64,000 nucleotides of DNA from assembly GCF_005938225.1 (NCBI RefSeq), contig NZ_VCPC01000003.1, positions 620,001 to 684,000 of the forward strand, read 5' to 3'. The stretch comes from Arenibacterium halophilum. Its GTDB lineage: Bacteria > Pseudomonadota > Alphaproteobacteria > Rhodobacterales > Rhodobacteraceae. The notes under the pieces were generated by a model. That model saw only the letters and a program-made list of their open reading frames with translations. It did no database searches and was not told the origin of the DNA. The translations under genes were made by a program, and so were the position numbers. This document shows positions 1 through 64,000 of the stretch, piece after piece. Each line of letters begins with the position of its first letter. The stretch's first letter is position 1.

Positions 1-671
1 CGGATCGCGGCAAAGGCTCCGTCACCGGCCCGCTGCGCGATCCGGTCGCTGGCGTTCATCGTGTCGCGCGTGCCGGCGCGGTCGCTATACGGCGCAACCG
101 ACTGAAACAGATAGGCACTCAGCGCGTCCGGAAAGAAGATCTGACCGGTCAGAACTAACTGTCCGTCCAGAAACACCTTGTAGTGGATATGTGTGGTGCG
201 GCCCCTGTACCAGCCGGGATAGATCGTATCGAACCGCACCAACCCGCCCGCGTCGCTGATCTGCGTGCCGCGCAGAAATGTCTGCCCCGAGGTGTCCAGC
301 GTACCATCGCTGCCTTGTCGGGCGTAGCCCGAATAGTTGCCCGCCGCGTCGCAATGCCAGATATCCACGCGCGCGTCTTTCAACGGCGTACAATCGGCAT
401 CCACCACCTGAATGCGCATCCGCAGCGGAACGCCAGGCAGGCCCTCGGTGATATCGCGCCTCACCCTCCCGGGATCAGTGTAGAACGGGCCTTCGGTCAC
501 CTCGGGCATGACCATGCAGACATTGGGCGCAATCAGCCCAGCCTCGGCTGCCTGCGCACGCACGGCGCCGGAAAATACGCCATGTCCGGTCAGAACGAAA
601 GGTGACGCGGCTAGACCCGCGAGAAAGGCGCGCCGGTCGGTGTGGGGCGGGTGGTCGGATGTGTTCTGCAT
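1..671 (-). CDS. Intradiol ring-cleavage dioxygenase family protein, Tat-exported (3' end outside window)
   Basis: Runs off the left edge; about 223 residues are visible. The N-terminus (MQNTSDHPPHTDRRAFLAGL) carries a twin-arginine-like DRRAFLAG motif followed by a hydrophobic stretch, so export by Tat is likely. The body matches the protocatechuate/catechol dioxygenase fold: TEGPFYTDPG, then DIWHCDAAGNYSGY, then WYRGRTTHIHYK. These contain the Tyr, Tyr, His, His set that binds non-haem Fe(III) in the family. Exported intradiol-dioxygenase-like proteins are common in proteobacteria, but their substrates are mostly unknown, so a role in aromatic degradation is not assured. The start at 671 is preceded by GAGG about 8 bases upstream. 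It is separate from plsY, which follows on the same strand. Confidence 0.85.
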   Translation of the reverse strand, partial: MQNTSDHPPHTDRRAFLAGLAASPFVLTGHGVFSGAVRAQAAEAGLIAPNVCMVMPEVTEGPFYTDPGRVRRDITEGLPGVPLRMRIQVVDADCTPLKDARVDIWHCDAAGNYSGYARQGSDGTLDTSGQTFLRGTQISDAGGLVRFDTIYPGWYRGRTTHIHYKVFLDGQLVLTGQIFFPDALSAYLFQSVAPYSDRAGTRDTMNASDRIAQRAGDGAFAAI

Positions 672-749
672 GAAGGCCTCGGGGTTGTTATTGTTCCCCC
701 TTCAACGCAGCGCCCCCCGGTTTCCGGCGCAGCCCCCGTGCTGGTCCGG

Positions 750-1355
750 CTATTTCTTGCCGATCTTCGGCTCGGTTCCCGCGCGAAGGCGCGCGATGTT
801 GGCCCGGTGGCGCCAGAACACCAACAGAGTCAGAACGGCGCCCAGCACCAGCATATCGCCATACCCCAGCAGCACCGCCCAGACGGTCGACAGCGCCGCC
901 GCCACCAGCGCCGAGGCCGAGGAAATGCGCCCCACCGCCGCCGCCACGGCCCAGGTCGCGCAGCAGGCCAGACCAACGGGCCAGGCCAGCGCCAGCCAGA
1001 CGCCCAGGAAGGTCGCCACGCCCTTGCCGCCGCGAAAGCCCAGCCAGACCGGATAGCAATGGCCCAGGAACGCGGCCAGCGCGGCCATTTGTGCCGCATC
1101 CCCGCCCCCCAGACGCCGCGCGATCAGCACGGCCACCACGCCCTTGAGCGCGTCCAGGATCAGCGTCAGCGCCGCCGCGCCCTTGTTTCCGGTGCGCAGG
1201 ACGTTCGTCGCGCCGATGTTGCCCGACCCGATCTTGCGCAGATCGCCCAGCCCCATCAGCCGCGCCAGCACAATGCCCGACGGGATCGACCCCAGCAGGT
1301 AACCGATCGCCGCGCAGAGCGCCAAAATCCCCATCGGGCTGTCCATCATCGGCAT
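750..1355 (-). CDS. plsY: Acyl-phosphate:glycerol-3-phosphate acyltransferase PlsY
   Basis: 201 residues, normal family length, hydrophobic with about five membrane segments. It transfers an acyl group from acyl phosphate to glycerol 3-phosphate, the first membrane step of phospholipid synthesis. All three PlsY active-site motifs are present: GSIPSG near residue 22, GSGNIGATNVLR near 43, and GHCYPVWLGFRGGKG near 98, the last holding the phosphate-binding GGKG. It starts 3 bases after the stop of the dihydroorotase homologue, so it is probably the last gene of the pyrB-led operon. Confidence 0.95.
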   Translation of the reverse strand: MPMMDSPMGILALCAAIGYLLGSIPSGIVLARLMGLGDLRKIGSGNIGATNVLRTGNKGAAALTLILDALKGVVAVLIARRLGGGDAAQMAALAAFLGHCYPVWLGFRGGKGVATFLGVWLALAWPVGLACCATWAVAAAVGRISSASALVAAALSTVWAVLLGYGDMLVLGAVLTLLVFWRHRANIARLRAGTEPKIGKK

Positions 1356-1358
1356 CGC

Positions 1359-2642
1359 CTAGCCTTTCGTGTAAACGGGCGCGCCGCCCACATAGGTGGC
1401 CAGAACCCGGCCCTGCATTCGCGCCCCGTCAAAGGGCGTGTTGCGCGATTTCGACATCAGCTTGAAGCGGTCCATCACGAAGGGCGTATCGGGATCGAAC
1501 AGCACCAGATCCGCAGGCGCCCCCGCGCCCAGCCGCCCCGAGGTCAGCCCCAACCGCTTCGCCGGGTTCAGCGCCAGCGCCCGGAACAGCGTCACCAGAT
1601 CCAGTTGGCCCGAGTGATACAGCCGCAGCGCCGCCGGCAGCAGCGTTTCCAAGGCAACGGCCCCGCTGGCGGCTTCCTCGAAGGGGCGGCGCTTGCTTTC
1701 TTCGTCCTGCGGCGTGTGCATTGAACAGATCACATCGATCAGCCCGGTGCGCACCGCTTCGACCACGGCTTGGCGGTCGTCCTCGGCGCGCAGGGGCGGC
1801 TTGACCTTGAAGAAGGTGCGATAGTCGGCCACGTCCAACTCGTTCAGAGTCAGGTGGTGGATGCTGACCCCGGCGGTGATGTCCAGCCCGTTCGCCTTGG
1901 CGCGTTCCAGCGCGGGCAGGGCGCGGGCGGTGGTGATCTGGTCGGCGTGATAGGCCGCGCCCGTCATTTCCAGCAGCGCGATGTCGCGGTCCAGCCCCAT
2001 GCGCTCGGCCATGGCCGACACCGCCGGCAGCCCGCGCAACGAGGCGAATTTGCCCGAGGTCACCGCCGCGCCGTCGGACAGGCCCGGCTCTTGCGGATGG
2101 CCGATCACCAGCGCCCCGCAGGACCGCGCATAGGTCAGCGCCCGCGACAGCACCTTGGTGTCGCGCACCACATGGTCGCAATCGGTGAAGGCAACGGCCC
2201 CGGCATCCATCAGGAACCCGATTTCCGTCATCTCGCGCCCCTCGCGGCCCTTGGTCAGGGCAGCCATGGGGCGCACGTTCACCGGCCCGGCCTCGTTCGC
2301 GCGGCGCAGCACGAACTCCAGCGTCTCGGGCGTGTCGATGGTGGGCGTTGTATCGGGCCGCGTCACGATGGTGGTGACGCCACCTGCCGCCGCCGCCAAC
2401 CCGGCCGAGCGATAGCTTTCCTTGTGCCGCTCGCCCGGTTCGCAGACCTTCACGCCGATGTCGACGATGCCGGGCGCCAGGCATTTGCCCGCACAATCGA
2501 CCTGCGTTGCGCCCTTGGGCAGGGCAGGGGGCGCGCCGGTGCCGCTGTCGCGGATCACGCCGCCCTCGACCAGCAGCCAGCCGCGCGTTTCGGCCTCTGC
2601 CTCGGGGTCGATCAGCCGCGCGTCGGTGAAAAGAATGGTCAT
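1359..2642 (-). CDS. pyrC: Dihydroorotase homologue PyrC', predicted catalytically inactive
   Basis: 427 residues with the whole amidohydrolase fold of type I dihydroorotase, but most metal and catalytic residues are changed. The HxH motif after APG(I/L)VD is replaced (DIGVKV: Gly63 and Lys65 in place of the two His). The His of the HIST-like segment is Gln235 (YHADQITTA). The catalytic Asp of the TDHAPH motif is Met308 (ICSMHTPQ). Asp154 (AFTD) and His182 (GHPQEP) remain. In Pseudomonas an inactive PyrC' is a structural partner of aspartate carbamoyltransferase; position downstream of pyrB suggests the same role here. A functional dihydroorotase must then be encoded elsewhere. The start is ATG with the CDS ending 3 bases before plsY. 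Confidence 0.9.
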   Translation of the reverse strand: MTILFTDARLIDPEAEAETRGWLLVEGGVIRDSGTGAPPALPKGATQVDCAGKCLAPGIVDIGVKVCEPGERHKESYRSAGLAAAAGGVTTIVTRPDTTPTIDTPETLEFVLRRANEAGPVNVRPMAALTKGREGREMTEIGFLMDAGAVAFTDCDHVVRDTKVLSRALTYARSCGALVIGHPQEPGLSDGAAVTSGKFASLRGLPAVSAMAERMGLDRDIALLEMTGAAYHADQITTARALPALERAKANGLDITAGVSIHHLTLNELDVADYRTFFKVKPPLRAEDDRQAVVEAVRTGLIDVICSMHTPQDEESKRRPFEEAASGAVALETLLPAALRLYHSGQLDLVTLFRALALNPAKRLGLTSGRLGAGAPADLVLFDPDTPFVMDRFKLMSKSRNTPFDGARMQGRVLATYVGGAPVYTKG

Positions 2643-2670
2643 GGCCTGTCCTTGCCGAAAATGATGTGTC

Positions 2671-3216
2671 TCACCCGAACAGCGCCCAAAGGCCCAGCGC
2701 GATAAGGATCATGCAGATGGCGAACAGCCCGCCACCGATGCGTCGGGCACGCGCACGGGCCGCGCGGGGCGATTGCGGCGCGGGCCCCGATCCGGGCAGC
2801 GCGGCCTCGCTGGTCGGGGCGTCGCCGCTCCAATCGGTGCCGGAGCGGGTGTAGCTGGCAAAGGGCACCACGCCCGAGCCCGGTTTGAGGGTGACCGCCG
2901 CGCCGCCGAATGCGCGGCTCAGCACCACGATCACCGGCCCTTCGCGTTCGGCCAGATAGGTCCGGTCGGGCGCGATCTGTTCGGCCGGCACGCCGCAGCC
3001 GTCGATCAGGTATCCCGACAGGCCCAATTCGCCCAAGTCCTCGGGGCGGATGAAATCGACATGGCTCAGCGCGATGTCGCTCAGGCCCAGCTTGTCGGCC
3101 AGCGCGGCGGGTTCGTCGCGCAGGAACCGCACCTGTTCGCGCGGCATGTCCAGCGCGAACAGCCGAAGCACGCCGCGTTCGCCGGCGGGCACCGTCAGGG
3201 GCACGCGGCGGCTCAT
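2671..3216 (-). CDS. Conserved-looking protein of unknown function with a C-terminal membrane anchor
   Basis: 181 residues; no family recognised. The first ~120 residues are soluble and fairly acidic, with no Cys/His metal motif. A low-complexity linker rich in Pro, Ser, Ala and Arg follows (about 125-158, ending in [13 protein letters not shown]), then one hydrophobic helix at the extreme C-terminus ([17 protein letters not shown]), the layout of a tail-anchored protein with a cytosolic head. Its ATG overlaps the pyrB stop (ATGA), so it is translationally coupled to pyrB, and the dihydroorotase homologue follows 28 bases after it. Context suggests a link to pyrimidine synthesis or to membrane tethering of the ATCase complex; this is inference only. 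Confidence 0.8.
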
Positions 3217-4154
3217 GCGGCGGCCCGGTTGCGCAGGTTGCGCGCCAGCAGGTCCATCGCCGCCATGCGCACCGCCACGCCCATTTCCACCTGGTCCTGG
3301 ATCACGGATCGGTTGATGTCATCCGCCAGCGTGCCGTCGATTTCCACGCCCCGGTTCATCGGCCCCGGGTGCATCACGATGGCATCCTCGCGCGCGCAGG
3401 CCAGCTTTTCCGCGTCCAGCCCGTAGCGGTGGTAATATTCGCGCTCGGATGGGATGAACCCGCCGTCCATCCGTTCTTTTTGCAAGCGCAGCATCATCAC
3501 CACGTCCACGCCCTCCAGCCCGGCGGCCATGTCCTGATAAACCTCGACCCCGAAATCCGCGATTCCGGCGGGCATCAGCGTGGGCGGGCCGATCAGGCGG
3601 ATGCGGTTTTCCATCTTGCCCAGCAGCAGGATGTTCGACCGCGCCACCCGGCTGTGGGCAATGTCGCCGCAGATCGCGATGTTGAGCCGGTGCAGCCGCC
3701 CCTTGGCGCGCCGAATCGTCAGCGCATCCAGCAGCGCCTGTGTCGGGTGTTCGTGCCGCCCGTCGCCCGCGTTCAGCACGGCGCAGTTCACTTTTTGCGC
3801 CAGCAGGTCCACGGCGCCAGAATGAGGATGGCGCACCACCAGCAGATCAGGGTGCATCGCGTTCAGCGTCATCGCCGTGTCGATCAGGGTTTCGCCCTTC
3901 TTCACGCTCGATGTTTGCATCGACATGTTCATCACATCCGCACCCAGCCGCATCCCGGCCAGTTCGAAACTGGCCTGTGTACGGGTCGAGTTTTCGAAGA
4001 ACATGTTGATCTGGGTAAGCCCGGCCAGCGCGGTGCCGTGCTTGTCGCTCTGGCGGTTCAGATCGGCGTAGGTGTCGGCCAGATCCAGGATCGCCGTGAT
4101 GTCAGACGGGGCGAGGTGTTCGATCCCCAGAAGGTGGCGATGGGCAAATGTCAT
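3213..4154 (-). CDS. pyrB: Aspartate carbamoyltransferase catalytic subunit
   Basis: 313 residues, the usual length. It catalyses carbamoyl phosphate + aspartate to N-carbamoylaspartate, the committed step of pyrimidine synthesis. The carbamoyl-phosphate signature [13 protein letters not shown] is at residues 53-65 and the [11 protein letters not shown] segment near 137. No regulatory subunit (pyrI) is nearby; instead an inactive dihydroorotase homologue lies downstream, as in class A/B enzymes that assemble with a DHOase-like partner. AGGAG sits 8 bases before the start. It is the first gene of the minus-strand operon pyrB, unknown tail-anchored gene, pyrC', plsY. Confidence 0.95.
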
Positions 4155-4181
4155 GTCGCGGGCTCCTGTCAGGATGGGGGC

Positions 4182-4210
4182 TTTATAGGAAGCGGCGCAA
4201 TCGGGGGCAA
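4182..4210 (-). promoter_or_regulatory. Candidate sigma-70 promoter of pyrB
   Basis: On the minus strand, TTGCCC (4205-4210) and TATAAA (4182-4187) are separated by 17 bases, 28 bases before the pyrB ATG. Matches to the consensus are 4/6 and 5/6. No attenuator or PyrR-type structure is obvious in this short leader. Confidence 0.45.
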
Positions 4211-4271
4211 CACGCGGCGTGAACGCGCCAAGGCTTGAAGCGGGTTGCCGTCAGGCCATAGGGTCCGGCGT

Positions 4272-5072
4272 ATGGAATCGGCGATTGAGTATCACACCGC
4301 ACGCGCGCTGCTGGACTGGCAGATCGAACTTGGCGCGACCGAGGCGATCGGCGACGCACCGGTGAATTGCTATGACCTGCCGGACGCGATGCCGGGATCG
4401 GCCCGCGCGCTGCGCGCCGAACAGGCCCGCGCCACCGCTTCGCCTGCCGCGCCCGGCGCCATCGTGCCCCAGGCCGAGGTTGACCCCGTGGCAGTCGCCC
4501 GTGCCGCCGCCGCCGGGGCCAGCACGTTGGACGATCTGCGCACCGCCATGGCCGCGTTCGAGCACTGCGAGCTGAAGAAGGGCGCGCGCAATCTGGTTTT
4601 TTCGGACGGCGTGCCGGGTGCGCCGATCATGGTGGTGGGGGAAGCGCCGGGCCGCGACGAAGACAGGCAGGGCCGCCCGTTTGTGGGCCGTGCCGGGCAG
4701 CTGCTGGACCGGATGCTGGGCGCGATCGAACATTCGCGCGAAAGTTCGGTCTATATTGCCAACGTGCTGCCGTGGCGCCCGCCGGAAAACCGCGAACCCA
4801 ACGCCGCCGAGATTGCGATGATGCTGCCGTTTCTGGAGCGCCACGTCGCGCTGGCCGATCCCAAGGTGTTGATCGTCATGGGCAATGTCGCCTGCGAGGC
4901 GCTGCTGGGCAAACGCGGCATCACGCGGCTGCGCGGCACATGGGCCACCGTCTGGGGCCGCCCGGCGCTGCCGATGTTCCACCCCGCCTACCTGCTGCGC
5001 CAACCGACCGAGAAACGGCTTGCCTGGGCCGATCTGCTGGAGGTTCGCGCCCACCTGAAAGCCAAGACATGA
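4272..5072 (+). CDS. Uracil-DNA glycosylase superfamily protein (family-4-like) without Fe-S cysteines
   Basis: 266 residues. The C-terminal ~165 residues match family 4 uracil-DNA glycosylases: motif [21 protein letters not shown] near 123-142, and motif C HPAYLLR near 237. Family 4 enzymes bind a [4Fe-4S] cluster through four Cys; here only Cys99 (HCELKK) remains. The Cys of NVxKCRPPxNR is Trp168 ([11 protein letters not shown]) and the fourth is replaced in IAMMLPFL. The N-terminal ~95 residues are Ala-rich and unassigned. The ATG at 4272 is chosen over an upstream TTG (4245) because AGGG lies 8 bases before it. The stop overlaps the next gene (ATGA). Likely base-excision repair, though activity without the cluster is unproven. 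Confidence 0.85.
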
Positions 5073-5668
5073 AGATATTGGCCTTTTCCGACCTGCATCT
5101 GGCCCGCGCCCGCGCCGCCGATCTGGTCGCCGCCGCAGCCGAAGCGGACCTTGTGATCGGGGCGGGCGATTTCTGCAACGCGCGTAAGGGGTTGGATCAG
5201 GCGATGGAGATGCTGGCGGGCATCGCCGCGCCCGTCGTCGCCGTTCCGGGCAACGCTGAAAGCGCCGAGGAACTGGTGGCCGCCGCCCCCGCGCACTGGC
5301 ATGTGCTGCACGGGCAGGGGGCAACCGTCGCGGGGCTGAGCCTGTTCGGGCTGGGCGGCGCGGTGCCGGAAACGCCCTTTGGCGCGTGGTCGTTCGACCT
5401 GTCCGAGGACACCGCCGCGCAGATGCTGGCCCCGTGCGAGGCCGCCGACATCCTGATCCTGCACTCGCCGCCCAAGGGTCTGGGTGATCTGACGTCGCAG
5501 GGTGTGTCGCTTGGCTCCACCTCGATCCTTGCGGCCATCGAACGTATCCAGCCCAAGCTGGCGGTGTTCGGGCATATCCACGATTGCTGGGGCACGCGCG
5601 GACAGATAGGCGCCAGCCATGTCGCCAACCTTGGCCCCACCGTGAACTGGTTCGAGGTTACCCCGTGA
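5069..5668 (+). CDS. Calcineurin-like metallophosphoesterase
   Basis: 199 residues. The metal-binding signature of the family is complete: SDLH (residues 7-10), GAGDF, GNAES (GNxE form), LHSPP and GHIHDCWG. The protein is soluble, with no signal peptide. Small stand-alone members hydrolyse phosphodiesters or phosphomonoesters, and the substrate cannot be read from sequence. Its ATG overlaps the stop of the UDG-like gene and its own stop overlaps the GTG of the LysE gene, so the three are translationally coupled. Confidence 0.85.
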   Translation: MKILAFSDLHLARARAADLVAAAAEADLVIGAGDFCNARKGLDQAMEMLAGIAAPVVAVPGNAESAEELVAAAPAHWHVLHGQGATVAGLSLFGLGGAVPETPFGAWSFDLSEDTAAQMLAPCEAADILILHSPPKGLGDLTSQGVSLGSTSILAAIERIQPKLAVFGHIHDCWGTRGQIGASHVANLGPTVNWFEVTP

Positions 5669-6282
5669 TTGACCCGCTGATCCTGTTGGCGTTCATCCCT
5701 GCCGCGCTGGCGCTGAATTTCACGCCCGGCGCCGATATGATGTTTTGCCTTGGGCAGGGCCTGCGCTCGGGTCCGCGCGCGGCGCTGGCGGCCAGTGCGG
5801 GTATCTCGGCCGGGGCGCTGGTGCACGTCACCATCGCGGGTCTGGGCCTTGGTGCGGCGATCAATGCGTTGCCGTGGCTGTTCGACGTGATCCGCTGGGT
5901 CGGCGTTGGCTATCTGCTGTATCTCGCCATCGGGGCGATCCGGGCTGGAACGGCCAAGGCACCTTCTCCCGTTGCGCCGCGCCGCGCGTTCCGGTCAGGC
6001 TTCATCGTGAACCTGACCAACCCGAAGGTGATCCTGTTCGTTCTGGCCTTCATTCCGCAGTTCGTCGACCCGGCCCGCCCGGTTCTGGCGCAATTCCTGA
6101 TCTTCGGCGCGGTTCTGGCGGTGGGCGGGTTCTTCATCAATGGCGCGGTGGGCATCTTTGCCGGCGGCGCGGGCAAGCGGCTGGCCGGATCGGGCCGCGC
6201 GCAGGCGTGGCTGGGCCGGATCAGTGGGGCAATCTTTGCCGCGCTGGCCTTGCGGCTGGCATTTCTGGAAAGGGCAGGCTGA
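5665..6282 (+). CDS. LysE/RhtB family amino-acid exporter
   Basis: 205 residues with about six membrane helices and the family's N-terminal signature (NFTPGADMMFCLGQGLRSG) near residues 16-34, plus NLTNPKVILFVLAFIPQF in the second half. Exporters of this family expel Lys, Arg, Thr, homoserine or related compounds; specificity is not predictable here. The GTG start at 5665 is chosen because it overlaps the preceding TGA (GTGA) and gives the normal length. The stop shares one base with the moaB start. Confidence 0.88.
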   Translation: MIDPLILLAFIPAALALNFTPGADMMFCLGQGLRSGPRAALAASAGISAGALVHVTIAGLGLGAAINALPWLFDVIRWVGVGYLLYLAIGAIRAGTAKAPSPVAPRRAFRSGFIVNLTNPKVILFVLAFIPQFVDPARPVLAQFLIFGAVLAVGGFFINGAVGIFAGGAGKRLAGSGRAQAWLGRISGAIFAALALRLAFLERAG

Positions 6283-6812
6283 TGGCCGACCGCGAATTTA
6301 TCCCTGTCCGCATCGCGGTGCTGACAGTCTCTGACAGCCGCACGCTGGCCGAGGATCGCTCGGGGCAGGTGCTGGTTGACCGGTTGGCCGAAGCAGGCCA
6401 CGAACTGGCCGACCGCGCCATCCTGCCGGATGAACGCGCCGACATCGCCGACAAACTGCGCGCATGGATCGCCGATCCGGACGTGGACGTGGTGATTTCC
6501 ACCGGCGGCACCGGGCTGACTGGGCGCGATGTCACGGTAGAGGCGCATCGCGATGTCTACGAAAAGGAAATCGACGCTTTTGGCACGGTGTTTACAATCG
6601 TCTCGATGAAGAAGATCGGCACGAGCGCCGTGCAATCACGCGCCACGGGTGGCGTGGCAGGGGGGACCTATCTGTTCGCGCTGCCCGGAAGCCCCGGCGC
6701 CTGCAAGGACGCATGGGACGAAATCCTCGTCCATCAGCTCGATTACCGGCACAAACCCTGCAACTTTGTCGAAATCTTTCCGCGATTGACCGAAAACCAG
6801 CGACGGAAATAA
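6282..6812 (+). CDS. moaB: Molybdenum cofactor biosynthesis protein MoaB/MogA family
   Basis: 176 residues, family length. The molybdopterin-binding fold is shown by VLTVSDSRTL near residue 12, STGGTGLTGRDVT near 70, and LPGSPGACKDAW near 131. MoaB/MogA proteins adenylylate molybdopterin before metal insertion. This is relevant because the window also encodes two molybdoenzymes, NasA and XdhAB. The start overlaps the LysE stop by one base (TGATG). Confidence 0.93.
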   Translation: MADREFIPVRIAVLTVSDSRTLAEDRSGQVLVDRLAEAGHELADRAILPDERADIADKLRAWIADPDVDVVISTGGTGLTGRDVTVEAHRDVYEKEIDAFGTVFTIVSMKKIGTSAVQSRATGGVAGGTYLFALPGSPGACKDAWDEILVHQLDYRHKPCNFVEIFPRLTENQRRK

Positions 6813-6920
6813 CAATCCGCGCCGTTTGGAGTGTCGTAACCCATACGTGGCTTGGTGGATTTGCGCCGGGCGACTATTGTTGCGCGCGAATACCGCGCTG
6901 CGGCGTGAAAGGTAAAACGG

Positions 6921-8381
6921 ATGCGATTTCTGCGACAAAGCCTGCTGGGGGTTTTGCTGGCGGCGGTGACGCTGGCGCTGCTGGTCTATGCCGTGCAGAT
7001 TGTCGCCGGCGCGGTTCAGACGCGGCTGTCGACAGTGGTAGAACCGCCCCGCGCCCGCGAACGGGTGTTCCCGGTGAATGTCGTGCGGGCCCAACCGGGC
7101 ACGGTGGAACCTGTGCTGGACACCTTTGGCCAGATCCAGAGCCGCCGCACGCTGGAACTGCGCGCCGCCGTACAGGGACGCGTGATCGACCTGGCCGACA
7201 GCTTTGTCGAAGGCGGCAGCGTACAGGCCGGGCAGGTGCTGGTACAGATTGATCCGGCCGATGCCCGTGCCGAGGTTGAGCGGGTTGAAAACGATCTGCT
7301 GGATGCCGAAGCCGAACAGCGCGATGCCGAGCGGTCTCTGACGCTGTCGCGTGATGAACTGGCCGCCGCACAGGAACAGGCCGATGTGCGCGACCGCGCG
7401 TTCCAGCGGCAACAGGGGCTGTCGGATCGCGGCGTGGCCACGGCGGCCACGCTGGAAACCGCTGAACTGGCCGCCGCGTCGGCGCGGCAGGCTGTTGTGT
7501 CGTCACGCCGCGCGTTGGCGCAGGCCGAAGCGCGGGTGGATCAGGCCGCGACGGGGCTGACCCGGGCGCAGATCGCTGTGGCGGATGCACGCCGCAGACT
7601 GGATGAAACCACCATCACGGCGGCGTTCGATGCCACGTTGGGCGATGTGTCGCTGGTGACCGGACGGCTTGTCTCGGCCAACGAAAAGCTGGCCGTTCTG
7701 GTCGATCCGCGCGCGCTTGAAGTCGCCTTTCGCGTGTCGACCGGGCAATACGCGCGCCTGCTGGATGCCTCGGGAGACCTGCTGAACCTGCCGGTGCAGG
7801 CGCGGCTGGATGTGGGTGGCGCCGATCTGCGCGCCACCGGAACCATCAGCCGGGACAGCGCCGAAATCGGCGAAGGGCTGTCGGGGCGGATGGTTTATGC
7901 CCGGCTTGATACGCCGCGCGGTTTCAAACCCGGTGACTTTGTCACCGTCGACGTGCGCGAACCGGCGATTGACGATGTGATACGCGTCGCAGCATCAGCG
8001 CTGGATGCCGCCGGAACTGTGCTGGTGGTGGGCGAGGATAATCGTCTGGAACGGCTGCCCGTCACGCTGGTGCGCCGTCAGGGCGACGACGTGTTGCTGC
8101 GCGGAGAGGGGTTGGCAGGCCGCGATGTGGTGATCGGGCGCACGCCGCTGCTGGGCGCAGGCATTCAGGTGCGGCCCCAGAGCCAGGGCGCGGCCCCCGC
8201 ACCGGCCCCGACTGACGAGATGCTGACGCTTAGCAGCGAACGCCGCGCGCAATTGGTCGCCATGGTCGAAGCCAACAACCGGATGCCCGCCGAGGTCAAG
8301 GAACGCGTGCTGACCCAACTGGGGGGCGACCAGGTGCCCGCCAATCTGGTGCAGCGAATCGAATCCCGCATGGGGGGCTGA
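6921..8381 (+). CDS. RND efflux system periplasmic adaptor (HlyD/MFP family)
   Basis: 486 residues. An uncleaved N-terminal anchor (LLGVLLAAVTLALLVYAV) is followed by the split lipoyl/barrel-sandwich domain (LRAAVQGRVIDLADSFVEGGSVQAGQ written here in part as GRVIDLADSFVEGG), a long coiled-coil hairpin rich in Ala, Glu, Gln and Arg at about residues 110-220, then beta-barrel segments. The C-terminus has a poorly conserved tail ending ESRMGG. It bridges the inner-membrane pump encoded 3 bases downstream to an outer-membrane channel; no TolC-like gene is present, so a shared channel is presumed. A 108-bp gap upstream should hold the promoter. Confidence 0.9.
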   Translation: MRFLRQSLLGVLLAAVTLALLVYAVQIVAGAVQTRLSTVVEPPRARERVFPVNVVRAQPGTVEPVLDTFGQIQSRRTLELRAAVQGRVIDLADSFVEGGSVQAGQVLVQIDPADARAEVERVENDLLDAEAEQRDAERSLTLSRDELAAAQEQADVRDRAFQRQQGLSDRGVATAATLETAELAAASARQAVVSSRRALAQAEARVDQAATGLTRAQIAVADARRRLDETTITAAFDATLGDVSLVTGRLVSANEKLAVLVDPRALEVAFRVSTGQYARLLDASGDLLNLPVQARLDVGGADLRATGTISRDSAEIGEGLSGRMVYARLDTPRGFKPGDFVTVDVREPAIDDVIRVAASALDAAGTVLVVGEDNRLERLPVTLVRRQGDDVLLRGEGLAGRDVVIGRTPLLGAGIQVRPQSQGAAPAPAPTDEMLTLSSERRAQLVAMVEANNRMPAEVKERVLTQLGGDQVPANLVQRIESRMGG

Positions 8382-8384
8382 CCT

Positions 8385-11300
8385 ATGGCGCGCCATCTTC
8401 CGCCCGCCGCTGGCGGTATCCTGTCGTATTTCACCCGCCATCGCACCGCAGCGAACCTGTTGCTGGTGATGCTGCTGGCGCTGGGCATCGCCGCGATCCC
8501 CAACATGCGCACGCAGTTTTTTCCCGATGTGGTGGTCGATACGGTCACCGTCTCGGCCACTTGGGAAGGCGCGGGCCCCGAAGACGTGGACAATGCCATC
8601 GTGCAGGTGCTGGAACCCTCGCTTCTGGCGGTGGACGGGGTTGAAACCGCTTCGGCCATGTCGCGCGAGGGCCGCGCCTCGGTCACGCTGGAATTTGAAC
8701 CTGGCTATGATATGACGCGCGCCGCCGAGGATGTGCGCAACGCGGTCGACGCCATCACGACCTTCCCCGAAGATATGGATGATCCTGTCGTGCGGCGCGG
8801 CGTCTGGCGTGACCGGGTGACCGATGTGGTCATCACCGGGCCGATCGACGCCGCCCAATTGGCCAAATTCACCGATGAATTGGTCGTCCGCCTGTTTGCC
8901 GCTGGGGTCACCCGCACCACTATTCAAGGTGTGGCCGCGCCGGAAACGGTCATCGAAGTGCCCTCGATGCAGCTGGTCGCCAATGATGTCTCGCTGAGCG
9001 AGATTGCCGCCGCCATCGCGGCCGAGGCCGATGCCGACCCCGCGGGCGATGTGACCGGGGCCAACGCCCGCGTCCGCACAGGCACGGCCAAACGCACGCC
9101 CGAGCAGATCGCCGGGATCGTATTGCGGTCAAACGCTGACGGCTCGACCCTGACGGTGGGCGACATCGCCACAATCCGCGTCGAGGGCGTGACCCGCGAA
9201 CGCAGCTATTTCGTGGGCGACAACCCGGCGATTACGTTACGAGTCGACCGGTCGGACGAAGGCGATGCCATCGGCATCCAGCACCTGGTCGAAGAGGTAA
9301 CGGCCGAGTTTCAGGCCGTGCTGCCGCAGGGCACTACGGTCGAGTTGATCCGCACCCGGGCCGAAGCAATCACCGGGCGGCTGGATATTCTTGTCGACAA
9401 CGGGCTGATGGGGCTGGGTCTGGTCGTGATCCTGCTGTTCCTGTTCCTGAACGCGCGCATTGCTTTCTGGGTCGCTGCGGGCATTCCGGCGGCGATGATG
9501 GCCGCTATCGCGCTGATGTATGCCTTTGGTCTGACGATCAACATGATCTCGCTGTTCGGATTGATCATCACATTGGGCATCGTTGTGGACGATGCTATCG
9601 TGGTGGGGGAACATGCGGATTTTCGCGCGCGCCGCTTGGGCGAACACCCGGTTGTGGCAGCTGAAAACGCGGCCCGGCGCATGGCGATACCGGTCGCGGC
9701 ATCTACTGTGACAACGGTGATCGCCTTCTTCGGGCTCATGGCGATTGGCGGGCGTTTTGGCGAAATGATCGGGGATATTCCCTTTACGGTGATCGTGGTG
9801 TTGATCGCATCGCTGGTGGAATGCTTCCTGATCCTGCCCAACCACCTGAGCCACGCGCTGAGCCATACCGCGAAGGAACATTGGTACGACTGGCCCAACC
9901 GCAAGGTGAACGCCGGGTTCAAGTGGGTGCGCGACCGCGCCTTCCGCCCGCTGATGGGGCTGGTGGTGCGGGCACGGTATGCGGTTCTGGCCGGTGCGCT
10001 GGTCGTTTTGGCAAGCCAGGCAGCGCTGTTCATCACCGGCGACGTGCAATGGCGTTTCTTCAATGCGCCCGAACGCGGCTCGGTCAGCGGCAACTTCGCC
10101 ATGGCCGAAGGCGCCACGCGCGAGGATTCGCTGGCCATGATGCACGAGTTGCAGCGCGCCACCAACGAACTGGGTGCCGAATACGAAGATCGTTACGGGG
10201 TAAACCCGCTGGCCTATGTCATCGCCGAAATCGGTGGTAACTCGGGGCGCGGCCTGTCGGGTGTCGATACCAAGGACGCCGATCTGCTTGGAGCCATCAG
10301 CATCGAGCTGATCGATGCCGATCTGCGTCCCTATTCCAGTTTCGAATTTGTCGCCGAGTTGCAGGGCCGGGTGCAACAGCATCCCATGGCCGAGGTCGTC
10401 TCGTTCCGGTCGTGGCGGTCGGGGCCGGGTGGCGACGCCTTGGATGTCGAATTCTACGGCGCCGAGGCCGATGTGTTGAAACAGGCCAGCGAGGCGCTGA
10501 AAACCGCACTGCTGCGCTATCCCGAGGTCTCGGCCGTCGAGGATAATCTTGCCTATGACAAGGACGAGCTGGTGCTGGACCTCACCCAGCAGGGGCAGGC
10601 ACTGGGACTGACGGCCGACACGCTCAGCCGGGTGCTGCGCTCTCAGCTGAACGGGATCGAGGCGGCGACCTACCCTGATGGACCGCGCAGCGCAGAGATT
10701 CGCGTGGAATTGCCCGAAAGCGAGCTGACCGCCGATTTTCTGGACCGGATGCAGATCCGCACGCCGTCGGGCGAATATGTGCCCCTGTCGGATGTGGTGT
10801 CAGTCACTCAACGCAGCGGGTTTGCCGCTGTGCGCCGGGAAAACGGCGTGCGTACCATCAGCGTCATGGGCGACATCTCCGAAGACGACCCGGCCCGCGC
10901 CGAGCAGATCGGCACCGATCTGGAAACCGTGCTGCTGCCCGAAATCGCCGATACCTATCAGGTCGAATGGGACATGGCGGGGCTGGCCGAGCAGGAAAAC
11001 GCATTCCTGACCGAGGCGCTGACCGGGCTGATCCTGTGCCTTACCGGGATTTACCTGACGCTGGCATGGGTGTTTTCCAGCTGGACGCGCCCGCTGGTGG
11101 TGATGGCCATCATACCCTTCGGGCTTGTTGGTACGATCTACGGGCACTGGATATGGGACACGCCGTTGTCGATGTTCACGGTCGTCGGTCTGCTGGGCAT
11201 GACAGGCATCATCATCAACGATTCCATCGTGCTGATCAGTACGGTGGATGACTATTCGCGCCAGCGCGGGCTGATCCCGTCGATCATCGACGGCACCACC

Positions 11301-11774
11301 GACCGGCTGCGCCCGGTGATGCTGACCACGCTGACCACGGTGCTTGGGCTGGCGCCGCTGCTGTACGAACGCTCGCAACAGGCGCAGTTCCTGAAGCCCA
11401 CGGTGATCACGCTGGTCTACGGGCTGGGGTTCGGCATGGTGATCGTTCTTCTGGTGGTGCCTGCGCTTTTGGCAGTGCAGGGCGATCTGGCCCGCCCTGC
11501 AGCGGCGTTGCGGCGTGGGCTGCGCGCGCCCGATGCCGCCCTGCGCAGGGTACTGGGCGGTGTAGTGGCGCTGGTGCTGGTCTGGGTTGGGCTGACGATG
11601 GTGTGGACGGCTGTGTCGGGCGCGCTGCCGGTATGGTTGGCTGCTCTGACGCCCGGCGGCATGGCCGCAATGCCTGCCGCCACGCTGGCCTTTCTGGTGG
11701 GGAGCGCCGTGGTCGTTTCGCTGGGATATGGCTTGGGCGCACTGGCGTTGCGGCGTTCGCGCGGGGCGGTCTAA
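8385..11774 (+). CDS. RND family efflux permease (AcrB/HAE-type) with an extra C-terminal membrane extension
   Basis: 1129 residues, longer than AcrB (~1050). TM1 lies near residues 20-40; large periplasmic domains follow TM1 and TM7. The TM4 proton-relay motif is present as GIVVDDAIVVGEHADF near residue 395 with both Asp residues. Segment TAVLGL-like LTTVLGLAPLL near 990 marks the last canonical helices. After the twelfth helix, a ~90-residue extension holds two more hydrophobic segments (GVVALVLVWVGLTMVW and ATLAFLVGSAVVVSLGYGLGAL). It exports amphipathic compounds using the proton gradient. The 3' end overlaps the stop of the convergent NUDIX gene by 4 bases. Confidence 0.92.
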   Translation: MARHLPPAAGGILSYFTRHRTAANLLLVMLLALGIAAIPNMRTQFFPDVVVDTVTVSATWEGAGPEDVDNAIVQVLEPSLLAVDGVETASAMSREGRASVTLEFEPGYDMTRAAEDVRNAVDAITTFPEDMDDPVVRRGVWRDRVTDVVITGPIDAAQLAKFTDELVVRLFAAGVTRTTIQGVAAPETVIEVPSMQLVANDVSLSEIAAAIAAEADADPAGDVTGANARVRTGTAKRTPEQIAGIVLRSNADGSTLTVGDIATIRVEGVTRERSYFVGDNPAITLRVDRSDEGDAIGIQHLVEEVTAEFQAVLPQGTTVELIRTRAEAITGRLDILVDNGLMGLGLVVILLFLFLNARIAFWVAAGIPAAMMAAIALMYAFGLTINMISLFGLIITLGIVVDDAIVVGEHADFRARRLGEHPVVAAENAARRMAIPVAASTVTTVIAFFGLMAIGGRFGEMIGDIPFTVIVVLIASLVECFLILPNHLSHALSHTAKEHWYDWPNRKVNAGFKWVRDRAFRPLMGLVVRARYAVLAGALVVLASQAALFITGDVQWRFFNAPERGSVSGNFAMAEGATREDSLAMMHELQRATNELGAEYEDRYGVNPLAYVIAEIGGNSGRGLSGVDTKDADLLGAISIELIDADLRPYSSFEFVAELQGRVQQHPMAEVVSFRSWRSGPGGDALDVEFYGAEADVLKQASEALKTALLRYPEVSAVEDNLAYDKDELVLDLTQQGQALGLTADTLSRVLRSQLNGIEAATYPDGPRSAEIRVELPESELTADFLDRMQIRTPSGEYVPLSDVVSVTQRSGFAAVRRENGVRTISVMGDISEDDPARAEQIGTDLETVLLPEIADTYQVEWDMAGLAEQENAFLTEALTGLILCLTGIYLTLAWVFSSWTRPLVVMAIIPFGLVGTIYGHWIWDTPLSMFTVVGLLGMTGIIINDSIVLISTVDDYSRQRGLIPSIIDGTTDRLRPVMLTTLTTVLGLAPLLYERSQQAQFLKPTVITLVYGLGFGMVIVLLVVPALLAVQGDLARPAAALRRGLRAPDAALRRVLGGVVALVLVWVGLTMVWTAVSGALPVWLAALTPGGMAAMPAATLAFLVGSAVVVSLGYGLGALALRRSRGAV

Positions 11775-12235
11775 CCCAGGCGTTCCAGTGCAGCGGCCAG
11801 AACGTCGGGCACGCGATCGCTCATCTGCAACGTTCGCTTCGCGATATCGTCGAAAGGCACCCAGGCCACGGCGGCGGCATCGTCACCTGCGACGGGCGTG
11901 CCACCTGTGTACCGGCAGAGCACGGCGGCCAGCAGGTAATGAACCTCGGGCTGGCCATCCGCGCCAGCGCTGATGAAATCGACGTTTGTCAGATACCCCA
12001 GCGGTTCGGCCCGCAGCGCGGTTTCCTCGTGCAACTCACGAATGGCGGCCGCCTGCGCGGTTTCGCCCCATTCGACGTGCCCGCCCGGAAAGCCCCACAA
12101 GCCATAGCCGCTGGCCTTGCCGCGCTGCACCAGCAGGGCGTGGCCCTCGTGCAGGACCACCGCCAAAGCGCCCAGGAGAGGGCGGCGCGGGGCAGATTGG
12201 GGCAGGTCCCGGGGTGGGGTCGCAGGCGCATCCAT
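11771..12235 (-). CDS. NUDIX hydrolase
   Basis: 154 residues. The Nudix box reads GHVEWGETAQAAAIRELHEET at about residues 52-72 (G-x5-E-x7-REUxEE), with the last Gly of the consensus replaced by Ala. The sequence resembles the small MutT-like/ADP-ribose-type group (LLVQRGKASGYGLWGFPGG upstream of the box). It hydrolyses a nucleoside diphosphate linked to another moiety; the substrate is not determinable. The stop overlaps the RND gene convergently. Confidence 0.88.
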   Translation of the reverse strand: MDAPATPPRDLPQSAPRRPLLGALAVVLHEGHALLVQRGKASGYGLWGFPGGHVEWGETAQAAAIRELHEETALRAEPLGYLTNVDFISAGADGQPEVHYLLAAVLCRYTGGTPVAGDDAAAVAWVPFDDIAKRTLQMSDRVPDVLAAALERLG

Positions 12236-12241
12236 GCGCGA

Positions 12242-13066
12242 TCACTCGGCGGTGCAGCCCCGAATGTCAACCGCGCGGCGTGTGCCCAGCACGGTGATGC
12301 GCAGGCCAGAACGGTCCAGCGCAAAGGGCTTGCCATCGGCGCGTGACAGCTCGGCCCGGGCGGTCAGCACCCCTCCGGCGCGGGTGGTTTCGGTCTCTGA
12401 CGCCCAAAGATCGGGCGCGGGCGGTTCGATCACCACGGTTTCCGGTGTCCCGGCCGAGGGCATCGTCATGCGCACGGTCACCGCCAGCCCGTCGGCCGTG
12501 GGCGCGATGCGGCACCGCGCCGGAGGCACTCCGGCCTCGGTCGCGCTGTAGGGGCGCGCGGCAAGTGCAGCGGCAATGGCCGGGTTGCGCGGCGCAGCCG
12601 GATCCAGCGCGCCGTCAAAGCTCAGCCGGGCTGGAATGCAGACATCGCTGCACACGCCAAAGTCGATCTCGCCCTGCAGCCGCACGGGCTGACCGGGTGC
12701 GCGTGGCTGGATCACCAGCGGCAGCACCAGTTGATGGCGATAGCCGATGGTGCGGATGCCGTTCAGATCAAAAACCTCGGGCGTCGGCCAGACCGGCGCG
12801 GCGCTGGCCATGTTGCCAGAGCGGGCAAAGCGGAAGCTGGGCGGGATGCCAGCATCGCCCGGCGCGCGCCAATAGGTTTTCCAGCCGTCGGCCAGCGTCA
12901 GGCGCAGCGCGGCCAGGTGCGTGCCATCGCCCTGTTGTCCGCCATCCAGCACATCGATCCGCACGATGGCGCCCAGATCGGGCTGGGCCTGCACCGGCCC
13001 ACGCAATAGCAGCAGCGCGAGTGCGAAGCAGAGGCAGGACAGGAGAGGGCGCAGTTTCCGGATCAT
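12242..13066 (-). CDS. Lone DsbD-N-terminal-like periplasmic domain protein
   Basis: 274 residues. A signal peptide (LLSCLCFALALLLLRGPVQAQ) is followed by a domain like the N-terminal alpha domain of DsbD. It has the segments LADGWKTYWRAPGDAGIPPSF and a Cys pair in DFGVCSDVCIPARL near residue 148. Full DsbD continues with a membrane electron-transfer domain and a thioredoxin domain; both are absent. A thiol-exchange or metal-handling role in the periplasm is plausible, but its electron donor is unknown. It is transcribed divergently from yqgE and lies 6 bases after the NUDIX gene start. Confidence 0.8.
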   Translation of the reverse strand: MIRKLRPLLSCLCFALALLLLRGPVQAQPDLGAIVRIDVLDGGQQGDGTHLAALRLTLADGWKTYWRAPGDAGIPPSFRFARSGNMASAAPVWPTPEVFDLNGIRTIGYRHQLVLPLVIQPRAPGQPVRLQGEIDFGVCSDVCIPARLSFDGALDPAAPRNPAIAAALAARPYSATEAGVPPARCRIAPTADGLAVTVRMTMPSAGTPETVVIEPPAPDLWASETETTRAGGVLTARAELSRADGKPFALDRSGLRITVLGTRRAVDIRGCTAE

Positions 13067-13251
13067 GACGCCTTGAATGGCGCGCTTTGGCTGTAATGAA
13101 AAGTCACGATGCGGTCAGTTGGGCCGACTGCGCCTCGGGGTGGCGCCCGGGGCACGAACCGGCCTTGCCCTTCACGACACGCGCGGCCATGCTGGCGACG
13201 CGCGGCGCCTTGGGGCCGTGCCTGACGCAAGCGGCAAAAGGGGCCGATGCC

Positions 13252-13803
13252 ATGGACCTGACCGGTAAACTTCTGATCGCAATGCCAGGCATGGGCGATC
13301 CCCGGTTCGAACATTCGGTGGTGTTCATGTGCAGCCACACCGAGGACGGCGCCATGGGGCTGATCGTGAACAAACCCGCGCGCGACGTGCGCCTGTCGGA
13401 CCTTTTGGATCAACTTGACATCGGAGGGGCGGCACGCCCCGAGATGCCGGTGCATTTCGGCGGCCCGGTAGACGGGGTGCGCGGGTTCGTGCTGCATTCG
13501 GCGGAATACGCGTCTCGCCTGCACACGCTGGCCGTTCCCGGCGGATTCTGCATGACGGCCACGCTGGATATTCTGGAAGATATCGCAGCGGGCACCGGCC
13601 CTCAGCGCGCGCTGATGATGCTGGGCTATGCCGGTTGGGGGCCCGACCAGCTGGAAGATGAAATTTCGCGCAACGGGTGGCTGACGGCCGATGCCGCGCC
13701 CGAGTTGGTCTATGATATGCCTGACGATGCCAAATGGGCTGCCGCGCTGAATTCCATCGGGGTCGACCCCCTTGGCCTTTCAGCCAGCGCGGGGCGGGCG
13801 TAG
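13252..13803 (+). CDS. yqgE: YqgE/AlgH family protein
   Basis: 183 residues, the family length. Diagnostic segments are [20 protein letters not shown] at the N-terminus, [10 protein letters not shown] near 37, [16 protein letters not shown] near 73 and [14 protein letters not shown] near 120. YqgE/AlgH proteins are widely conserved; their biochemical function is not settled. The ATG at 13252 is chosen because the homologous domain begins there; an upstream in-frame ATG at 13189 would add a non-conserved stretch. The stop TAG adjoins a dispersed hairpin element that fills the whole gap to rimO. Confidence 0.9.
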
Positions 13804-13858
13804 GGGGCTCTGCCCCCGTCCCTGCGGGACTCCCCCGGGATATTTGGAGCCCAAAGAA
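13803..13858 (+). repeat. Dispersed multi-hairpin element, copy A
   Basis: 56-bp element. Hairpin 1 is GGGGGC-TCT-GCCCCC, hairpin 2 is GTCCC-TGC-GGGAC, followed by CCCCCGGGATATTT and the tail CCCAAAGAA. It exactly fills the space between the stops of convergent yqgE and rimO, so it may also serve as a two-way terminator. Copies B (29972) and C (53769) share the architecture with compensatory stem changes. Confidence 0.85.
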
Positions 13859-13866
13859 CAAGGGGC

Positions 13867-15237
13867 CTAGACGAGACGGCCCCAGAGATCGTACTCGCCT
13901 GCTTCGTCCACCTCGACCGTGACGATGTCGCCGGGTGAGAGGGCTTCGAAGCCTTCGTCGATGAAGAGGTTGCCGTCGATTTCCGGCGCGTCGCCCTTGG
14001 TGCGGCAGGTGGCGGCTTCGGCGTCGACCTCGTCCACGATGACCTCGATCCGCTGGCCGACCTTCTGCGCCAGTTTCGCCTCGGAAATTGCCTGTGCCTT
14101 GGCCATGAAGCGGTCCCACCGGTCCTGTTTCACATCCTCGGCGACGTGGTCCGGCAGATCGGCCGAACGGGCGCCGGCGACGTTTTCGTATTGGAAGCAG
14201 CCGACGCGATCCAGCTGAGCCTCGTCCAGCCAGTCGAGCAGGGTCTGGAATTCCTCTTCGGTTTCGCCGGGGTAGCCGACGATGAAGGTCGAGCGCAGGG
14301 TGATGTCGGGGCAGATGTCGCGCCAAGCGGCGATTTCATCGAGCGTGCGGATGCCCGCCGCCGGGCGCGCCATGCGTTTCAGCGTTTCGGGGTGGGCGTG
14401 CTGGAACGGGATGTCGAGGTAGGGCAGGATCAGCCCCTCGGCCATCATCGGGATCAGCTGGCGCACGCGCGGGTAGGGGTAGACATAGTGCAGCCGCACC
14501 CAGGCGCCCAAGCCGCCAAGTTCGCGGGCGAGATCGTCGATATGGGTGCGGATGCCGCGCTCGGTGTCGTGCTTGCGGTCGGCGCCATAGGCTGAGGTGT
14601 CCTGGCTGATGACCAGCAGCTCCTTGACTCCGGCCTCGACCAGGCGTTCAGCCTCGCGCACCACGGCGTGGGCCGGGCGCGAGACAAGGCGGCCACGCAT
14701 GTCGGGGATGATGCAGAACTTGCAGCGGTGATTGCAGCCTTCGGAAATCTTGAGATAGCTGTAGTGGCGCGGGGTCAGGCTGACGCCGCTGGCGGGCAGC
14801 AGGTCGACGAATGGGTCGGGCGCGGGGGGCACGGCGCCGTGTACGGCATCCAGCACCTGTTCGTATTGATGCGGGCCGGTGACGGCCAGCACCTTGGGGT
14901 GGGCGCCGGTGATGTATTCGGGTTCGGCGCCAAGGCAGCCGGTCACGATCACCCGGCCGTTTTCGCTCAGCGCCTCGCCGATGGCGTCGAGGCTTTCGGC
15001 CTTGGCGCTGTCAAGGAAGCCGCAGGTGTTCACGATCACCGCATCGGCGCCCTTGTAGTCGGGCGAGATGCCATAGCCCTCGGCGCGCAGCCGGGTCAGG
15101 ATACGTTCGCTGTCGACCAGCGCCTTGGGGCAGCCAAGGGACACCATGCCGATGGTCGGCTGGCCGGGGCGGGGGGTGTCTCCGATCTTGGCGCGCGGGG
15201 CCAGGTCGGGGCGCAGATCGGGAGGATTGGTGGTCAT
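13867..15237 (-). CDS. rimO: Ribosomal protein uS12 methylthiotransferase RimO
   Basis: 456 residues. A radical-SAM enzyme that methylthiolates the conserved Asp of ribosomal protein S12. The N-terminal UPF0004 domain carries three cluster Cys ([31 protein letters not shown]), the radical-SAM core has [11 protein letters not shown], and a C-terminal TRAM domain ends in [20 protein letters not shown] is typical of RimO rather than MiaB. The ATG at 15237 is preferred over an upstream in-frame ATG at 15294 because AGGA lies 6 bases before it and the upstream peptide is Arg/Pro-rich and unlike the family. Confidence 0.94.
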
Positions 15238-15355
15238 GGTTGTCCTGTGGCGCGGTCTGGTGGGGCATATAGGCCGGATGGGGCTGCGGTGCAAAGGCTT
15301 TGCGTGCCTGCGCGATGGCGCTAGGGTATAGGCAAACCAGAGGCGGAGCAGGCCG

Positions 15356-17278
15356 ATGCGGTGGATTTTCAGGATGTTGGCGGCGCTGGTGCTGGCCGCC
15401 GTTGTCGCGGTGGGAGCGCTGTTCTTTCTGCCCGGAGAGCGGATTGCCAGGATTGCGGCGGATCAGCTGGCGGCACAGACCGGGCGCAGCGTGACAATCG
15501 AGGGGCCGGTGAGTCTGCGGTTCTGGCCGGTGGTCGGGGCCACGACGGGGCCTGTTGCGGTGGGCAACACGTCCTGGGCGGGCGAAGCGCCGATGCTGCG
15601 GGCCGGTACGATGACCGTGGGGCTGTCGGCTTCCGATCTGCTGCGCGGGCGCATCCGGGTGACCGAGCTGACGGCGCATCGCCCCGAGCTGAACCTGGCG
15701 CGCCGCGCCGATGGGCGCGCGAACTGGGACTTCAACCCGAAGCCCGCGGCCGCGCCCGCTATCGGAGAGGGCGGGGCGTCCTCAGGCACTGGCGCGGTCA
15801 CGCTGGAACGGTTGGTTCTGACGGGGGCGCGGCTCGCCTTTGCGGACGAAGGGCGCAGGCCGGTAGAGTACAGCAACGTCGACCTGACACTGGACTGGCC
15901 CGATCCGAACGGAATGGCCGATATATCGTTGGCGTTTTCGCCCGTGGCCGAGCGCATCCGCGCCGGGTTGCGCATCGCAGATTTCGGCGCGTTTCTTGAT
16001 GGCGATGTGTCGCGTGTGACAGGCGAAATCGCGGCGCTGGGTGGCACGGTATCCATCGTTGGCCATGCCAGCACGGCGGGCGAGGCCAAGGGTCATGTGA
16101 CCGTCAAGGCGACCGACACCGCGCGCCTGCTGGCGGCGCTGGGCGGGCCAGCGGTGACCATCCCGCGCGGGTTGGGCAAGTCGGCCGATGTGGTGACCGA
16201 AGCGACCTATACCGCCGATGGGCGGCTGTCGCTGCGCGAGCTGTCGCTGACGCTGGACGACAACCACCTGCGCGGCGCGGCGGATATCGGGTTTGGCGAA
16301 CCGCTGTCGGTGACGGCGCAGCTGGCCGGGGCGACGCTTGATCTGTCCGGGTTGGACGCGACGCCAGGTGCACAGGCGGCGCCTGCGCAGACCTCGCCAG
16401 GGTGGTCGGCCACGCCGATCGACGCCAGCGCGCTTGGGCGCATCAACGGCAATATCGCACTGAACCTGACCGGGCTGCGCACGGGCGATGTGACGCTGGG
16501 CGCGGTGCAGGCGGTGCTGGCCATCGACCGGTCACGCGCGGTGCTGGATGTGGCCCGCGCCGAAGCCTTTGGCGGCACGCTGTCGGGGCAATTGGTGGCC
16601 AACAACCGCAAGGGGCTGTCCGTGGGCGGCGATCTGGCCGCGCGCGATGTCGAGATGGCGCAGCTGCTGGGCGATCTGGCGGGCAGCGACCGGCTGTCTG
16701 GCCCGGCGCAGGCGCGGATGCAGTTCCTGGGCGTGGGCGCCAGCGTCGATGCGATCATGCGCAGCCTTTCGGGCACCGGGGCAATTTCGATGGAACAGGG
16801 GCGGCTGCGCGGGCTGGATCTGAACGCGCTGATGAACGACGGGCAAAGCACCGGCGGCACCACGGTGTTCGATTCGCTGACCGCCGGGTTCACCATCGCG
16901 GGTGGCACGCTGACGAACGACGATCTGCTGGTGAGCTTGCCGAATTATCGAACCACGGGGGCGGGGCGGATCGGGCTGGGCGCGCGCGACATGGATTACC
17001 TGCTGACACCCACGGCGCTGCGCGCGCGCGGCGGGCAGGGGCTGGCCGTGCCGGTGCGGATCAAGGGGCCGTGGTCGGCGCTGCGGCTGTATCCCGATCT
17101 TGAGGCCGTGTTGAAGGCGCGCGCGGGCGTGGAACGTGACCGGCTGGAGCAGAAGGCGCGCGACAAGCTGCGCGAGCGGCTGAACATTGGCGAGGAACAG
17201 AACGTCGAGGACGCGATCAAGGACAAGATCGAGGAGGAGGCCAAGCGGGGTTTGATGAAGCTGTTGGGCCGCGACTAA
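15356..17278 (+). CDS. AsmA family protein
   Basis: 640 residues. An N-terminal membrane anchor ([18 protein letters not shown]) is followed by the AsmA N-terminal module ([20 protein letters not shown]) and long beta-rich periplasmic repeats. The AsmA C-terminal region is visible as [16 protein letters not shown] and [20 protein letters not shown]. The end is charged and helical ([20 protein letters not shown]). AsmA-like proteins are large periplasmic bridge-like proteins linked to lipid transport and outer-membrane integrity. It is monocistronic, with a hairpin and A/T tract immediately after the stop. Confidence 0.9.
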
Positions 17279-17307
17279 AAAATGGGGGCCGCCCGAAAGC
17301 GACCCCC
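17277..17307 (-). terminator. Rho-independent terminator after pgm
   Basis: On the minus strand a hairpin GGGGG-TCGC...GCGG-CCCCC (17284-17307) is followed by ATTTTTT (17277-17283). It lies 21 bases past the pgm stop and overlaps the end of the convergent AsmA gene, so it can also slow transcription from that side. Confidence 0.8.
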
Positions 17308-17328
17308 GCTGCCCCAGAGAGAGCAGTA

Positions 17329-18825
17329 TCAGATTGTCTGGTCGTAATCGCCCACACCCGGCTCGGTTCGGATGACGGCGTCGATATCGGCGAAGATGGC
17401 GCGCATTTCCGCCTCGGTCTCGCTGCTTTCACAGACCACAACAAGGTTTGGTGTATTCGACGACGCGCGCACCAGCCCCCAGGACCCGTTGTCCAGGATG
17501 ACGCGGGCGCCGTTCACGGTGACGACTTCCTTGATCGCGCGGCCCGCAAATTGTTCGCCCGCCTCGGCCTTGGCGACCAGCTTGGCGACAAGCCGTTCAA
17601 GGATATCGTATTTTTCCGTGTCGGCGGCATAGGGCGACATGGTCGGCGTGCTCCAGGTGCGGGGCAGGGCCTTGCGCAGATCCGACATGGATTTGTCGGG
17701 GTTGCGGTCCATCAGCTTGCAGATTTCGACCGCGACGCGCATCCCGTCGTCATAGCCGCGCCCGATGGGTTCGGCCAGGAAGTAGTGGCCCGATTTCTCG
17801 AACCCGGCCAGCGCGCCCAGCTCATGCACCCGGCGTTTCATGTGGCTATGACCGGTTTTCCAGTAATCGGCCGTCACGCCATTGGCCTGCAATTCCGGGT
17901 CCGAGGCAAACAGCCCGGTCGATTTCACATCGGCCACGAAGGTCGCGTTGGGATGCAGGCGCGACAGGTCGCGCGCCATGATGACACCAACCTTGTCGGC
18001 GAAAATCTCCTCGCCCTCGTCGTCGACCACGCCGCAGCGGTCGCCGTCGCCGTCAAAGCCCAGCGCGAAATCCGCGCCCGACGCTTTGACCGAGTCGGAC
18101 ATGTCGTGCAGCATTTCCATCGCTTCGGGGTTCGGGTTGTAGTTGGGGAAGGTGTAGTCGAGCGTGTTGTGGCTCTCGACCACCTCGACCCCCATGCGTT
18201 CGAACAGCGCGGGGGCATAGGCTGCCGCGGTGCCGTTGCCGGTGGCGCAGACCACCTTCAGCTTGCGCGACATTTTGAAATCGCCAACGAGGTCGTCCAT
18301 GTAGGCATCCCACACGCCCGACACGAATTCATAGCCGCCGCCATCGCGCGGCTCGCCCTTGCCGTTCAGCACGATGTCCTTCAGCTCGGCCATTTCATCG
18401 GGTCCGTGGGTCAGCGGCATGGCAAAGCCCATCTTCACCCCGGTCCAGCCGTTGGGGTTGTGGCTGGCGGTCACCATTGCAACGCCCGGCACACCCAGGT
18501 GGAAGCTGCTGAAATAGGCCATCGGCGTGATGCAAGGGCCGATGTCCTTGACCTTCACGCCCGCCTGCATCAGCCCGATGATCAGCGCGTTCTTGATGGT
18601 CAGCGAATAGTCGCGATAGTCGTTGCCGACGGCGATCACAGGCTCGACCCCGCGCTTGTGCATCTGGGTGCCGATGCCAAGACCCAGCGCGGTCATGCCA
18701 GGCAGGTTGATTTCATCGGGGTATTTCCAGCGCGCGTCATATTCGCGGAACCCCGTGGGCGTGATCATCGGATCGCGGAGGAATTCCCAGGTGTTGGGCG
18801 TGACTGTGGCGGCAGGTTTGGTCAT
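17329..18825 (-). CDS. Phosphomannomutase/phosphoglucomutase
   Basis: 498 residues, alpha-D-phosphohexomutase family. Active-site Ser loop VTASHNPNGWTGVKMGF lies near residues 115-131; the metal-binding loop GFDGDGDRCGVVDDEG near 254-269; the sugar-binding loop follows at TGHSHMKRR. The length and motif set fit AlgC-like bifunctional enzymes that interconvert hexose 1- and 6-phosphates for polysaccharide precursors. It is the last gene of the kpsT-kpsE-kdsA-pgm run, 20 bases after kdsA, consistent with supplying sugar nucleotides for surface polysaccharide. Confidence 0.92.
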   Translation of the reverse strand: MTKPAATVTPNTWEFLRDPMITPTGFREYDARWKYPDEINLPGMTALGLGIGTQMHKRGVEPVIAVGNDYRDYSLTIKNALIIGLMQAGVKVKDIGPCITPMAYFSSFHLGVPGVAMVTASHNPNGWTGVKMGFAMPLTHGPDEMAELKDIVLNGKGEPRDGGGYEFVSGVWDAYMDDLVGDFKMSRKLKVVCATGNGTAAAYAPALFERMGVEVVESHNTLDYTFPNYNPNPEAMEMLHDMSDSVKASGADFALGFDGDGDRCGVVDDEGEEIFADKVGVIMARDLSRLHPNATFVADVKSTGLFASDPELQANGVTADYWKTGHSHMKRRVHELGALAGFEKSGHYFLAEPIGRGYDDGMRVAVEICKLMDRNPDKSMSDLRKALPRTWSTPTMSPYAADTEKYDILERLVAKLVAKAEAGEQFAGRAIKEVVTVNGARVILDNGSWGLVRASSNTPNLVVVCESSETEAEMRAIFADIDAVIRTEPGVGDYDQTI

Positions 18826-18845
18826 CGAAATCTCGTGAATTTGGT

Positions 18846-19679
18846 TCAGATTTTAACGGGATGGGACTTTGCGACAGCGTCGAACTGCATCAGCGTGGCA
18901 ATCAGCTCTGGCATGTCGGACAGGTGGATCATGTTCGGCCCGTCGCTGGGCGCATTGTCGGGGTCGTCATGGGTTTCGATGAACACGGCGCCCACGCCCA
19001 CGGCCACGGCGGCGCGCGCCATGACGGGGGCAAACTCGCGCTGCCCGCCCGAGGAACCGCCGCGCCCGCCGGGCTGTTGCACTGAATGGGTCGCGTCCAT
19101 CACCACCGGGTACCCCGTTTTCGCCATTTCCGGCAGGCTGCGCATGTCGGCGACCAGCGTGTTATAGCCAAAGGACACGCCGCGTTCCGTCAGCAGGATG
19201 CGTGTGTTGCCCGTGCTTTCGATCTTGTCGACGACATTGACCATTTCCCAAGGCGCCAGAAACTGGCCCTTTTTCACGTTCACCACCGCGCCGCTGTTGC
19301 CGGCGGCCAGCAGCATATCAGTCTGGCGGCACAGGAAGGCGGGCACCTGGATGATGTCGGCGACCTCGGCGGCAATGGCGCATTGCGCCTCGGTATGAAC
19401 ATCGGTCAGCACCGGAACGCCGATGGCATCGCGCACCGATTGCAGCGCCTGCAACCCGGCCTCGATCCCCATGCCGCGCCGCCCCGACAGCGAGGTGCGG
19501 TTGGCCTTGTCGTAGCTGGCCTTGAAAACATATTGCGCACCGGCGGCCTCGCAGGCCTCTTTCATGGTGCCCGCGATCATCTGGGCGTGGTCCAGACTCT
19601 CCAGCTGGCAGGGGCCTGCGATAAGCGTAAGCGGGCAATCGTTGCCGATGGTCAGACCGGCGACTTCAACGTGTTTCAT
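18846..19679 (-). CDS. kdsA: 3-deoxy-8-phosphooctulonate synthase KdsA
   Basis: 277 residues, family length. It condenses phosphoenolpyruvate with arabinose 5-phosphate to Kdo-8-phosphate. Seen: LIAGPCQLESLDHA near residue 19, FKASYDKANRTSLSGRRG near 51-68, VPAFLCRQTDML, VNVKKGQFLAPWEM, and VMDATHSVQQPGG near 200. The internal ATG at 19679 is chosen because it aligns with the conserved N-terminus and lies one base after the kpsE stop. Kdo is needed for lipid A-core and for the capsule linker in KpsTE-type systems, which fits the neighbours. Confidence 0.94.
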   Translation of the reverse strand: MKHVEVAGLTIGNDCPLTLIAGPCQLESLDHAQMIAGTMKEACEAAGAQYVFKASYDKANRTSLSGRRGMGIEAGLQALQSVRDAIGVPVLTDVHTEAQCAIAAEVADIIQVPAFLCRQTDMLLAAGNSGAVVNVKKGQFLAPWEMVNVVDKIESTGNTRILLTERGVSFGYNTLVADMRSLPEMAKTGYPVVMDATHSVQQPGGRGGSSGGQREFAPVMARAAVAVGVGAVFIETHDDPDNAPSDGPNMIHLSDMPELIATLMQFDAVAKSHPVKI

Positions 19680-19680
19680 A

Positions 19681-21786
19681 TCAAGACGTAACCTGTTCGC
19701 GGAGGATGGACGCGGTAAGCGACAACATGAGGTAGATGCCGGAAAAGACAAGGAAGGCCAATATCGTATTCTCGAACCGGCGCGGATAGCTGGGTTCCTG
19801 GCTGGCGACGGGCCGGACCGAGGTGGTGAGGTAACGCACCTGCCGGTTCGCCTCCATCCTGGTCTGTTCGACCTGTTGCAGCGCCGATTGGAGCATCATG
19901 TCGCGCGTCGCCAGATCGGCTTGCGCCATCTGGATGCGCACCGTCAGCTGCGCCAGCGAGTTTTCGCCCTTGGACGCATCGACCATGCGGGCGTTCAGAT
20001 CGGCCAGCATGTTCTTCATCCGCTGCACATCGCCCTGCACGCCATCGACGCGGGCCTGATTGGGGCGCTCGTTGTCCAGCAGGGCGGCCAGTTGCAGCTC
20101 TTTCTCCTGCAGTTGCAATTCCATGTTGTTGATCTGCGCGCGCAGGCCCGCGATCACGCCTTCGGGGTCCAGGATCGCGCCCTGCTGTTGCAGCTGTACC
20201 AGCGCCTCTTGCGCGCGGCGGCGCTCGGCTTCGGCGTTTTCGAACCCGGCCAGCGCATCACGCATCTGGTCGCCGCGCTTCTGCTGCGACAGGTTGTTCA
20301 CGCGATCTTCGGCATAGGAAATCAGGCGGCGCGAGAATTCGCTGGCCACCTCGGGGTCGGCGGCCACAACCTCCATCCGGATCACACCTTCGGTCAGATC
20401 GTACCCGATGGTGACGTTGCGCGAATAGGTGCGATAGGCCTCTTCATTGGTGGGGTCGGCGTTCAGCCGCTGGATCGGGTCGATCCAATCCTGCGTGAAA
20501 TGCGATTTGAACCCCACATCCTGATCCAGCCGCAACATCGCGTCCTTGGATTGCAGGTAGGATTGCGTGGCGATGGAATCCTGACTGGTGGCGAATTGTG
20601 TTCCGGTCAGCAACCCGCCCAAGCCCCCGCCGCCCGCGTTATCGGCCTGAAGAATCAGGAATTCCGATTTCGACGCGTACATCGGCGTGGCGACGTTGTA
20701 GAAATAATACCCCACGATGGCCGTGGGCAGCAGCACGAAGAATGCCAGCCGCGTCAGCAGCAGCGCCATCTTGCGGCGGCGGCGCTTCATGATGTCGCGC
20801 TGGATCTGGCTGATCTCGAAATCGCGGCGCTGCGCCGGGCTCATCTCGGTCGAGGGCAGCGTTTCGCGGTCGGGCACCGTTTGCGGCAGTTGCACGCGCC
20901 CGGGCCGCGCTGCGGCAGAAGCGGCGGCAAAGGCATCGGGCGCGCCGCCTTCGTGGGCGTCGGCCCCGCCCTGCGGCACCACAAGTTCCAGCATGTTCGA
21001 CCGCGCGAACGGGTCGATGCCCTGTTTCCGCAGCAGCCGCACCGCGTCGTAATCCGAGGTGGCGGGCAGGTTATGTTTCTGGGCGACCCGGCGCGCCATA
21101 CGCAGCTGACGCCCGGTCAGCCCCTCGGCCTTGATCACTTCGATCTCGGAGTCGGCAGCGTTTTCCGCGCGCGACGACACCTGGCCTTCGCGAACGGGCG
21201 GCGTTGGCCGCTTGGCTTCGGGTTCGGGCGTCTTGGGGGGCTCTGGTTGTTTCGGCGCGTCTTGGCGGAGCTCGGCCGGTTTTGCCGCAGGCTCGGGCTT
21301 TGCAACCTCGCGTTTTGCGGGCTCGGCCTTGGCGGGCTCGGCCTTTTGGGCCGCGGGCGTCTGGGCTTCTGCTGTCTCGGGCTTTTCGGTGCGCTTTTCC
21401 GGTTCGGTTCGATCCTGAGTGGCCTTCGCGGGCGAAGCTTTGGTCACGCCAGCGCCGGCAGCCTTGTCCGCCTCGATCTGGCGCGCACGTTCTTTCAATC
21501 GCTGCGAGAATGGGACGCGCTTGCCCGTGTCCTGAGACGCGGCATCGGGGGCAGCATTCTTTGGGGCAGAGATCGGCTCAACAGCGGCAGGCGCGGGGGA
21601 ATGGGGCGCATCGGGCACGGGTTTCGGGCCCGCCACAGGGCGTGCAGCCGCAGGCCCCGGTACGGGGTGCGCGGTCGCAGGACCCGGCACCGGGCGCGCC
21701 GTTGCAGGCCCCGACTCCTCGGCCGGGGCGCCCGCGGCCGGACTGCGCCGGATGCGGAATTTCCTAGCCTTGGGTTTCGTAGTCAT
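19681..21786 (-). CDS. kpsE: Capsule polysaccharide export inner-membrane protein (KpsE/BexC family) with a long disordered N-terminus
   Basis: 701 residues, much longer than KpsE (~380). The first ~270 residues are Pro/Ala/Lys/Glu-rich and include three tandem 9-residue units (ATARPVPGP, ATAHPVPGP, AAARPVAGP) and AEPAK repeats. A short conserved segment (LTGRQLRMARRVAQKHNLPA) and a basic patch (KRRRRKMA) precede TM1 (LLLTRLAFFVLLPTAIVGYY). The periplasmic domain is alpha-helical with coiled coils, and TM2 is near the C-terminus (FENTILAFLVFSGIYLMLSL). This is the polysaccharide co-polymerase 3 fold of capsule ABC exporters. The ATG at 21786 overlaps the kpsT end by 23 bases. No kpsM permease gene lies in the window. 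Confidence 0.88.
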   Translation of the reverse strand: MTTKPKARKFRIRRSPAAGAPAEESGPATARPVPGPATAHPVPGPAAARPVAGPKPVPDAPHSPAPAAVEPISAPKNAAPDAASQDTGKRVPFSQRLKERARQIEADKAAGAGVTKASPAKATQDRTEPEKRTEKPETAEAQTPAAQKAEPAKAEPAKREVAKPEPAAKPAELRQDAPKQPEPPKTPEPEAKRPTPPVREGQVSSRAENAADSEIEVIKAEGLTGRQLRMARRVAQKHNLPATSDYDAVRLLRKQGIDPFARSNMLELVVPQGGADAHEGGAPDAFAAASAAARPGRVQLPQTVPDRETLPSTEMSPAQRRDFEISQIQRDIMKRRRRKMALLLTRLAFFVLLPTAIVGYYFYNVATPMYASKSEFLILQADNAGGGGLGGLLTGTQFATSQDSIATQSYLQSKDAMLRLDQDVGFKSHFTQDWIDPIQRLNADPTNEEAYRTYSRNVTIGYDLTEGVIRMEVVAADPEVASEFSRRLISYAEDRVNNLSQQKRGDQMRDALAGFENAEAERRRAQEALVQLQQQGAILDPEGVIAGLRAQINNMELQLQEKELQLAALLDNERPNQARVDGVQGDVQRMKNMLADLNARMVDASKGENSLAQLTVRIQMAQADLATRDMMLQSALQQVEQTRMEANRQVRYLTTSVRPVASQEPSYPRRFENTILAFLVFSGIYLMLSLTASILREQVTS

Positions 21787-22423
21787 AGAGCTGCTTCGCT
21801 TCTTCCAAGGTGTCGAACATATGCAGGCGTCCGTTGCGCAGAACCGCGGCCGAGCGGGCGAATTTTTCAAGGATATGCGCGTGGTGCGAGACGATGATGA
21901 TCGTCGTTGTGCGCAGCCGCTCTTCCAGGATCGCCCCGGCCTTCTTGTTGAATTCCACGTCCGTGGTGCCGGGCATCCCTTCGTCGATCAGGTAGATATC
22001 GAAATCCAGCGCCAGCATCAGCGCAAAGGAAAACCGCGCCCGCATCCCGGCGGAATACGTGCCGATCGGCTGGTCGAAATATTCGCCAAGGCTGCACAGC
22101 CAGCGACAGAAACTTTCAACGTAATCCGGATCCATCCCGTAGAGTTTTGCGATGTAGCGGCTGTTTTCCATCGCCGACACGCGCGAGACCACGCCGCCCA
22201 TGAAGCCCAGCGGGAAGGACACGTTGCAGGTGCGCCGCACCTCGCCTTCGTCGGGTTTTTCAAGCCCGGCCATGATGTTGATCAGCGTTGTCTTGCCGGT
22301 GCCGTTGGGGGCCAGGATGCCAAGGCTACGGCCCAGCTCAACGCGGAACGACACGCGGTCAAGGATCACCTTGCGCTGCGTGCCCGTCCAGAACGATTTG
22401 CTGACGTTGTTGAATTCCAACAT
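21764..22423 (-). CDS. kpsT: Capsule polysaccharide ABC exporter ATP-binding subunit KpsT
   Basis: 219 residues. Walker A is APNGTGKTTL near residues 39-48, the signature is TYSAGMRARF near 134, and the Walker B segment IYLIDEGMPG is near 157, followed by the H-loop in IIVSHHAHIL. The short length and the SAGMRAR signature are typical of KpsT/CtrD/Wzt capsule and O-antigen exporters. It powers transfer of lipid-linked polysaccharide across the inner membrane with a KpsM-type permease, not seen here, and works with KpsE. First gene of the operon. Confidence 0.9.
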   Translation of the reverse strand: MLEFNNVSKSFWTGTQRKVILDRVSFRVELGRSLGILAPNGTGKTTLINIMAGLEKPDEGEVRRTCNVSFPLGFMGGVVSRVSAMENSRYIAKLYGMDPDYVESFCRWLCSLGEYFDQPIGTYSAGMRARFSFALMLALDFDIYLIDEGMPGTTDVEFNKKAGAILEERLRTTTIIIVSHHAHILEKFARSAAVLRNGRLHMFDTLEEAKQLYDYETQG

Positions 22424-22487
22424 TGCCCTAGCCGAGTCCGATCCCTGCCCGATGGACCGGCCCCTATCCCCTGCTGCCTCTGTATCC

Positions 22488-22512
22488 CGTTAATAACCGG
22501 TTGGTCTTAACG
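22488..22512. promoter_or_regulatory. Inverted repeat upstream of kpsT
   Basis: CGTTAA and TTAACG form a perfect 6-bp inverted repeat 13 bases apart, enclosing AACCGGTT, itself a palindrome. It lies 65 bases before kpsT in the divergent gap with the UDG-like gene at 22614. A transcription-factor site is possible; the factor is unknown. Confidence 0.25.
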
Positions 22513-22613
22513 ATGGTTGAAGCGTCTTTATGGACCGATATTGTTCACATTATGTCGGAAATGAAAACAATAGTCCAAGGCCGAAAATATCGTGGCCGCC
22601 AGGGTGGCGGGAC

Positions 22614-23213
22614 ATGACCGAAACGGGCGATCTCGCTGATGAAATCCGCGCCTGTCGGCTGTGCGCGGATCGCTTTGCCGCCACCGCCACGGCCCATGCG
22701 CCACGCCCGGTGGCATGGTTTCGCCCCGGCGCGCGCCTCCTGATTGCGGGGCAGGCGCCGGGCGCGCGGGTCCATGCCTCGGGGCGGCCGTTCACCGACC
22801 CGTCGGGTGACAGATTGCGCGACTGGCTGGGGATCGACGAAGATGTGTTCTATGACCAATCCAAGGTTGCCATTGTGCCAATGGCCTTCTGCTTTCCCGG
22901 GTATGACGCGCGCGGGGCCGACCTGCCGCCGCCGCCGATCTGCGCGCGAACATGGCACGCGCGGGTGATGGCAGAACTGGGTGAGATGCCGCTGACAGTG
23001 CTGGTGGGTGGGCACGCGCACCGCTGGCACATGGGCACGCGCGCGCCTGTCACCGCCACGGTTGCCGATTGGCGCGCCCATGCGCCGCGCGTCTTTCCCT
23101 TGCCTCATCCGTCGTGGCGCAATACCGGGTGGCTGAAGAAAAACCCGTGGTTTCAGGCCGATCTTCTGCCGGTCCTGCAATCGCGCGTGCGCGAGGTTCT
23201 GGAGCCGACATGA
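22614..23213 (+). CDS. Uracil-DNA glycosylase family protein with four putative Fe-S cysteines
   Basis: 199 residues. Motif A reads AGQAPGARVHASGRPFTDPS near 45-64 and motif C HPSWRN near 164. These fit the small UDG-superfamily proteins often annotated simply as UDG family. Unlike the gene at 4272, four Cys are placed as in Fe-S families 4/5: CRLC near residues 12-15, then FCFPG and ICARTW separated by 17 residues. The ATG at 22614 is chosen because homology starts there. Its TGA overlaps the SseB start (ATGA), so the two genes are coupled. Confidence 0.82.
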   Translation: MTETGDLADEIRACRLCADRFAATATAHAPRPVAWFRPGARLLIAGQAPGARVHASGRPFTDPSGDRLRDWLGIDEDVFYDQSKVAIVPMAFCFPGYDARGADLPPPPICARTWHARVMAELGEMPLTVLVGGHAHRWHMGTRAPVTATVADWRAHAPRVFPLPHPSWRNTGWLKKNPWFQADLLPVLQSRVREVLEPT

Positions 23214-24001
23214 CCGAAATCACCCCTTTGGATACCGCCCATGCCGCGATGGAAGCCGCCCCCGCGGATGATGCCGCGCGGCTTGGGTTCTACGCCCGCC
23301 TTGCCGATGGCGAGTTGTTCCTGCTGCTGACAACCGAGCCCAAGGGCGACCAGATCGACCCGGAGACCTTCGAGATTGCCGATGGCACCTTTGTTCTGGC
23401 CTTTGACCGCGAGGAACGGCTGGCGCAGTTCGTGGGCCGCACTGCGCCCTATGTGGCGATGCCGGGGCGGGTGCTGGCCGGGATGTTGGCGGGGCAGGGG
23501 ATCGGGCTGGGCGTGAACCTTGATGTCGCCCCCTCGGCCACCCTGCTGCCGCCCGAGGCGATGGCATGGCTGGCCGATACGGTCGCCAATGCGCCCTCCG
23601 AGGTGGAAGCGCGGATTGCCGCCGTCATCCCGCCGCGTGGTCTGCCCGAGAGCCTTGTGACCGCGCTGGATGCGAAACTGGCAACGGCGGGGGGGCTGGC
23701 CAAATGCGCCTACCTTGCGGGTGTCGAATACGACAGCGGCGCCAAGGGTCACATGCTGGCCTTTGTCGATGCGGTCGAGGCCGCGCGTCCAGCACTGGCG
23801 GGTGCGGTGGGCGAGGCGCTGACGTTTTCGGGGATCGAGGCCGGAATGCTCGACGTGGGGTTCTTTGACGCCACCGATCCGATGGCGGCCAGCCTTGCCC
23901 GCGCCGGGCTGCGCTTTGATCTGCCCGAACCCGAACGGCCCAGCCCGCGCACACCAAGCGCGCCGGGCAGCGACCCAAGCAAACCGCCGATCCTGCGCTA
24001 G
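23210..24001 (+). CDS. SseB family protein
   Basis: 263 residues. The N-terminal half has the SseB N-terminal domain pattern: [15 protein letters not shown], then [18 protein letters not shown] and [15 protein letters not shown]. The C-terminal part is less conserved and ends in a Pro-rich tail. SseB-domain proteins have no firmly established biochemical function in most bacteria. It is coupled by an ATGA overlap to the UDG-family gene before it and overlaps the ugpC stop convergently by 4 bases. Confidence 0.75.
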
Positions 24002-25011
24002 GGCAGGCGGCGACCTTCGGCGTCGAAATCCAGCTCGCGCTCGGCGGGCCAGTCGATTCCGCAGTCTGCCCCTTCCACTGGAACAGGCGCAGTGCCGTCC
24101 TGGCGCAGGGTGAACATCTCGCCCGTGTTCAGGCGAATGTGCAGCAGGGTTTCCGCCCCCAGGGCTTCGGCGAACAGCAGCTTGCCCTGCGCGCGCCCTT
24201 GCCCCGGCGCCGCCAGTTGCGCGTGTTCCGGGCGTACGCCGATGCGGGCGACAGTCGGCGCGCGTCCAAAGGCGGCACTGGGCGAAAAGAAATTCGTTGC
24301 GGGCGAGCCGATGAAGCCGGCCACAAATTCGGTCGCCGGGTTTTCGTATACGTCCAGCGGTGTGCCGATCTGGTCGGCGCGTCCCGCGTTCATCACGATC
24401 ATCCGGTCGGCCAGCGTCATCGCCTCGACCTGATCGTGGGTGACGTACAGCGATGTGATCCCCAGCTCTTTCTGAAGCGCCTTGATCTCCAGCCGCATCT
24501 GCACGCGCAGCTTGGCGTCCAGGTTCGACAGCGGTTCGTCGAACAGGAACACCGACGGCTTGCGCACGATGGCCCGGCCCATCGCCACCCGCTGCCGCTG
24601 CCCGCCCGACAGCTCGCGCGGCTTGCGCTGAAGATAGGGTTCCAGTTGCAGCATCTTGGCGGCCACCGCCACGCGGGCGTCGATCTCGGCCTTGGGCGTC
24701 TTCGCGATCTTCAGCCCATAGGCCATGTTTTCGAACACCGACATATGCGGGTAAAGCGCATAGTTCTGAAACACCATGGCAATGTCGCGGTCCATCGGTT
24801 CGACATCGTTCACGGTGCGCCCGTCAATCGCGATGGTGCCGCCCGAAACAGTTTCCAGACCCGCCACCATGCGCAGAAGCGTGGATTTGCCACAGCCCGA
24901 GGGCCCGACGATCACGATGAATTCGCCCTCGGCAATGTCGATGTCGACGCCGTGGATCACCTCGGTCGGGCCGAATGATTTCTTGACAGAGGTAAGGGTC
25001 AGCGTTGCCAT
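23998..25011 (-). CDS. ugpC: sn-Glycerol-3-phosphate ABC importer ATP-binding protein UgpC
   Basis: 337 residues. MalK-type ATPase: Walker [10 protein letters not shown] near residue 36, Q-loop [10 protein letters not shown], signature [14 protein letters not shown] near 134, Walker [13 protein letters not shown]-loop [15 protein letters not shown], then the C-terminal TOBE/OB domain ([11 protein letters not shown]). The ATG at 25011 gives the standard N-terminus [14 protein letters not shown]. It is the last gene of ugpBAEC; a 223-bp gap with two strong hairpins separates it from ugpE. The family is shared by many sugar importers, so the substrate comes from the neighbouring ugpB. Confidence 0.9.
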
Positions 25012-25151
25012 GGATCGGTCCTGCGAAGTCGGTCGGAATGTTGGGATAAGGGACGCGCCCGAGCCTGGGTGGGCGCATCCCAGGTTAGTCGTGGAGTTCG
25101 GACAGAGCCGGGGGACGCAAACCATAGGTGAGGCGTGACGGCACCAAGGCG

Positions 25152-25196
25152 CCCTCCCGGGGGGAGGGTCGGGCGCGGCCCGGCGTGCCGCCGGGC
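25152..25196 (-). repeat. Two strong hairpins in the ugpE-ugpC gap
   Basis: CCCTCCC/GGGAGGG with a 3-base loop (25152-25168), and an 8-bp stem GCCCGGCG/CGCCGGGC with a 3-base loop (25178-25196). They lie within the ugp transcript between permease and ATPase genes. Possible roles are mRNA stabilisation or partial termination to lower UgpC output. No T tract follows. Confidence 0.6.
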
Positions 25197-25234
25197 GGGC
25201 CATTGGTTGATGTTGGGGGGCGTGAAGGCGAACA

Positions 25235-26095
25235 TCATTTCTCGCTGTCCACCAGCCCGCGGATGAACAGTTTCTGCATCGACACCACGATGATGACCGG
25301 CGGCAGCATCGCAAGGATCGATGTCGCCATGATCACCGGCCAGTCGGCCACGTCATCGCCACTGGGGAACATCTGCTTGATGCCCATCACGATGGTGTTC
25401 ATCGACGGATCCGTGGTGATGAGCAGCGGCCAGAGGTACTGGTTCCAGCCATAGATGAACAGGATCACGAACAGCGCGGCGATGTTGGTCCGGCTCATGG
25501 GCAACAGGATATCCCAGAAGAACCGCATCGGGCGCGCGCCATCGACGCGCGCGGCCTCGGCCAGTTCGTCCGGAACGGTCATGAAGAACTGGCGAAACAG
25601 GAAGGTCGCCGTGGCCGAGGCGATCAGCGGAAAGATCAGCCCGGAATAGCTGTTGAGCATCCCGAACCCGGCGACCACCTCATACGTCGGCACGATCCGC
25701 ACCTCGACGGGCAGCATCAGCGTGAGGAAGATCAGCCAGAAGAACAGCCGCCGCCCCGGAAAGCGGAAATAGACGATGGCAAAGGCCGACAGCAGGGAAA
25801 TCACGATTTTGCCCAGCGAAATGCCAATGGCCATGATCGCCGAATTCAGCAGCATCAGCGCAACGGGCGCGTTGATGCCCGACACCAGCGCCTTGCGGTA
25901 GTTTTCAAGAAACTGATCGCCCGGCAGCAGCGGCATCGGCGGGCGTACGATTTCGGGCTGGCTGACGGTGGAGGCGACAAAGGCCAGCCAGATCGGAAAG
26001 AAGATCACCAGCACACCAAGGATCAGCCCGGCATGAGTGATCCACAACCCGGCGCCGCGCCGTTCGACCATGCCGCTGTCAGGAAGTTTCGCCAT
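25235..26095 (-). CDS. ugpE: sn-Glycerol-3-phosphate ABC importer permease UgpE
   Basis: 286 residues with about six membrane helices. The EAA loop of binding-protein-dependent permeases is seen as [20 protein letters not shown] near residue 189, followed by [18 protein letters not shown]. The start MAKLPDSG overlaps the ugpA stop by one base (TGATG). It pairs with UgpA to form the membrane channel. Confidence 0.92.
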
Positions 26096-26976
26096 CAGTA
26101 GTGCACCCGCCGTTCGATGAATTTGAACTGGATGATCGTCAGCAGCCCGACCACCAGCAGCAGGATCACAGATTGCGCGGCGGAACTGCCCAGATCCTGC
26201 CCGACGAAGCCATCGGCATAGACCTTGTAGACCAGAATGGTCGTCGCCTGTTGCGGCCCGCCTGCGGTGATGGTGTGGATCACGCCGAAGGTTTCGAAGA
26301 AGGCGTAGACGATATTGACCACCAGCAGGAAAAACGTAGTGGGCGACAACAGCGGAAACACGATGGTGCGGAAGCGGGTCCAGAAATGCGCGCCGTCGAT
26401 GGCGGCCGCCTCGATCACCGAACGCGGGATCGCCTGAAGCCCGGCAAGGAAGAACAGGAAGTTATAGCTGACCCGTCCCCAGGCCGAGGCGACGACGACA
26501 AGGCCCATCGCCTCGCCCTCGTTCAGGACGTGGTTCCAGTCATACCCCAGCAGGCCCAGATACCATGACACCACGCCAACGCGCGTGTTGAACATGAACA
26601 TCCACAGCACGCCCGCCACGGCCGGGGCCACGGCATAGGGCCAGATCAGCAGCGTGCGATAGGTGCCAGACCCCTTGATCAGCCGGTCGGCCAGAACTGC
26701 CAGGTACAGCGCGGCCCCCATCGACACCACGGTGACAAGGATGGAAAACACCGCCGTCGTCACAAAGGACGCGCGGTAATAGGGGTCAGACAGCAGGAAT
26801 TCGAAATTGCCCAGGCCCACGAACCGCATCGACAGCCCAAAGGGATCGGGGATGAACAGCGACTGATAGATCGCCTGGCCCGCCGGATAGAAAAAGAACA
26901 CTGCGGTGATGATCACCTGCGGCAGAAGCAAGAGCAGCGGCAAAAGCCAACCCTTGAAGGTTACGCGTTTTTCCAT
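26095..26976 (-). CDS. ugpA: sn-Glycerol-3-phosphate ABC importer permease UgpA
   Basis: 293 residues with about six membrane helices. The EAA loop is [20 protein letters not shown] near residue 190. The N-terminus [20 protein letters not shown] matches UgpA/MalF-like permeases; the ATG at 26976 is preferred over an upstream in-frame ATG at 27027, which would add a hydrophilic stretch lacking family similarity. It lies 102 bases after ugpB. Confidence 0.92.
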
Positions 26977-27078
26977 GGGGGCCTGTTCATTTTGAACCGA
27001 TCGCTCGGGCGTCTTGGGGAAGGGCAACGCGCCCCGGAGATTTCCCCCGGGGCGCGCGACATTGGTATCAAAGGCGGC

Positions 27079-28386
27079 TTAGTTCGCGGCTTCGAAACGG
27101 CGCAGCAGCTGATCGCCGCGCTGCTTGGCGCTGTCCAGCGCGGCCTGTGCGTCCTTGTCACCGGCCCAGACGGCTTCCAGCTCTTCGTCGATGATGCCGC
27201 GGATCTGGTCAAAGCTGCCCAGACGCAGACCTTTCGAATTCGCTGTCGGCTCGTTCGTGGTCATCTGCTTGACGGCGATGTCGGTGCCGGGGTTTTCGTC
27301 ATAGAACCCCTGTTCGCGGGTCAGGTCGCCGGCGGCCGAGGTGATCGGCAGATAGCCGGTGTCCTGGTGCCACTTGGCCTGGATCTCGGCGCTGGACAGG
27401 AAGTTCAGGAAAGCCGCAACGGCTTTGTATTCCTCGTCCGTATGGCCTTCCATCACCCAGAGCGAGGCCCCGCCGATGATGGTGTTCTGGGGCGCGCCTT
27501 CGACACCTTCCCAGTAGGGCAGCGGGCGCACGTCGAACTCGAACTGTGCTTCCGACTTGATGCCCGCGTAGCCGGCCGAGCTTTCGGTGAACAGCGCGCA
27601 GGTGCCGCCACGGAAATCGGCGCCGCCTTCGTTGCGACGGCCTTTATAGACGAATTTCCCGTCTTTTGCCCATTGGCCCATCTGGTCGATATGCTTCACT
27701 TGCACGGGGCCGTTCAGTTGCAGCTCGGTATCGACACCGGCAAAGCCGTTTTCCTGGCTGGCGAACGGCACGTTGTGATAGGCGCTGAGGTTTTCGAGGT
27801 GGATCCAGCTTTGCCACGCGGTGGTCAGCGGGCATTCGTGACCGGCTTCTTTCAGCTGGTCCAGCACGGCGCCCACGTTCTGCCATGTCGACAGGTCGCT
27901 GTCGGGATCAACACCGGCGTCTTTCAGCGCGTCGCGGTTCACCCACAGAACGGGCGTGGACGAGTTGAAGGGCAGCGACAGCATCTCTCCATCGGTGCTG
28001 GTGTAATAGCCTTTGACCGCGCCGATATAGGCGTCGGAGTCGAAGTCGGCGCCGGAGTCGGCCATCACTTCGTAAACCGGTTTGATCGCGCCCTTGGCGG
28101 CCATCATCGTGGCGGTGCCAACTTCAAAGACCATCAGAATCTCGGGCTGCTCGCCCGCGCGGAAGGCCGCGATACCGGCGTTCAGCGTTTCGGAATAGTT
28201 ACCCTTGTGCGTGGCAACAACCTTGTAATCGCTTTGGCTGGCGTTGAAGGTTTCAACCTGCTCGGCCACCAGCTAGCCAAGGCGGCCGGTGAAGGCGTGC
28301 CACCATTCGATTTCGGTCTGCGCCTGGGCTGCGGTGCCCAGAGCCATGCTGGCCGTTGCGAGGCCAAATAGGGTTCGGATGGTCAT
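27079..28386 (-). pseudogene. ugpB: ugpB (sn-glycerol-3-phosphate-binding protein) interrupted by an in-frame TAG
   Basis: Full-length reading gives 435 codons. The signal peptide and mature start (MTIRTLFGLATASMALG, cleavage near AQA-QTE) and the conserved IEWWHAFTGRLG are followed by TAG at 28273-28275, codon 38. The same frame then continues without shift: LVAEQVETFNASQSDYKVV, GNYSETLNAGIAAFRAGEQP, FNSSTPVLWVNRDAL, and GYLPITSAAGDLTREQGFY, all strongly UgpB-like. The stop falls where UgpB has Lys/Glu/Gln, so one base change (for example from CAG, GAG or AAG) explains it. A GTG just after the stop could start a protein without a signal peptide, which would be useless in the periplasm. GGGAG lies 9 bases before the ATG. 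Options are a true nonsense mutation, amber read-through or a sequencing error. Confidence 0.88.
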
Positions 28387-28703
28387 ATGAAAGTCTCCCA
28401 ACTTTTCTGCCAATTTTCCGAGCATAGTCAGCCTTGCTCGATTCTCGCAAACTGCTTGGCCTATGTGACAGGGTGATGAAAATCTGCGCAAGAGGAATTC
28501 TTTTTGTGCTCAATGTATTAGCAGGCGCAGATTGAATGCCGCTTTTCATGTCGAAATTTCGCATTTTCGCGAAATTTCCGGTGAGTGGGGCGAATATTCC
28601 GCGCATTCTTCGTGAATTTTTGAAGCTGCATGATGGTGCAAAGCGATGGATCGGGCCGAGGATTGCGCGCTAGGATCAAGGCCGTAACCAACGGGAGCCT
28701 GCG
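28387..28703. other. 317-bp divergent intergenic region between ugpB and puuD
   Basis: No gene is seen. The region is clearly more AT-rich than the surroundings, as expected for promoters of both flanking operons. It holds the palindrome cluster annotated at 28552-28578. No convincing -35/-10 pair, riboswitch or terminator was identified. Confidence 0.6.
28552..28578. promoter_or_regulatory. Palindrome cluster, candidate operator
   Basis: Two copies of the palindrome GAAATTTC (28553-28560 and 28571-28578), centres 18 bp apart, flank a third palindrome TTTCGCGAAA (28565-28574). The cluster lies in the divergent ugpB/puuD promoter region, 125 bp before puuD and 166 bp before ugpB. A repressor or activator dimer site is likely, but the factor is unknown. 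Confidence 0.4.
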
Positions 28704-29954
28704 ATGTTCGACCTGGCCATTTTCTGGGAATGGATCGCCTTTGCGGTGCGCTGGCTGCATGTGATCACCGCGATCGCATGGATCGGATCGTCGTTCTATT
28801 TCATCGCGCTGGATCTTGGGCTGCGCAAGGCGCCCGATCTGCCCAAAGGCGCCCATGGCGAGGAATGGCAGGTGCATGGCGGCGGGTTCTATCACATCCG
28901 CAAGTACCTGGTCGCGCCCGAGGCGATGCCCGAGCATCTGACCTGGTTCAAATGGGAGAGCTATTCCACATGGCTGTCGGGCGCGGCGATGCTGATGGTG
29001 GTCTACTGGGTCGGAGGCGAGCTGTACCTGATCGACGCGGCCAAGGCCGATCTGGCTCTGTGGCAGGGCATCGCGATTTCGGCGCTGTCGCTGGGTGTGG
29101 GCTGGCTGATCTATGATGCCTTGTGCAAATCGGCACTGGGCAATCATCCGACCGTCTTGATGGTGCTGCTGTTCGTGCTGCTGGTGGCGATGGGCTGGGG
29201 ATATAACCAGGTGTTCACCGGGCGCGCGATGATGCTGCACCTGGGGGCGTTCACGGCGACGATCATGACGGCGAACGTGTTCTTCATCATCATGCCCAAC
29301 CAGCGCATCGTGGTGGCCGACCTGAAGGCGGGCCGCGCGCCCGATCCGAAATACGGCAAGATCGCCAAGCTGCGCAGCACGCATAACAATTATCTGACGC
29401 TGCCGGTGGTGTTCCTGATGCTGTCGAACCATTACCCACTGGCCTTTGCGACGCAGTACAACTGGCTGATCGCCGCGCTGGTGTTCCTGATGGGCGTGAC
29501 GATCCGGCATTATTTCAACACCACCCACGCCCATAAGGCCGCGCCGAACTGGACATGGGCGGTGACCGCGATCCTGTTCATCCTGATCGTCTGGCTGTCG
29601 AGCGCCGGATTTCGACCCGGCGGTGCCGAGGACGAGGTGGCGATGACCCCGACGCAACAGCGGTTCGCCCAGGACGCGCATTTCGAGCAGGCCCGCGACA
29701 TCGTGCTGGGGCGCTGTTCAATGTGCCACGCGCGCGAACCGTTCTACGAGGGTATCCTGTGGGCGCCGAAACGAGTCTACCTTGAAACCGACGCCGACAT
29801 CGCTGCCGCCGCGCGGCAGATCTACGTGCAGGCGGCGATTTCCGGCGCGATGCCCCCGGCGAACGTATCCTATATAACGCCAGAGGAACGGCAGGTTCTG
29901 GCGCGTTGGTATCGTGATGCTTCGGGAATGGTGCTGTTGTCTGAAGCGGAGTGA
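28704..29954 (+). CDS. puuD: Membrane urate hydroxylase PuuD with C-terminal cytochrome c domain
   Basis: 416 residues. The first ~310 residues form about eight membrane helices typical of the urate oxidase N-terminal family (WLHVITAIAWIGSSFYFIALD, HGGGFYHIRKY, HLTWFKWESYSTWLSG). The C-terminal ~100 residues are a periplasmic cytochrome c with the haem motif CSMCH near residue 340 and a candidate Met ligand in AISGAMPPAN. PuuD oxidises urate to 5-hydroxyisourate and passes electrons to the respiratory chain. The downstream enzymes (HIU hydrolase, OHCU decarboxylase) are not in the window. Functionally it could follow XdhAB (52565-56334). Copy B of the hairpin element lies 17 bases after its stop. 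Confidence 0.93.
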   Translation: MFDLAIFWEWIAFAVRWLHVITAIAWIGSSFYFIALDLGLRKAPDLPKGAHGEEWQVHGGGFYHIRKYLVAPEAMPEHLTWFKWESYSTWLSGAAMLMVVYWVGGELYLIDAAKADLALWQGIAISALSLGVGWLIYDALCKSALGNHPTVLMVLLFVLLVAMGWGYNQVFTGRAMMLHLGAFTATIMTANVFFIIMPNQRIVVADLKAGRAPDPKYGKIAKLRSTHNNYLTLPVVFLMLSNHYPLAFATQYNWLIAALVFLMGVTIRHYFNTTHAHKAAPNWTWAVTAILFILIVWLSSAGFRPGGAEDEVAMTPTQQRFAQDAHFEQARDIVLGRCSMCHAREPFYEGILWAPKRVYLETDADIAAAARQIYVQAAISGAMPPANVSYITPEERQVLARWYRDASGMVLLSEAE

Positions 29955-29971
29955 GGGCGGCGCGCGAGCAA

Positions 29972-30026
29972 GGGGCTCTGCCCCCACCCCTGCGGGGTGC
30001 CCCCGGGATATTTGTATCCCAAAGAA
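29972..30026 (+). repeat. Dispersed multi-hairpin element, copy B
   Basis: 55-bp element downstream of puuD. Hairpin 1 GGGGC-TCT-GCCCC, hairpin 2 ACCCC-TGC-GGGGT, then CCCCCGGGATATTT and CCCAAAGAA. In this copy the third part also folds perfectly (GGGATA-TTTG-TATCCC). It may terminate puuD transcripts. Confidence 0.85.
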
Positions 30027-30142
30027 GGGGTGGGTTGGCTTTGGGTTGAATCCGTCTGCCAAGGGCATAGGTTGCGCGTGGGCCGGGGCGTTTACCTTGA
30101 TGCCCGGATTTCATTCATTCTGGTCACAAGGGGCATCCCGAC

Positions 30143-31015
30143 ATGAGCGACGACAGCTACACTCCACCCAAGGTCTGGACCTGGAACAAGGAGGGCGGCG
30201 GGCGGTTTGCCTCCATCAACCGCCCCATCGCCGGGCCGACCCATGACAAGGATCTGCCGGTGGGCGCGCATCCGTTCCAGCTGTATTCGCTGGCGACGCC
30301 AAATGGCGTGAAGGTGACCGTGCTGCTGGAGGAACTGCTGGCCGCCGGTCATGCGGGTGCCGAATATGACGCCTGGCTGATCAACATCGGCGAGGGCGAC
30401 CAGTTTTCCAGCGGGTTTGTTGCGGTGAACCCGAATTCCAAGATCCCGGCGTTGATGGATCATTCGGTGAGCCCGCCGCAGCGGGTCTTCGAGTCAGGCT
30501 CGATTCTGCTGTATCTGGCCGAGAAATTCGGGGCGTTCCTGCCGACCGATCCGGCGGCGCGGACCGAGTGCATGTCGTGGCTGTTCTGGCAGATGGGCAG
30601 CGCGCCCTATCTGGGCGGCGGGTTCGGGCATTTCTATGCCTATGCGCCCGAGAAGTGGCAGTATCCGATCGACCGTTTCGCGATGGAGGCCAAGCGCCAG
30701 CTGGACGTGCTGGAGCGGCGGCTGGCCGAGGCGCCCTGGCTGGCGGGCGATGAATACACCATCGCCGACATGGCCGTGTGGTCGTGGTACGGTCAGTTGG
30801 CTTTGGGGCGGCTCTACGAGGCGGGCGAATTCCTGGATGTGGAAAGCTATGAGAAGGTTCAGGAATGGGCCAAGCGGATCGACGCGCGCCCGGCGGTGCA
30901 ACGCGGCCGCATGGTGAACCGCGCCTTCGGCGACCCCAAGACGCAGCTGCACGAGCGTCACGACGCCAGCGATTTCGAGACGAAGACGCAGGACAAGCTG
31001 AACGCGGCGGAATAG
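30143..31015 (+). CDS. yghU: Glutathione S-transferase family protein YghU
   Basis: 290 residues. Matches the YghU/Ure2p-like nu-class: SYTPPKVWTWNKEGGGRFA at the N-terminus, GAHPFQLYSLATPNGVKVTV around residue 38-57 with the Thr-Pro-Asn active region, NPNSKIPALMD and the helical C-terminal domain (IDRFAMEAKRQLDVLERRL, ADMAVWSWYG). Members bind two glutathione molecules and reduce disulfides or organic peroxides. It is transcribed from its own start 188 bases after puuD. Confidence 0.92.
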   Translation: MSDDSYTPPKVWTWNKEGGGRFASINRPIAGPTHDKDLPVGAHPFQLYSLATPNGVKVTVLLEELLAAGHAGAEYDAWLINIGEGDQFSSGFVAVNPNSKIPALMDHSVSPPQRVFESGSILLYLAEKFGAFLPTDPAARTECMSWLFWQMGSAPYLGGGFGHFYAYAPEKWQYPIDRFAMEAKRQLDVLERRLAEAPWLAGDEYTIADMAVWSWYGQLALGRLYEAGEFLDVESYEKVQEWAKRIDARPAVQRGRMVNRAFGDPKTQLHERHDASDFETKTQDKLNAAE

Positions 31016-31031
31016 CTCTAGCTGCGACAAT

Positions 31032-31055
31032 CCGCGCGGTTGCAAGGCCGCGCGG
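31032..31055 (+). terminator. Hairpin downstream of yghU
   Basis: Two copies of CCGCGCGG (31032-31039 and 31048-31055) form an 8-bp stem with an 8-base loop, 16 bases after the yghU stop. There is no T tract, so it could be a Rho-dependent or mRNA-stabilising structure. Confidence 0.4.
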
Positions 31056-31163
31056 GTGCCTTACCCTTCCCGTGTCGCGCCCGGTGAACGGGTGCGCCAT
31101 GTGGCCGCCGCGGGGTTCCCGCGTGACGCCACACCTTCCAAGCAACATGACTGGAGACACGCG

Positions 31164-31682
31164 ATGATCCGTTTGGCGGAATCCTTTGCGCGCGAGGCCC
31201 ATGCGGGGCAGATCCGCAAGGGTGAAGGCGCGCGCCCCTATGACACCCACCTGGCCGAGGTGGCCGATTTCGTGACCCGCCATGGCGGCGACGAGATCGC
31301 GATTGCCGCCGCCTGGCTGCACGATACGGTCGAGGATACGGCCGTCAGCCACGGCGACCTGGTGCAGCGGTTCGGAGAGACGGTGGCCGCCGTGGTCGCC
31401 GAGCTGACCGACGACAAGGCGTTGCCCAAGGCGGAACGCAAGCGGATGCAGGTGGTCAATGCGCCGGGCAAAAGCGCGCGGGCCGCGCTGGTGAAATGCG
31501 GCGACAAGACCTCGAACATCCGCTCGGTCACGCTGACGCCGCCGGATTGGCCCGAGGCGCGCAAGGCCGCCTATGTCACCTGGGGCTGCGAAGTGGTGGA
31601 CGCCCTGCCGCCGGTGCCCCAGGGCGCGATGGCCGAATTCCGGGCGGCGGTGGCGCTGTTTCGGGCGCGCTCAGGCGACTGA
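31164..31682 (+). CDS. Small HD-domain phosphohydrolase (MESH1/SpoT-hydrolase-like)
   Basis: 172 residues. The HD motifs of (p)ppGpp hydrolases are present: FAREAHAGQIRKGEGARPYDTHL, WLHDTVEDTAVSHGDL with HDxxED, and ALVKCGDKTSNIRSV. There is no synthetase, TGS or ACT domain, so it is a single-domain small alarmone-hydrolase candidate like MESH1; NADPH or other nucleotides could also be substrates. GGAG lies 7 bases before the ATG at 31164. The 3' end overlaps the cysG stop convergently by 12 bases. Confidence 0.85.
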   Translation: MIRLAESFAREAHAGQIRKGEGARPYDTHLAEVADFVTRHGGDEIAIAAAWLHDTVEDTAVSHGDLVQRFGETVAAVVAELTDDKALPKAERKRMQVVNAPGKSARAALVKCGDKTSNIRSVTLTPPDWPEARKAAYVTWGCEVVDALPPVPQGAMAEFRAAVALFRARSGD

Positions 31683-33050
31683 GAGGGCGGGGGCAGAGGT
31701 GGCCTGTTTTGGTAGGCCGAGCATGATCAGCGTGTGGCCGTCGATGGCATTCTCGGCCAGCGCGCCCGGAAGCGCGGACAGCGGTGTTTCCAGCAGCAGC
31801 TCGTCCCGGCAGGTGGCGGCGCGGGCCACCGACACGGGTGTATCCGGTGGCAGCCCGCGCGCCATTAGCGTGGCGGTGATGCGCGCGGCCTGACGGGTCG
31901 CCATGTAGAACACCATCGTGGTGCCGGGCAGGGCGTGCTGCGCCCAGTCGGGGGTGTCGTCACCGTCGCGGCAGGTGCCCGTGGTCAGCACCAGCGTATC
32001 GGACAGTCCTCGCGAGGTGAGCGGGCGCGCCATTGCGGCGGCGGCCCCGCTGGCGGCGGTGATACCGGGGACGATCTCTACCGGTACCCCGGCGCGGCGG
32101 GCGGCGGCCAGTTCTTCGGCCGCGCGGCCAAAGACCGAGGGATCGCCGGATTTCAGCCGCACCACGCGGTGGCCCCGCGCGGCCTCGGCGGCGATGCGCG
32201 CGCTGATCGCCTCTTGCGGCCAGGCGTGGGCGCCAACCTGCTTGCCCACGTCGATGCGTTCGGCGTCGCGGCGGGCGATGTCGAGGATGTCGGCGTCGAC
32301 CAGCCGGTCGTAAAAGATCACATCCGCCGATTGCAGCCGTTCGACCGCGCGCAGCGTCAGCAGATCGCGCGCGCCGGGGCCTGCGCCAACCAGTGCGATA
32401 TGGCCTTGCTCGGGGCAATCCTGCCCGCCCGAGGCGATCGCGGTTTTCAGCAGCGCGGCGGCCTCGCGTTCCGCGCCACGGGCGTGGGCGGCCATCGGCG
32501 CGCCGGTAAAGGCCCAGTCCCAGAAGGCGCGGCGGCGAGCCAGCGGCACGGATTGCGCCACCGCGCCGCGCAGCCGCCCGGCCAGCGCGGCAAAACGGCC
32601 AAGGCCTGGGTCCAGCAGTTCTTCGATTCGGGCGCGCAGGCGGCGGCCCAGCACCGGCGCGGTGCCCTCGGTTCCGATGGCGACGACAACCGGGTCGCGG
32701 TCCACGATGGACGGGGTGGTCATGTCGCAGAGTTCGGGCGTGTCGACCACGTTGACCAGCGCGCCGGCGGCCTTGGCCAGCCCGTGCAGCGCATGATTCA
32801 GCGCAGGGCAGGGCGTGGCGATGAAGACCATCGCGGTATCGGCGAAATCGGCCTGTTCGGGCGTGGTGGCATGGGTGGCACGCCCCGAGGCAACCAGATC
32901 GGCCAGCTCCGGGTCGAGCCTGTCGGCCAGCAGCACAAGGCGCGCATCGGTTTTCAGCATCAGACGGGCCTTTTGCGCGGCCTGTTCGCCGCCGCCTGCG
33001 ATCACCACGCGGCGCCCGCTGGTGCGGATGAACATCGGGAAACTTTTCAT
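31671..33050 (-). CDS. cysG: Siroheme synthase CysG (SUMT + precorrin-2 dehydrogenase/ferrochelatase)
   Basis: 459 residues. The N-terminal ~200 residues are the Met8-like dehydrogenase/chelatase domain (RVVIAGGGEQAAQKARLML near 13, SIVDRDPVVVAIGTEGTAPV). Residues ~215-450 are uroporphyrinogen-III C-methyltransferase (IALVGAGPGARDLLTLRA, FYDRLVDADIL, RLKSGDPSVFGRAAEEL, PGITAASGAAA). The enzyme makes the siroheme needed by NirB. In the dehydrogenase domain the usual TDD motif reads ATPCPALN, so the general Asp is missing. It is the last gene of the nitrate block and its ATG overlaps the preceding stop (ATGA). Confidence 0.93.
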   Translation of the reverse strand: MKSFPMFIRTSGRRVVIAGGGEQAAQKARLMLKTDARLVLLADRLDPELADLVASGRATHATTPEQADFADTAMVFIATPCPALNHALHGLAKAAGALVNVVDTPELCDMTTPSIVDRDPVVVAIGTEGTAPVLGRRLRARIEELLDPGLGRFAALAGRLRGAVAQSVPLARRRAFWDWAFTGAPMAAHARGAEREAAALLKTAIASGGQDCPEQGHIALVGAGPGARDLLTLRAVERLQSADVIFYDRLVDADILDIARRDAERIDVGKQVGAHAWPQEAISARIAAEAARGHRVVRLKSGDPSVFGRAAEELAAARRAGVPVEIVPGITAASGAAAAMARPLTSRGLSDTLVLTTGTCRDGDDTPDWAQHALPGTTMVFYMATRQAARITATLMARGLPPDTPVSVARAATCRDELLLETPLSALPGALAENAIDGHTLIMLGLPKQATSAPALSVA

Positions 33051-34039
33051 GGCGTGAACTCGGGCTGTGCAGGGGTGTCGTGGCGCGCAGCCCAGGCGCG
33101 GGCGGCGGTGGCCTCGGGGTCGGCCACGCCAAGGGTGTCCAGCGCCAGCGCGGCGGTGCTGATCACCACGGCCTCGGCGAAATCGTCCGTTTTGCGGCCT
33201 TGCCAGATCGCGGCCAGATCGGCCGGGTCACTTAGCGTTTCGGCCAGACGGCGGCGTCCGTCGGCGTGAATGCCGGTTGTGCCGGTCCAAGGCGCGCCGT
33301 CCCTTAGGCCGAAAATGGCGATGTCCTTGGTCGGGTGGTGTTCGAACTCGCCGCCGCCGCCTTTCAGTACGCTCAGCGCGGGCTGGCCCAGAAGCTGCGC
33401 GGCATCGGCCTGCAATTCGCGGTAGGGCGGGTGAAAGACGCCCTGCACGGCGGCGGGCGCGCTGCCGGGGTTCAGCATCCGCAGCACGGTGTTCACGCAG
33501 GACCGCAGGCCCAGCACCTCGCGCAGTCCCAGCAGGCGCATCAATGCGGGCGACAGCGTTTCCAGCGGCAGGTAGGCGATGTTCCGGGCCTGCAACGCCT
33601 GCACGGCGGCGGCAGTGGTCTGGCACACGGGGATCCCCAGATCGCCCAACGAGGCGCGGACCGAGGCATGGGCCGACTGGTGGCTGTTCCAGCCATGCAG
33701 AAGCACGCGATGGCCCAGCCGCGCGACCAGCCGCGCAGACAGCAGGAACCACGGCAGACCGCGCGTGCGCCCGGCGGCATAGCTGGGCCAGTCGAGGTCG
33801 GGGGCCGGCCCGGGCCAGCCGCCCGGCAGCGCCCCGCGCGCGGCGGCGGTGAAGCCTGCGATTTCCGGCGCGGTTTCGCCCTTCATCCGCAGCAGCATCA
33901 GGATTGCGCCCACCGCCTCGGGGGCAGGGGCGCCCGACAGCATCAACGCCATGGCGCTTTCGGCCTCGTCCTGCGTCATCGACCGGGCGCGGCCCTTTCC
34001 CTGGGCCAGGATACGGACGTAAGGGGCAAGCGATGTCAT
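33047..34039 (-). CDS. TrpD2/YbiB-like phosphoribosyltransferase-fold protein
   Basis: 330 residues. The fold is that of anthranilate phosphoribosyltransferase: N-terminal helical domain with GKGRARSMTQDEAESAMALM and LMLLRMKGETAPEIAGFTAA, then a degenerate core. The catalytic GTGGD loop of TrpD is not recognisable, while KGGGGEFEHHPTKD near residue 232 resembles the equivalent late loop. TrpD2 (YbiB) proteins bind nucleic acid and are not known to catalyse anthranilate transfer. It is coupled by ATGA overlaps to nasA before and cysG after, so it is co-expressed with nitrate assimilation; its role there is unknown. The ATG at 34039 is chosen because of the overlap. Confidence 0.8.
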   Translation of the reverse strand: MTSLAPYVRILAQGKGRARSMTQDEAESAMALMLSGAPAPEAVGAILMLLRMKGETAPEIAGFTAAARGALPGGWPGPAPDLDWPSYAAGRTRGLPWFLLSARLVARLGHRVLLHGWNSHQSAHASVRASLGDLGIPVCQTTAAAVQALQARNIAYLPLETLSPALMRLLGLREVLGLRSCVNTVLRMLNPGSAPAAVQGVFHPPYRELQADAAQLLGQPALSVLKGGGGEFEHHPTKDIAIFGLRDGAPWTGTTGIHADGRRRLAETLSDPADLAAIWQGRKTDDFAEAVVISTAALALDTLGVADPEATAARAWAARHDTPAQPEFTP

Positions 34040-36681
34040 TCGGCGGCCTCGCGCGTTGGGGTGGTGGCGCGCGCAAGTATAGCCGCAATCTCGGGCCGGC
34101 AGGAGCCGCAATTGGTGCCCGCGCCCAGGGCCTCGCCGATCGTCTCGACGCTCAGGGCGCGGCCCGACTCGATGGCGCCGAGGATGGTGTTGACGCCCAC
34201 GTTCAGGCAGGCGCAGATGACGGGCCCCGGATCGGGTTGATCGGCGCCGGGCCGCCCCGACAGCGCCAGCGCGGGGTCGCCGCCCAGCAGCCCGACAAGG
34301 TGATCGCGCGCCACGGCGACCGGGGTCGATGCCACGAAGAGCGCGGCAATCAACTGCCCCTCGCGGTGGAAGGCCACGCGAAAGAGGTCGCGCGCCGGGT
34401 CTTGAACCGACAGCGCCTCGGCCTCGGGTTCCAGCCCGAACAGATCGCGCGCGGCGCTTGCCCAGTCATCTGGGGCTTCCAGCCCGGCCAGTTCGGTGCG
34501 CCAGCCGCCATCGCAGGCAGCGCGCGCCCAATAGGGCGCGTTTGGCTCGGGCCGCGCGACCGACACGGCAAACCCGTACCACGCCGCGTTGAAGGGCGCG
34601 ACCGCGACGGCGCTGGCCTTGCTGTCGGGCTGGCCCGAGACGGGATCGACGACCGGGGCCACAACCGCGTCGATCCGGCCGGTGGGAGCGGTTTCGCCCG
34701 TCCAGTGGATCGGCGCGAAAAGCGTGCCGGGCTGCACCCGCTCGGTCACCAGAACGCGCAGCACGGCGCTGCCGTGCGGGCTGTCGACACGGGCGAGTTC
34801 CGCGGGCGCCAGCCCACGCGCGGCGGCATCGGCGGGGTGAATTTCAAGGAACGGCTCGGCGATATGACGGTTCAGGCGCGGTGCGCGGGCCGTGCGCGTC
34901 ATCGTGTGCCACTGGTCGCGCACCCGGCCCGTGTTCAGCCGCAGTGGATAGCGCGGCTCGAGCCGGGTTTCGGGGGGCTGCTGCGTCAGCGCCAGCATCC
35001 GCGCCTTGCCCGAGGGCGTGAAATACGCCCCGTCGCCAAAGAACCGCCCGCCCTGCCGCGCGGCAGCAACGGGCCAGCGGGTTGGTTGCAGGCGTTCGTA
35101 CCCGGCATCCGACAGATCGGCGAAGCCCGAGATGTCGAAGTCCAGACCAAAGCGCCCGGCGATCCCCGACAGCGCGGCATGTTCGCGGAAAATCTCGGCC
35201 GGGCACTGGTAATCAAAGGCAATGGACCAGCCCATGCGCCGCCCGACGCGGGCCAGGATGTCCCAATCGTGCCGCGCCTCGCCCGGGGGCGGCAGCACGG
35301 CGCGCTGGCGGCTGATGGTGCGGTCGGAATTCGTGACGGTGCCGTCCTTCTCGGCCCAGCCGGTGGCGGGCAGCAGCACATCGGCCAGCCGCGCGGTATC
35401 GGTGCGCGCGGTCAGGTCGCTGACCACGGTGAAGTCGCAGGCGGCAATCGCGGCACGCACCCGGTCGGCATCGGGCATCGACACGGCGGGGTTGGTGCAG
35501 ATGATCCACAGCGCCTTGATCTGGCCCGACTCGACCGCGCGGAACAGGTCGACCGCCTTCAGCCCCGGTTTCGTGGGCAGGCCGGGGGATTGCCAGAATT
35601 CCTGCACGGCGGCGCGATGCGTGGCGTTTTCCAGGTCCATGTGGCAGGCCAGCATGTTGGCCAGCCCGCCCACCTCGCGCCCGCCCATTGCGTTGGGTTG
35701 CCCGGTGACCGACAGCGGCCCCATGCCGGGGCGCCCGATACGACCCGTGGCAAGGTGGCAGTTCAGGATCGCGTTCACCTTGTCGCTGCCCCGGGCGGAT
35801 TGATTGACGCCTTGGCTGAACACGGTGACCACCTTTTCGGTGCCGGCGAACAGGAACCAGAACGCCTCGAGGTCCTGAGGCGACAGCCCGGTCGCCGCTG
35901 GATCGTCGGCCCGGGCCGAGGCAATTGCCTCCTCGAACCCTTCCACGCGCGTGTCCATGCCCTCAGCGACAGCCCCCAGATCGGCCAGCCGCGCCAGCAG
36001 CCCGTTGAACAGCGCCACATCGCTGCCCGGTGCCAGCGCAAGGTGCATGTCGGCGATGTCGCAGGTGGCGGTGCGGCGCGGGTCGATCACGACCACGCGC
36101 ATCTCGGGACGCGCGGCCTTGGCGGCGGCCAGGCGCTGGTACAGCACCGGGTGGCACCAGGCGAGGTTGCTGCCCACCAGCACCACCAGATCGGCCAGCT
36201 CTAGGTCTTCGTAGGTGCCGGGCACGGTGTCGGTGCCAAAGGCGCGTTTGTGCCCGGCCACGGTCGAGGCCATGCAGAGCCTTGAATTCGTGTCGATATT
36301 GGCGCTGCCCATGAAGCCCTTGATCAGCTTGTTGGCAACGTAATAATCCTCGGTCAGCATCTGACCCGAGACATAGAACCCGACCGAGCCGGGCCCGTGT
36401 TCGGCGAGCGTGGCGCGGAACCGGTCGGCCACCAATCCGATCGCCTCGTCCCAGCTGGCGCGCGCGCCCCCGATCATTGGGTGCAGAAGACGATCTTCCA
36501 GCCCCACGGTTTCGCCCAGCGCCGAGCCTTTCGAACACAGCCGCCCAAGGTTCGCGGGATGCGCCGGGTCGCCCGATACGGCCAGCCCGCCCCGGCCGTC
36601 AGGGCGGGCCAGCACGCCGCAGCCAACCCCGCAATAGGCGCAGGTGGTGCGAACCTCGGGCCGGGCCGTGGCCGGAGCCAT
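34036..36681 (-). CDS. nasA: Assimilatory nitrate reductase catalytic subunit NasA
   Basis: 881 residues. It reduces nitrate to nitrite in the cytoplasm. N-terminal [4Fe-4S] motif CAYCGVGCGV with LCSKG (residues ~14-52), then the Mo-bisMGD domains: Mo-ligand Cys in NSRLCMASTVAGHKRAFG near 139, LVGSNLAWCHPVLYQR, QGVNQSARGSDK. The C-terminal ~70 residues are a BFD-like [2Fe-2S] domain (CACLNVG and TNCGSCRPE), an electron entry point typical of NasA rather than NapA. No Tat signal. The ATG at 36681 overlaps the nirD stop by one base (TAATG). Confidence 0.95.
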   Translation of the reverse strand: MAPATARPEVRTTCAYCGVGCGVLARPDGRGGLAVSGDPAHPANLGRLCSKGSALGETVGLEDRLLHPMIGGARASWDEAIGLVADRFRATLAEHGPGSVGFYVSGQMLTEDYYVANKLIKGFMGSANIDTNSRLCMASTVAGHKRAFGTDTVPGTYEDLELADLVVLVGSNLAWCHPVLYQRLAAAKAARPEMRVVVIDPRRTATCDIADMHLALAPGSDVALFNGLLARLADLGAVAEGMDTRVEGFEEAIASARADDPAATGLSPQDLEAFWFLFAGTEKVVTVFSQGVNQSARGSDKVNAILNCHLATGRIGRPGMGPLSVTGQPNAMGGREVGGLANMLACHMDLENATHRAAVQEFWQSPGLPTKPGLKAVDLFRAVESGQIKALWIICTNPAVSMPDADRVRAAIAACDFTVVSDLTARTDTARLADVLLPATGWAEKDGTVTNSDRTISRQRAVLPPPGEARHDWDILARVGRRMGWSIAFDYQCPAEIFREHAALSGIAGRFGLDFDISGFADLSDAGYERLQPTRWPVAAARQGGRFFGDGAYFTPSGKARMLALTQQPPETRLEPRYPLRLNTGRVRDQWHTMTRTARAPRLNRHIAEPFLEIHPADAAARGLAPAELARVDSPHGSAVLRVLVTERVQPGTLFAPIHWTGETAPTGRIDAVVAPVVDPVSGQPDSKASAVAVAPFNAAWYGFAVSVARPEPNAPYWARAACDGGWRTELAGLEAPDDWASAARDLFGLEPEAEALSVQDPARDLFRVAFHREGQLIAALFVASTPVAVARDHLVGLLGGDPALALSGRPGADQPDPGPVICACLNVGVNTILGAIESGRALSVETIGEALGAGTNCGSCRPEIAAILARATTPTREAAE

Positions 36682-37016
36682 TACGCGGCCGCCTGTGACG
36701 GCGACAGCGCGGCGGCGTCCAGCAGCAGGCGGCCCTCTTCGATCCTGACCGGGTAGGTGGCGATGGTGGCGGTGTCGGCGCCCTGCGCCTGCCCGGTGGC
36801 CAGGTCGAACACCATGTTGTGCAGCGGGCAGGTCACGCGGGTGCCGTGCACGATGCCCTCGGACAGGGGGCCACCCTTGTGCGGGCAGGCATTGCCGGTG
36901 GCGAAGACCTCGGCGTCGCTGGTGCGGAACACGGCGATGCAGCCCGAATGCGTCTTGACCGTGCGCGCGCCGCGCAGGGGGATGTCGTCTATGTGACCAA
37001 TGTCGATCCAGCTCAT
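36681..37016 (-). CDS. nirD: NADH-dependent nitrite reductase small subunit NirD
   Basis: 111 residues. Rieske-type fold: ACPHKGGPLSEG near residue 43 and VTCPLHNMVFDLATG near 60 give the Cys-x-His and Cys-x2-His ligand pattern. NirD is the small subunit of the siroheme NADH nitrite reductase. The ATG overlaps the nirB stop (ATGA). The C-terminus is Ala-rich and short. Confidence 0.94.
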   Translation of the reverse strand: MSWIDIGHIDDIPLRGARTVKTHSGCIAVFRTSDAEVFATGNACPHKGGPLSEGIVHGTRVTCPLHNMVFDLATGQAQGADTATIATYPVRIEEGRLLLDAAALSPSQAAA

Positions 37017-39451
37017 TCCGCAGCCTCCAGGGTAAGATCGGCAAGCGGCTGCCAGGCGGGCCGCTCGGACGGGCGGGCGTGTTCGGCCCAGGGGTCGGTG
37101 CGATAGACCGATTGCGAGATCTCGAACCGGTCGACCAGCGCGCGGCGGGCGGCGGCATCGGCGATCTGGTCAACCACCCAGTCCAGCCCCACCTTGGCGA
37201 CCCATTTATAGGGCCGGTCCAGGTAACGCGCGTGTTCGCGGTAGAGCTGGACAAAGGCGGTGGTGTATTCCACGGCCTCGTCCTCGGTCGCGACCTTGGC
37301 AAGGGGTTCGGTCTCCTTCACCTCCATCCCCGCCGCTCCCGCGACGCTGATTTCAAAGCCAGAGTCGACGCAGATGATGCCGACATCCTTGCAGGTCGCC
37401 TCGGCGCAGTTGCGCGGGCAGCCCGACACGCCCAGCTTTACCTTGTGCGGCGTCCACGACCCCCAGAGGATTTTCTCCAGCCGGATGCCCAGCCCCGTGG
37501 AATCCTGCGTGCCAAAGCGGCAGAATTGGCTGCCGACACAGGTTTTCACGGTGCGCAGCCCTTTGGAATAGGCATGCCCCGACACCAGCCCGGCGTCGTT
37601 CAGATCGGCCCACATGGCGGGCAGATCGTCCTTTGACACGCCCAGCAGGTCGATGCGCTGGCCGCCCGTCACCTTGACCATCGGCACGTTGTACTTGTCG
37701 GCGGCATCGGCGATGGCGCGCAGCTCGTCCGGAGTCGTCACCCCGCCCCACATGCGCGGCACGACGGAATAGGTGCCGTCCTTCTGGATGTTGGCGTGGT
37801 TCCTTTCGTTGACGAACCGCGACTGGCGGTCGTCCTTGTAATCCAGTGGCCAGTCGGCCAGCAGGTAGAAGTTGATCGCAGGGCGGCAGACGTGGCAGCC
37901 GTTGCGCGTGGACCAGCCCAGCTCCTGCCAGACGGCCTCCTGGCTTTTCAGTTCCTGCGACTTGATCAGGCGGCGCACGTCCTCGTGGGTCAGGTCGGTA
38001 CAGCCGCAGATGCCCTTGGCCGCAGGGATCACGAAATCATCGCCCAACGTCACCGCCAGCACCTGTTCGACCAGCCCGGTGCAGGTTCCGCAGGACGCGC
38101 TGGCCTTGGTGGTGGCGCGGATGTCGTCCAGCGTGGTTGCGCCGCCTGCGATGGCCTGCGTGATGGTGCCCTTGCATACGCCGTTACAGCCGCAAATCTC
38201 CGCCTCAGGCGGCAATGCTGCAACGGCCGCCATAGGGTCCACCGGGGCACCCCCCTGGAAGGCGGGCCCGAAGATCAGCGTTTCGCGCATCTCGGAAATG
38301 TCGGTGCCGTCCTTGATCAGCCCGAAGAACCAGTTGCCGTCGGCGGTGTCGCCGTACATCACCGCGCCGATCAGCCGGTCGCCTTCGATCACCAGCCGCT
38401 TGTAGATGCCCCGGCCCGGATCGCGGAACACGATATCCTCGCGGGTGTCGCCCTCGGCAAAGTCCCCCGCGCTGAACAGGTCGCAGCCGGTGACCTTCAG
38501 CTTGGTCGACAGCTCTTTCATGGCGAATGTCGCCTCGGCCCCGGTCAGCGTGGCGGCCAGCACCTTGGCCTGATCATATAGCGGCGCGACAAGGCCGAAG
38601 AGGTTGCCGTTGAATTCGACGCATTCGCCCACGGCGAACACGTTGGGGTCGCTGGTGCGCATCTGCGCGTCGACCTTGATCGCGCGGCCACAGTCCAGCC
38701 CGCTGTCCTGTGCCAGCGCGACGGCGGGGCGGATGCCCACCGCCATCACCACGATGTCGCAGGGCAGTTCGGTGCCATCGGCCAGATTGACCTGCTGCGC
38801 GCGGCCTTCGCCGACGATCTCTTTGGTCGAGGCCTCGAGCAGGACGGTGATGCCGCGCCGCTCCAGATCCTTCTTCAGCAGGTAGCCGGCGGCCGGGTCC
38901 AGCTGACGTTCCATCAGGTGGCTGGCGATGTGCAGCACCGTCACCTCCATCCCGCGCATCCGCAGCGCGGCGGCGGCCTCGAGCCCCAGAAGCCCGCCGC
39001 CGATCACCACGGCGCGCCCACCGGGGGTGCCGCTGGCATTGGTCATGGCGGTTGTGTCTTCCAGATCGCGGAAGGCAACGACGCCGGGCAGGTCGTGCCC
39101 CGGAACCGGGACGATGAAGGCCGAAGATCCGGTGCCGAAGATCAGCTGGTCATAGGGCACCTCGCCGTTTTCACCGACCACCACCTTGCGGTCGCGATCC
39201 ACCCGCAGCACCTTTTCGCCAAACCGGCAGGTGACGCCGTGCGCCGCGTACCAATCGGCGTCATGGGTCACGATTTCCTCGTAACTCTTTTCGCCCGACA
39301 GCACGGGCGACAGCATGATGCGGTTGTAGTTGCCGCGCGGCTCGGCGTTGAACAGGGTGATGTCAAAGCCGTCGGCGTCCGCCTCCAGCAGGTGTTCCAG
39401 CGCCCGGCCCGAGGCCATTCCGGCGCCAATGATGACAAGCTTGCGTTTCAT
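37013..39451 (-). CDS. nirB: NADH-dependent nitrite reductase large subunit NirB
   Basis: 812 residues. Order of parts: FAD/NAD domain (VIIGAGMASGRALEHLLEAD at the start, VIGGGLLGLEAAAALRMRG near 150), BFD-like [2Fe-2S] segment (CGCNGVCKGTI and CGTCTGL near 425-470), a second Cys-rich segment (CGCTDLTHEDVRRLI, CHVCRPAINFY), then the siroheme/[4Fe-4S] domain (TCVGSQFCRFGTQDS near 640 and GVSGCPRNCAEATCKD near 685). It reduces nitrite to ammonium with NADH. It starts 10 bases after the GAF gene. Confidence 0.95.
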   Translation of the reverse strand: MKRKLVIIGAGMASGRALEHLLEADADGFDITLFNAEPRGNYNRIMLSPVLSGEKSYEEIVTHDADWYAAHGVTCRFGEKVLRVDRDRKVVVGENGEVPYDQLIFGTGSSAFIVPVPGHDLPGVVAFRDLEDTTAMTNASGTPGGRAVVIGGGLLGLEAAAALRMRGMEVTVLHIASHLMERQLDPAAGYLLKKDLERRGITVLLEASTKEIVGEGRAQQVNLADGTELPCDIVVMAVGIRPAVALAQDSGLDCGRAIKVDAQMRTSDPNVFAVGECVEFNGNLFGLVAPLYDQAKVLAATLTGAEATFAMKELSTKLKVTGCDLFSAGDFAEGDTREDIVFRDPGRGIYKRLVIEGDRLIGAVMYGDTADGNWFFGLIKDGTDISEMRETLIFGPAFQGGAPVDPMAAVAALPPEAEICGCNGVCKGTITQAIAGGATTLDDIRATTKASASCGTCTGLVEQVLAVTLGDDFVIPAAKGICGCTDLTHEDVRRLIKSQELKSQEAVWQELGWSTRNGCHVCRPAINFYLLADWPLDYKDDRQSRFVNERNHANIQKDGTYSVVPRMWGGVTTPDELRAIADAADKYNVPMVKVTGGQRIDLLGVSKDDLPAMWADLNDAGLVSGHAYSKGLRTVKTCVGSQFCRFGTQDSTGLGIRLEKILWGSWTPHKVKLGVSGCPRNCAEATCKDVGIICVDSGFEISVAGAAGMEVKETEPLAKVATEDEAVEYTTAFVQLYREHARYLDRPYKWVAKVGLDWVVDQIADAAARRALVDRFEISQSVYRTDPWAEHARPSERPAWQPLADLTLEAAE

Positions 39452-39461
39452 GGGCGTATCC

Positions 39462-40397
39462 TCAGCAATACCAGGCGACGATGTGCGAAAGGTGGCCGTT
39501 CAAATGGACGGGCAGGGCGACAATGGAATCGTACCCGGCGACCAGACCGGGGCCGCCGCGTTCGGCCAGCGGCAGGCCGGTGCCAAGAACGCGCCCGATG
39601 TGGCCCTGCCAGGCGGCGGCCTTGCGCGGGTTGTCTTCGTCCCACAACCGGCCTTCGCGCGCGCAGATCCCGTCGATCAGCTCGGCCCCGCCGGTCTTGC
39701 CCACGCGGGCGGGCCGGGCATCCCAGATTTCAAAGCGTCGCGCGATGGGCGTGCCCCGCGCCGACAGCAGCGTCAGCACGCAGGTTTCGCCCGAGGGCGA
39801 GGGCACAGGCAGCCCCAGCCCCGTGGTCAGCCCGGCCTTGCCCGCGCTGTCGGCCCGGATAAAACGATAGCCCGAGCCAAGGTCGCGCATCAGGATCGGC
39901 GTAAGCGAGGCCCAGACCGCCCCGGGCAACCCCTGACCGCGCGGAAAATGCGTGTGCTGGCTGATCCATTCGAAATGCTTGGCGGCGCCGTAATAGCCAT
40001 CGTCCAGCATCAGCAGATCGTCGCTCTCGCGCCAGATCTCGATGGCGCCGGTGCGGTTGTCGTCATCACCGCACAGCACCACCAGAACCGCCTTCAACTC
40101 GTCGAGGTCAAAGACCGGAATGGCGACGGCGCTGGTCAGCCCGGCCTCAGCGGCGGCTTCGATCCGCTTGAAGTATGACCCGTCAAAGCCTTTCAGCACC
40201 ACGGGGCGCTGATCGGCCCAGGCCTTGCCCGGCAGGCCCTCGCCCTTGGCGAAACTGGCGTGGCGCGAGGCTTCGGCGAAGGCGTCAAGCGTGCCGTAAT
40301 CGCCTTCGGCCAGCACAAGGCGTCCATCCCTGGGGACCCAGACTTCGGACACCTGGATGAAGGTCTTGACCGGGGTATCGACTGCAACGTCCATCAT
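39462..40397 (-). CDS. Tandem GAF-domain protein, stand-alone
   Basis: 311 residues with two similar GAF-like halves: KGEGLPGKAWADQRPVVLKG then EAGLTSAVAIPVF (about 50-105), and RGQGLPGAVWASLTPILMRD then KAGLTTGLGLPVP (about 165-220). A third, weaker segment is at the C-terminus (GGPGLVAGYDSIVALPVHLN). There is no DNA-binding, kinase or cyclase output domain. The protein ends in WYC. It overlaps nrtCD by ATGA and is followed by nirB, so it is an integral member of the nitrate operon. A ligand or redox sensor acting on transport or reduction is possible; nothing in the sequence shows its partner. Confidence 0.82.
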   Translation of the reverse strand: MMDVAVDTPVKTFIQVSEVWVPRDGRLVLAEGDYGTLDAFAEASRHASFAKGEGLPGKAWADQRPVVLKGFDGSYFKRIEAAAEAGLTSAVAIPVFDLDELKAVLVVLCGDDDNRTGAIEIWRESDDLLMLDDGYYGAAKHFEWISQHTHFPRGQGLPGAVWASLTPILMRDLGSGYRFIRADSAGKAGLTTGLGLPVPSPSGETCVLTLLSARGTPIARRFEIWDARPARVGKTGGAELIDGICAREGRLWDEDNPRKAAAWQGHIGRVLGTGLPLAERGGPGLVAGYDSIVALPVHLNGHLSHIVAWYC

Positions 40398-42097
40398 GCG
40401 GCTTCCTTCTTGGCGGGGGTTTCGGTGGGGCTGGTCGCGCTCTTGGGGGTGGCGCCGTGTTCGTATTCGGCAAGGAAGTTCAGAACCTGCTCGCGGTAGA
40501 GGTAGTAATCGGGGTGCTCCAGCAATGCCTTGCGGGTGCGCGGGCGGGGCAGATCGACATCCAGCACGCGCCCGATGGTGGCCTGCGGGCCGTTCGTCAT
40601 CATGACCACGCGGTCGGCCAGAAGGATCGCCTCGTCCACGTCATGGGTGACGCAGATGGCGGTCACCTTGGTGCGCGACCAGACCTCCATCAGCACCTCT
40701 TGCAGTTCCCAGCGGGTCAGGCTGTCGAGCATCCCGAAGGGTTCATCCAGCAGCAGCAGCTTGGGCGAGAGTGCGAAGGCGCGGGCAATGCCGACACGCT
40801 GGCGCATCCCGTTCGACATGTCGGCGGCGCCGCGATCCATCGCATCGCCAAGGCCGACGCGTTCAAGGTAGTATTCCACCACCTCCTGCCGCTCGGCCTG
40901 GCTGGCGCGGGGATAGACTTTGTCGACCCCGATGGCGACGTTTTCGCGCGCGGTCAGCCAAGGGAACAGGTTGGGCGACTGGAACACAACAGCGCGTTCC
41001 GGGTCGGCGCCTTCGACGTGGCGGCCATCCAGCTTGATCGCGCCCTTGGAAATGTCGTTCAGCCCGGCGGCCATGGTCAGCACCGTGGATTTGCCGCAAC
41101 CCGAATGCCCGATGAGCGAGATGAATTCGCCGCGATTGACCTTGAGGTTGAAGTCCTCGACGACCGTAAGCGGCCCCTTGGGCGTGGGGTAGACCTTGTG
41201 CAGCTGGCTGAAGTCGAGGAATCGATCTTCGATCAGCCCGTCCTGCGCCTGGGCCACGGCGGTGGGCAGACCGTGGATCGGGGTCACATCGGGCAGGGCA
41301 CGGGTGCCTTCGACACGCGCCTCGATCCCGATGTCCATCAGGTATGTCGTGACCTCGGCGCGCAGGCGTTTGAACGCCTCGTTGTGGTTCATCGCGCTGC
41401 GATCGCGGGGGCGGGGCAAGGCGACGGGAAATTCGCGGCCCATCCGGCCATCGGGTGTCAGCGCGATGATGCGGTCGGCCAGCAGGATCGCCTCGTCCAC
41501 GTCGTTGGTGATCAGCACGCAGGTCTGTTTCTCGCGCGCCCAGATCGCTTCGATCTCGTCCGCGAGGTTGGCGCGGGTCAGCGCATCCAGCGCCGACAGC
41601 GGTTCGTCCAGCAGCAGCATTTCCGGCGTCATCGCAAGCGCACGCGCCACGTTGACCCGCTGGCGCATCCCGCCCGACAGTTCCGCCGGGCGGCGGTTGG
41701 CGGCATGGGCCAGGCCGACCATCTTGACGTAGGTATCGACCTTGGCGGCGCGTTCGGCGGCGGGCATCTTCGGGAACACCGTATCGACCGCCAGCGCCAC
41801 GTTGCCGTTCACCGTGAGCCAGGGCATCAGCGAGTAGTTCTGAAAGATCACGCCGCGCTCGGGCCCGGGGCCGGTGATCGGCTTGCCCTTGAAGGTGACG
41901 CTGCCCTTGGTGGGCTGTTCCAGCCCAGCCATCAGGTTGATCAGCGTCGTCTTGCCGGTGCCGGAGAAACCCAGAAGGACCAGGAATTCGCCCTCCTGCA
42001 CCGAGAGATCGATGTTTTTCAGGACGGGGTTGGCGTGGGTGCCTTCGCCGAAGGTCTTGGACACGCCGTTGAAATCGAGAATGCTCATGACGGTCAC
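40394..42097 (-). CDS. Nitrate ABC importer ATP-binding protein, two NBDs fused (NrtC-NrtD type)
   Basis: 567 residues holding two complete nucleotide-binding domains. NBD1 (about 5-260): Walker A GFSGTGKTT, signature LSGGMRQRVNVARAL, Walker B LLLDEPLSALD, switch segment LITNDVDEA with Asn in place of His. NBD2 (about 295-545): Walker A GHSGCGKST, signature MSNGMRQRVGIARAF, Walker B LLLDEPFGMLD, switch THDVDEA. The pair thus has one consensus and one altered switch. It energises nitrate import with NrtA and NrtB. Start is GTG at 42097 overlapping the nrtB stop (GTGA); ATG at 42088 is an alternative. Confidence 0.92.
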   Translation of the reverse strand: MTVMSILDFNGVSKTFGEGTHANPVLKNIDLSVQEGEFLVLLGFSGTGKTTLINLMAGLEQPTKGSVTFKGKPITGPGPERGVIFQNYSLMPWLTVNGNVALAVDTVFPKMPAAERAAKVDTYVKMVGLAHAANRRPAELSGGMRQRVNVARALAMTPEMLLLDEPLSALDALTRANLADEIEAIWAREKQTCVLITNDVDEAILLADRIIALTPDGRMGREFPVALPRPRDRSAMNHNEAFKRLRAEVTTYLMDIGIEARVEGTRALPDVTPIHGLPTAVAQAQDGLIEDRFLDFSQLHKVYPTPKGPLTVVEDFNLKVNRGEFISLIGHSGCGKSTVLTMAAGLNDISKGAIKLDGRHVEGADPERAVVFQSPNLFPWLTARENVAIGVDKVYPRASQAERQEVVEYYLERVGLGDAMDRGAADMSNGMRQRVGIARAFALSPKLLLLDEPFGMLDSLTRWELQEVLMEVWSRTKVTAICVTHDVDEAILLADRVVMMTNGPQATIGRVLDVDLPRPRTRKALLEHPDYYLYREQVLNFLAEYEHGATPKSATSPTETPAKKEAA

Positions 42098-43167
42098 CGG
42101 TTGTTGGTAAATGTGAACAGGGATTGCAGCGCGAACATCACCCGGTCGAGAAGGAAGCCGATGATGCCGATGGTGAAGACGGCCACCATGATGCGCGCGA
42201 GGCTGCTGGAGGAGCCGTTCTGGAATTCATCCCAGACGAATTTCCCGAGCCCGGGGTTCTGGGCCAGCATCTCGGCCGCGATCAGAACCATCCAGCCCAC
42301 GCCCAGCGAGAGGCGCAGCCCGGTGAAGATCAGCGGCAGGGCCGAGGGCAACACGAGGCGGGTAATTTTTGTCCAGGTGGTCATCTTGAGCACCTTCGAG
42401 ACGTTGACCAGATCCTTGTCGATCGAGGCGACGCCAAGGGCAGTGTTGATCAGCGTCGGCCAGAGCGAACAGAGCGTGACGGTGATGGCCGAGACAAGGA
42501 ACGACTTGGCGAACAGCCCGTCGTTGGTGGTGTAGACGGCGGCGACGACCATGGTGACGATGGGCAGCCAGGCCAGCGGCGAGACCGGCTTGAAGATCTG
42601 GATCAGCGGGTTCAGCGCCGCATTCGCGGTGGGTGACAGGCCGGCGGCGATGCCCAGCGGGATCGCGACGACCGAGGCCAGCAGGAAACCGAAGAAGACC
42701 GTCAGGATCGAGGTGCCGATCTGCTGGTAATAGGAAGGCGCGCCGGTGAAGGGGATGTCTTTCACGCGCTCGGGCTGGCCCCGGTCGATGAAACGCTGGT
42801 TGCGGGCGTCGACGCGGGCGTAGTGGTCAGCGCGCTGTTCGGCCTTCTGCGCGGCGTCCTGGTGCAAGGTAACTGCTTCGTTCCAAACCTGCACCGGGCC
42901 GGGGATCGCGCCCAGCGAGGTTTGCACCTGCGGGGCCAGCACGCCCCAGAGCGCGAGGAAGCAGAGGATGGCCAGCATGGGCACCCCGGCGAGGCGCCAG
43001 AGGTCGCGCATCTGGGCGCGGGGGTTGTCGCCGGCGGCCGCGCGCAGGATCGGCGTGATCCAGGCCAGGCCAAGCACTTGGAACCATTTGTCGGCGGCGT
43101 TGATGCGGGTGAACCGGCGCGCGCGGCGGGCGTCGGCGTCGAGGCTGGTCGGGTCGATGGCGGTCAT
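42094..43167 (-). CDS. nrtB: Nitrate ABC importer permease NrtB
   Basis: 357 residues, about 80 longer at the N-terminus than many NrtB. About six membrane helices follow residue 70. An insert near 110-155 rich in charged residues precedes TM2. The EAA loop is seen as SIDKDLVNVSKVLKMTTWTK followed by ITRLVLPSALPLIFTGLRLS near residue 265. It forms the membrane channel for NrtA-delivered nitrate. It is separated from nrtA by a 111-bp gap holding a large stem-loop. Confidence 0.92.
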   Translation of the reverse strand: MTAIDPTSLDADARRARRFTRINAADKWFQVLGLAWITPILRAAAGDNPRAQMRDLWRLAGVPMLAILCFLALWGVLAPQVQTSLGAIPGPVQVWNEAVTLHQDAAQKAEQRADHYARVDARNQRFIDRGQPERVKDIPFTGAPSYYQQIGTSILTVFFGFLLASVVAIPLGIAAGLSPTANAALNPLIQIFKPVSPLAWLPIVTMVVAAVYTTNDGLFAKSFLVSAITVTLCSLWPTLINTALGVASIDKDLVNVSKVLKMTTWTKITRLVLPSALPLIFTGLRLSLGVGWMVLIAAEMLAQNPGLGKFVWDEFQNGSSSSLARIMVAVFTIGIIGFLLDRVMFALQSLFTFTNNR

Positions 43168-43206
43168 GTCCGGGTGTCCTTGGTGCGGGCGGTCGGGCGG
43201 AGGGGG

Positions 43207-43259
43207 GGGACGGCGAGCGCCGCTCGCTCCTGACGGAGCATCGCCCCGCCCGCCGTCCC
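43207..43259 (-). repeat. Large stem-loop between nrtA and nrtB
   Basis: GGGACGGCG (43207-43215) pairs with CGCCGTCCC (43251-43259), and inside it GCTCC-TGAC-GGAGC (43226-43239) forms a second perfect hairpin. There is no T tract, so it is read as an mRNA-stabilising or partial-termination element keeping binding-protein output above that of the permease. Confidence 0.65.
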
Positions 43260-43278
43260 GTAGGGTGGTGTGCCGGGA

Positions 43279-44646
43279 TCAGCCCTGCACTTCGTTGCCG
43301 ACGACTTTCTGGTCGCCCTTCAGGCCGATCGGAAGGCTGTCGAGGTAGGCGTTGGGCGCCGTCGCATCGAAGGGGATCGCGTCGATGATGTCATCGGCCG
43401 GGGTCGGTGCCTTGTAGCCGGTGCTGTCCCAGGGGAAATCGGCCTCGTCGGCCAGACCTTCGTCGACCAGCAGGCGCGCGGCCTCGAGGTAAATCTCGGG
43501 CTTGTAGACCGATTTCGCCACTTCGTCGTACCAGCTGTCGGGCTTGGCCTCGGCGATCTGGCCCCAGCGGCGCATCTGGGTCAGGTACCAGACGGCGTCC
43601 GAATAGAACGGGTAGGTCGCGTTGTAGCGGAAGAATACGTTGAAATCGGGCACCTCGCGGGTGTCGCCCTTTTCGTATTCGAAGGTGCCGGTCATAGAGT
43701 TGGCGATCACCTCGGCGTCGGCGCCCACGTATTCAGGACGCGACAGGATTTCGACCGCCTCCTCGCGGTTGGCGTTGTCGTTTTCGTCCAGCCACATGGC
43801 CGCGCGGATCAGCGCCTTGGTCACGGCGAGCGTGGTGTTTGGGTTCTGCTCGGTAAATTCCGCCGTCATCCCGAAGACTTTCTCGGGGTTGTTCTTCCAG
43901 ATTTCGAAATCGGTGATCACCGGCACGCCGATGCCCTTGAACACGGCTTGCTGGTTCCACGGCTCGCCCACGCAGTAGCCGTTGATGGTGCCGGCCTCGA
44001 GCGTTGCGGGCATCTGCGGCGGCGGGGTCACCGACAGGAACACATCGGCGCCGATCTGGCCGGTCACGTTTTCGGGGCTGTAGTAGCCGGGGTTGATGCC
44101 GCCGGCAGCCAGCCAGTAGCGCAACTCGTAATTGTGCGTGGACACGGGGAACACCATGCCCATGTTGAACGGCTTGCCGGCGCTGCGGAAGCTGTCGATC
44201 ACAGGCACCAGCGCGCTGGCCGAGATCGGGTGCTGCGGGCGGCCATCGTCCATCATGGTCAGGTTGGGTTTCATCATCTCCCAGACCTCGTTCGATACGG
44301 TGATGCCGTTGCCATTCAGATCCATCGAGAAGGGGGTGACGATATGCGCCTCGGTGCCATACCCGATGGTGGCGGCCAGCGGCTGTCCGGCCAGCATGTG
44401 CGCCCCGTCCAGCGTGCCGGAAATCACGCCATCCAGCAGCACCTTCCAGTTGGCCTGTGCCTCGAGCGTGACGAACAGGCCTTCGTCATCAAAGAACCCC
44501 TGTTCATAGGCCACGGCCAGCGGGGCCATATCGGTCAGCTTGATGAAGCCGAAGGTCAGTTCGTCCTTTTCCAGGTCCAGCATCTCGGCCGACAGCGGCC
44601 CGGCCAGGGCGGTGGAGGCAGCGAGGGTGGCAAGTATCTTTTTCAT
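43279..44646 (-). CDS. nrtA: Nitrate ABC importer substrate-binding protein NrtA
   Basis: 455 residues. A signal peptide ([20 protein letters not shown]) precedes a mature NrtA/CmpA-type domain: [58 protein letters not shown] near 230-250. Members bind nitrate, nitrite or bicarbonate in the periplasm; the operon fixes nitrate/nitrite as the ligand. The ATG at 44646 is chosen because it begins the signal peptide; upstream sequence is the attenuator leader. NasS, encoded just before, is its cytoplasmic paralogue. Confidence 0.94.
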
Positions 44647-44691
44647 GTGTCGTCTCTCATCCGGGCCCAGGGGCTTTGTGACCTGGGCGAC

Positions 44692-44743
44692 AAAAAAACA
44701 GCCGCTGACAATCCCTGCGGAGGACGCAGAGTGTCGAGCGGCT
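44692..44743 (-). terminator. Attenuator terminator in the nrtA leader
   Basis: On the minus strand AGCCGCT-C-GACA pairs with TGTC-AGCGGCT around an inner hairpin CTGCG...CGCAG, followed directly by G and seven T (44692-44698). It is an intrinsic terminator 46 bases before nrtA. Its 5' arm contains the 3' side of hairpin P2, so terminator and P2 exclude each other. Confidence 0.88.
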
Positions 44744-44803
44744 TTGCTCATCGAACCCAGTCATTGGGAGAAATCGGTGTTCTGGGCGCCATTGCCTTGA
44801 ACA
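44736..44803 (-). ncRNA. ANTAR (NasT) target: two-hairpin antiterminator RNA
   Basis: P1 (44778-44803): TGTTC/GAACA outer stem, AA/CA internal loop, GGC/GCC inner stem, hexaloop AATGGC. P2 (44736-44749): GAGC/GCTC stem, hexaloop AAAGCC. Both loops have A at position 1 and G at position 4, the known ANTAR recognition rule. P2 overlaps the 5' arm of the terminator. The ANTAR protein NasT is encoded immediately upstream. Expected logic: free NasT stabilises P1-P2 and lets transcription pass; NasS without nitrate sequesters NasT. Confidence 0.82.
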
Positions 44804-44810
44804 GTTTCTG

Positions 44811-44838
44811 TTTACCGAACGCTGCTGGGCGGCGTCAA
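44811..44838 (-). promoter_or_regulatory. Candidate promoter of the nrtA leader
   Basis: TTGACG (44833-44838) and GGTAAA (44811-44816) are 16 bases apart on the minus strand. This would start transcription close to 44804, directly before hairpin P1. The -10 match is weak (3/6), so this is tentative. Confidence 0.35.
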
Positions 44839-44910
44839 AGAAAAGTCATCTTTTGGGGGGTGGTTTTGCCGCAATGCGGCGTGCCGTGCGCTGCGTTGCC
44901 GAAAATGTGG

Positions 44911-46089
44911 TCAGTCCGGGCGCTTGGGGTCAAAAATGCGGCGGTCAAAAAACGAATCGCGCAGCAGGGTCAGGCGCCCTGATTCCGAGGCGACGGGTGC
45001 CTCGTGCAGAACCGAGCCTTCAATCTTGTCCGAGGCGCCGGGCAATTCGGCGCCCACGTCGCGCAGCATCCGGCGATAGATATCGGTGCGGAACACGTCG
45101 CGGGCGGTGCGGATCGCCTCGGCCCGGTCCAGCCCGGTGCGCGCGGCCAGCTGCCGCCCGATCCACGCGGCCTGCGACCGCCACGGATAGGTTGCCGCGC
45201 CATGGTGGAATTCAAGGAACCGCTCGACCCGGCGCTGTTCGCCATTGGCCGCGATGGTCAGATGCCCGACCAGCGCGCGGTCGATGATCTCGGGCGGCAC
45301 GTCCAGATATTCGGGGCGCGACATCAGCTCGGACGCGGCGGTGTGGCTGTCGGGCTGGGCCAGCCAGCGCCCGGCGCGCCAGACGGCGCGCATCAGGCGG
45401 CCCAGCAGCTGGGGTTCGGTTTCGGCCCAGTCGGTGCGCACGGCCAGCACCTTTTCCGGCGCAAAGGCCCAGATCGCATTGCCGGGCAGCAGCAACTCTC
45501 CCAGACCGTTTTCCACGGCCATCGAGCCCCAGGGTTCACCCACGCAGAAGGCGTCGATTTCTCCGGCGGCGATGGCATCGGACATCAGCGGCGGCGGCAC
45601 GGTGTGGATTTCCACGCTTTGCGGCGCGGGCAGGCCAAGCGCGTTCAGCCAGTAATACAGCAGCTCGGCGTGCATCGAGAAAGGGAAGGGTACGCCAATG
45701 CGCAGCCGCCCCTGCGCCGCCGCGATCAGCGCCTTGCCGGCCGCCGTGGCATCGGCGAAATCGAACGCAAAGCCCGCGTCGCGCAGCCGGTTGGCGACTG
45801 CCTGACTGACGCCGATGGCATCTCCGTTCACGCTAAGGACCGACACAGCCGAGAGCGGCGCGCCGCCGCCGCCCAAACCCAAGGCCAGCGCAATCGGCAC
45901 GGGTGACAGCATATGCGCCGCATCGACCCGGCCAAACGCCAGCATATCGCGAATACCCGACCAGGACGGCGCGCGCTTCAGCTCCAGCTCGATGCTTTCC
46001 TCGCGGGCGAACCCCATCTCGCGCGCGACGATCAGCGGCGCGGCATCGACCAGCGGCATGAAGCCGACCGACAACCCCGTTGCGCTCAT
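44911..46089 (-). CDS. nasS: Nitrate/nitrite sensor NasS
   Basis: 392 residues. An NrtA-like periplasmic-binding fold without a signal peptide (starts MSATGLSVGFMPLVDAAPL), so cytoplasmic. Shared landmarks with NrtA: MGFAREESIELELKRA, AAHMLSPVPIALALG, PPPLMSDAIAAGEIDAFCVGEPW near 180-202, VFRTDIYRRMLRDVG. In Paracoccus and Azotobacter NasS holds NasT inactive until nitrate or nitrite binds. The ATG at 46089 overlaps the nasT stop (ATGA), giving balanced synthesis of the pair. Confidence 0.93.
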   Translation of the reverse strand: MSATGLSVGFMPLVDAAPLIVAREMGFAREESIELELKRAPSWSGIRDMLAFGRVDAAHMLSPVPIALALGLGGGGAPLSAVSVLSVNGDAIGVSQAVANRLRDAGFAFDFADATAAGKALIAAAQGRLRIGVPFPFSMHAELLYYWLNALGLPAPQSVEIHTVPPPLMSDAIAAGEIDAFCVGEPWGSMAVENGLGELLLPGNAIWAFAPEKVLAVRTDWAETEPQLLGRLMRAVWRAGRWLAQPDSHTAASELMSRPEYLDVPPEIIDRALVGHLTIAANGEQRRVERFLEFHHGAATYPWRSQAAWIGRQLAARTGLDRAEAIRTARDVFRTDIYRRMLRDVGAELPGASDKIEGSVLHEAPVASESGRLTLLRDSFFDRRIFDPKRPD

Positions 46090-46670
46090 GACAACAGCCC
46101 CGCGGCCGTCACCAACGCCTCGGCAACGTCGACAATCTTGCGGTTCTGTTCCATCGCGGTGCGCCGCAGCAGGGCATAGGCGGCATCTTCGTCCAGCCCG
46201 CGCGCCTTCATCAGCAACCCCTTGGCGCGGTCGATCACCTTGCGTTCTTCCAGCGCGCGGCGCGTCGCGGCCAGTTCGGTGCGCATCCGGCGAAACATGT
46301 GAAACCGTGCCACCGCCGCATCCAGCACCGGCTTCAGCCGGTCGGCGCGCAGCCCGTCCACCACATAGGCCGACACGCCCGCCTCGATCGCCGAGGTGGT
46401 CAGCCCCGCGCCAGAGCGGTCGACGAACATTGCCACCGGCCGGTCCATCGGCCCCGAGGCCAGCGCCAGTTCTTCCAGCGTGTCGCGCGAAGGATTGGCG
46501 ATGTCGATCAGCACCACGTCGGGGTTCTGCTCGCTGATCCGGCGCGCCAACCCGGTGACTTCGCCCACGACGGTGATCTTGTAGTCGCCCGCCTCGCGCA
46601 GGCTGTCGACGATCAGCAAGGCGCGCTCGCGGTCGGATTCGACGACAACAATGGAAAGTGGCTCGGCCAT
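46086..46670 (-). CDS. nasT: ANTAR-domain transcription antiterminator NasT
   Basis: 194 residues. The N-terminal receiver-like domain (LSIVVVESDRERALLIVDSL, DVVLIDIANPSRDTLEEL) is followed by a helical linker and a C-terminal ANTAR RNA-binding domain (ERKVIDRAKGLLMKARGLDE, AYALLRRTAMEQNRKIVDVA). ANTAR proteins bind paired hexaloop hairpins to prevent termination; the matching RNA lies at 44736-44803. The ATG at 46670 begins the receiver fold; one 15 bases upstream (46685) is possible. Confidence 0.94.
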   Translation of the reverse strand: MAEPLSIVVVESDRERALLIVDSLREAGDYKITVVGEVTGLARRISEQNPDVVLIDIANPSRDTLEELALASGPMDRPVAMFVDRSGAGLTTSAIEAGVSAYVVDGLRADRLKPVLDAAVARFHMFRRMRTELAATRRALEERKVIDRAKGLLMKARGLDEDAAYALLRRTAMEQNRKIVDVAEALVTAAGLLS

Positions 46671-46771
46671 GCTGCATTGCAACATCACATTTGCTGCAGG
46701 CGCAAGGGGCGGCGCATCGGGCGCGTCGGGGCGCCGCATGGCGTGGCGCGCAAACGGGCAGGACCAAACGC

Positions 46772-46801
46772 AAACGGCCCCGCCGTGGGGCAGGGCCGTT
46801 C
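46772..46801 (-). terminator. Terminator after the BMP-family binding-protein gene
   Basis: On the minus strand AACGGCCC pairs with GGGCCGTT around a GC-rich loop (46773-46800), 22 bases after the BMP gene stop, followed by TTGCGTTTGG. It separates the purine-uptake operon from nasT. Confidence 0.65.
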
Positions 46802-46822
46802 AGGTCCGTCGCGCAGAACAGG

Positions 46823-47908
46823 TTACTGCGGAATGTCGCCTTCGATGCCTTCGACGTAGAAGTTCATGCCCGCCAGCGTGCCGTCATCGGCGGTTTCGCC
46901 TTCGGCCAGCCAGTCGGACCCGTCCTGCTTTTTCAGCGGGCCGGTGAAGGGGTGGTATTCGCCCGAAGCAATCGACTCTTTCAGCGCCATGGCTTCTTCT
47001 TTCACCTCGGCAGGCACCGTGTCGGTGATCTCGCCGATGCCGACCATGCCGGGGCCGATGCCGTCCCAGGTGTCCATGCTTGCCCAGGTGCCATCCATCA
47101 CGGCCTTGGTACGCGCGATGTAATAAGGCGCCCAGTTGTCGATGATCGAGCTGACGCGCGGGCTGGGCGCGTATTCCGCCATATCCGACGCCTGACCAAA
47201 GGTGATCACGCCACCCTTTTCAGCCGCTGCCGCATGGGGCGCGGTGGAATCGGTGTGCTGCAGGATCACGTCGGCACCCTGTTCGATCAGCACCTTGGCG
47301 GCGTCGGCTTCTTTTGCCGGATCGAACCATGTGTAGGCCCAGACGATCTTGAACTGAACGTCGGGGTTGACCTTCTTGGCATGGATATAGGCCGAGTTGA
47401 TGCCGCGGATCACCTCGGGGATCGGGAAGGACCCGATATAGCCGACGATATTCGATTCGGTCATATGCCCGGCGATCACGCCTTGTACGGCACGGCCTTC
47501 GTAGAAGCGGGCCGAGTAGGTGCTGACGTTGTCGGCGCGCTTGTAGCCGGTGGCATGCTCGAACTTCACGTCCGGGAATTTCTTGGCAACGTTGATCGTC
47601 GGATCCATGAACCCGAACGAGGTGGTGAAGATCAGATCGGCGCCGTTCAGCGCCATCTGGGTCATCACGCGCTCGGCGTCCGGGCCTTCGGCCACGTTCT
47701 CGACGTAGACGGTTTCGACCTTGTCGCCGAATTCCGCCTCGACAGCCTTGCGGCCCATGTCATGTTCGTGGGTCCAGCCGCCATCGCCGACCGGCCCGAC
47801 ATAGACGAAGCCGACCTTGGTCTTGTCCTGCGCCATGGCGCCCCCGGCCAGCCCCAGCGCGGTTGCGGCGGCGGCAGTCGCCAGCAGCGTTCTGCGAAGT
47901 ATCGTCAT
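46823..47908 (-). CDS. BMP-family ABC importer substrate-binding protein
   Basis: 361 residues. A signal peptide (LLATAAAATALGLAGGAMAQ) is followed by the BMP/PnrA-like fold: KVGFVYVGPVGDGGWTHEHD near 31, VAEGPDAERVMTQMALNGAD, TSFGFMDPTINVAKKFPDV, QHTDSTAPHAAAAEKG near 230. BMP-family proteins bind nucleosides or purines. It has no N-terminal lipobox Cys, so it is a free periplasmic protein. With the permease and ATPase genes upstream and xdhABC in the same run, a purine ligand (for example xanthine, hypoxanthine or guanosine) is inferred. Confidence 0.9.
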   Translation of the reverse strand: MTILRRTLLATAAAATALGLAGGAMAQDKTKVGFVYVGPVGDGGWTHEHDMGRKAVEAEFGDKVETVYVENVAEGPDAERVMTQMALNGADLIFTTSFGFMDPTINVAKKFPDVKFEHATGYKRADNVSTYSARFYEGRAVQGVIAGHMTESNIVGYIGSFPIPEVIRGINSAYIHAKKVNPDVQFKIVWAYTWFDPAKEADAAKVLIEQGADVILQHTDSTAPHAAAAEKGGVITFGQASDMAEYAPSPRVSSIIDNWAPYYIARTKAVMDGTWASMDTWDGIGPGMVGIGEITDTVPAEVKEEAMALKESIASGEYHPFTGPLKKQDGSDWLAEGETADDGTLAGMNFYVEGIEGDIPQ

Positions 47909-48040
47909 CCTGTTATCCCCTTATTGGTGGTGTTTGGCTGGCGGCATCTTTCATGGTCGTGCCGCCGGTATCAAGGCCCGCCGCGGGCAGATGCCCGTTT
48001 ATGCGGCGAAGCTGGTGAATTATTGGGCGCTCACATCGCG

Positions 48041-48961
48041 CTATCGCGTGGCATGAAACACCCGGCCCAGCGCGGCAGGCGCGCGGCTCTTGTCGGCCGA
48101 CAGGATCACCAGCACGACGATGGTGATGACATAGGGCGACATTGCCAGGTACTCGACCGGAATCGCCACGCCCGCGGCCTGCAGGTTCAGCTGCAACACC
48201 GTCAGCCCCCCAAACAGATAGGCCCCCAGAAGCACGCGCCACGGTTTCCAGCTGGCAAAGACCACCAGCGCCAGCGCGATCCAGCCAACGCCCGCCGTCA
48301 TGCCTTCGGTCCATTGGGGCACGCGGATCAGGCTGATATAGGCCCCGCCCAGCCCGGCGCAGGCGCCCCCGAACAGGATCGCCAGCACGCGGATGCGCAC
48401 CACCTTGTAGCCCAGCGCATGGGCGGCATCGTGGTTTTCGCCAACCGCCCGCAGGATCAGCCCGGCGCGGGTGAATTTCAGAAGCGCCCATGTGGCCGCC
48501 ACGACCACGATGCCGAAATACAGCACCGGATCATGCGAGAACAGGATCGGCCCCACAACCGGCAGATCGCTCAGCACCGGAATGTCCAGACGCGGGGTGG
48601 GCGGCGGTTTCAACCCGACATAGCCTTGCCCCAGCAGCGACGACAGCCCCAGCCCGAACAGCGTCAGCGCCAGACCAGACGCCACCTGATTGGCCAGCGC
48701 CACCTGTGTCAGCAGCACGAAGAGCAGCGACAGGACCGCGCCACCCACAGCGGCCGCGACAAACCCGAACAGCGGAGAGCCGCTTTCGACCGCCACCGCA
48801 AAGCCGCAGATCGCGCCGGTGATCATCATCCCCTCCACGCCCAGGTTCAGCACGCCCGCGCGTTCGACGACCAGCTCTCCGATGGCCGCCAGCAGGATCG
48901 GCGTCGCCGCCACCATGAGCGAGGCAATCAGCAGGACGGGATTGATTTGCGACAGATCCAT
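48041..48961 (-). CDS. BMP-type nucleoside/purine ABC importer permease 2
   Basis: 306 residues with about eight to nine membrane helices. Family landmarks: GELVVERAGVLNLGVEGMM near 28-46 and AVGENHDAAHALGYKVVRIR near 195, typical of BPD_transp_2 permeases of the YufQ/NupQ type. The start overlaps the preceding permease stop by one base (TGATG). A 132-bp gap follows before the binding-protein gene. Confidence 0.9.
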   Translation of the reverse strand: MDLSQINPVLLIASLMVAATPILLAAIGELVVERAGVLNLGVEGMMITGAICGFAVAVESGSPLFGFVAAAVGGAVLSLLFVLLTQVALANQVASGLALTLFGLGLSSLLGQGYVGLKPPPTPRLDIPVLSDLPVVGPILFSHDPVLYFGIVVVAATWALLKFTRAGLILRAVGENHDAAHALGYKVVRIRVLAILFGGACAGLGGAYISLIRVPQWTEGMTAGVGWIALALVVFASWKPWRVLLGAYLFGGLTVLQLNLQAAGVAIPVEYLAMSPYVITIVVLVILSADKSRAPAALGRVFHATR

Positions 48962-50043
48962 CAGGCCACCTCGCGCGTTTTCAGGCGAATTCGGAAATTG
49001 GTCAGCACGTCCAGCGCCAGCAGAAAGAACAGAAGCATTCCTTGGAACACCTGAATTGCGGCGGCGGGCAGGCCCATCTGGCTTTGCGCGATTTCGCCGC
49101 CGATATAGGTCAGCGCCATCAGCAGCCCGGCCAGCAGGATGCCGATCGGGTGCAGCCGCCCCAGGAAGGCGACGATGATCGCGGTAAACCCATAGCCAGT
49201 GTTGAAATCGATGCTGATCTGCCCCGCCGGGCCCGCGACTTCGAACAACCCCGCCAGCCCGGCCAGCGCGCCGGAAATGCCAAGGCAGAACAGGATCAGC
49301 CGCGCCGGGTTCACACCGGCAAACCGCGCCGCACGGGGCGCATCGCCGGTCAGGCGGATGTGAAAGCCCAGCATGTGCCGGTTCAGCAGCACATAGGCAA
49401 AGATCACCGTGATCATCGCCGCCACCACGCCCCAATGCATCCCCGAACCTGCAATCAGCTCGGCGTTATGGGCGCTGTCATACTGTTGCAGGTTGCGGCT
49501 GCCCGGAAAGCCGAAGCCCTCGGGGTTCTTCAACAATCCCAGCGACATAGAGGCCAGCAATTGCTCGGCCACATAGACCAGCATCAGCGACACCAGAATT
49601 TCGTTGGTGCCGAACTTCACCTTCAACAGCGCCGGGATCATCGCCCAAGCCCAGCCGCCCAGCGCGCCCGCCAGCACCATCAGCGGAAAGATGATCCAGG
49701 ACTCCATCGGGTAAAACGCCAGCCCGACACCGGCACCGGTCAGCGCGCCGATGATGTACTGCCCCTCGGCGCCGATGTTCCAGATGCCTGCCTTGAACCC
49801 AAGCGACAGCCCGATGGCGATCAGCACCAAAGGCGCGCCCTTGATCAGCAGTTGAGGGCGGTAATAAAACGCGAATTCCCCCAGCAGCGGATCCCAGAAA
49901 ATCGTGCGGATCGCCTCGACCGGGTTCTTGCCCAGCACGGCAAACAGCAGCCCGCCAAAGATCATCGTGGCGACAACTGCGGCAATCGGAGTCGCCAGCG
50001 ACCAGAACTGCGATGGCTGCGGCCGCTTCTCCAGCACGATCAT
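48961..50043 (-). CDS. BMP-type nucleoside/purine ABC importer permease 1
   Basis: 360 residues with about nine to ten membrane helices. Landmarks: LSLGFKAGIWNIGAEGQYII near 78-97 and RLTGDAPRAARFAGVNPARL near 230, the YufP/NupP pattern. The ATG at 50043 (MIVLEKRPQ) is preferred over an in-frame GTG nine bases upstream. The 66-bp gap to the ATPase gene contains a diverged hairpin element with its tail (50059-50092). Confidence 0.9.
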   Translation of the reverse strand: MIVLEKRPQPSQFWSLATPIAAVVATMIFGGLLFAVLGKNPVEAIRTIFWDPLLGEFAFYYRPQLLIKGAPLVLIAIGLSLGFKAGIWNIGAEGQYIIGALTGAGVGLAFYPMESWIIFPLMVLAGALGGWAWAMIPALLKVKFGTNEILVSLMLVYVAEQLLASMSLGLLKNPEGFGFPGSRNLQQYDSAHNAELIAGSGMHWGVVAAMITVIFAYVLLNRHMLGFHIRLTGDAPRAARFAGVNPARLILFCLGISGALAGLAGLFEVAGPAGQISIDFNTGYGFTAIIVAFLGRLHPIGILLAGLLMALTYIGGEIAQSQMGLPAAAIQVFQGMLLFFLLALDVLTNFRIRLKTREVA

Positions 50044-50058
50044 TCCCCGCACCCCTGC

Positions 50059-50092
50059 TTCTTTTCGGTCAAAATACTCCCGCCGGAGGCGG
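50059..50092 (-). repeat. Hairpin plus tail element, variant relative of the dispersed family
   Basis: On the minus strand CCGCC-TCC-GGCGG (50080-50092) is followed by a 22-base tail running from GGAGTATTTT to AAAAGAA (50059-50080). The tail matches copy A at 16 of 22 positions by my alignment. The first hairpin of the main family is absent. Confidence 0.5.
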
Positions 50093-50109
50093 TCTTTCGG
50101 GGCAACCGA

Positions 50110-51627
50110 TCACACATGCGCGACCTCCATGCCGTGGGCGCCGCCCATCATCAGCCCGATTTCGTCAATCGTCAGCCCGGCGGTGGGCCGCGGCGCGGTC
50201 AGCCGGCCTTCGTTCAGCGCGGCAAAGCGGTCGGCAATCTCCATCAACTCGTCCAGGTCCTGGCTGATGCAGATCACCGCAGCGCCGCCATCGGCCAGGT
50301 CCAGGATCGCCTGCCGGATCGCGGCGGCGGCGCTGGCGTCCACGCCCCAGGTCGGCTGGTTCACCACCAGGACACGCGGGCGCTGCAACACCTCGCGCCC
50401 GATCACGAATTTCTGCAGATTGCCCCCCGACAGCGCCCGTGCGGCATTGCCGGGCCCCGGCGTGCGCACGTCGAAATCCTTGATGATGCGCTCGGCAAAG
50501 GCCTGTGCCGCGCCCCATTTCAGGAACCCGCGCCGCTCCAGCCCCTCGCGTACCGATCCGGTCAGCATCGCGTTCTCGGTCAGGCTCATGTCGGGCGCGG
50601 CGGCATGGCCCAGCCGCTCTTCCGGCGCGCTCAGCAGACCCAGCGCGCGCCGCGCCGTCGGGCCCAGCGTGCCGATGCCCTTGCCGTCCAGCTTCACCGC
50701 ATCGCGCGGCGCGCGGATCTCGCCCGACAGCACCGCCAGCAACTCGTCCTGCCCGTTGCCCGCCACGCCGCCGATGCCCAGCACCTCGCCCTGGCTCACC
50801 TGCACCGAGACATTCTTCAACGCGGTTCCAAAAGCAGACGGCGACGCCACCGACAGCCCGGTCAGCTCCAGCGCGACCGGCCCCGGCGCCTTGGCCACCC
50901 GTTCGGGCGTCTTCAGCGTGCTGCCCACCATCAGTTCGGCCATATCCCTCGCGGAGGTCTCGCGCGGCACGCATTCGCCCACGTTCTTGCCCAGCCGCAG
51001 CACCGTTGCGTGGTCGCACAGCGTGCGGATCTCTTCCAGCTTGTGCGAGATATACAGGATCGCCGTGCCCTCGGCGCTTAGCTTGCGCAGGGTCTGGAAC
51101 AATATCTCCACCTCCTGCGGCGTCAGCACGCTGGTCGGCTCGTCCATGATCAGCAGCTTCGGATCCTGCAACAGACAGCGAATGATCTCGACCCGCTGCC
51201 GCTCGCCAGCCGACAGGTCGCCCACCGTGCGGAAGGGGTCCAGCGGCAGCCCATAGGTCTCGCTCACCTCGCGGATGCGGCGCGCCAGGTCGCGCATCGG
51301 CGGCGGCGTCTCCATCCCCAGCGCGATATTCTCGGCCACATCCAAAGCGTCGAACAGCGAAAAATGCTGGAACACCATGGCGATGCCATCGGCCCGCGCG
51401 GCGCGCGGCTCGGCCGGGGCATAGGGTTTGCCCCGCAACAGCATCCGCCCGCTGTCGGGTTTCACCAGCCCGTAAATCATCTTGACCAGCGTGGATTTCC
51501 CGGCACCATTCTCGCCCAGCAGCGCGTGAACTTGCCCCTCGGCAATGTCAAAGGACACATGGTCATTGGCGACAACGCCGGGATAGGCCTTGGTCAGCCC
51601 CTCGATCCGCAACAGCATCTCGCTCAT
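50110..51627 (-). CDS. BMP-type nucleoside/purine ABC importer ATP-binding protein (two NBDs)
   Basis: 505 residues, the YufO/RbsA layout. NBD1: Walker A GENGAGKSTLVK near 39, signature LSAGERQRVEI near 145, Walker B LLIMDEPTSVLTPQE, switch ISHKLEE. NBD2: degenerate Walker A GVAGNGQDEL near 285, signature LSGGNLQKFVIGRE near 395, and VNQPTWGVDA in place of Walker B. Such an inactive second site is normal in this group. The ATG at 51627 overlaps the xdhC stop (ATGA), linking importer and xanthine dehydrogenase translation. Confidence 0.92.
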   Translation of the reverse strand: MSEMLLRIEGLTKAYPGVVANDHVSFDIAEGQVHALLGENGAGKSTLVKMIYGLVKPDSGRMLLRGKPYAPAEPRAARADGIAMVFQHFSLFDALDVAENIALGMETPPPMRDLARRIREVSETYGLPLDPFRTVGDLSAGERQRVEIIRCLLQDPKLLIMDEPTSVLTPQEVEILFQTLRKLSAEGTAILYISHKLEEIRTLCDHATVLRLGKNVGECVPRETSARDMAELMVGSTLKTPERVAKAPGPVALELTGLSVASPSAFGTALKNVSVQVSQGEVLGIGGVAGNGQDELLAVLSGEIRAPRDAVKLDGKGIGTLGPTARRALGLLSAPEERLGHAAAPDMSLTENAMLTGSVREGLERRGFLKWGAAQAFAERIIKDFDVRTPGPGNAARALSGGNLQKFVIGREVLQRPRVLVVNQPTWGVDASAAAAIRQAILDLADGGAAVICISQDLDELMEIADRFAALNEGRLTAPRPTAGLTIDEIGLMMGGAHGMEVAHV

Positions 51628-52568
51628 GCGAGGCCCTCCTTCAGTTCCGTCGCCTCGACCCGTCCGGGGCGCAACAGCGCCGCGCCAACCCCCAGCGCAA
51701 TGGCCTGCGGATGCTTGCCAAGTGCGGGGTCGCCAATCGGGCAGGTGATCCGCGCGATCCGGTTGGCCCCATGCCCCAGATCGGCCAGTCGCCCCCGGAA
51801 CCGCGCCCATTTCGTGGCCGAGCCGATCAGCCCGGCAAAGGCAAACCCTTGGCACAGCAGCGCATGGCATAGGTCCAGATCCAGCTTGTGGGAATAGGTC
51901 AGGATCAGATGTTCCGCGTTTTTCGGCGCGCGTGGCACCAGAACCTCGGGCCGGGCTGCAGGCAGAACCGTCACGCCTGCGGGCACTTGCTCAGGAAACC
52001 GCTCGGGCGCGGTATCGACCCAGGTCAGCGCGATGTCGGGCAGGGGGGCCAGCACGCCCACGATGGCGCGCCCCACATGCCCAGCCCCCCAGACCCAGAT
52101 CTCGCGCGCCGGGCGATGCACCGGCTCGATCATCCATCCGTCGATCAGCTGCGCCTCGGGCTGTTGCCCCCGGTCGCGCGCCCGCGCCAGCAGCCGCGCC
52201 ACCGCCAGCGGCATCTGATCCGCGCCGCCAACCGCGCGCGCGATCACCCCGATGTCGGCATCCGTCGCCGCCAATCGCGCCGCATCGTAGACCTCGCTCA
52301 GCAGGGTCACCGCCCCACCACAGCACTGCCCCAGCGCCGGGCCCAGCGGATGCTGCGTCACCCGATCCTGCGTCAGCGCCCGCGCGGCCCGCGCCGCCGC
52401 GAATTCCAGCGCCCCACCGCCGATGGTGCCCAATTGCCCGCCCTCCCAGACCAGCATCGCCGCGCCCACCTCACGCGGGCTCGACCCGCGGATCGCGGCA
52501 ATCACCACGCGCACCACGCGGCCCTGCGCGGCCACCGCATCGCGCAAGGCGTCCAGGTCGAAACTCAT
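51624..52568 (-). CDS. xdhC: Xanthine dehydrogenase accessory protein XdhC
   Basis: 314 residues. XdhC-type Mo-cofactor chaperone: GSSPREVGAAMLVWEGGQLG near 28-47, GTIGGGALEF, GQCCGGAVTLL near 78, then a Rossmann segment WVWGAGHVGRAIVGVLA near 155. XdhC inserts sulfurated molybdopterin into XdhB. The ATG at 52568 overlaps the xdhB stop (ATGA). Confidence 0.92.
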   Translation of the reverse strand: MSFDLDALRDAVAAQGRVVRVVIAAIRGSSPREVGAAMLVWEGGQLGTIGGGALEFAAARAARALTQDRVTQHPLGPALGQCCGGAVTLLSEVYDAARLAATDADIGVIARAVGGADQMPLAVARLLARARDRGQQPEAQLIDGWMIEPVHRPAREIWVWGAGHVGRAIVGVLAPLPDIALTWVDTAPERFPEQVPAGVTVLPAARPEVLVPRAPKNAEHLILTYSHKLDLDLCHALLCQGFAFAGLIGSATKWARFRGRLADLGHGANRIARITCPIGDPALGKHPQAIALGVGAALLRPGRVEATELKEGLA

Positions 52569-54973
52569 CGCGCCTCTCCCCGCGCGCGAGCAATCGCGCG
52601 CCAGATCTCCTCGGGCGTCGCGGGCGCATTCAGCGCCGGATAGGCCGGCCCACAGGCCGCCACCGCATCCGATAGCGCCAGAAACGCGGAAATCCCCAGC
52701 ATGAACGGCGGCTCGCCCACGGCTTTCGACCGGTACACCGTCGCCTCGGGGTTCGCGCCGTCCCAGAGCGCCACGTTGAACACATCCGGCCGGTCCGAAC
52801 AGGCCGGGATCTTGTAGGTCGAGGGCGCATGGGTGCGCAGCCGCCCGGCATCGTCCCACACCAACTCCTCGGTCGTCAGCCAGCCCGCGCCCTGCACGTA
52901 TCCGCCTTCGACCTGCCCGATGTCGATCGCCGGGTTCAACGAAGCGCCGGCATCATGCAGGATATCGGCGCGCAGGATGCGGTTCTCGCCGGTGCGCGTG
53001 TCCACCGCCACCTCGCTCACCGCCGCGCCATAGGCGAAATAGAAAAACGGCCGCCCGCGCCCCTCGATCCGGTCCCAGGCCAGCCCCGGCGTCTTGTAGA
53101 ACCCGGTCGCCGACAGCGACACGCGCCCCACATAGGCCATCTGCGCCGCCTCGGCGAAGGAATACTCGGCCCCGCCGACGTAAACCCGCCCGCCCTCAAA
53201 CCGCACATCCCCGGGCGCCGCCTGATGCTGCTCGGCCAGATGCGCCGCCATGCGGTCGCGAATGATGTCACAGGCCGCCTGCACCGCCATCCCGTTCAGA
53301 TCGCTGCCGGATGAGGCCGCCGTGGCCGAGGTATTGGGCACCTTCGCCGTATCGGTCGCGGTGATCCGCACGTCTTCGGGCGCAATCCCGAACCGCTGCG
53401 CCGCCACCTGAGCCACCTTGCGAAACAACCCCTGTCCCATCTCCGTGCCACCATGGTTCAGATGAACCGAGCCATCCTGATACACATGCACCAGCGCCCC
53501 GGCCTGGTTCAGATGGGTCAGCGTAAAGGAAATCCCGAACTTCACCGGGGAAAAGGCAATCCCCCGCTTGATCGTCGCATTGCGCGCGTTCCAATCGTCC
53601 ACCGCCGCCCGCCGCGCCGCGTAATCGCAACTCTCCAGCAATTGCCGCGTCATCCCGTGCAGGATGAAATCGCGCACCTCCATGCCATAGGGCGTGACCT
53701 GTGCGCCCTCGGGCGCCGCCGCGTCGCCGGGCTCCGATACCTCCGCCCCGCGCGAGGCCAAATCCTCATTCTTTGGGACGGAAATATCCCGGGGGGCGGC
53801 CGCAGGCCGGGGGGCAGAGCCCCCCTCCACCCGTTCGTCATAGTAATTGCGCCGCCGAATCTCGACCCCGTCCAGCCCCAGCACCCTCGCGGCGTGGTCC
53901 ATCACCCGCTCGATGCCCAGCATCCCCTGAGGCCCGCCAAACCCGCGAAAGGCGGTGGCGCTCTGGGTGTTGGTTTTCAGCCGGTGGCTTTCGATGCGCA
54001 CATTCGGCAACCGATAGGCGTTGTCGGAGTGCAGCATCGCCCGATCCGCAACTGGCAGCGACAAATCTTGCGCCCAGCCACAGCGTGCGTATTGCACGAA
54101 CTCCACCCCAACAATCCGCCCTCCGGCATCGAATCCGGCGCGATAGTCAATCCGGAAATCGTGGCGTTTGCCGGTGATCACCATGTCGTCGTCGCGATCA
54201 TAGCGCATCTTGCAGGCCCGCCCGGTCGCCCGCGCCGCCACGGCACAGGCCACGGCCAGCGCATTGCCCTGGCTCTCCTTGCCGCCAAACCCGCCGCCCA
54301 TGCGCCGCGTTTCGACGCGTACGCCATGCATTGGTACGCCCAGGGCTTCGGCCACCTTGTGCTGGATCTCGGTCGGATGCTGGGTGGACGATATCACATG
54401 CATGTCCCCCGCCTCTTGCGGCAAGGCCAGCGCCGCCTGACCCTCAAGGTAAAAATGCTCCTGCCCGCCCATGTCGATCCGGCCCGTCACCTGGTGGTCG
54501 GCCCCGTCGATGGCGCCTGCGGGGTCGCCCATGGTGTAGATGCGCGGGCCGTCTTCAAAGCGGCTGTTCGCCGCCAGCGCGGCCTCGATTGTCAGCAGGG
54601 CAGGGCGGGCCTTGTGCGCGATCCTGCCCAGCCGCGCGGCTCGGCGCGCCGCCACATGGCTGGTCGCCACCACCGCAAACAGCGGCTGGCCAAGGTAGTC
54701 CACCCGGTCCACGGCCAGCAACGGCTCGTCATGGGCAGAAGGCGAGACATCGTTGGCGAAAGGCAGATCCGCAGCCGTCAGGACCATCACCACGCCCGGC
54801 GCCGCGCGCACGGCTTCCAGGTCCATCGACAGGATATCGCCGCAGGCAAACTCGGAAAGGCCAAAAGCCAGGTGCAGACAGCCCGCCGGCACCGGCATGT
54901 CATCGACATAGCGCGCCGCGCCCGTCACATGCAGGCGCGCGGAATCATGGGGCAGGGGCTTGGCGACACTCAT
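52565..54973 (-). CDS. xdhB: Xanthine dehydrogenase molybdopterin subunit XdhB with an in-frame inserted element
   Basis: 802 residues against about 770 in related proteins. It binds Mo-MPT and oxidises hypoxanthine/xanthine to urate. Seen: [12 protein letters not shown] near 224-235, [13 protein letters not shown] near 340-352, [20 protein letters not shown], and [11 protein letters not shown] with the catalytic Glu near the C-terminus. Between RRRNYYDE (about 373-380) and [11 protein letters not shown] (about 426-436), where homologues pass directly, about 45 extra residues are present. Their first part ([20 protein letters not shown]) is encoded by copy C of the dispersed hairpin element; the rest is Glu/Ala/Gly/Pro-rich. 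The frame is intact and all catalytic motifs are present. Coupled by ATGA to xdhA and xdhC. Confidence 0.93.
53769..53825 (-). repeat. Dispersed multi-hairpin element, copy C, inside xdhB
   Basis: 57 bp, 19 codons. Read on the minus strand: GGGGGGC-TCT-GCCCCCC, then CGGCC-TGC-GGCCG, then CCCCCCGGGATATTT and CCCAAAGAA. It lies on the coding strand of xdhB at codons about 384-402 without breaking the frame. Confidence 0.88.
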
Positions 54974-56334
54974 GGCGCGACCTCCAGCACCGTCAGCCCC
55001 GCGCCTTCGCTTTCGTCGAAATACCGCCCCAGCAGCGCCGCCGCCGTCGCCAGCCGATAGCTGGCCGAGGCGCGCATGTCGGACATCGGTTCGAAATCGC
55101 GGGCAAACTCTGCCTGCGCCGCGGCGATGGTTTCGGCGGTCCACTCTTGGCCAACCATAGCCGCCTCGACCGCCCGCGCGCGTTTGGGCACGCCCGCCAT
55201 GCCGCCAAAGGCGATCCGTGCCGCGCTCACCCGGCCCCCTTCGCGCGTGATGTTGAAACAGCCGCACAAAGCCGAGATGTCCTGATCGAACCGTTTCGAC
55301 ACCTTGTAGCAGCCCAGCGTGTCGGGCTGACGTGGGATGGTGACCGCCTCGACGAATTCGCCGGGGGCGCGGTCCTGCTTGCCGTACTCGAGGAAGAAAT
55401 CTTCGATGGCGATCTCACGCCGCGTATCCCCCTTGCGCAGATGCAGCCGCGCTCCCAGCGCGATCAGCGCGGGCGGGTTGTCGCCAATGGGCGAGCCGTT
55501 GGCGATATTGCCACCAATCGTCGCCGCATTGCGCACCTGGGTCGAGCCGTAGCGGCGGATCATCTCGGCATAGGACGGAAACAGCGGTGCAATCGCCGCG
55601 CGCACGCGGTTCATGTCAGCCATGGCGCCGATACGCAGTCCGTCCGGCGTGTCTTCGATCACTTTCAGATCGGCGCAGCGGTTCAGGAAAATCGTGGGCG
55701 ATATGTCGCGCAGCCCCTTGGTGACCCACAGCCCCACATCGGTGGCCCCTGCGACCAAGGTCGCTTCGGGGCGCGCGTCGTACAAGGCGGCTAGCGCGTC
55801 CGCGCTTTCCGGCGCGGCCACTTCGGCGTTGTGCGGCGCATCGCCCGCGCAATCAGTGGCGACCCAACCGGGCACGGGCAGTGCCTCGGCGGCGCGGGCG
55901 GCGCGGATGATCGGCGCATAGCCGGTGCAGCGGCACAGGTTGCCCGCCAGCTGGTCGTCGTGATCGGTGGCGCCCGTGGCATGGGCCGTCACCATCGACA
56001 TCACGAACCCGGGCGTGCAGAACCCGCATTGGCTGCCGTGATGGTCGATCATCGTCTGTTGCACCGGATGCAGCGTGCCGCCGTCTTCCACGCCTTCCAC
56101 CGTGCGGATCGCCTTGCCGTCCAGCTGCCCCAGCAGCAGGATGCAGGCGTTCAGCGCGCGCGGCCCGTCGCCGTCCGACACCATCACCGTGCAGGCGCCA
56201 CAGTCGCCCTCGTTGCAGCCTTCCTTGGTGCCGGTCAGCCCGCGCCCCTCGCGCAGCCAATCCAGCAGAGGGCGCGTCGGATCCGCGCCCGTCAGCTGCA
56301 CCGCCTCTCCGTTCAGAAGAAAACCGATGTTCAT
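54970..56334 (-). CDS. xdhA: Xanthine dehydrogenase Fe-S/FAD subunit XdhA
   Basis: 454 residues. N-terminal plant-type [2Fe-2S] site [11 protein letters not shown] near 38-48, second site CGFCTPG with CRCTGYAPI near 100-140, then the FAD domain ([15 protein letters not shown] near 190, [20 protein letters not shown] near 265) and the CO-dehydrogenase flavoprotein C-terminal domain. It passes electrons from XdhB to NAD. The ATG at 56334 follows ACGGGT. First gene of the run xdhA-xdhB-xdhC-ATPase-permease-permease-binding protein. Confidence 0.94.
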
Positions 56335-56664
56335 GTAGAAACCCGTCGCCTTACCCCTGTTTGGCCCGATTGTGCCCTTCCCCGATGCGACGTAAGGAAA
56401 CGGCGGACCTTGTCCTGTTCGCCAAAGGTTAGAAAGCCGCAGGCCCTCATGGCAAGCAAAAGCTGGCTTGCTTTTGACCCGATCCACCGGTTTGCCCCAT
56501 CTTTCGACGCGCTGAGCACCGCCAAGCCGCCTGATACGCCCGTCAAAGCGCCAGCGGTTTGAAACAGCTTCAAATTTCGCGCGCAAATACCTGCCCTGCA
56601 TTTGTGCAGGCCTGGCGCGCCTTGGCCGATTGCCCGGCCCATCGGGCGGGGGTAGGGTGCCCCC
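56335..56664. other. 330-bp divergent region between xdhA and dnaE
   Basis: No gene is seen. Two small hairpins are present: GCAAGC-AAAAGCTG-GCTTGC followed by TTTT on the plus strand (56452-56475), and a perfect CCTGCA-TTTG-TGCAGG (56595-56610), 55 bases before dnaE. No clear -35/-10 pair was found for either gene. Confidence 0.6.
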
Positions 56665-59600
56665 ATGAGCAGCCCGACCCGATTCATCCACCTTCGCCTT
56701 CACACCGAATATTCGCTTCTGGAAGGGGCCGTGCGGCTGAAAAAGCTGCCCGATCTCTGCAAGAAGGCGGGGATGCCCGCGGTGGCGCTGACCGATACGA
56801 ACAACATGTTCGCCGCGCTCGAGGCGTCAGTTTCGTTGGCGGGCGCGGGGATTCAGCCGATCATCGGCTGCCAGGTCGATCTGGCCTATGTCGCCGTGCA
56901 GCCGGGCGAGAAACCGAAAGACCCGGCGCCCATCGTCCTGCTGGCCCAGTCCGAAGCGGGTTACGAAAACCTGATGAAGCTGAACAGCTGCCTTTATATC
57001 GACAAGGGCGGGCAGTTGCCGCAGGTCTCGCTTGACGAACTCGAGGCGCTGTCGGGCGGGCTGATCTGCCTGTCGGGCGGCCCCGAAGGGCCAGTGGGGA
57101 TGCTGTTGCAGGCCGGTCAGCGCCCGGCGGCCGAGGCGCTGGTTGACAGGCTGCACGCGGCCTTTGGCGATCGGCTGTATATCGAGCTGCAACGCCACGC
57201 GGGCGAAGACGGAACCGCCCCCGAAGCGGAACGGCTGACCGAGCGCGGGCATGTCGAAATCGCTTATGACAAGGGGATTCCGCTGGTCGCGACCAACGAT
57301 GTCTATTTCCCCGATGCCAAGATGTACGAAGCCCACGATGCGCTGATCTGCATCGCCGAGGGCGCCTATGTCGATCAGCAGCAGCCGCGCCGCCGTCTGA
57401 CGCCGCAACACAGCTTCAAGTCGCCGCAGGAAATGTGCGTGCTGTTCGCCGATCTGCCCGAGGCGCTGGAAAACACGGTGGAAATCGCGAAACGCTGCGC
57501 CTTCATGGCCTATCGCCGCGATCCGATCCTGCCGAAATTCGCCGACGACGAGGTGGCCGAGCTGCGCCGCATGGCGAACGAGGGGCTTCAGGCGCGGCTG
57601 GCGGTGATCCCCCATGCCGTGAGTGTCGAGGAATACCAGCAGCGGCTGGATTTCGAGCTGGGCATCATCGAAGGCATGGGCTTTCCCGGCTACTTCCTGA
57701 TCGTGGCCGACTTCATCCAATGGGCCAAGGATCACGACATTCCGGTGGGGCCGGGCCGGGGCTCGGGTGCGGGCAGTCTTGTCGCCTATGCGCTGACGAT
57801 CACCGACCTTGATCCGCTGCGCTATTCGCTGCTGTTCGAACGCTTCCTGAACCCGGAACGGGTGTCGATGCCCGACTTCGACATCGACTTTTGCATGGAC
57901 CGCCGCGAAGAGGTGATCCGCTACGTTCAGGACAAATACGGCCGTGACAAGGTGGGGCAGATCATCACCTTCGGTGCGCTTCTGTCCAAGGCCGCCGTGC
58001 GCGATATCGGCCGCGTGTTGCAGATGCCCTATGGGCAGGTCGACCGGCTGTCGAAGATGATCCCGGTGGAAGGGGTGAAACCCGTCAGCATCGAAAAGGC
58101 GCTGATCGACGAACCCCGCCTGCGCGAAGAGGCCCGCAACGAGGAAGTCGTGGACCGGCTGCTGACCTATGGCCAGCAGGTCGAAGGGCTGTTGCGCAAT
58201 GCCTCGACCCACGCCGCCGGGGTGGTCATCGGCGACCGGCCGCTGGATGCGCTCGTGCCGCTCTATCAGGATCCGCGATCCGATATGCCCGCGACCCAGT
58301 TCAACATGAAGTGGGTGGAACAGGCCGGTCTGGTCAAATTCGACTTTCTGGGCCTGAAAACCCTGACGGTGATCCAGAACGCGCTGGACCTGATCCTGAA
58401 ATCGGGTCGTCCGCTGCATGTGGCCGCCGACGGGACCGAGCTGTACCAGCCGGCCGAGGGCGCCGAGAACCAGATGAACCTGATCCCGCTGGACGATACG
58501 GCGACCTACAAGCTTTATGCCAGCGCCAAGACGGTGGCGGTGTTCCAGGTGGAAAGCTCGGGCATGATGGATGCGCTCAAGCGCATGAAGCCCACCTGTA
58601 TCGAGGACATCGTGGCGCTTGTGGCGCTGTACCGTCCGGGCCCGATGGAAAACATCCCGACCTATTGCGAGGTCAAGAACGGCCTGCGCGAGATCGAATC
58701 CGTGCATCCCTCGATCGACCATATCCTTGCCGAGACGCAGGGCATCATCGTTTACCAGGAACAGGTGATGCAGATCGCGCAGGTCATGGCGGGCTACAGC
58801 CTTGGCGGCGCCGACCTGCTGCGCCGCGCCATGGGCAAGAAGATAAAAGAGGCGATGGACGCCGAGCGCCCCAAGTTCGAAAAGGGCGCAGGCGAGAATG
58901 GCGTTGACAAGAAGAAGGCCAGCGAGGTCTTCGACCTGCTGGAGAAATTCGCCAACTACGGCTTCAACAAATCGCACGCCGCCGCCTATGCGGTCGTCAG
59001 CTATCAGACCGCCTGGCTGAAGGCGAACCACCCGGTTGAATTCATGGCCGGGGTGATGAACTGCGATATCCACCTGACCGACAAGCTGGGCGTCTATTTC
59101 GAAGAGGTCCGCAAGGGGCTGGATCTGCCCTGGGCGCCGCCCTGCGTGAACCGGTCGGAAGCCAGCTTTGACGTGCAGGATGGCACGCTGATCTACGCGC
59201 TGGGGGCGTTGAAGAACGTCGGGCTGGAAGCGATGAAGCTGATCACCGAGGCGCGCAAGGTGAATGGGACCGACAAGCCCTTTGCCACGCTCTATGATCT
59301 GGCGCGCCGCGCCGACCTGAAGCGCGTGGGCAAGCGCCCGATGGAGATGCTGGCCCGCGCCGGGGCCTTTGACGTGCTGGATTCCAACCGCCGCCGCGTG
59401 TTCGAGGGGCTGGACGCGCTGGTGGCCTATTCGGCGGCAGTGCATGAACAGAAATCCAGCAACCAGGTCTCGCTGTTCGGCGAAGCGGGCGACGATCTGC
59501 CCGAACCGCGGATGCCCGGCGTGCCCGATTGGCTGCCTGCCGAACGTCTGAGCGAGGAATTCAAGGCCATCGGCTTCTACCTCTCGGGGCACCCGCTGGA

Positions 59601-60180
59601 CGATTACATGCCGCCGCTGAAGCGCAAGGGCGTCGTCACGCTGGACGAGCTGCGCGAAAAGGCGATGGGTGGGCCGCTGGTTGCAAAGCTGGCCGGTGTG
59701 GTCGCGGGGCGTCAGGAACGCAAATCGGCGCGTGGCAACCGCTTTGCCTTTGCTCAGCTGTCCGATACCACGGGCGCCTACGAGGTCACGCTGTTCTCTG
59801 ACACGCTGGAAACCGCGCGCGAACATCTGGAAACCGGGTCTAAGGTTGTCGTGACGGTCGAGGCGACGATGGAAAGCGACCAGTTGAAGCTGCTGGGCCG
59901 GTCCGTCGCGCCGATCGACGTGGCAGTGGCGAACGCGGGGGCAATGGCGCTGAAGGTCTATATCGACGCGCCCGAAGCGGTGGCCACTGTGGCGACCGTG
60001 CTGGAAAACGCGCAAAAGGCCGTGCGCGCCGCAACGCGCGGGCAGGTTTACCTGTGCCTGATGTCGCCCGAACTGCCCGGCGAGGTCGACATGGACCTAG
60101 GCCAGGATTTCGCGATCAACCCTGAAATCAAGGGCGCGATCAAAAGCCTTGATGGCGTGATGGCCGTCGAGGACGTTTAG
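56665..60180 (+). CDS. dnaE: DNA polymerase III alpha subunit DnaE
   Basis: 1171 residues, full-length replicative DnaE1. N-terminal PHP domain ([17 protein letters not shown]) with the metal-binding loop altered (LTDTNNMF, where active PHP has TDHGN), as in other proteobacteria that use DnaQ for proofreading. Catalytic Asp residues are in [13 protein letters not shown] near 402-414; the palm continues with [20 protein letters not shown], and the fingers with [16 protein letters not shown] near 358. The beta-clamp motif is QVSLFG near 932, followed by the OB domain. Own promoter presumed in the divergent gap. Confidence 0.96.
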
Positions 60181-60184
60181 CGGA

Positions 60185-60202
60185 GGGGGCGCTTACGCCC
60201 CC
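60185..60202. terminator. Convergent hairpin between dnaE and trpS
   Basis: GGGGGCG-CTTA-CGCCCCC, a perfect 7-bp stem, overlapping the trpS stop codon and starting 5 bases after the dnaE stop. No T tract; probably blocks read-through from both sides with Rho or acts as an mRNA 3' end. Confidence 0.5.
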
Positions 60203-61215
60203 ACCATCCCGATGATGTCATAGGTCTGGCGCAGGATCGGCGCGGTGATTTCGCGCGCGCGCAGGGCGCCCCGGGCCAGAATGCGGTCGATCTCGGCGGT
60301 GTCGTCCATCAGGCGCGACATCTCGGTTGAAATAGGGGCCAGCCGTTCGACCGCAAGTTCGGCCAGCTTCGGCTTGAAGGCGCCGAACTGCATCCCGCCC
60401 ACCTCGGCCAGCGCCTGATCGACGGTCTGATCCGACAGCCCGGCATAGATGTTCACCAGGTTGCGCGCATCGGGGCGTTCCGCCAGCCCGGCAGCTTCCG
60501 AGGGCAGGGCGTCCGGGTCGGTCTTGGCCTTGCGGATCTTCTTGGCGATGGTGTCGGCATCGTCGGTCAGGTTGATCCGGCTGGCATCCGACGGGTCCGA
60601 CTTGCTCATCTTCTTGGTGCCGTCGCGCAGGCTCATCACCCGCGTGGCCGCGCCTTCGATCACCGGCTCGGTCACCGGAAAGAAATCGACGCCGAAATCA
60701 TTGTTGAACTTGATCGCGATGTCGCGGGTCAGCTCAAGATGCTGTTTCTGGTCTTCGCCCACGGGCACATGGGTCGCGTGGTAGACCAGGATGTCGGCCG
60801 CCATCAGCGCGGGGTAGGCGAACAGTCCAAGCGAGGCCGCTTCGGCATTCTTGCCCGCCTTGTCCTTCCATTGGGTCATGCGGCCCATCCAGCCCATACG
60901 CGCGACACAGTTGAACACCCAGGCCAGCTGCGCGTGCTCGGGCACCTGGCTTTGGTTGATGAGAATGGATTTTTCCGGGTCGATGCCGCTGGCGATGAAC
61001 CCGGCGCAGAGTTCGCGGGTCGAATGCTTCAGATCGGCGGGGTTCTGCCAGACGGTGATCGCGTGCATGTCGACCATGCAGTACACCGTTTCAAAGGTGC
61101 CTTCGTTCTGTTTGTCGACGAACCGTTTCAGCGCGCCCAGGTAGTTGCCAAGGTGCAGGTTGCCCGACGGCTGGATGCCGGAAAAGATGCGCGGCGCGAA
61201 TGTCTTGTCGCTCAT
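60193..61215 (-). CDS. trpS: Tryptophanyl-tRNA synthetase
   Basis: 340 residues, normal length. Class I signature [17 protein letters not shown] near 15-31 (HIGH region) and [16 protein letters not shown] near 201 (KMSKS). It charges tRNA-Trp in the cytoplasm. It is transcribed convergently to dnaE and divergently from the rhomboid-like gene. Confidence 0.95.
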
Positions 61216-61306
61216 TGTTCGGAAACTCCGGCTGGAAAAAATCGCCGGTTTCGCATACCCATGCCATCAGGTGCCGTCAAGAAGCCCGGAAAGGCCGATA
61301 ATCAAC

Positions 61307-61993
61307 ATGAGCAGTCAACACCCCGTCCAGGCCGTCAATCCCTTGCCGGTTGTCGTCATCATCCTGTTCGCCGCCATCGTCGCGGTGGAAATCGGGTTCC
61401 AGCTGGGCGCGCGCGGCCTTGTCGGCGGCCCCGAGGCGGTGGGCTGGCGGCTTGCCGCGCTGCAACGCTATGCGTTCTCCGGCGATATCCTGCGCTGGAT
61501 GTGGGACACGGGGCAGTGGCCGCTGGAACACCTGCTGCGCTTCGTCAGCTATCCGTTCATCCACGTCAGTTTCACGCAGGCGCTGTTTTCCGGCGTGATG
61601 CTGCTGGCGCTGGGCAAGATGGTCGCCGAAACCTGCGGCGCCGTGGCGATGCTGGCGGTGTTCTTCGTGTCCTCGGTCGCGGGGGCGCTTGCCTATGCGG
61701 TGTTCACAAACAGTCCGGTGCCGTTGGTCGGGGCGTTTCCGCCGGTCTACGGGCTGATCGGAGCCTTTACCTACCTGCTGTGGCTGCGCCTGTCGGCGGT
61801 CGGTGAAAATCAGGCCCGCGCCTTCACGCTGATCGGCTTCCTGATGGCGATCCAGCTGATCTTCGCGGTGTTCATCGACGTGCAGCCCGATTGGGTCGCC
61901 GATCTGGGCGGGTTTGCTGCCGGATTCGCGCTGACCATCGTGTTGGTGCCGGGCGGCTGGGCGCGCCTTCTGGCGCGGTTGCGCCAAGGCTGA
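61307..61993 (+). CDS. Rhomboid-family membrane protein, predicted protease-inactive
   Basis: 228 residues with about six membrane helices. Rhomboid-fold landmarks are retained: FVSYPFIHVSFTQALFSGVM in place of the L1-TM2 HxxxN region, PVYGLIGAF and ADLGGFAAGFAL. The catalytic Ser of GxSG is Phe/Pro (VGAFPPVYG), the His of the HxxG motif in TM6 is lost (VADLGGF), and the oxyanion Asn/His in TM2 are absent. It should act as a non-proteolytic rhomboid homologue. The ATG at 61307 is chosen because the preceding stretch is non-conserved. Ends 2 bases before the convergent murJ stop. Confidence 0.8.
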   Translation: MSSQHPVQAVNPLPVVVIILFAAIVAVEIGFQLGARGLVGGPEAVGWRLAALQRYAFSGDILRWMWDTGQWPLEHLLRFVSYPFIHVSFTQALFSGVMLLALGKMVAETCGAVAMLAVFFVSSVAGALAYAVFTNSPVPLVGAFPPVYGLIGAFTYLLWLRLSAVGENQARAFTLIGFLMAIQLIFAVFIDVQPDWVADLGGFAAGFALTIVLVPGGWARLLARLRQG

Positions 61994-61995
61994 CG

Positions 61996-63540
61996 TCAGC
62001 GGCGTCGGCGCATCGCATTGCGGAATTCGGCCAGCCGGAACGCACCGATCACCTGCCCCACGCCGAAATAGAACACGATCGCTGCGGCGACCACGCCCAT
62101 AAGCGCCAGATACCGCAGGCCCGCTGTGTTCAAAGCCGGTTCCAGCACCTGCACCAGCCCGAACAGCATGGCGCCCATCAACACAGAGGCCGCGCAGATA
62201 CGCCAGATCCGCCGGCGGAACCGGTCGTCGAATGTGGCGGCCAGCCCCATGCCCCGGCTACCCTGCCACAGAAAGCCAACCATAGCCCAGCCGGCCAGCG
62301 TTGTCGCCACCGCAGGGGCCAACCAGCCGAACCACGGCACCAGCCCTATGGCCGCGACAAGGTTCACCGCCATGGCAATCAGCGCGTAACGAAACGGGCT
62401 GCGGGTATCTTCGCGCGCAAAGAACAGCGGTTGCAGGATTTTCTGCATGACGAAGGCGGGCAGACCCGCGCCATAGATCGCCACCGCCATTGCAATGGCT
62501 GCGCTGTCCGCTGCGGTCGCCGCGCCGCGCTGGAACAGAACCGACACCAGCGGCAGTGGAATCACGATCAGCGCCACCGCGCTGGGAATGGTCAATGCCA
62601 GTGACACCTCGGCCGCGCGCGACAGCGCATCGCGCCCCCCGGCATCGTCCCCCGCCGACAGTCGGCGTGACAGATCGGGCAGCAGCACGATGCCGATGGC
62701 AATGCCCACCACGCCCAGCGGCAGCTGGTACAGCCGGTCAGCGGCGTAAAGCCAACCCACCGCCTTGTCGAAATAGCTGGCGACCTGCTGCCCGATCAGC
62801 AGGTTGACCTGTACGACGCCCCCGGCCAGCGCAGCAGGCACCGCAACGCGCACCAGACGCCGCAGCTCGGGTGTCCAGCGCGGGCGTTTCAGCCGCAGGC
62901 CGAACCCGGCACGCGATGCCGCCACCCAGACAAGGATCAGCTGAGCCACACCGGCTACCGGGATCGCCCAGACAAGCGCCAGCGCCACCGATCCGCCAAG
63001 GGCCGAAGCCGCCGCCATCGCCGAGATCAGCAGCACGTTCAGCAGAACCGGAGCCGCCGCCGCCGCTGCAAACCGCCCTGTCGCGTTCAGCACCCCCGAA
63101 AGCAACGCGGCGACCGAGATGAACAGCACATAGGGAAAGGCGATGCGGCCGAATTCGACCGCCAGATCAAACCGTTCCTCGCCCGCGAACCCGCTGGCCA
63201 GCCCCAGGATCATCCAGGGCATCGCCAGCTGCGCCACCAGCGTCAGCACGATCAGGACCGAGGCCAGCCCCGCCAGCGCATCCTCGGCAAAGGCGCGCGC
63301 ATCTTCGCCTGCTTCGACCCGCTTGGAAAACATCGGTACGAAAGCGGTGTTGAATGCGCCCTCGGCAAAGAAGCGGCGGAACATGTTGGGCAGGCGAAAG
63401 GCCACCACATAGGCCTCATACAGGGGGCCGGTGCCCAGCAACGCAAGGATCATCGCGTCGCGCACAAAGCCCAGGACGCGCGACATCAGCGTCCAGCCGC
63501 CCACTGTCAGAAAGCCGGACATCAGCCGGATCGGTTTCAT
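61996..63540 (-). CDS. murJ: Lipid II flippase MurJ
   Basis: 514 residues with about fourteen membrane helices. MurJ/MviN signature at the N-terminus: GGWTLMSRVLGFVRDAMILA, then RLPNMFRRFFAEGAFNTAFVP near 50-70, with the conserved Arg and Glu residues of the central cavity. It flips lipid II across the inner membrane for peptidoglycan synthesis and is normally essential. The ATG at 63540 gives the standard N-terminus; upstream in-frame sequence is non-conserved. Confidence 0.95.
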   Translation of the reverse strand: MKPIRLMSGFLTVGGWTLMSRVLGFVRDAMILALLGTGPLYEAYVVAFRLPNMFRRFFAEGAFNTAFVPMFSKRVEAGEDARAFAEDALAGLASVLIVLTLVAQLAMPWMILGLASGFAGEERFDLAVEFGRIAFPYVLFISVAALLSGVLNATGRFAAAAAAPVLLNVLLISAMAAASALGGSVALALVWAIPVAGVAQLILVWVAASRAGFGLRLKRPRWTPELRRLVRVAVPAALAGGVVQVNLLIGQQVASYFDKAVGWLYAADRLYQLPLGVVGIAIGIVLLPDLSRRLSAGDDAGGRDALSRAAEVSLALTIPSAVALIVIPLPLVSVLFQRGAATAADSAAIAMAVAIYGAGLPAFVMQKILQPLFFAREDTRSPFRYALIAMAVNLVAAIGLVPWFGWLAPAVATTLAGWAMVGFLWQGSRGMGLAATFDDRFRRRIWRICAASVLMGAMLFGLVQVLEPALNTAGLRYLALMGVVAAAIVFYFGVGQVIGAFRLAEFRNAMRRRR

Positions 63541-63775
63541 CTGTTCTGCCTGCCGTTTCTGCCCGCCCGGCCGGTGATGCCCGGCCCGATTGGCGCGACC
63601 ATACCGCGTTGCGGAACGCTCGGAAAGATGCCGCATCACGGGCTGCCACGCCCGCTCTGGCGCGAAACAATCCGCGACCCGGCCGCAAAATCATCCCGAT
63701 TTGATAAAAAGTTAACCACAATTTGAACCAATTTCGCCGCCACCTTCGATGCGGGGTGAGGTGGGGCCTGCAGGA

Positions 63776-64000
63776 ATGACGACGGAAACAATCTACGCGC
63801 TGGGCGCGTCTCAGGTCAGCATCTCGGGAGGAGAGAGCCTGTCGAACAAGGGTCAGGGCGACGGCAGCCAGCTTGTCGGCAAGACGATCACCCTGGGATC
63901 CCAGGACTGGTCAAGCATCCGGATCAAGGATGACGACGACTACTTTGGCGATAATGACGGCAACCAGAAGCTTGACGGGCAACAAGCCTTTGATGGTCAG
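63776..64000 (+). CDS. N-terminus of a secreted Hint/RTX-like protein (truncated by window edge)
   Basis: 75 codons visible, frame open to the edge. Starts MTTETIYALGASQVSISGGE and continues with Gly/Asp-rich beta sequence, including IRIKDDDDYFGDNDGNQKLD. No signal peptide, as in type I secreted proteins. I recognise this N-terminal style from Rhodobacteraceae proteins that later carry a Hint (autoprocessing) domain, but that part is outside the window. The ATG is preceded immediately by AGGA and further up by GAGGTGGGG. Confidence 0.6.
   Translation, partial: MTTETIYALGASQVSISGGESLSNKGQGDGSQLVGKTITLGSQDWSSIRIKDDDDYFGDNDGNQKLDGQQAFDGQ

Follow-up and report, generated by a model that had tools for sequence, protein, structure and literature searches.

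Two hairpins with similar hexaloops are the hallmark of the leaders that are controlled by ANTAR antiterminators. In the targets of EutV the hairpins are separated by 5-12 nt, and with a linker of 3 or 14 nt, or with 20 nt inserted in vitro, antitermination is lost or falls drastically (PMC3369931, PMC8934654). G4 of the loop stacks on Tyr164 of EutV, Met172 fills the loop and A1 aids loop folding (PMC8934654). It is unsettled how two hexaloops serve a single ANTAR dimer, and the crystal structure of EutV suggests sequential visits, for which close spacing is needed (PMC8934654). In Paracoccus denitrificans, nitrate dissociates NasS from NasT and NasT binds the nasA leader (PMC3795266), in which two hairpins have been named, HI and HII, with hairpin I being essential for induction (PMC5424462). 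Two hairpins suffice for the binding of NasR to the nasF leader of Klebsiella oxytoca (PMC7496416), and NasT of Bradyrhizobium diazoefficiens has several targets, nosR, nirA and others (PMC6759348).

Here we analysed the leader of nrtA in Arenibacterium halophilum, within a stretch of 64,000 nucleotides (the window; all coordinates are positions in it). The leader resembles the eut leaders of Enterococcus faecalis in its C-G-closed hexaloops with A1 and G4 and in a second hairpin (P2) that overlaps the 5' arm of a terminator, and its regulator, like EutV, joins a response regulator to an ANTAR domain and shares the Tyr and Met of EutV. However, the two hairpins of EutV leaders stand 5-12 nt apart, whereas the window leader has three hairpins, with 28 nt between the first (P1) and P2; and EutV is phosphorylated, whereas NasT of the window would, by analogy with P. 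denitrificans, be held by NasS. With P. denitrificans the locus shares the order nasT-nasS-leader-transporter (PMC3795266, PMC5424462), but the transporter there is the MFS protein NasA and in the window the ABC protein NrtA. With the NasR/nasF system of K. oxytoca it shares the predicted nitrate-controlled antitermination, the A1/G4 hexaloops and the terminal C-G pair, although there sensor and ANTAR domain are in one protein. B. diazoefficiens likewise has NasT antitermination in an alphaproteobacterium, with several NasT targets, whereas a single leader was found in the genome studied here. The type of switch is already known, but the window leader and its relatives depart from the published two-hairpin model by a conserved third hairpin, Pm.

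The nitrate assimilation locus

The genes are all on the minus strand, in the order nasT, nasS, leader, nrtA, nrtB, nrtCD, a GAF-like gene and nirB. The nasT gene (46086-46718) encodes a pseudo-receiver and ANTAR RNA-binding protein (Pfam ANTAR, E 2.9e-22), with phmmer matches to 1s8n, 6wsh (EutV), 4akk (NasR) and 1qo0 (AmiR); in the phmmer alignment its Tyr and Met fall on Tyr164 and Met172 of EutV. It is the only ANTAR gene in the whole genome and adjoins the leader locus. The nasS gene (44911-46110, 5' end provisional) encodes an NMT1_2-type nitrate/nitrite sensor (Pfam NMT1_2, 1.6e-63). A receiver-like ANTAR protein and an NMT1-type sensor are therefore encoded by adjacent genes upstream of nitrate assimilation genes, and the Pfam matches bear out the preliminary description, which had placed NasS and NasT directly upstream of the leader.

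The first gene past the switch is nrtA (43279-44646; Pfam NMT1_2, 1e-92), encoding a nitrate-binding protein. It starts at 44646, leaving an intergenic leader of 264 nt after nasS. It is followed by nrtB (42094-43167; TIGR01183, below the cut-off) and a fused two-domain nrtCD (40394-42097; TIGR01184, over the cut-off), and the last gene is nirB (37013-39451; TIGR02374, 2.3e-263), for the assimilatory nitrite reductase. Between nrtCD and nirB lies a gene for a GAF-like protein without an assigned role (39462-40397; Pfam GAF_2, 8.9e-11). This protein consists of two similar halves, and a search of NCBIfam gave no family name for it. Possibly it serves the nitrate operon as an additional sensor.

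Two ANTAR hairpins and a terminator ahead of nrtA

From 5' to 3' the leader contains a palindrome, a possible promoter, the hairpins P1, Pm and P2, and the seven-T terminator; an inverted repeat lies between this terminator and the start of nrtA. P1 (44803-44778, minus strand; TGTTC AA GGC-AATGGC-GCC CA GAACA; -8.8 kcal/mol) has the hexaloop AATGGC at 44793-44788, and P2 (44749-44736, minus strand; GAGC-AAAGCC-GCTC; -4.0 kcal/mol) has the hexaloop AAAGCC at 44745-44740. Both loops carry A1 and G4 and are closed by C-G. The intrinsic terminator (44743-44692, minus strand) starts within the P2 loop. Its 5' arm, AGCCGCTCGACA (44743-44732), is paired in 11 of its 12 bases with one C bulged out, and its 3' arm, TGTCAGCGGCT (44710-44700), is followed by a G and by seven T at 44698-44692. 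The preliminary description had proposed a NasT/ANTAR attenuator ahead of nrtA, and its two hexaloops with A1 and G4, its terminator with seven T overlapping P2 and its shared strand, which makes P2 and the terminator mutually exclusive, were all found on the minus strand exactly as described.

The terminator alone folds with -27.9 kcal/mol (z -4.2), and none of 200 shuffled sequences folded as well. P1 and P2 folded singly are of ordinary stability in comparison to shuffled sequences, with z near 0, so it is conservation and not stability that shows them to be real. Given -27.9 kcal/mol for the terminator and -4.0 kcal/mol for P2, P2 needs a protein to win.

The combination of an A1/G4 hexaloop hairpin with an overlapping U-tailed terminator was found at one site in the 64 kb and at none in the reversed window, and there is no second copy of the P2 string in the window. 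A covariance model built from the relatives, with the window leader included in its seed, matched one leader site in the 4.6-Mb genome (E 1.8e-16), and the next match had E 2.7. As for further NasT targets, the model gave only matches of E 2.7-3.9 beyond the leader, which we do not believe. Searching the window with Rfam, at the gathering threshold and up to E 5, gave no matching family; a weak match to BcKCsr2 (E 1.6) was taken as chance. The plus strand folds with the same stability as the minus strand, which merely mirrors the inverted repeats.

Conservation of the leader in Rhodobacteraceae

Our first family sample consisted of the nasT neighbourhoods of 22 genomes, from which two contigs ending too early and one locus with another nrtA type (L038) were set aside. 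All 19 readable leaders had the order nasT-nasS-leader-nrtA with P1, P2 and the terminator. In relatives that share the leader, NrtA is mostly 75-89% identical. We aligned these 19 leaders with that of the window (20-leader alignment). P1 shows no variation there in its A1, its G4 or its closing C-G pair, and its helix is 100% paired with two covarying pairs; at P2, loop position 1 is G in one of the 20 leaders. P1 was located by an A1/G4 search in most leaders, so that the A1/G4 counts at P1 arise partly by construction and are not independent evidence.

Among 80 further named loci, from Rhodobacteraceae such as Leisingera, Phaeobacter, Salipiger, Limimaricola, Celeribacter and Paracoccus, 45 passed a strict scan for P1, P2 and the terminator, and in several more, which failed only the pattern, all three were visible by eye. 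The reversed controls gave no match in the window and one match, without P1, in the outgroup loci.

The overlap of P2 with the 5' arm of the U-tract terminator is kept in the relatives, and a change in the P2 loop goes along with one in the 3' arm, as in L032, where the loop is AATGCT and the arms are ATGCTGC and GCAGCAT. These observations bear on the idea that the terminator just ends the nasTS operon and that nrtA has its own unregulated promoter downstream. The location between nasS and nrtA would suit such a terminator, as would the lack of a consensus promoter upstream, but the conservation of P2 inside the terminator arm, the compensatory changes in the 3' arm and the mutants of P. denitrificans (PMC5424462) speak against this idea, and we find it hardly credible. 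As all 19 leaders keep the same anatomy, and as a single ANTAR gene and a single leader match were found in the genome, antitermination by NasT at the nrtA leader, a mechanism known in kind, is judged from these sequences to be very likely.

A third hairpin between P1 and P2

The linker between P1 and P2 is 28 nt long when measured from the outer stem of P1 and 35 nt from its inner 3-bp stem. Longer spacers abolish antitermination by EutV, and the statement in the preliminary description that the geometry matches the published ANTAR rule therefore did not hold. Measured from the P1 stem, the linker is 27-39 nt long in 55 of 57 distinct leaders. The two-hairpin account was also incomplete, as it had missed Pm, a covarying hairpin at 44768-44756 on the minus strand (CCCA-ATGAC-TGGG), which is separated by 9 nt from P1 and by 6 nt from P2. 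Only with Pm counted do the gaps of the window leader come within the 5-12 nt of EutV targets. Because of its linker length the leader is not a plain member of the ANTAR attenuators, and we conclude that the NasS-NasT system here has a three-hairpin ANTAR attenuator, which departs from the published description in this one feature.

In the window Pm has 4 bp (-3.5 kcal/mol), and its loop is a pentaloop or a 7-nt loop and not an ANTAR-type hexaloop. The window linker showed no excess of stability over shuffled sequences (z -0.2), and when folded alone and unconstrained it preferred other pairing over Pm. As Pm is insignificant in the window alone, the claim for it rests on the family.

In the 20-leader alignment, unguided RNAalifold gave just three hairpins, P1, Pm and P2. 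The helices of the three hairpins together were paired in 95.5% of cells, and all three pairs of Pm vary on both sides; a plain MAFFT alignment reduces the pairing of Pm to 85%. The covariation score of the three helices was 0.446, in comparison to 0.172±0.027 in 500 shuffles and at most 0.105 when the partners were slid. Over the 57 distinct linkers the best-hairpin scores summed to 725, as compared to 576±17 for dinucleotide shuffles (8.5 sd above), and the linker folding energies of the 57 distinct leaders summed to -473, as compared to -354±16 for shuffled sequences. A hairpin of the Pm type stood 3-9 nt before P2 in 88% of these leaders and in 33% of shuffled ones. The agreement of RNAalifold, covariation and the hairpin test on the 57 linkers indicates that Pm is a real element of the family.

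These data also bear on a plain two-hairpin attenuator in which the sequence between P1 and P2 is unimportant. P1, P2 and the terminator do show every published feature except spacing. However, a linker of 27-39 nt containing a covarying hairpin is found in almost all relatives, and long linkers abolish antitermination by EutV, so that we consider this explanation improbable.

The idea that the middle loop is always an ANTAR loop was rejected for the window clade, in which 6-nt loops carried A1 in 14 of 24 and G4 in 11 of 24 cases. In the 7-nt loops, with the stem chosen regardless of the loop, G4 was found in 23 of 30 and A5 in 18 of 30, the G content of these linkers being 24%. Positions 1 and 7 of these loops are often pairable, which gives a pentaloop NNGAY.

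Middle hairpins in a second clade and in other families

A second clade of Rhodobacteraceae, with a TAT-type nrtA (L038, L066, L075, L080, L088, L099, L100, L102, L110 and L112), has a full ANTAR hairpin at the position of Pm, with A1, G4 and the C-G closure in all ten leaders, for example ACCGC-AAGGAT-GCGGT. For L100, from Pseudotabrizicola formosa, the unguided script preferred other pairing and the hexaloop was read from the hairpin listing instead, and in five others the script paired A1 with T6, so that the loop can also be read as a tetraloop. From loop to loop, P1 and Pm are about 28 nt apart in both clades, and Pm and P2 are 20 nt apart in the window clade and about 24 nt in the second. 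Within one bacterial family there is thus a gradation in the middle hairpin, with a full ANTAR hexaloop at one end and a degenerate loop at the other.

In the nasS-nasA gap of P. denitrificans DSM 413 (L096) we read the three A/G-type hexaloops AACGGC, AATGAT and GACGAT, 25 and 23 nt apart. The terminator-like stem downstream, GAAAGCGC..GCGCTTTC, has no U tract, whereas the window terminator has seven T, which suggests that termination there may be other than by a simple intrinsic terminator.

For a wider comparison, 40 nasT neighbourhoods from other families were used, and in a minority of them the scan found sites that had a partner hairpin upstream. L168, L170, L171 and L173, which belong to other classes of the phylum, have the canonical two-hairpin spacing of 22-27 nt from loop to loop. 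Distances of 41-66 nt, with a hairpin between, were found in L136, L137 and L144 of the same class and also in L158 and L160 elsewhere in the phylum; in the latter two a plain long stem can serve as the middle element. There are exceptions, namely L154 of the same class with 27 nt and further, wider sites in L168, L170 and L173, and a distribution of short- and wide-spaced leaders by taxon is only an impression. Near nasT, two separate attenuator-like sites were seen in each of L168, L170 and L171. Outside Rhodobacteraceae, L144 and L173 have three A1/G4 hexaloops in a row, which in L144 are full.

Proposed mechanism and the role of the middle hairpin

Taken together, we consider it highly probable that this is a nitrate-responsive NasT attenuator with three hairpins, P1, Pm and P2. 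The hairpins, their overlap with the terminator and the gene order are conserved in this leader system, and NasT has the contact residues. Release of NasT by NasS and binding of NasT to RNA we infer for this organism by analogy. Without nitrate, NasS would hold NasT, the nascent RNA would fold the terminator (44743-44700 and the seven T), and transcription would stop about 110 nt from its start. In the presence of nitrate or nitrite, NasS would release NasT, which would bind the hexaloop of P1 and then that of P2. P2 would thereby capture AGCCGCTC and block the terminator, and the polymerase would continue into nrtA-nrtB-nrtCD-GAF-nirB. Pm would divide the gap of 28 nt into 9 and 6 nt, each in the range that suits ANTAR dimers. 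In our view it may be descended from a third ANTAR hairpin and may still take part in the hand-over of NasT from P1 to P2.

Whether NasT makes contact of some kind with Pm we regard as evenly balanced. One form of such contact is an array of three ANTAR hairpins, in which NasT, forming hexamer-sized oligomers in P. denitrificans, would bind P1, Pm and P2 sequentially or jointly, with Pm of the window clade drifting from a hexaloop to a 7-nt loop or pentaloop that keeps the G. We hold this tentatively, at somewhat under an even chance. If it is true, antitermination spans a loop-to-loop distance of about 50 nt, which is double that known from EutV. A third loop presented to NasT is favoured by the conserved G of the loop and by the full hexaloop of the sister clade, and the degenerate loop in the window clade keeps a role as a spacer in play.

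As a structured spacer only, Pm would shorten the long linker for a NasT dimer that does not touch it. This would agree with its covarying stem, its fixed position and the window loop, which is not a hexaloop, as well as with the plain long stems of L160 and L158 outside the family and with the short linker required by EutV. A pure spacer, however, would free the loop, whereas G4 and A5 are kept in the 7-nt loops in the proportions given above, and the sister clade has the A1/G4 hexaloop throughout; we rather doubt this explanation, possible as it is. Pm is located upstream of the 5' arm of the terminator and conflicts with neither fold, so that it can be folded in both states. The same position would allow Pm to act as a pausing hairpin, slowing the polymerase so that NasT loads before the terminator forms, but the conserved G and the ANTAR-type counterpart in the sister clade fit protein binding better, which makes pausing an unlikely role. 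It may also be that the spacing rule of EutV does not apply to NasT.

Our search, which covered the open literature, gave no report of a third ANTAR hairpin. Natural leaders that combine twice the EutV spacing with a conserved middle hairpin offer a direct test between a spacer and a third binding site. The leader family further provides a model better suited to finding NasT targets; Rfam is without one, and short-linker two-hairpin models would miss them.

Elements flanking the switch

The palindrome CCGCATTGCGG at 44879-44869 (minus strand) is probably an activator site upstream of the promoter, since related motifs of the type CYGCAWTGCRG were found in 21 of 66 nrtA leaders (mean of 0.4 in shuffled sequences), mostly about 80 nt before the P1 loop. 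A possible promoter was read from the sequence at 44838-44810 on the minus strand, with a -35 element TTGACG (44838-44833), a spacer of 17 nt and a weak -10 element GTAAAC (44815-44810); a scan of the leader for sigma-70 consensus promoters gave no site. Over the 66 leaders, TTGA[CA] occurred 21 times 42-50 nt ahead of the P1 loop. From this promoter we infer that transcription starts close to the foot of P1, near 44805, and the terminated leader transcript would accordingly measure about 110 nt, the length that the preliminary description had guessed.

Between the terminator and the nrtA start there is an inverted repeat, GCCCAGG-N10-CCTGGGC (44688-44665, minus strand). Many relatives have repeats at this position that differ in sequence and often have a CCTCC-rich loop, with a summed score 3.2 sd above shuffled sequences. 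One further record, L091, is titled Nocardioides marinus and contains a nasT-nasS-nrtA locus of the Rhodobacteraceae type; it looks like a mislabelled or contaminated assembly.
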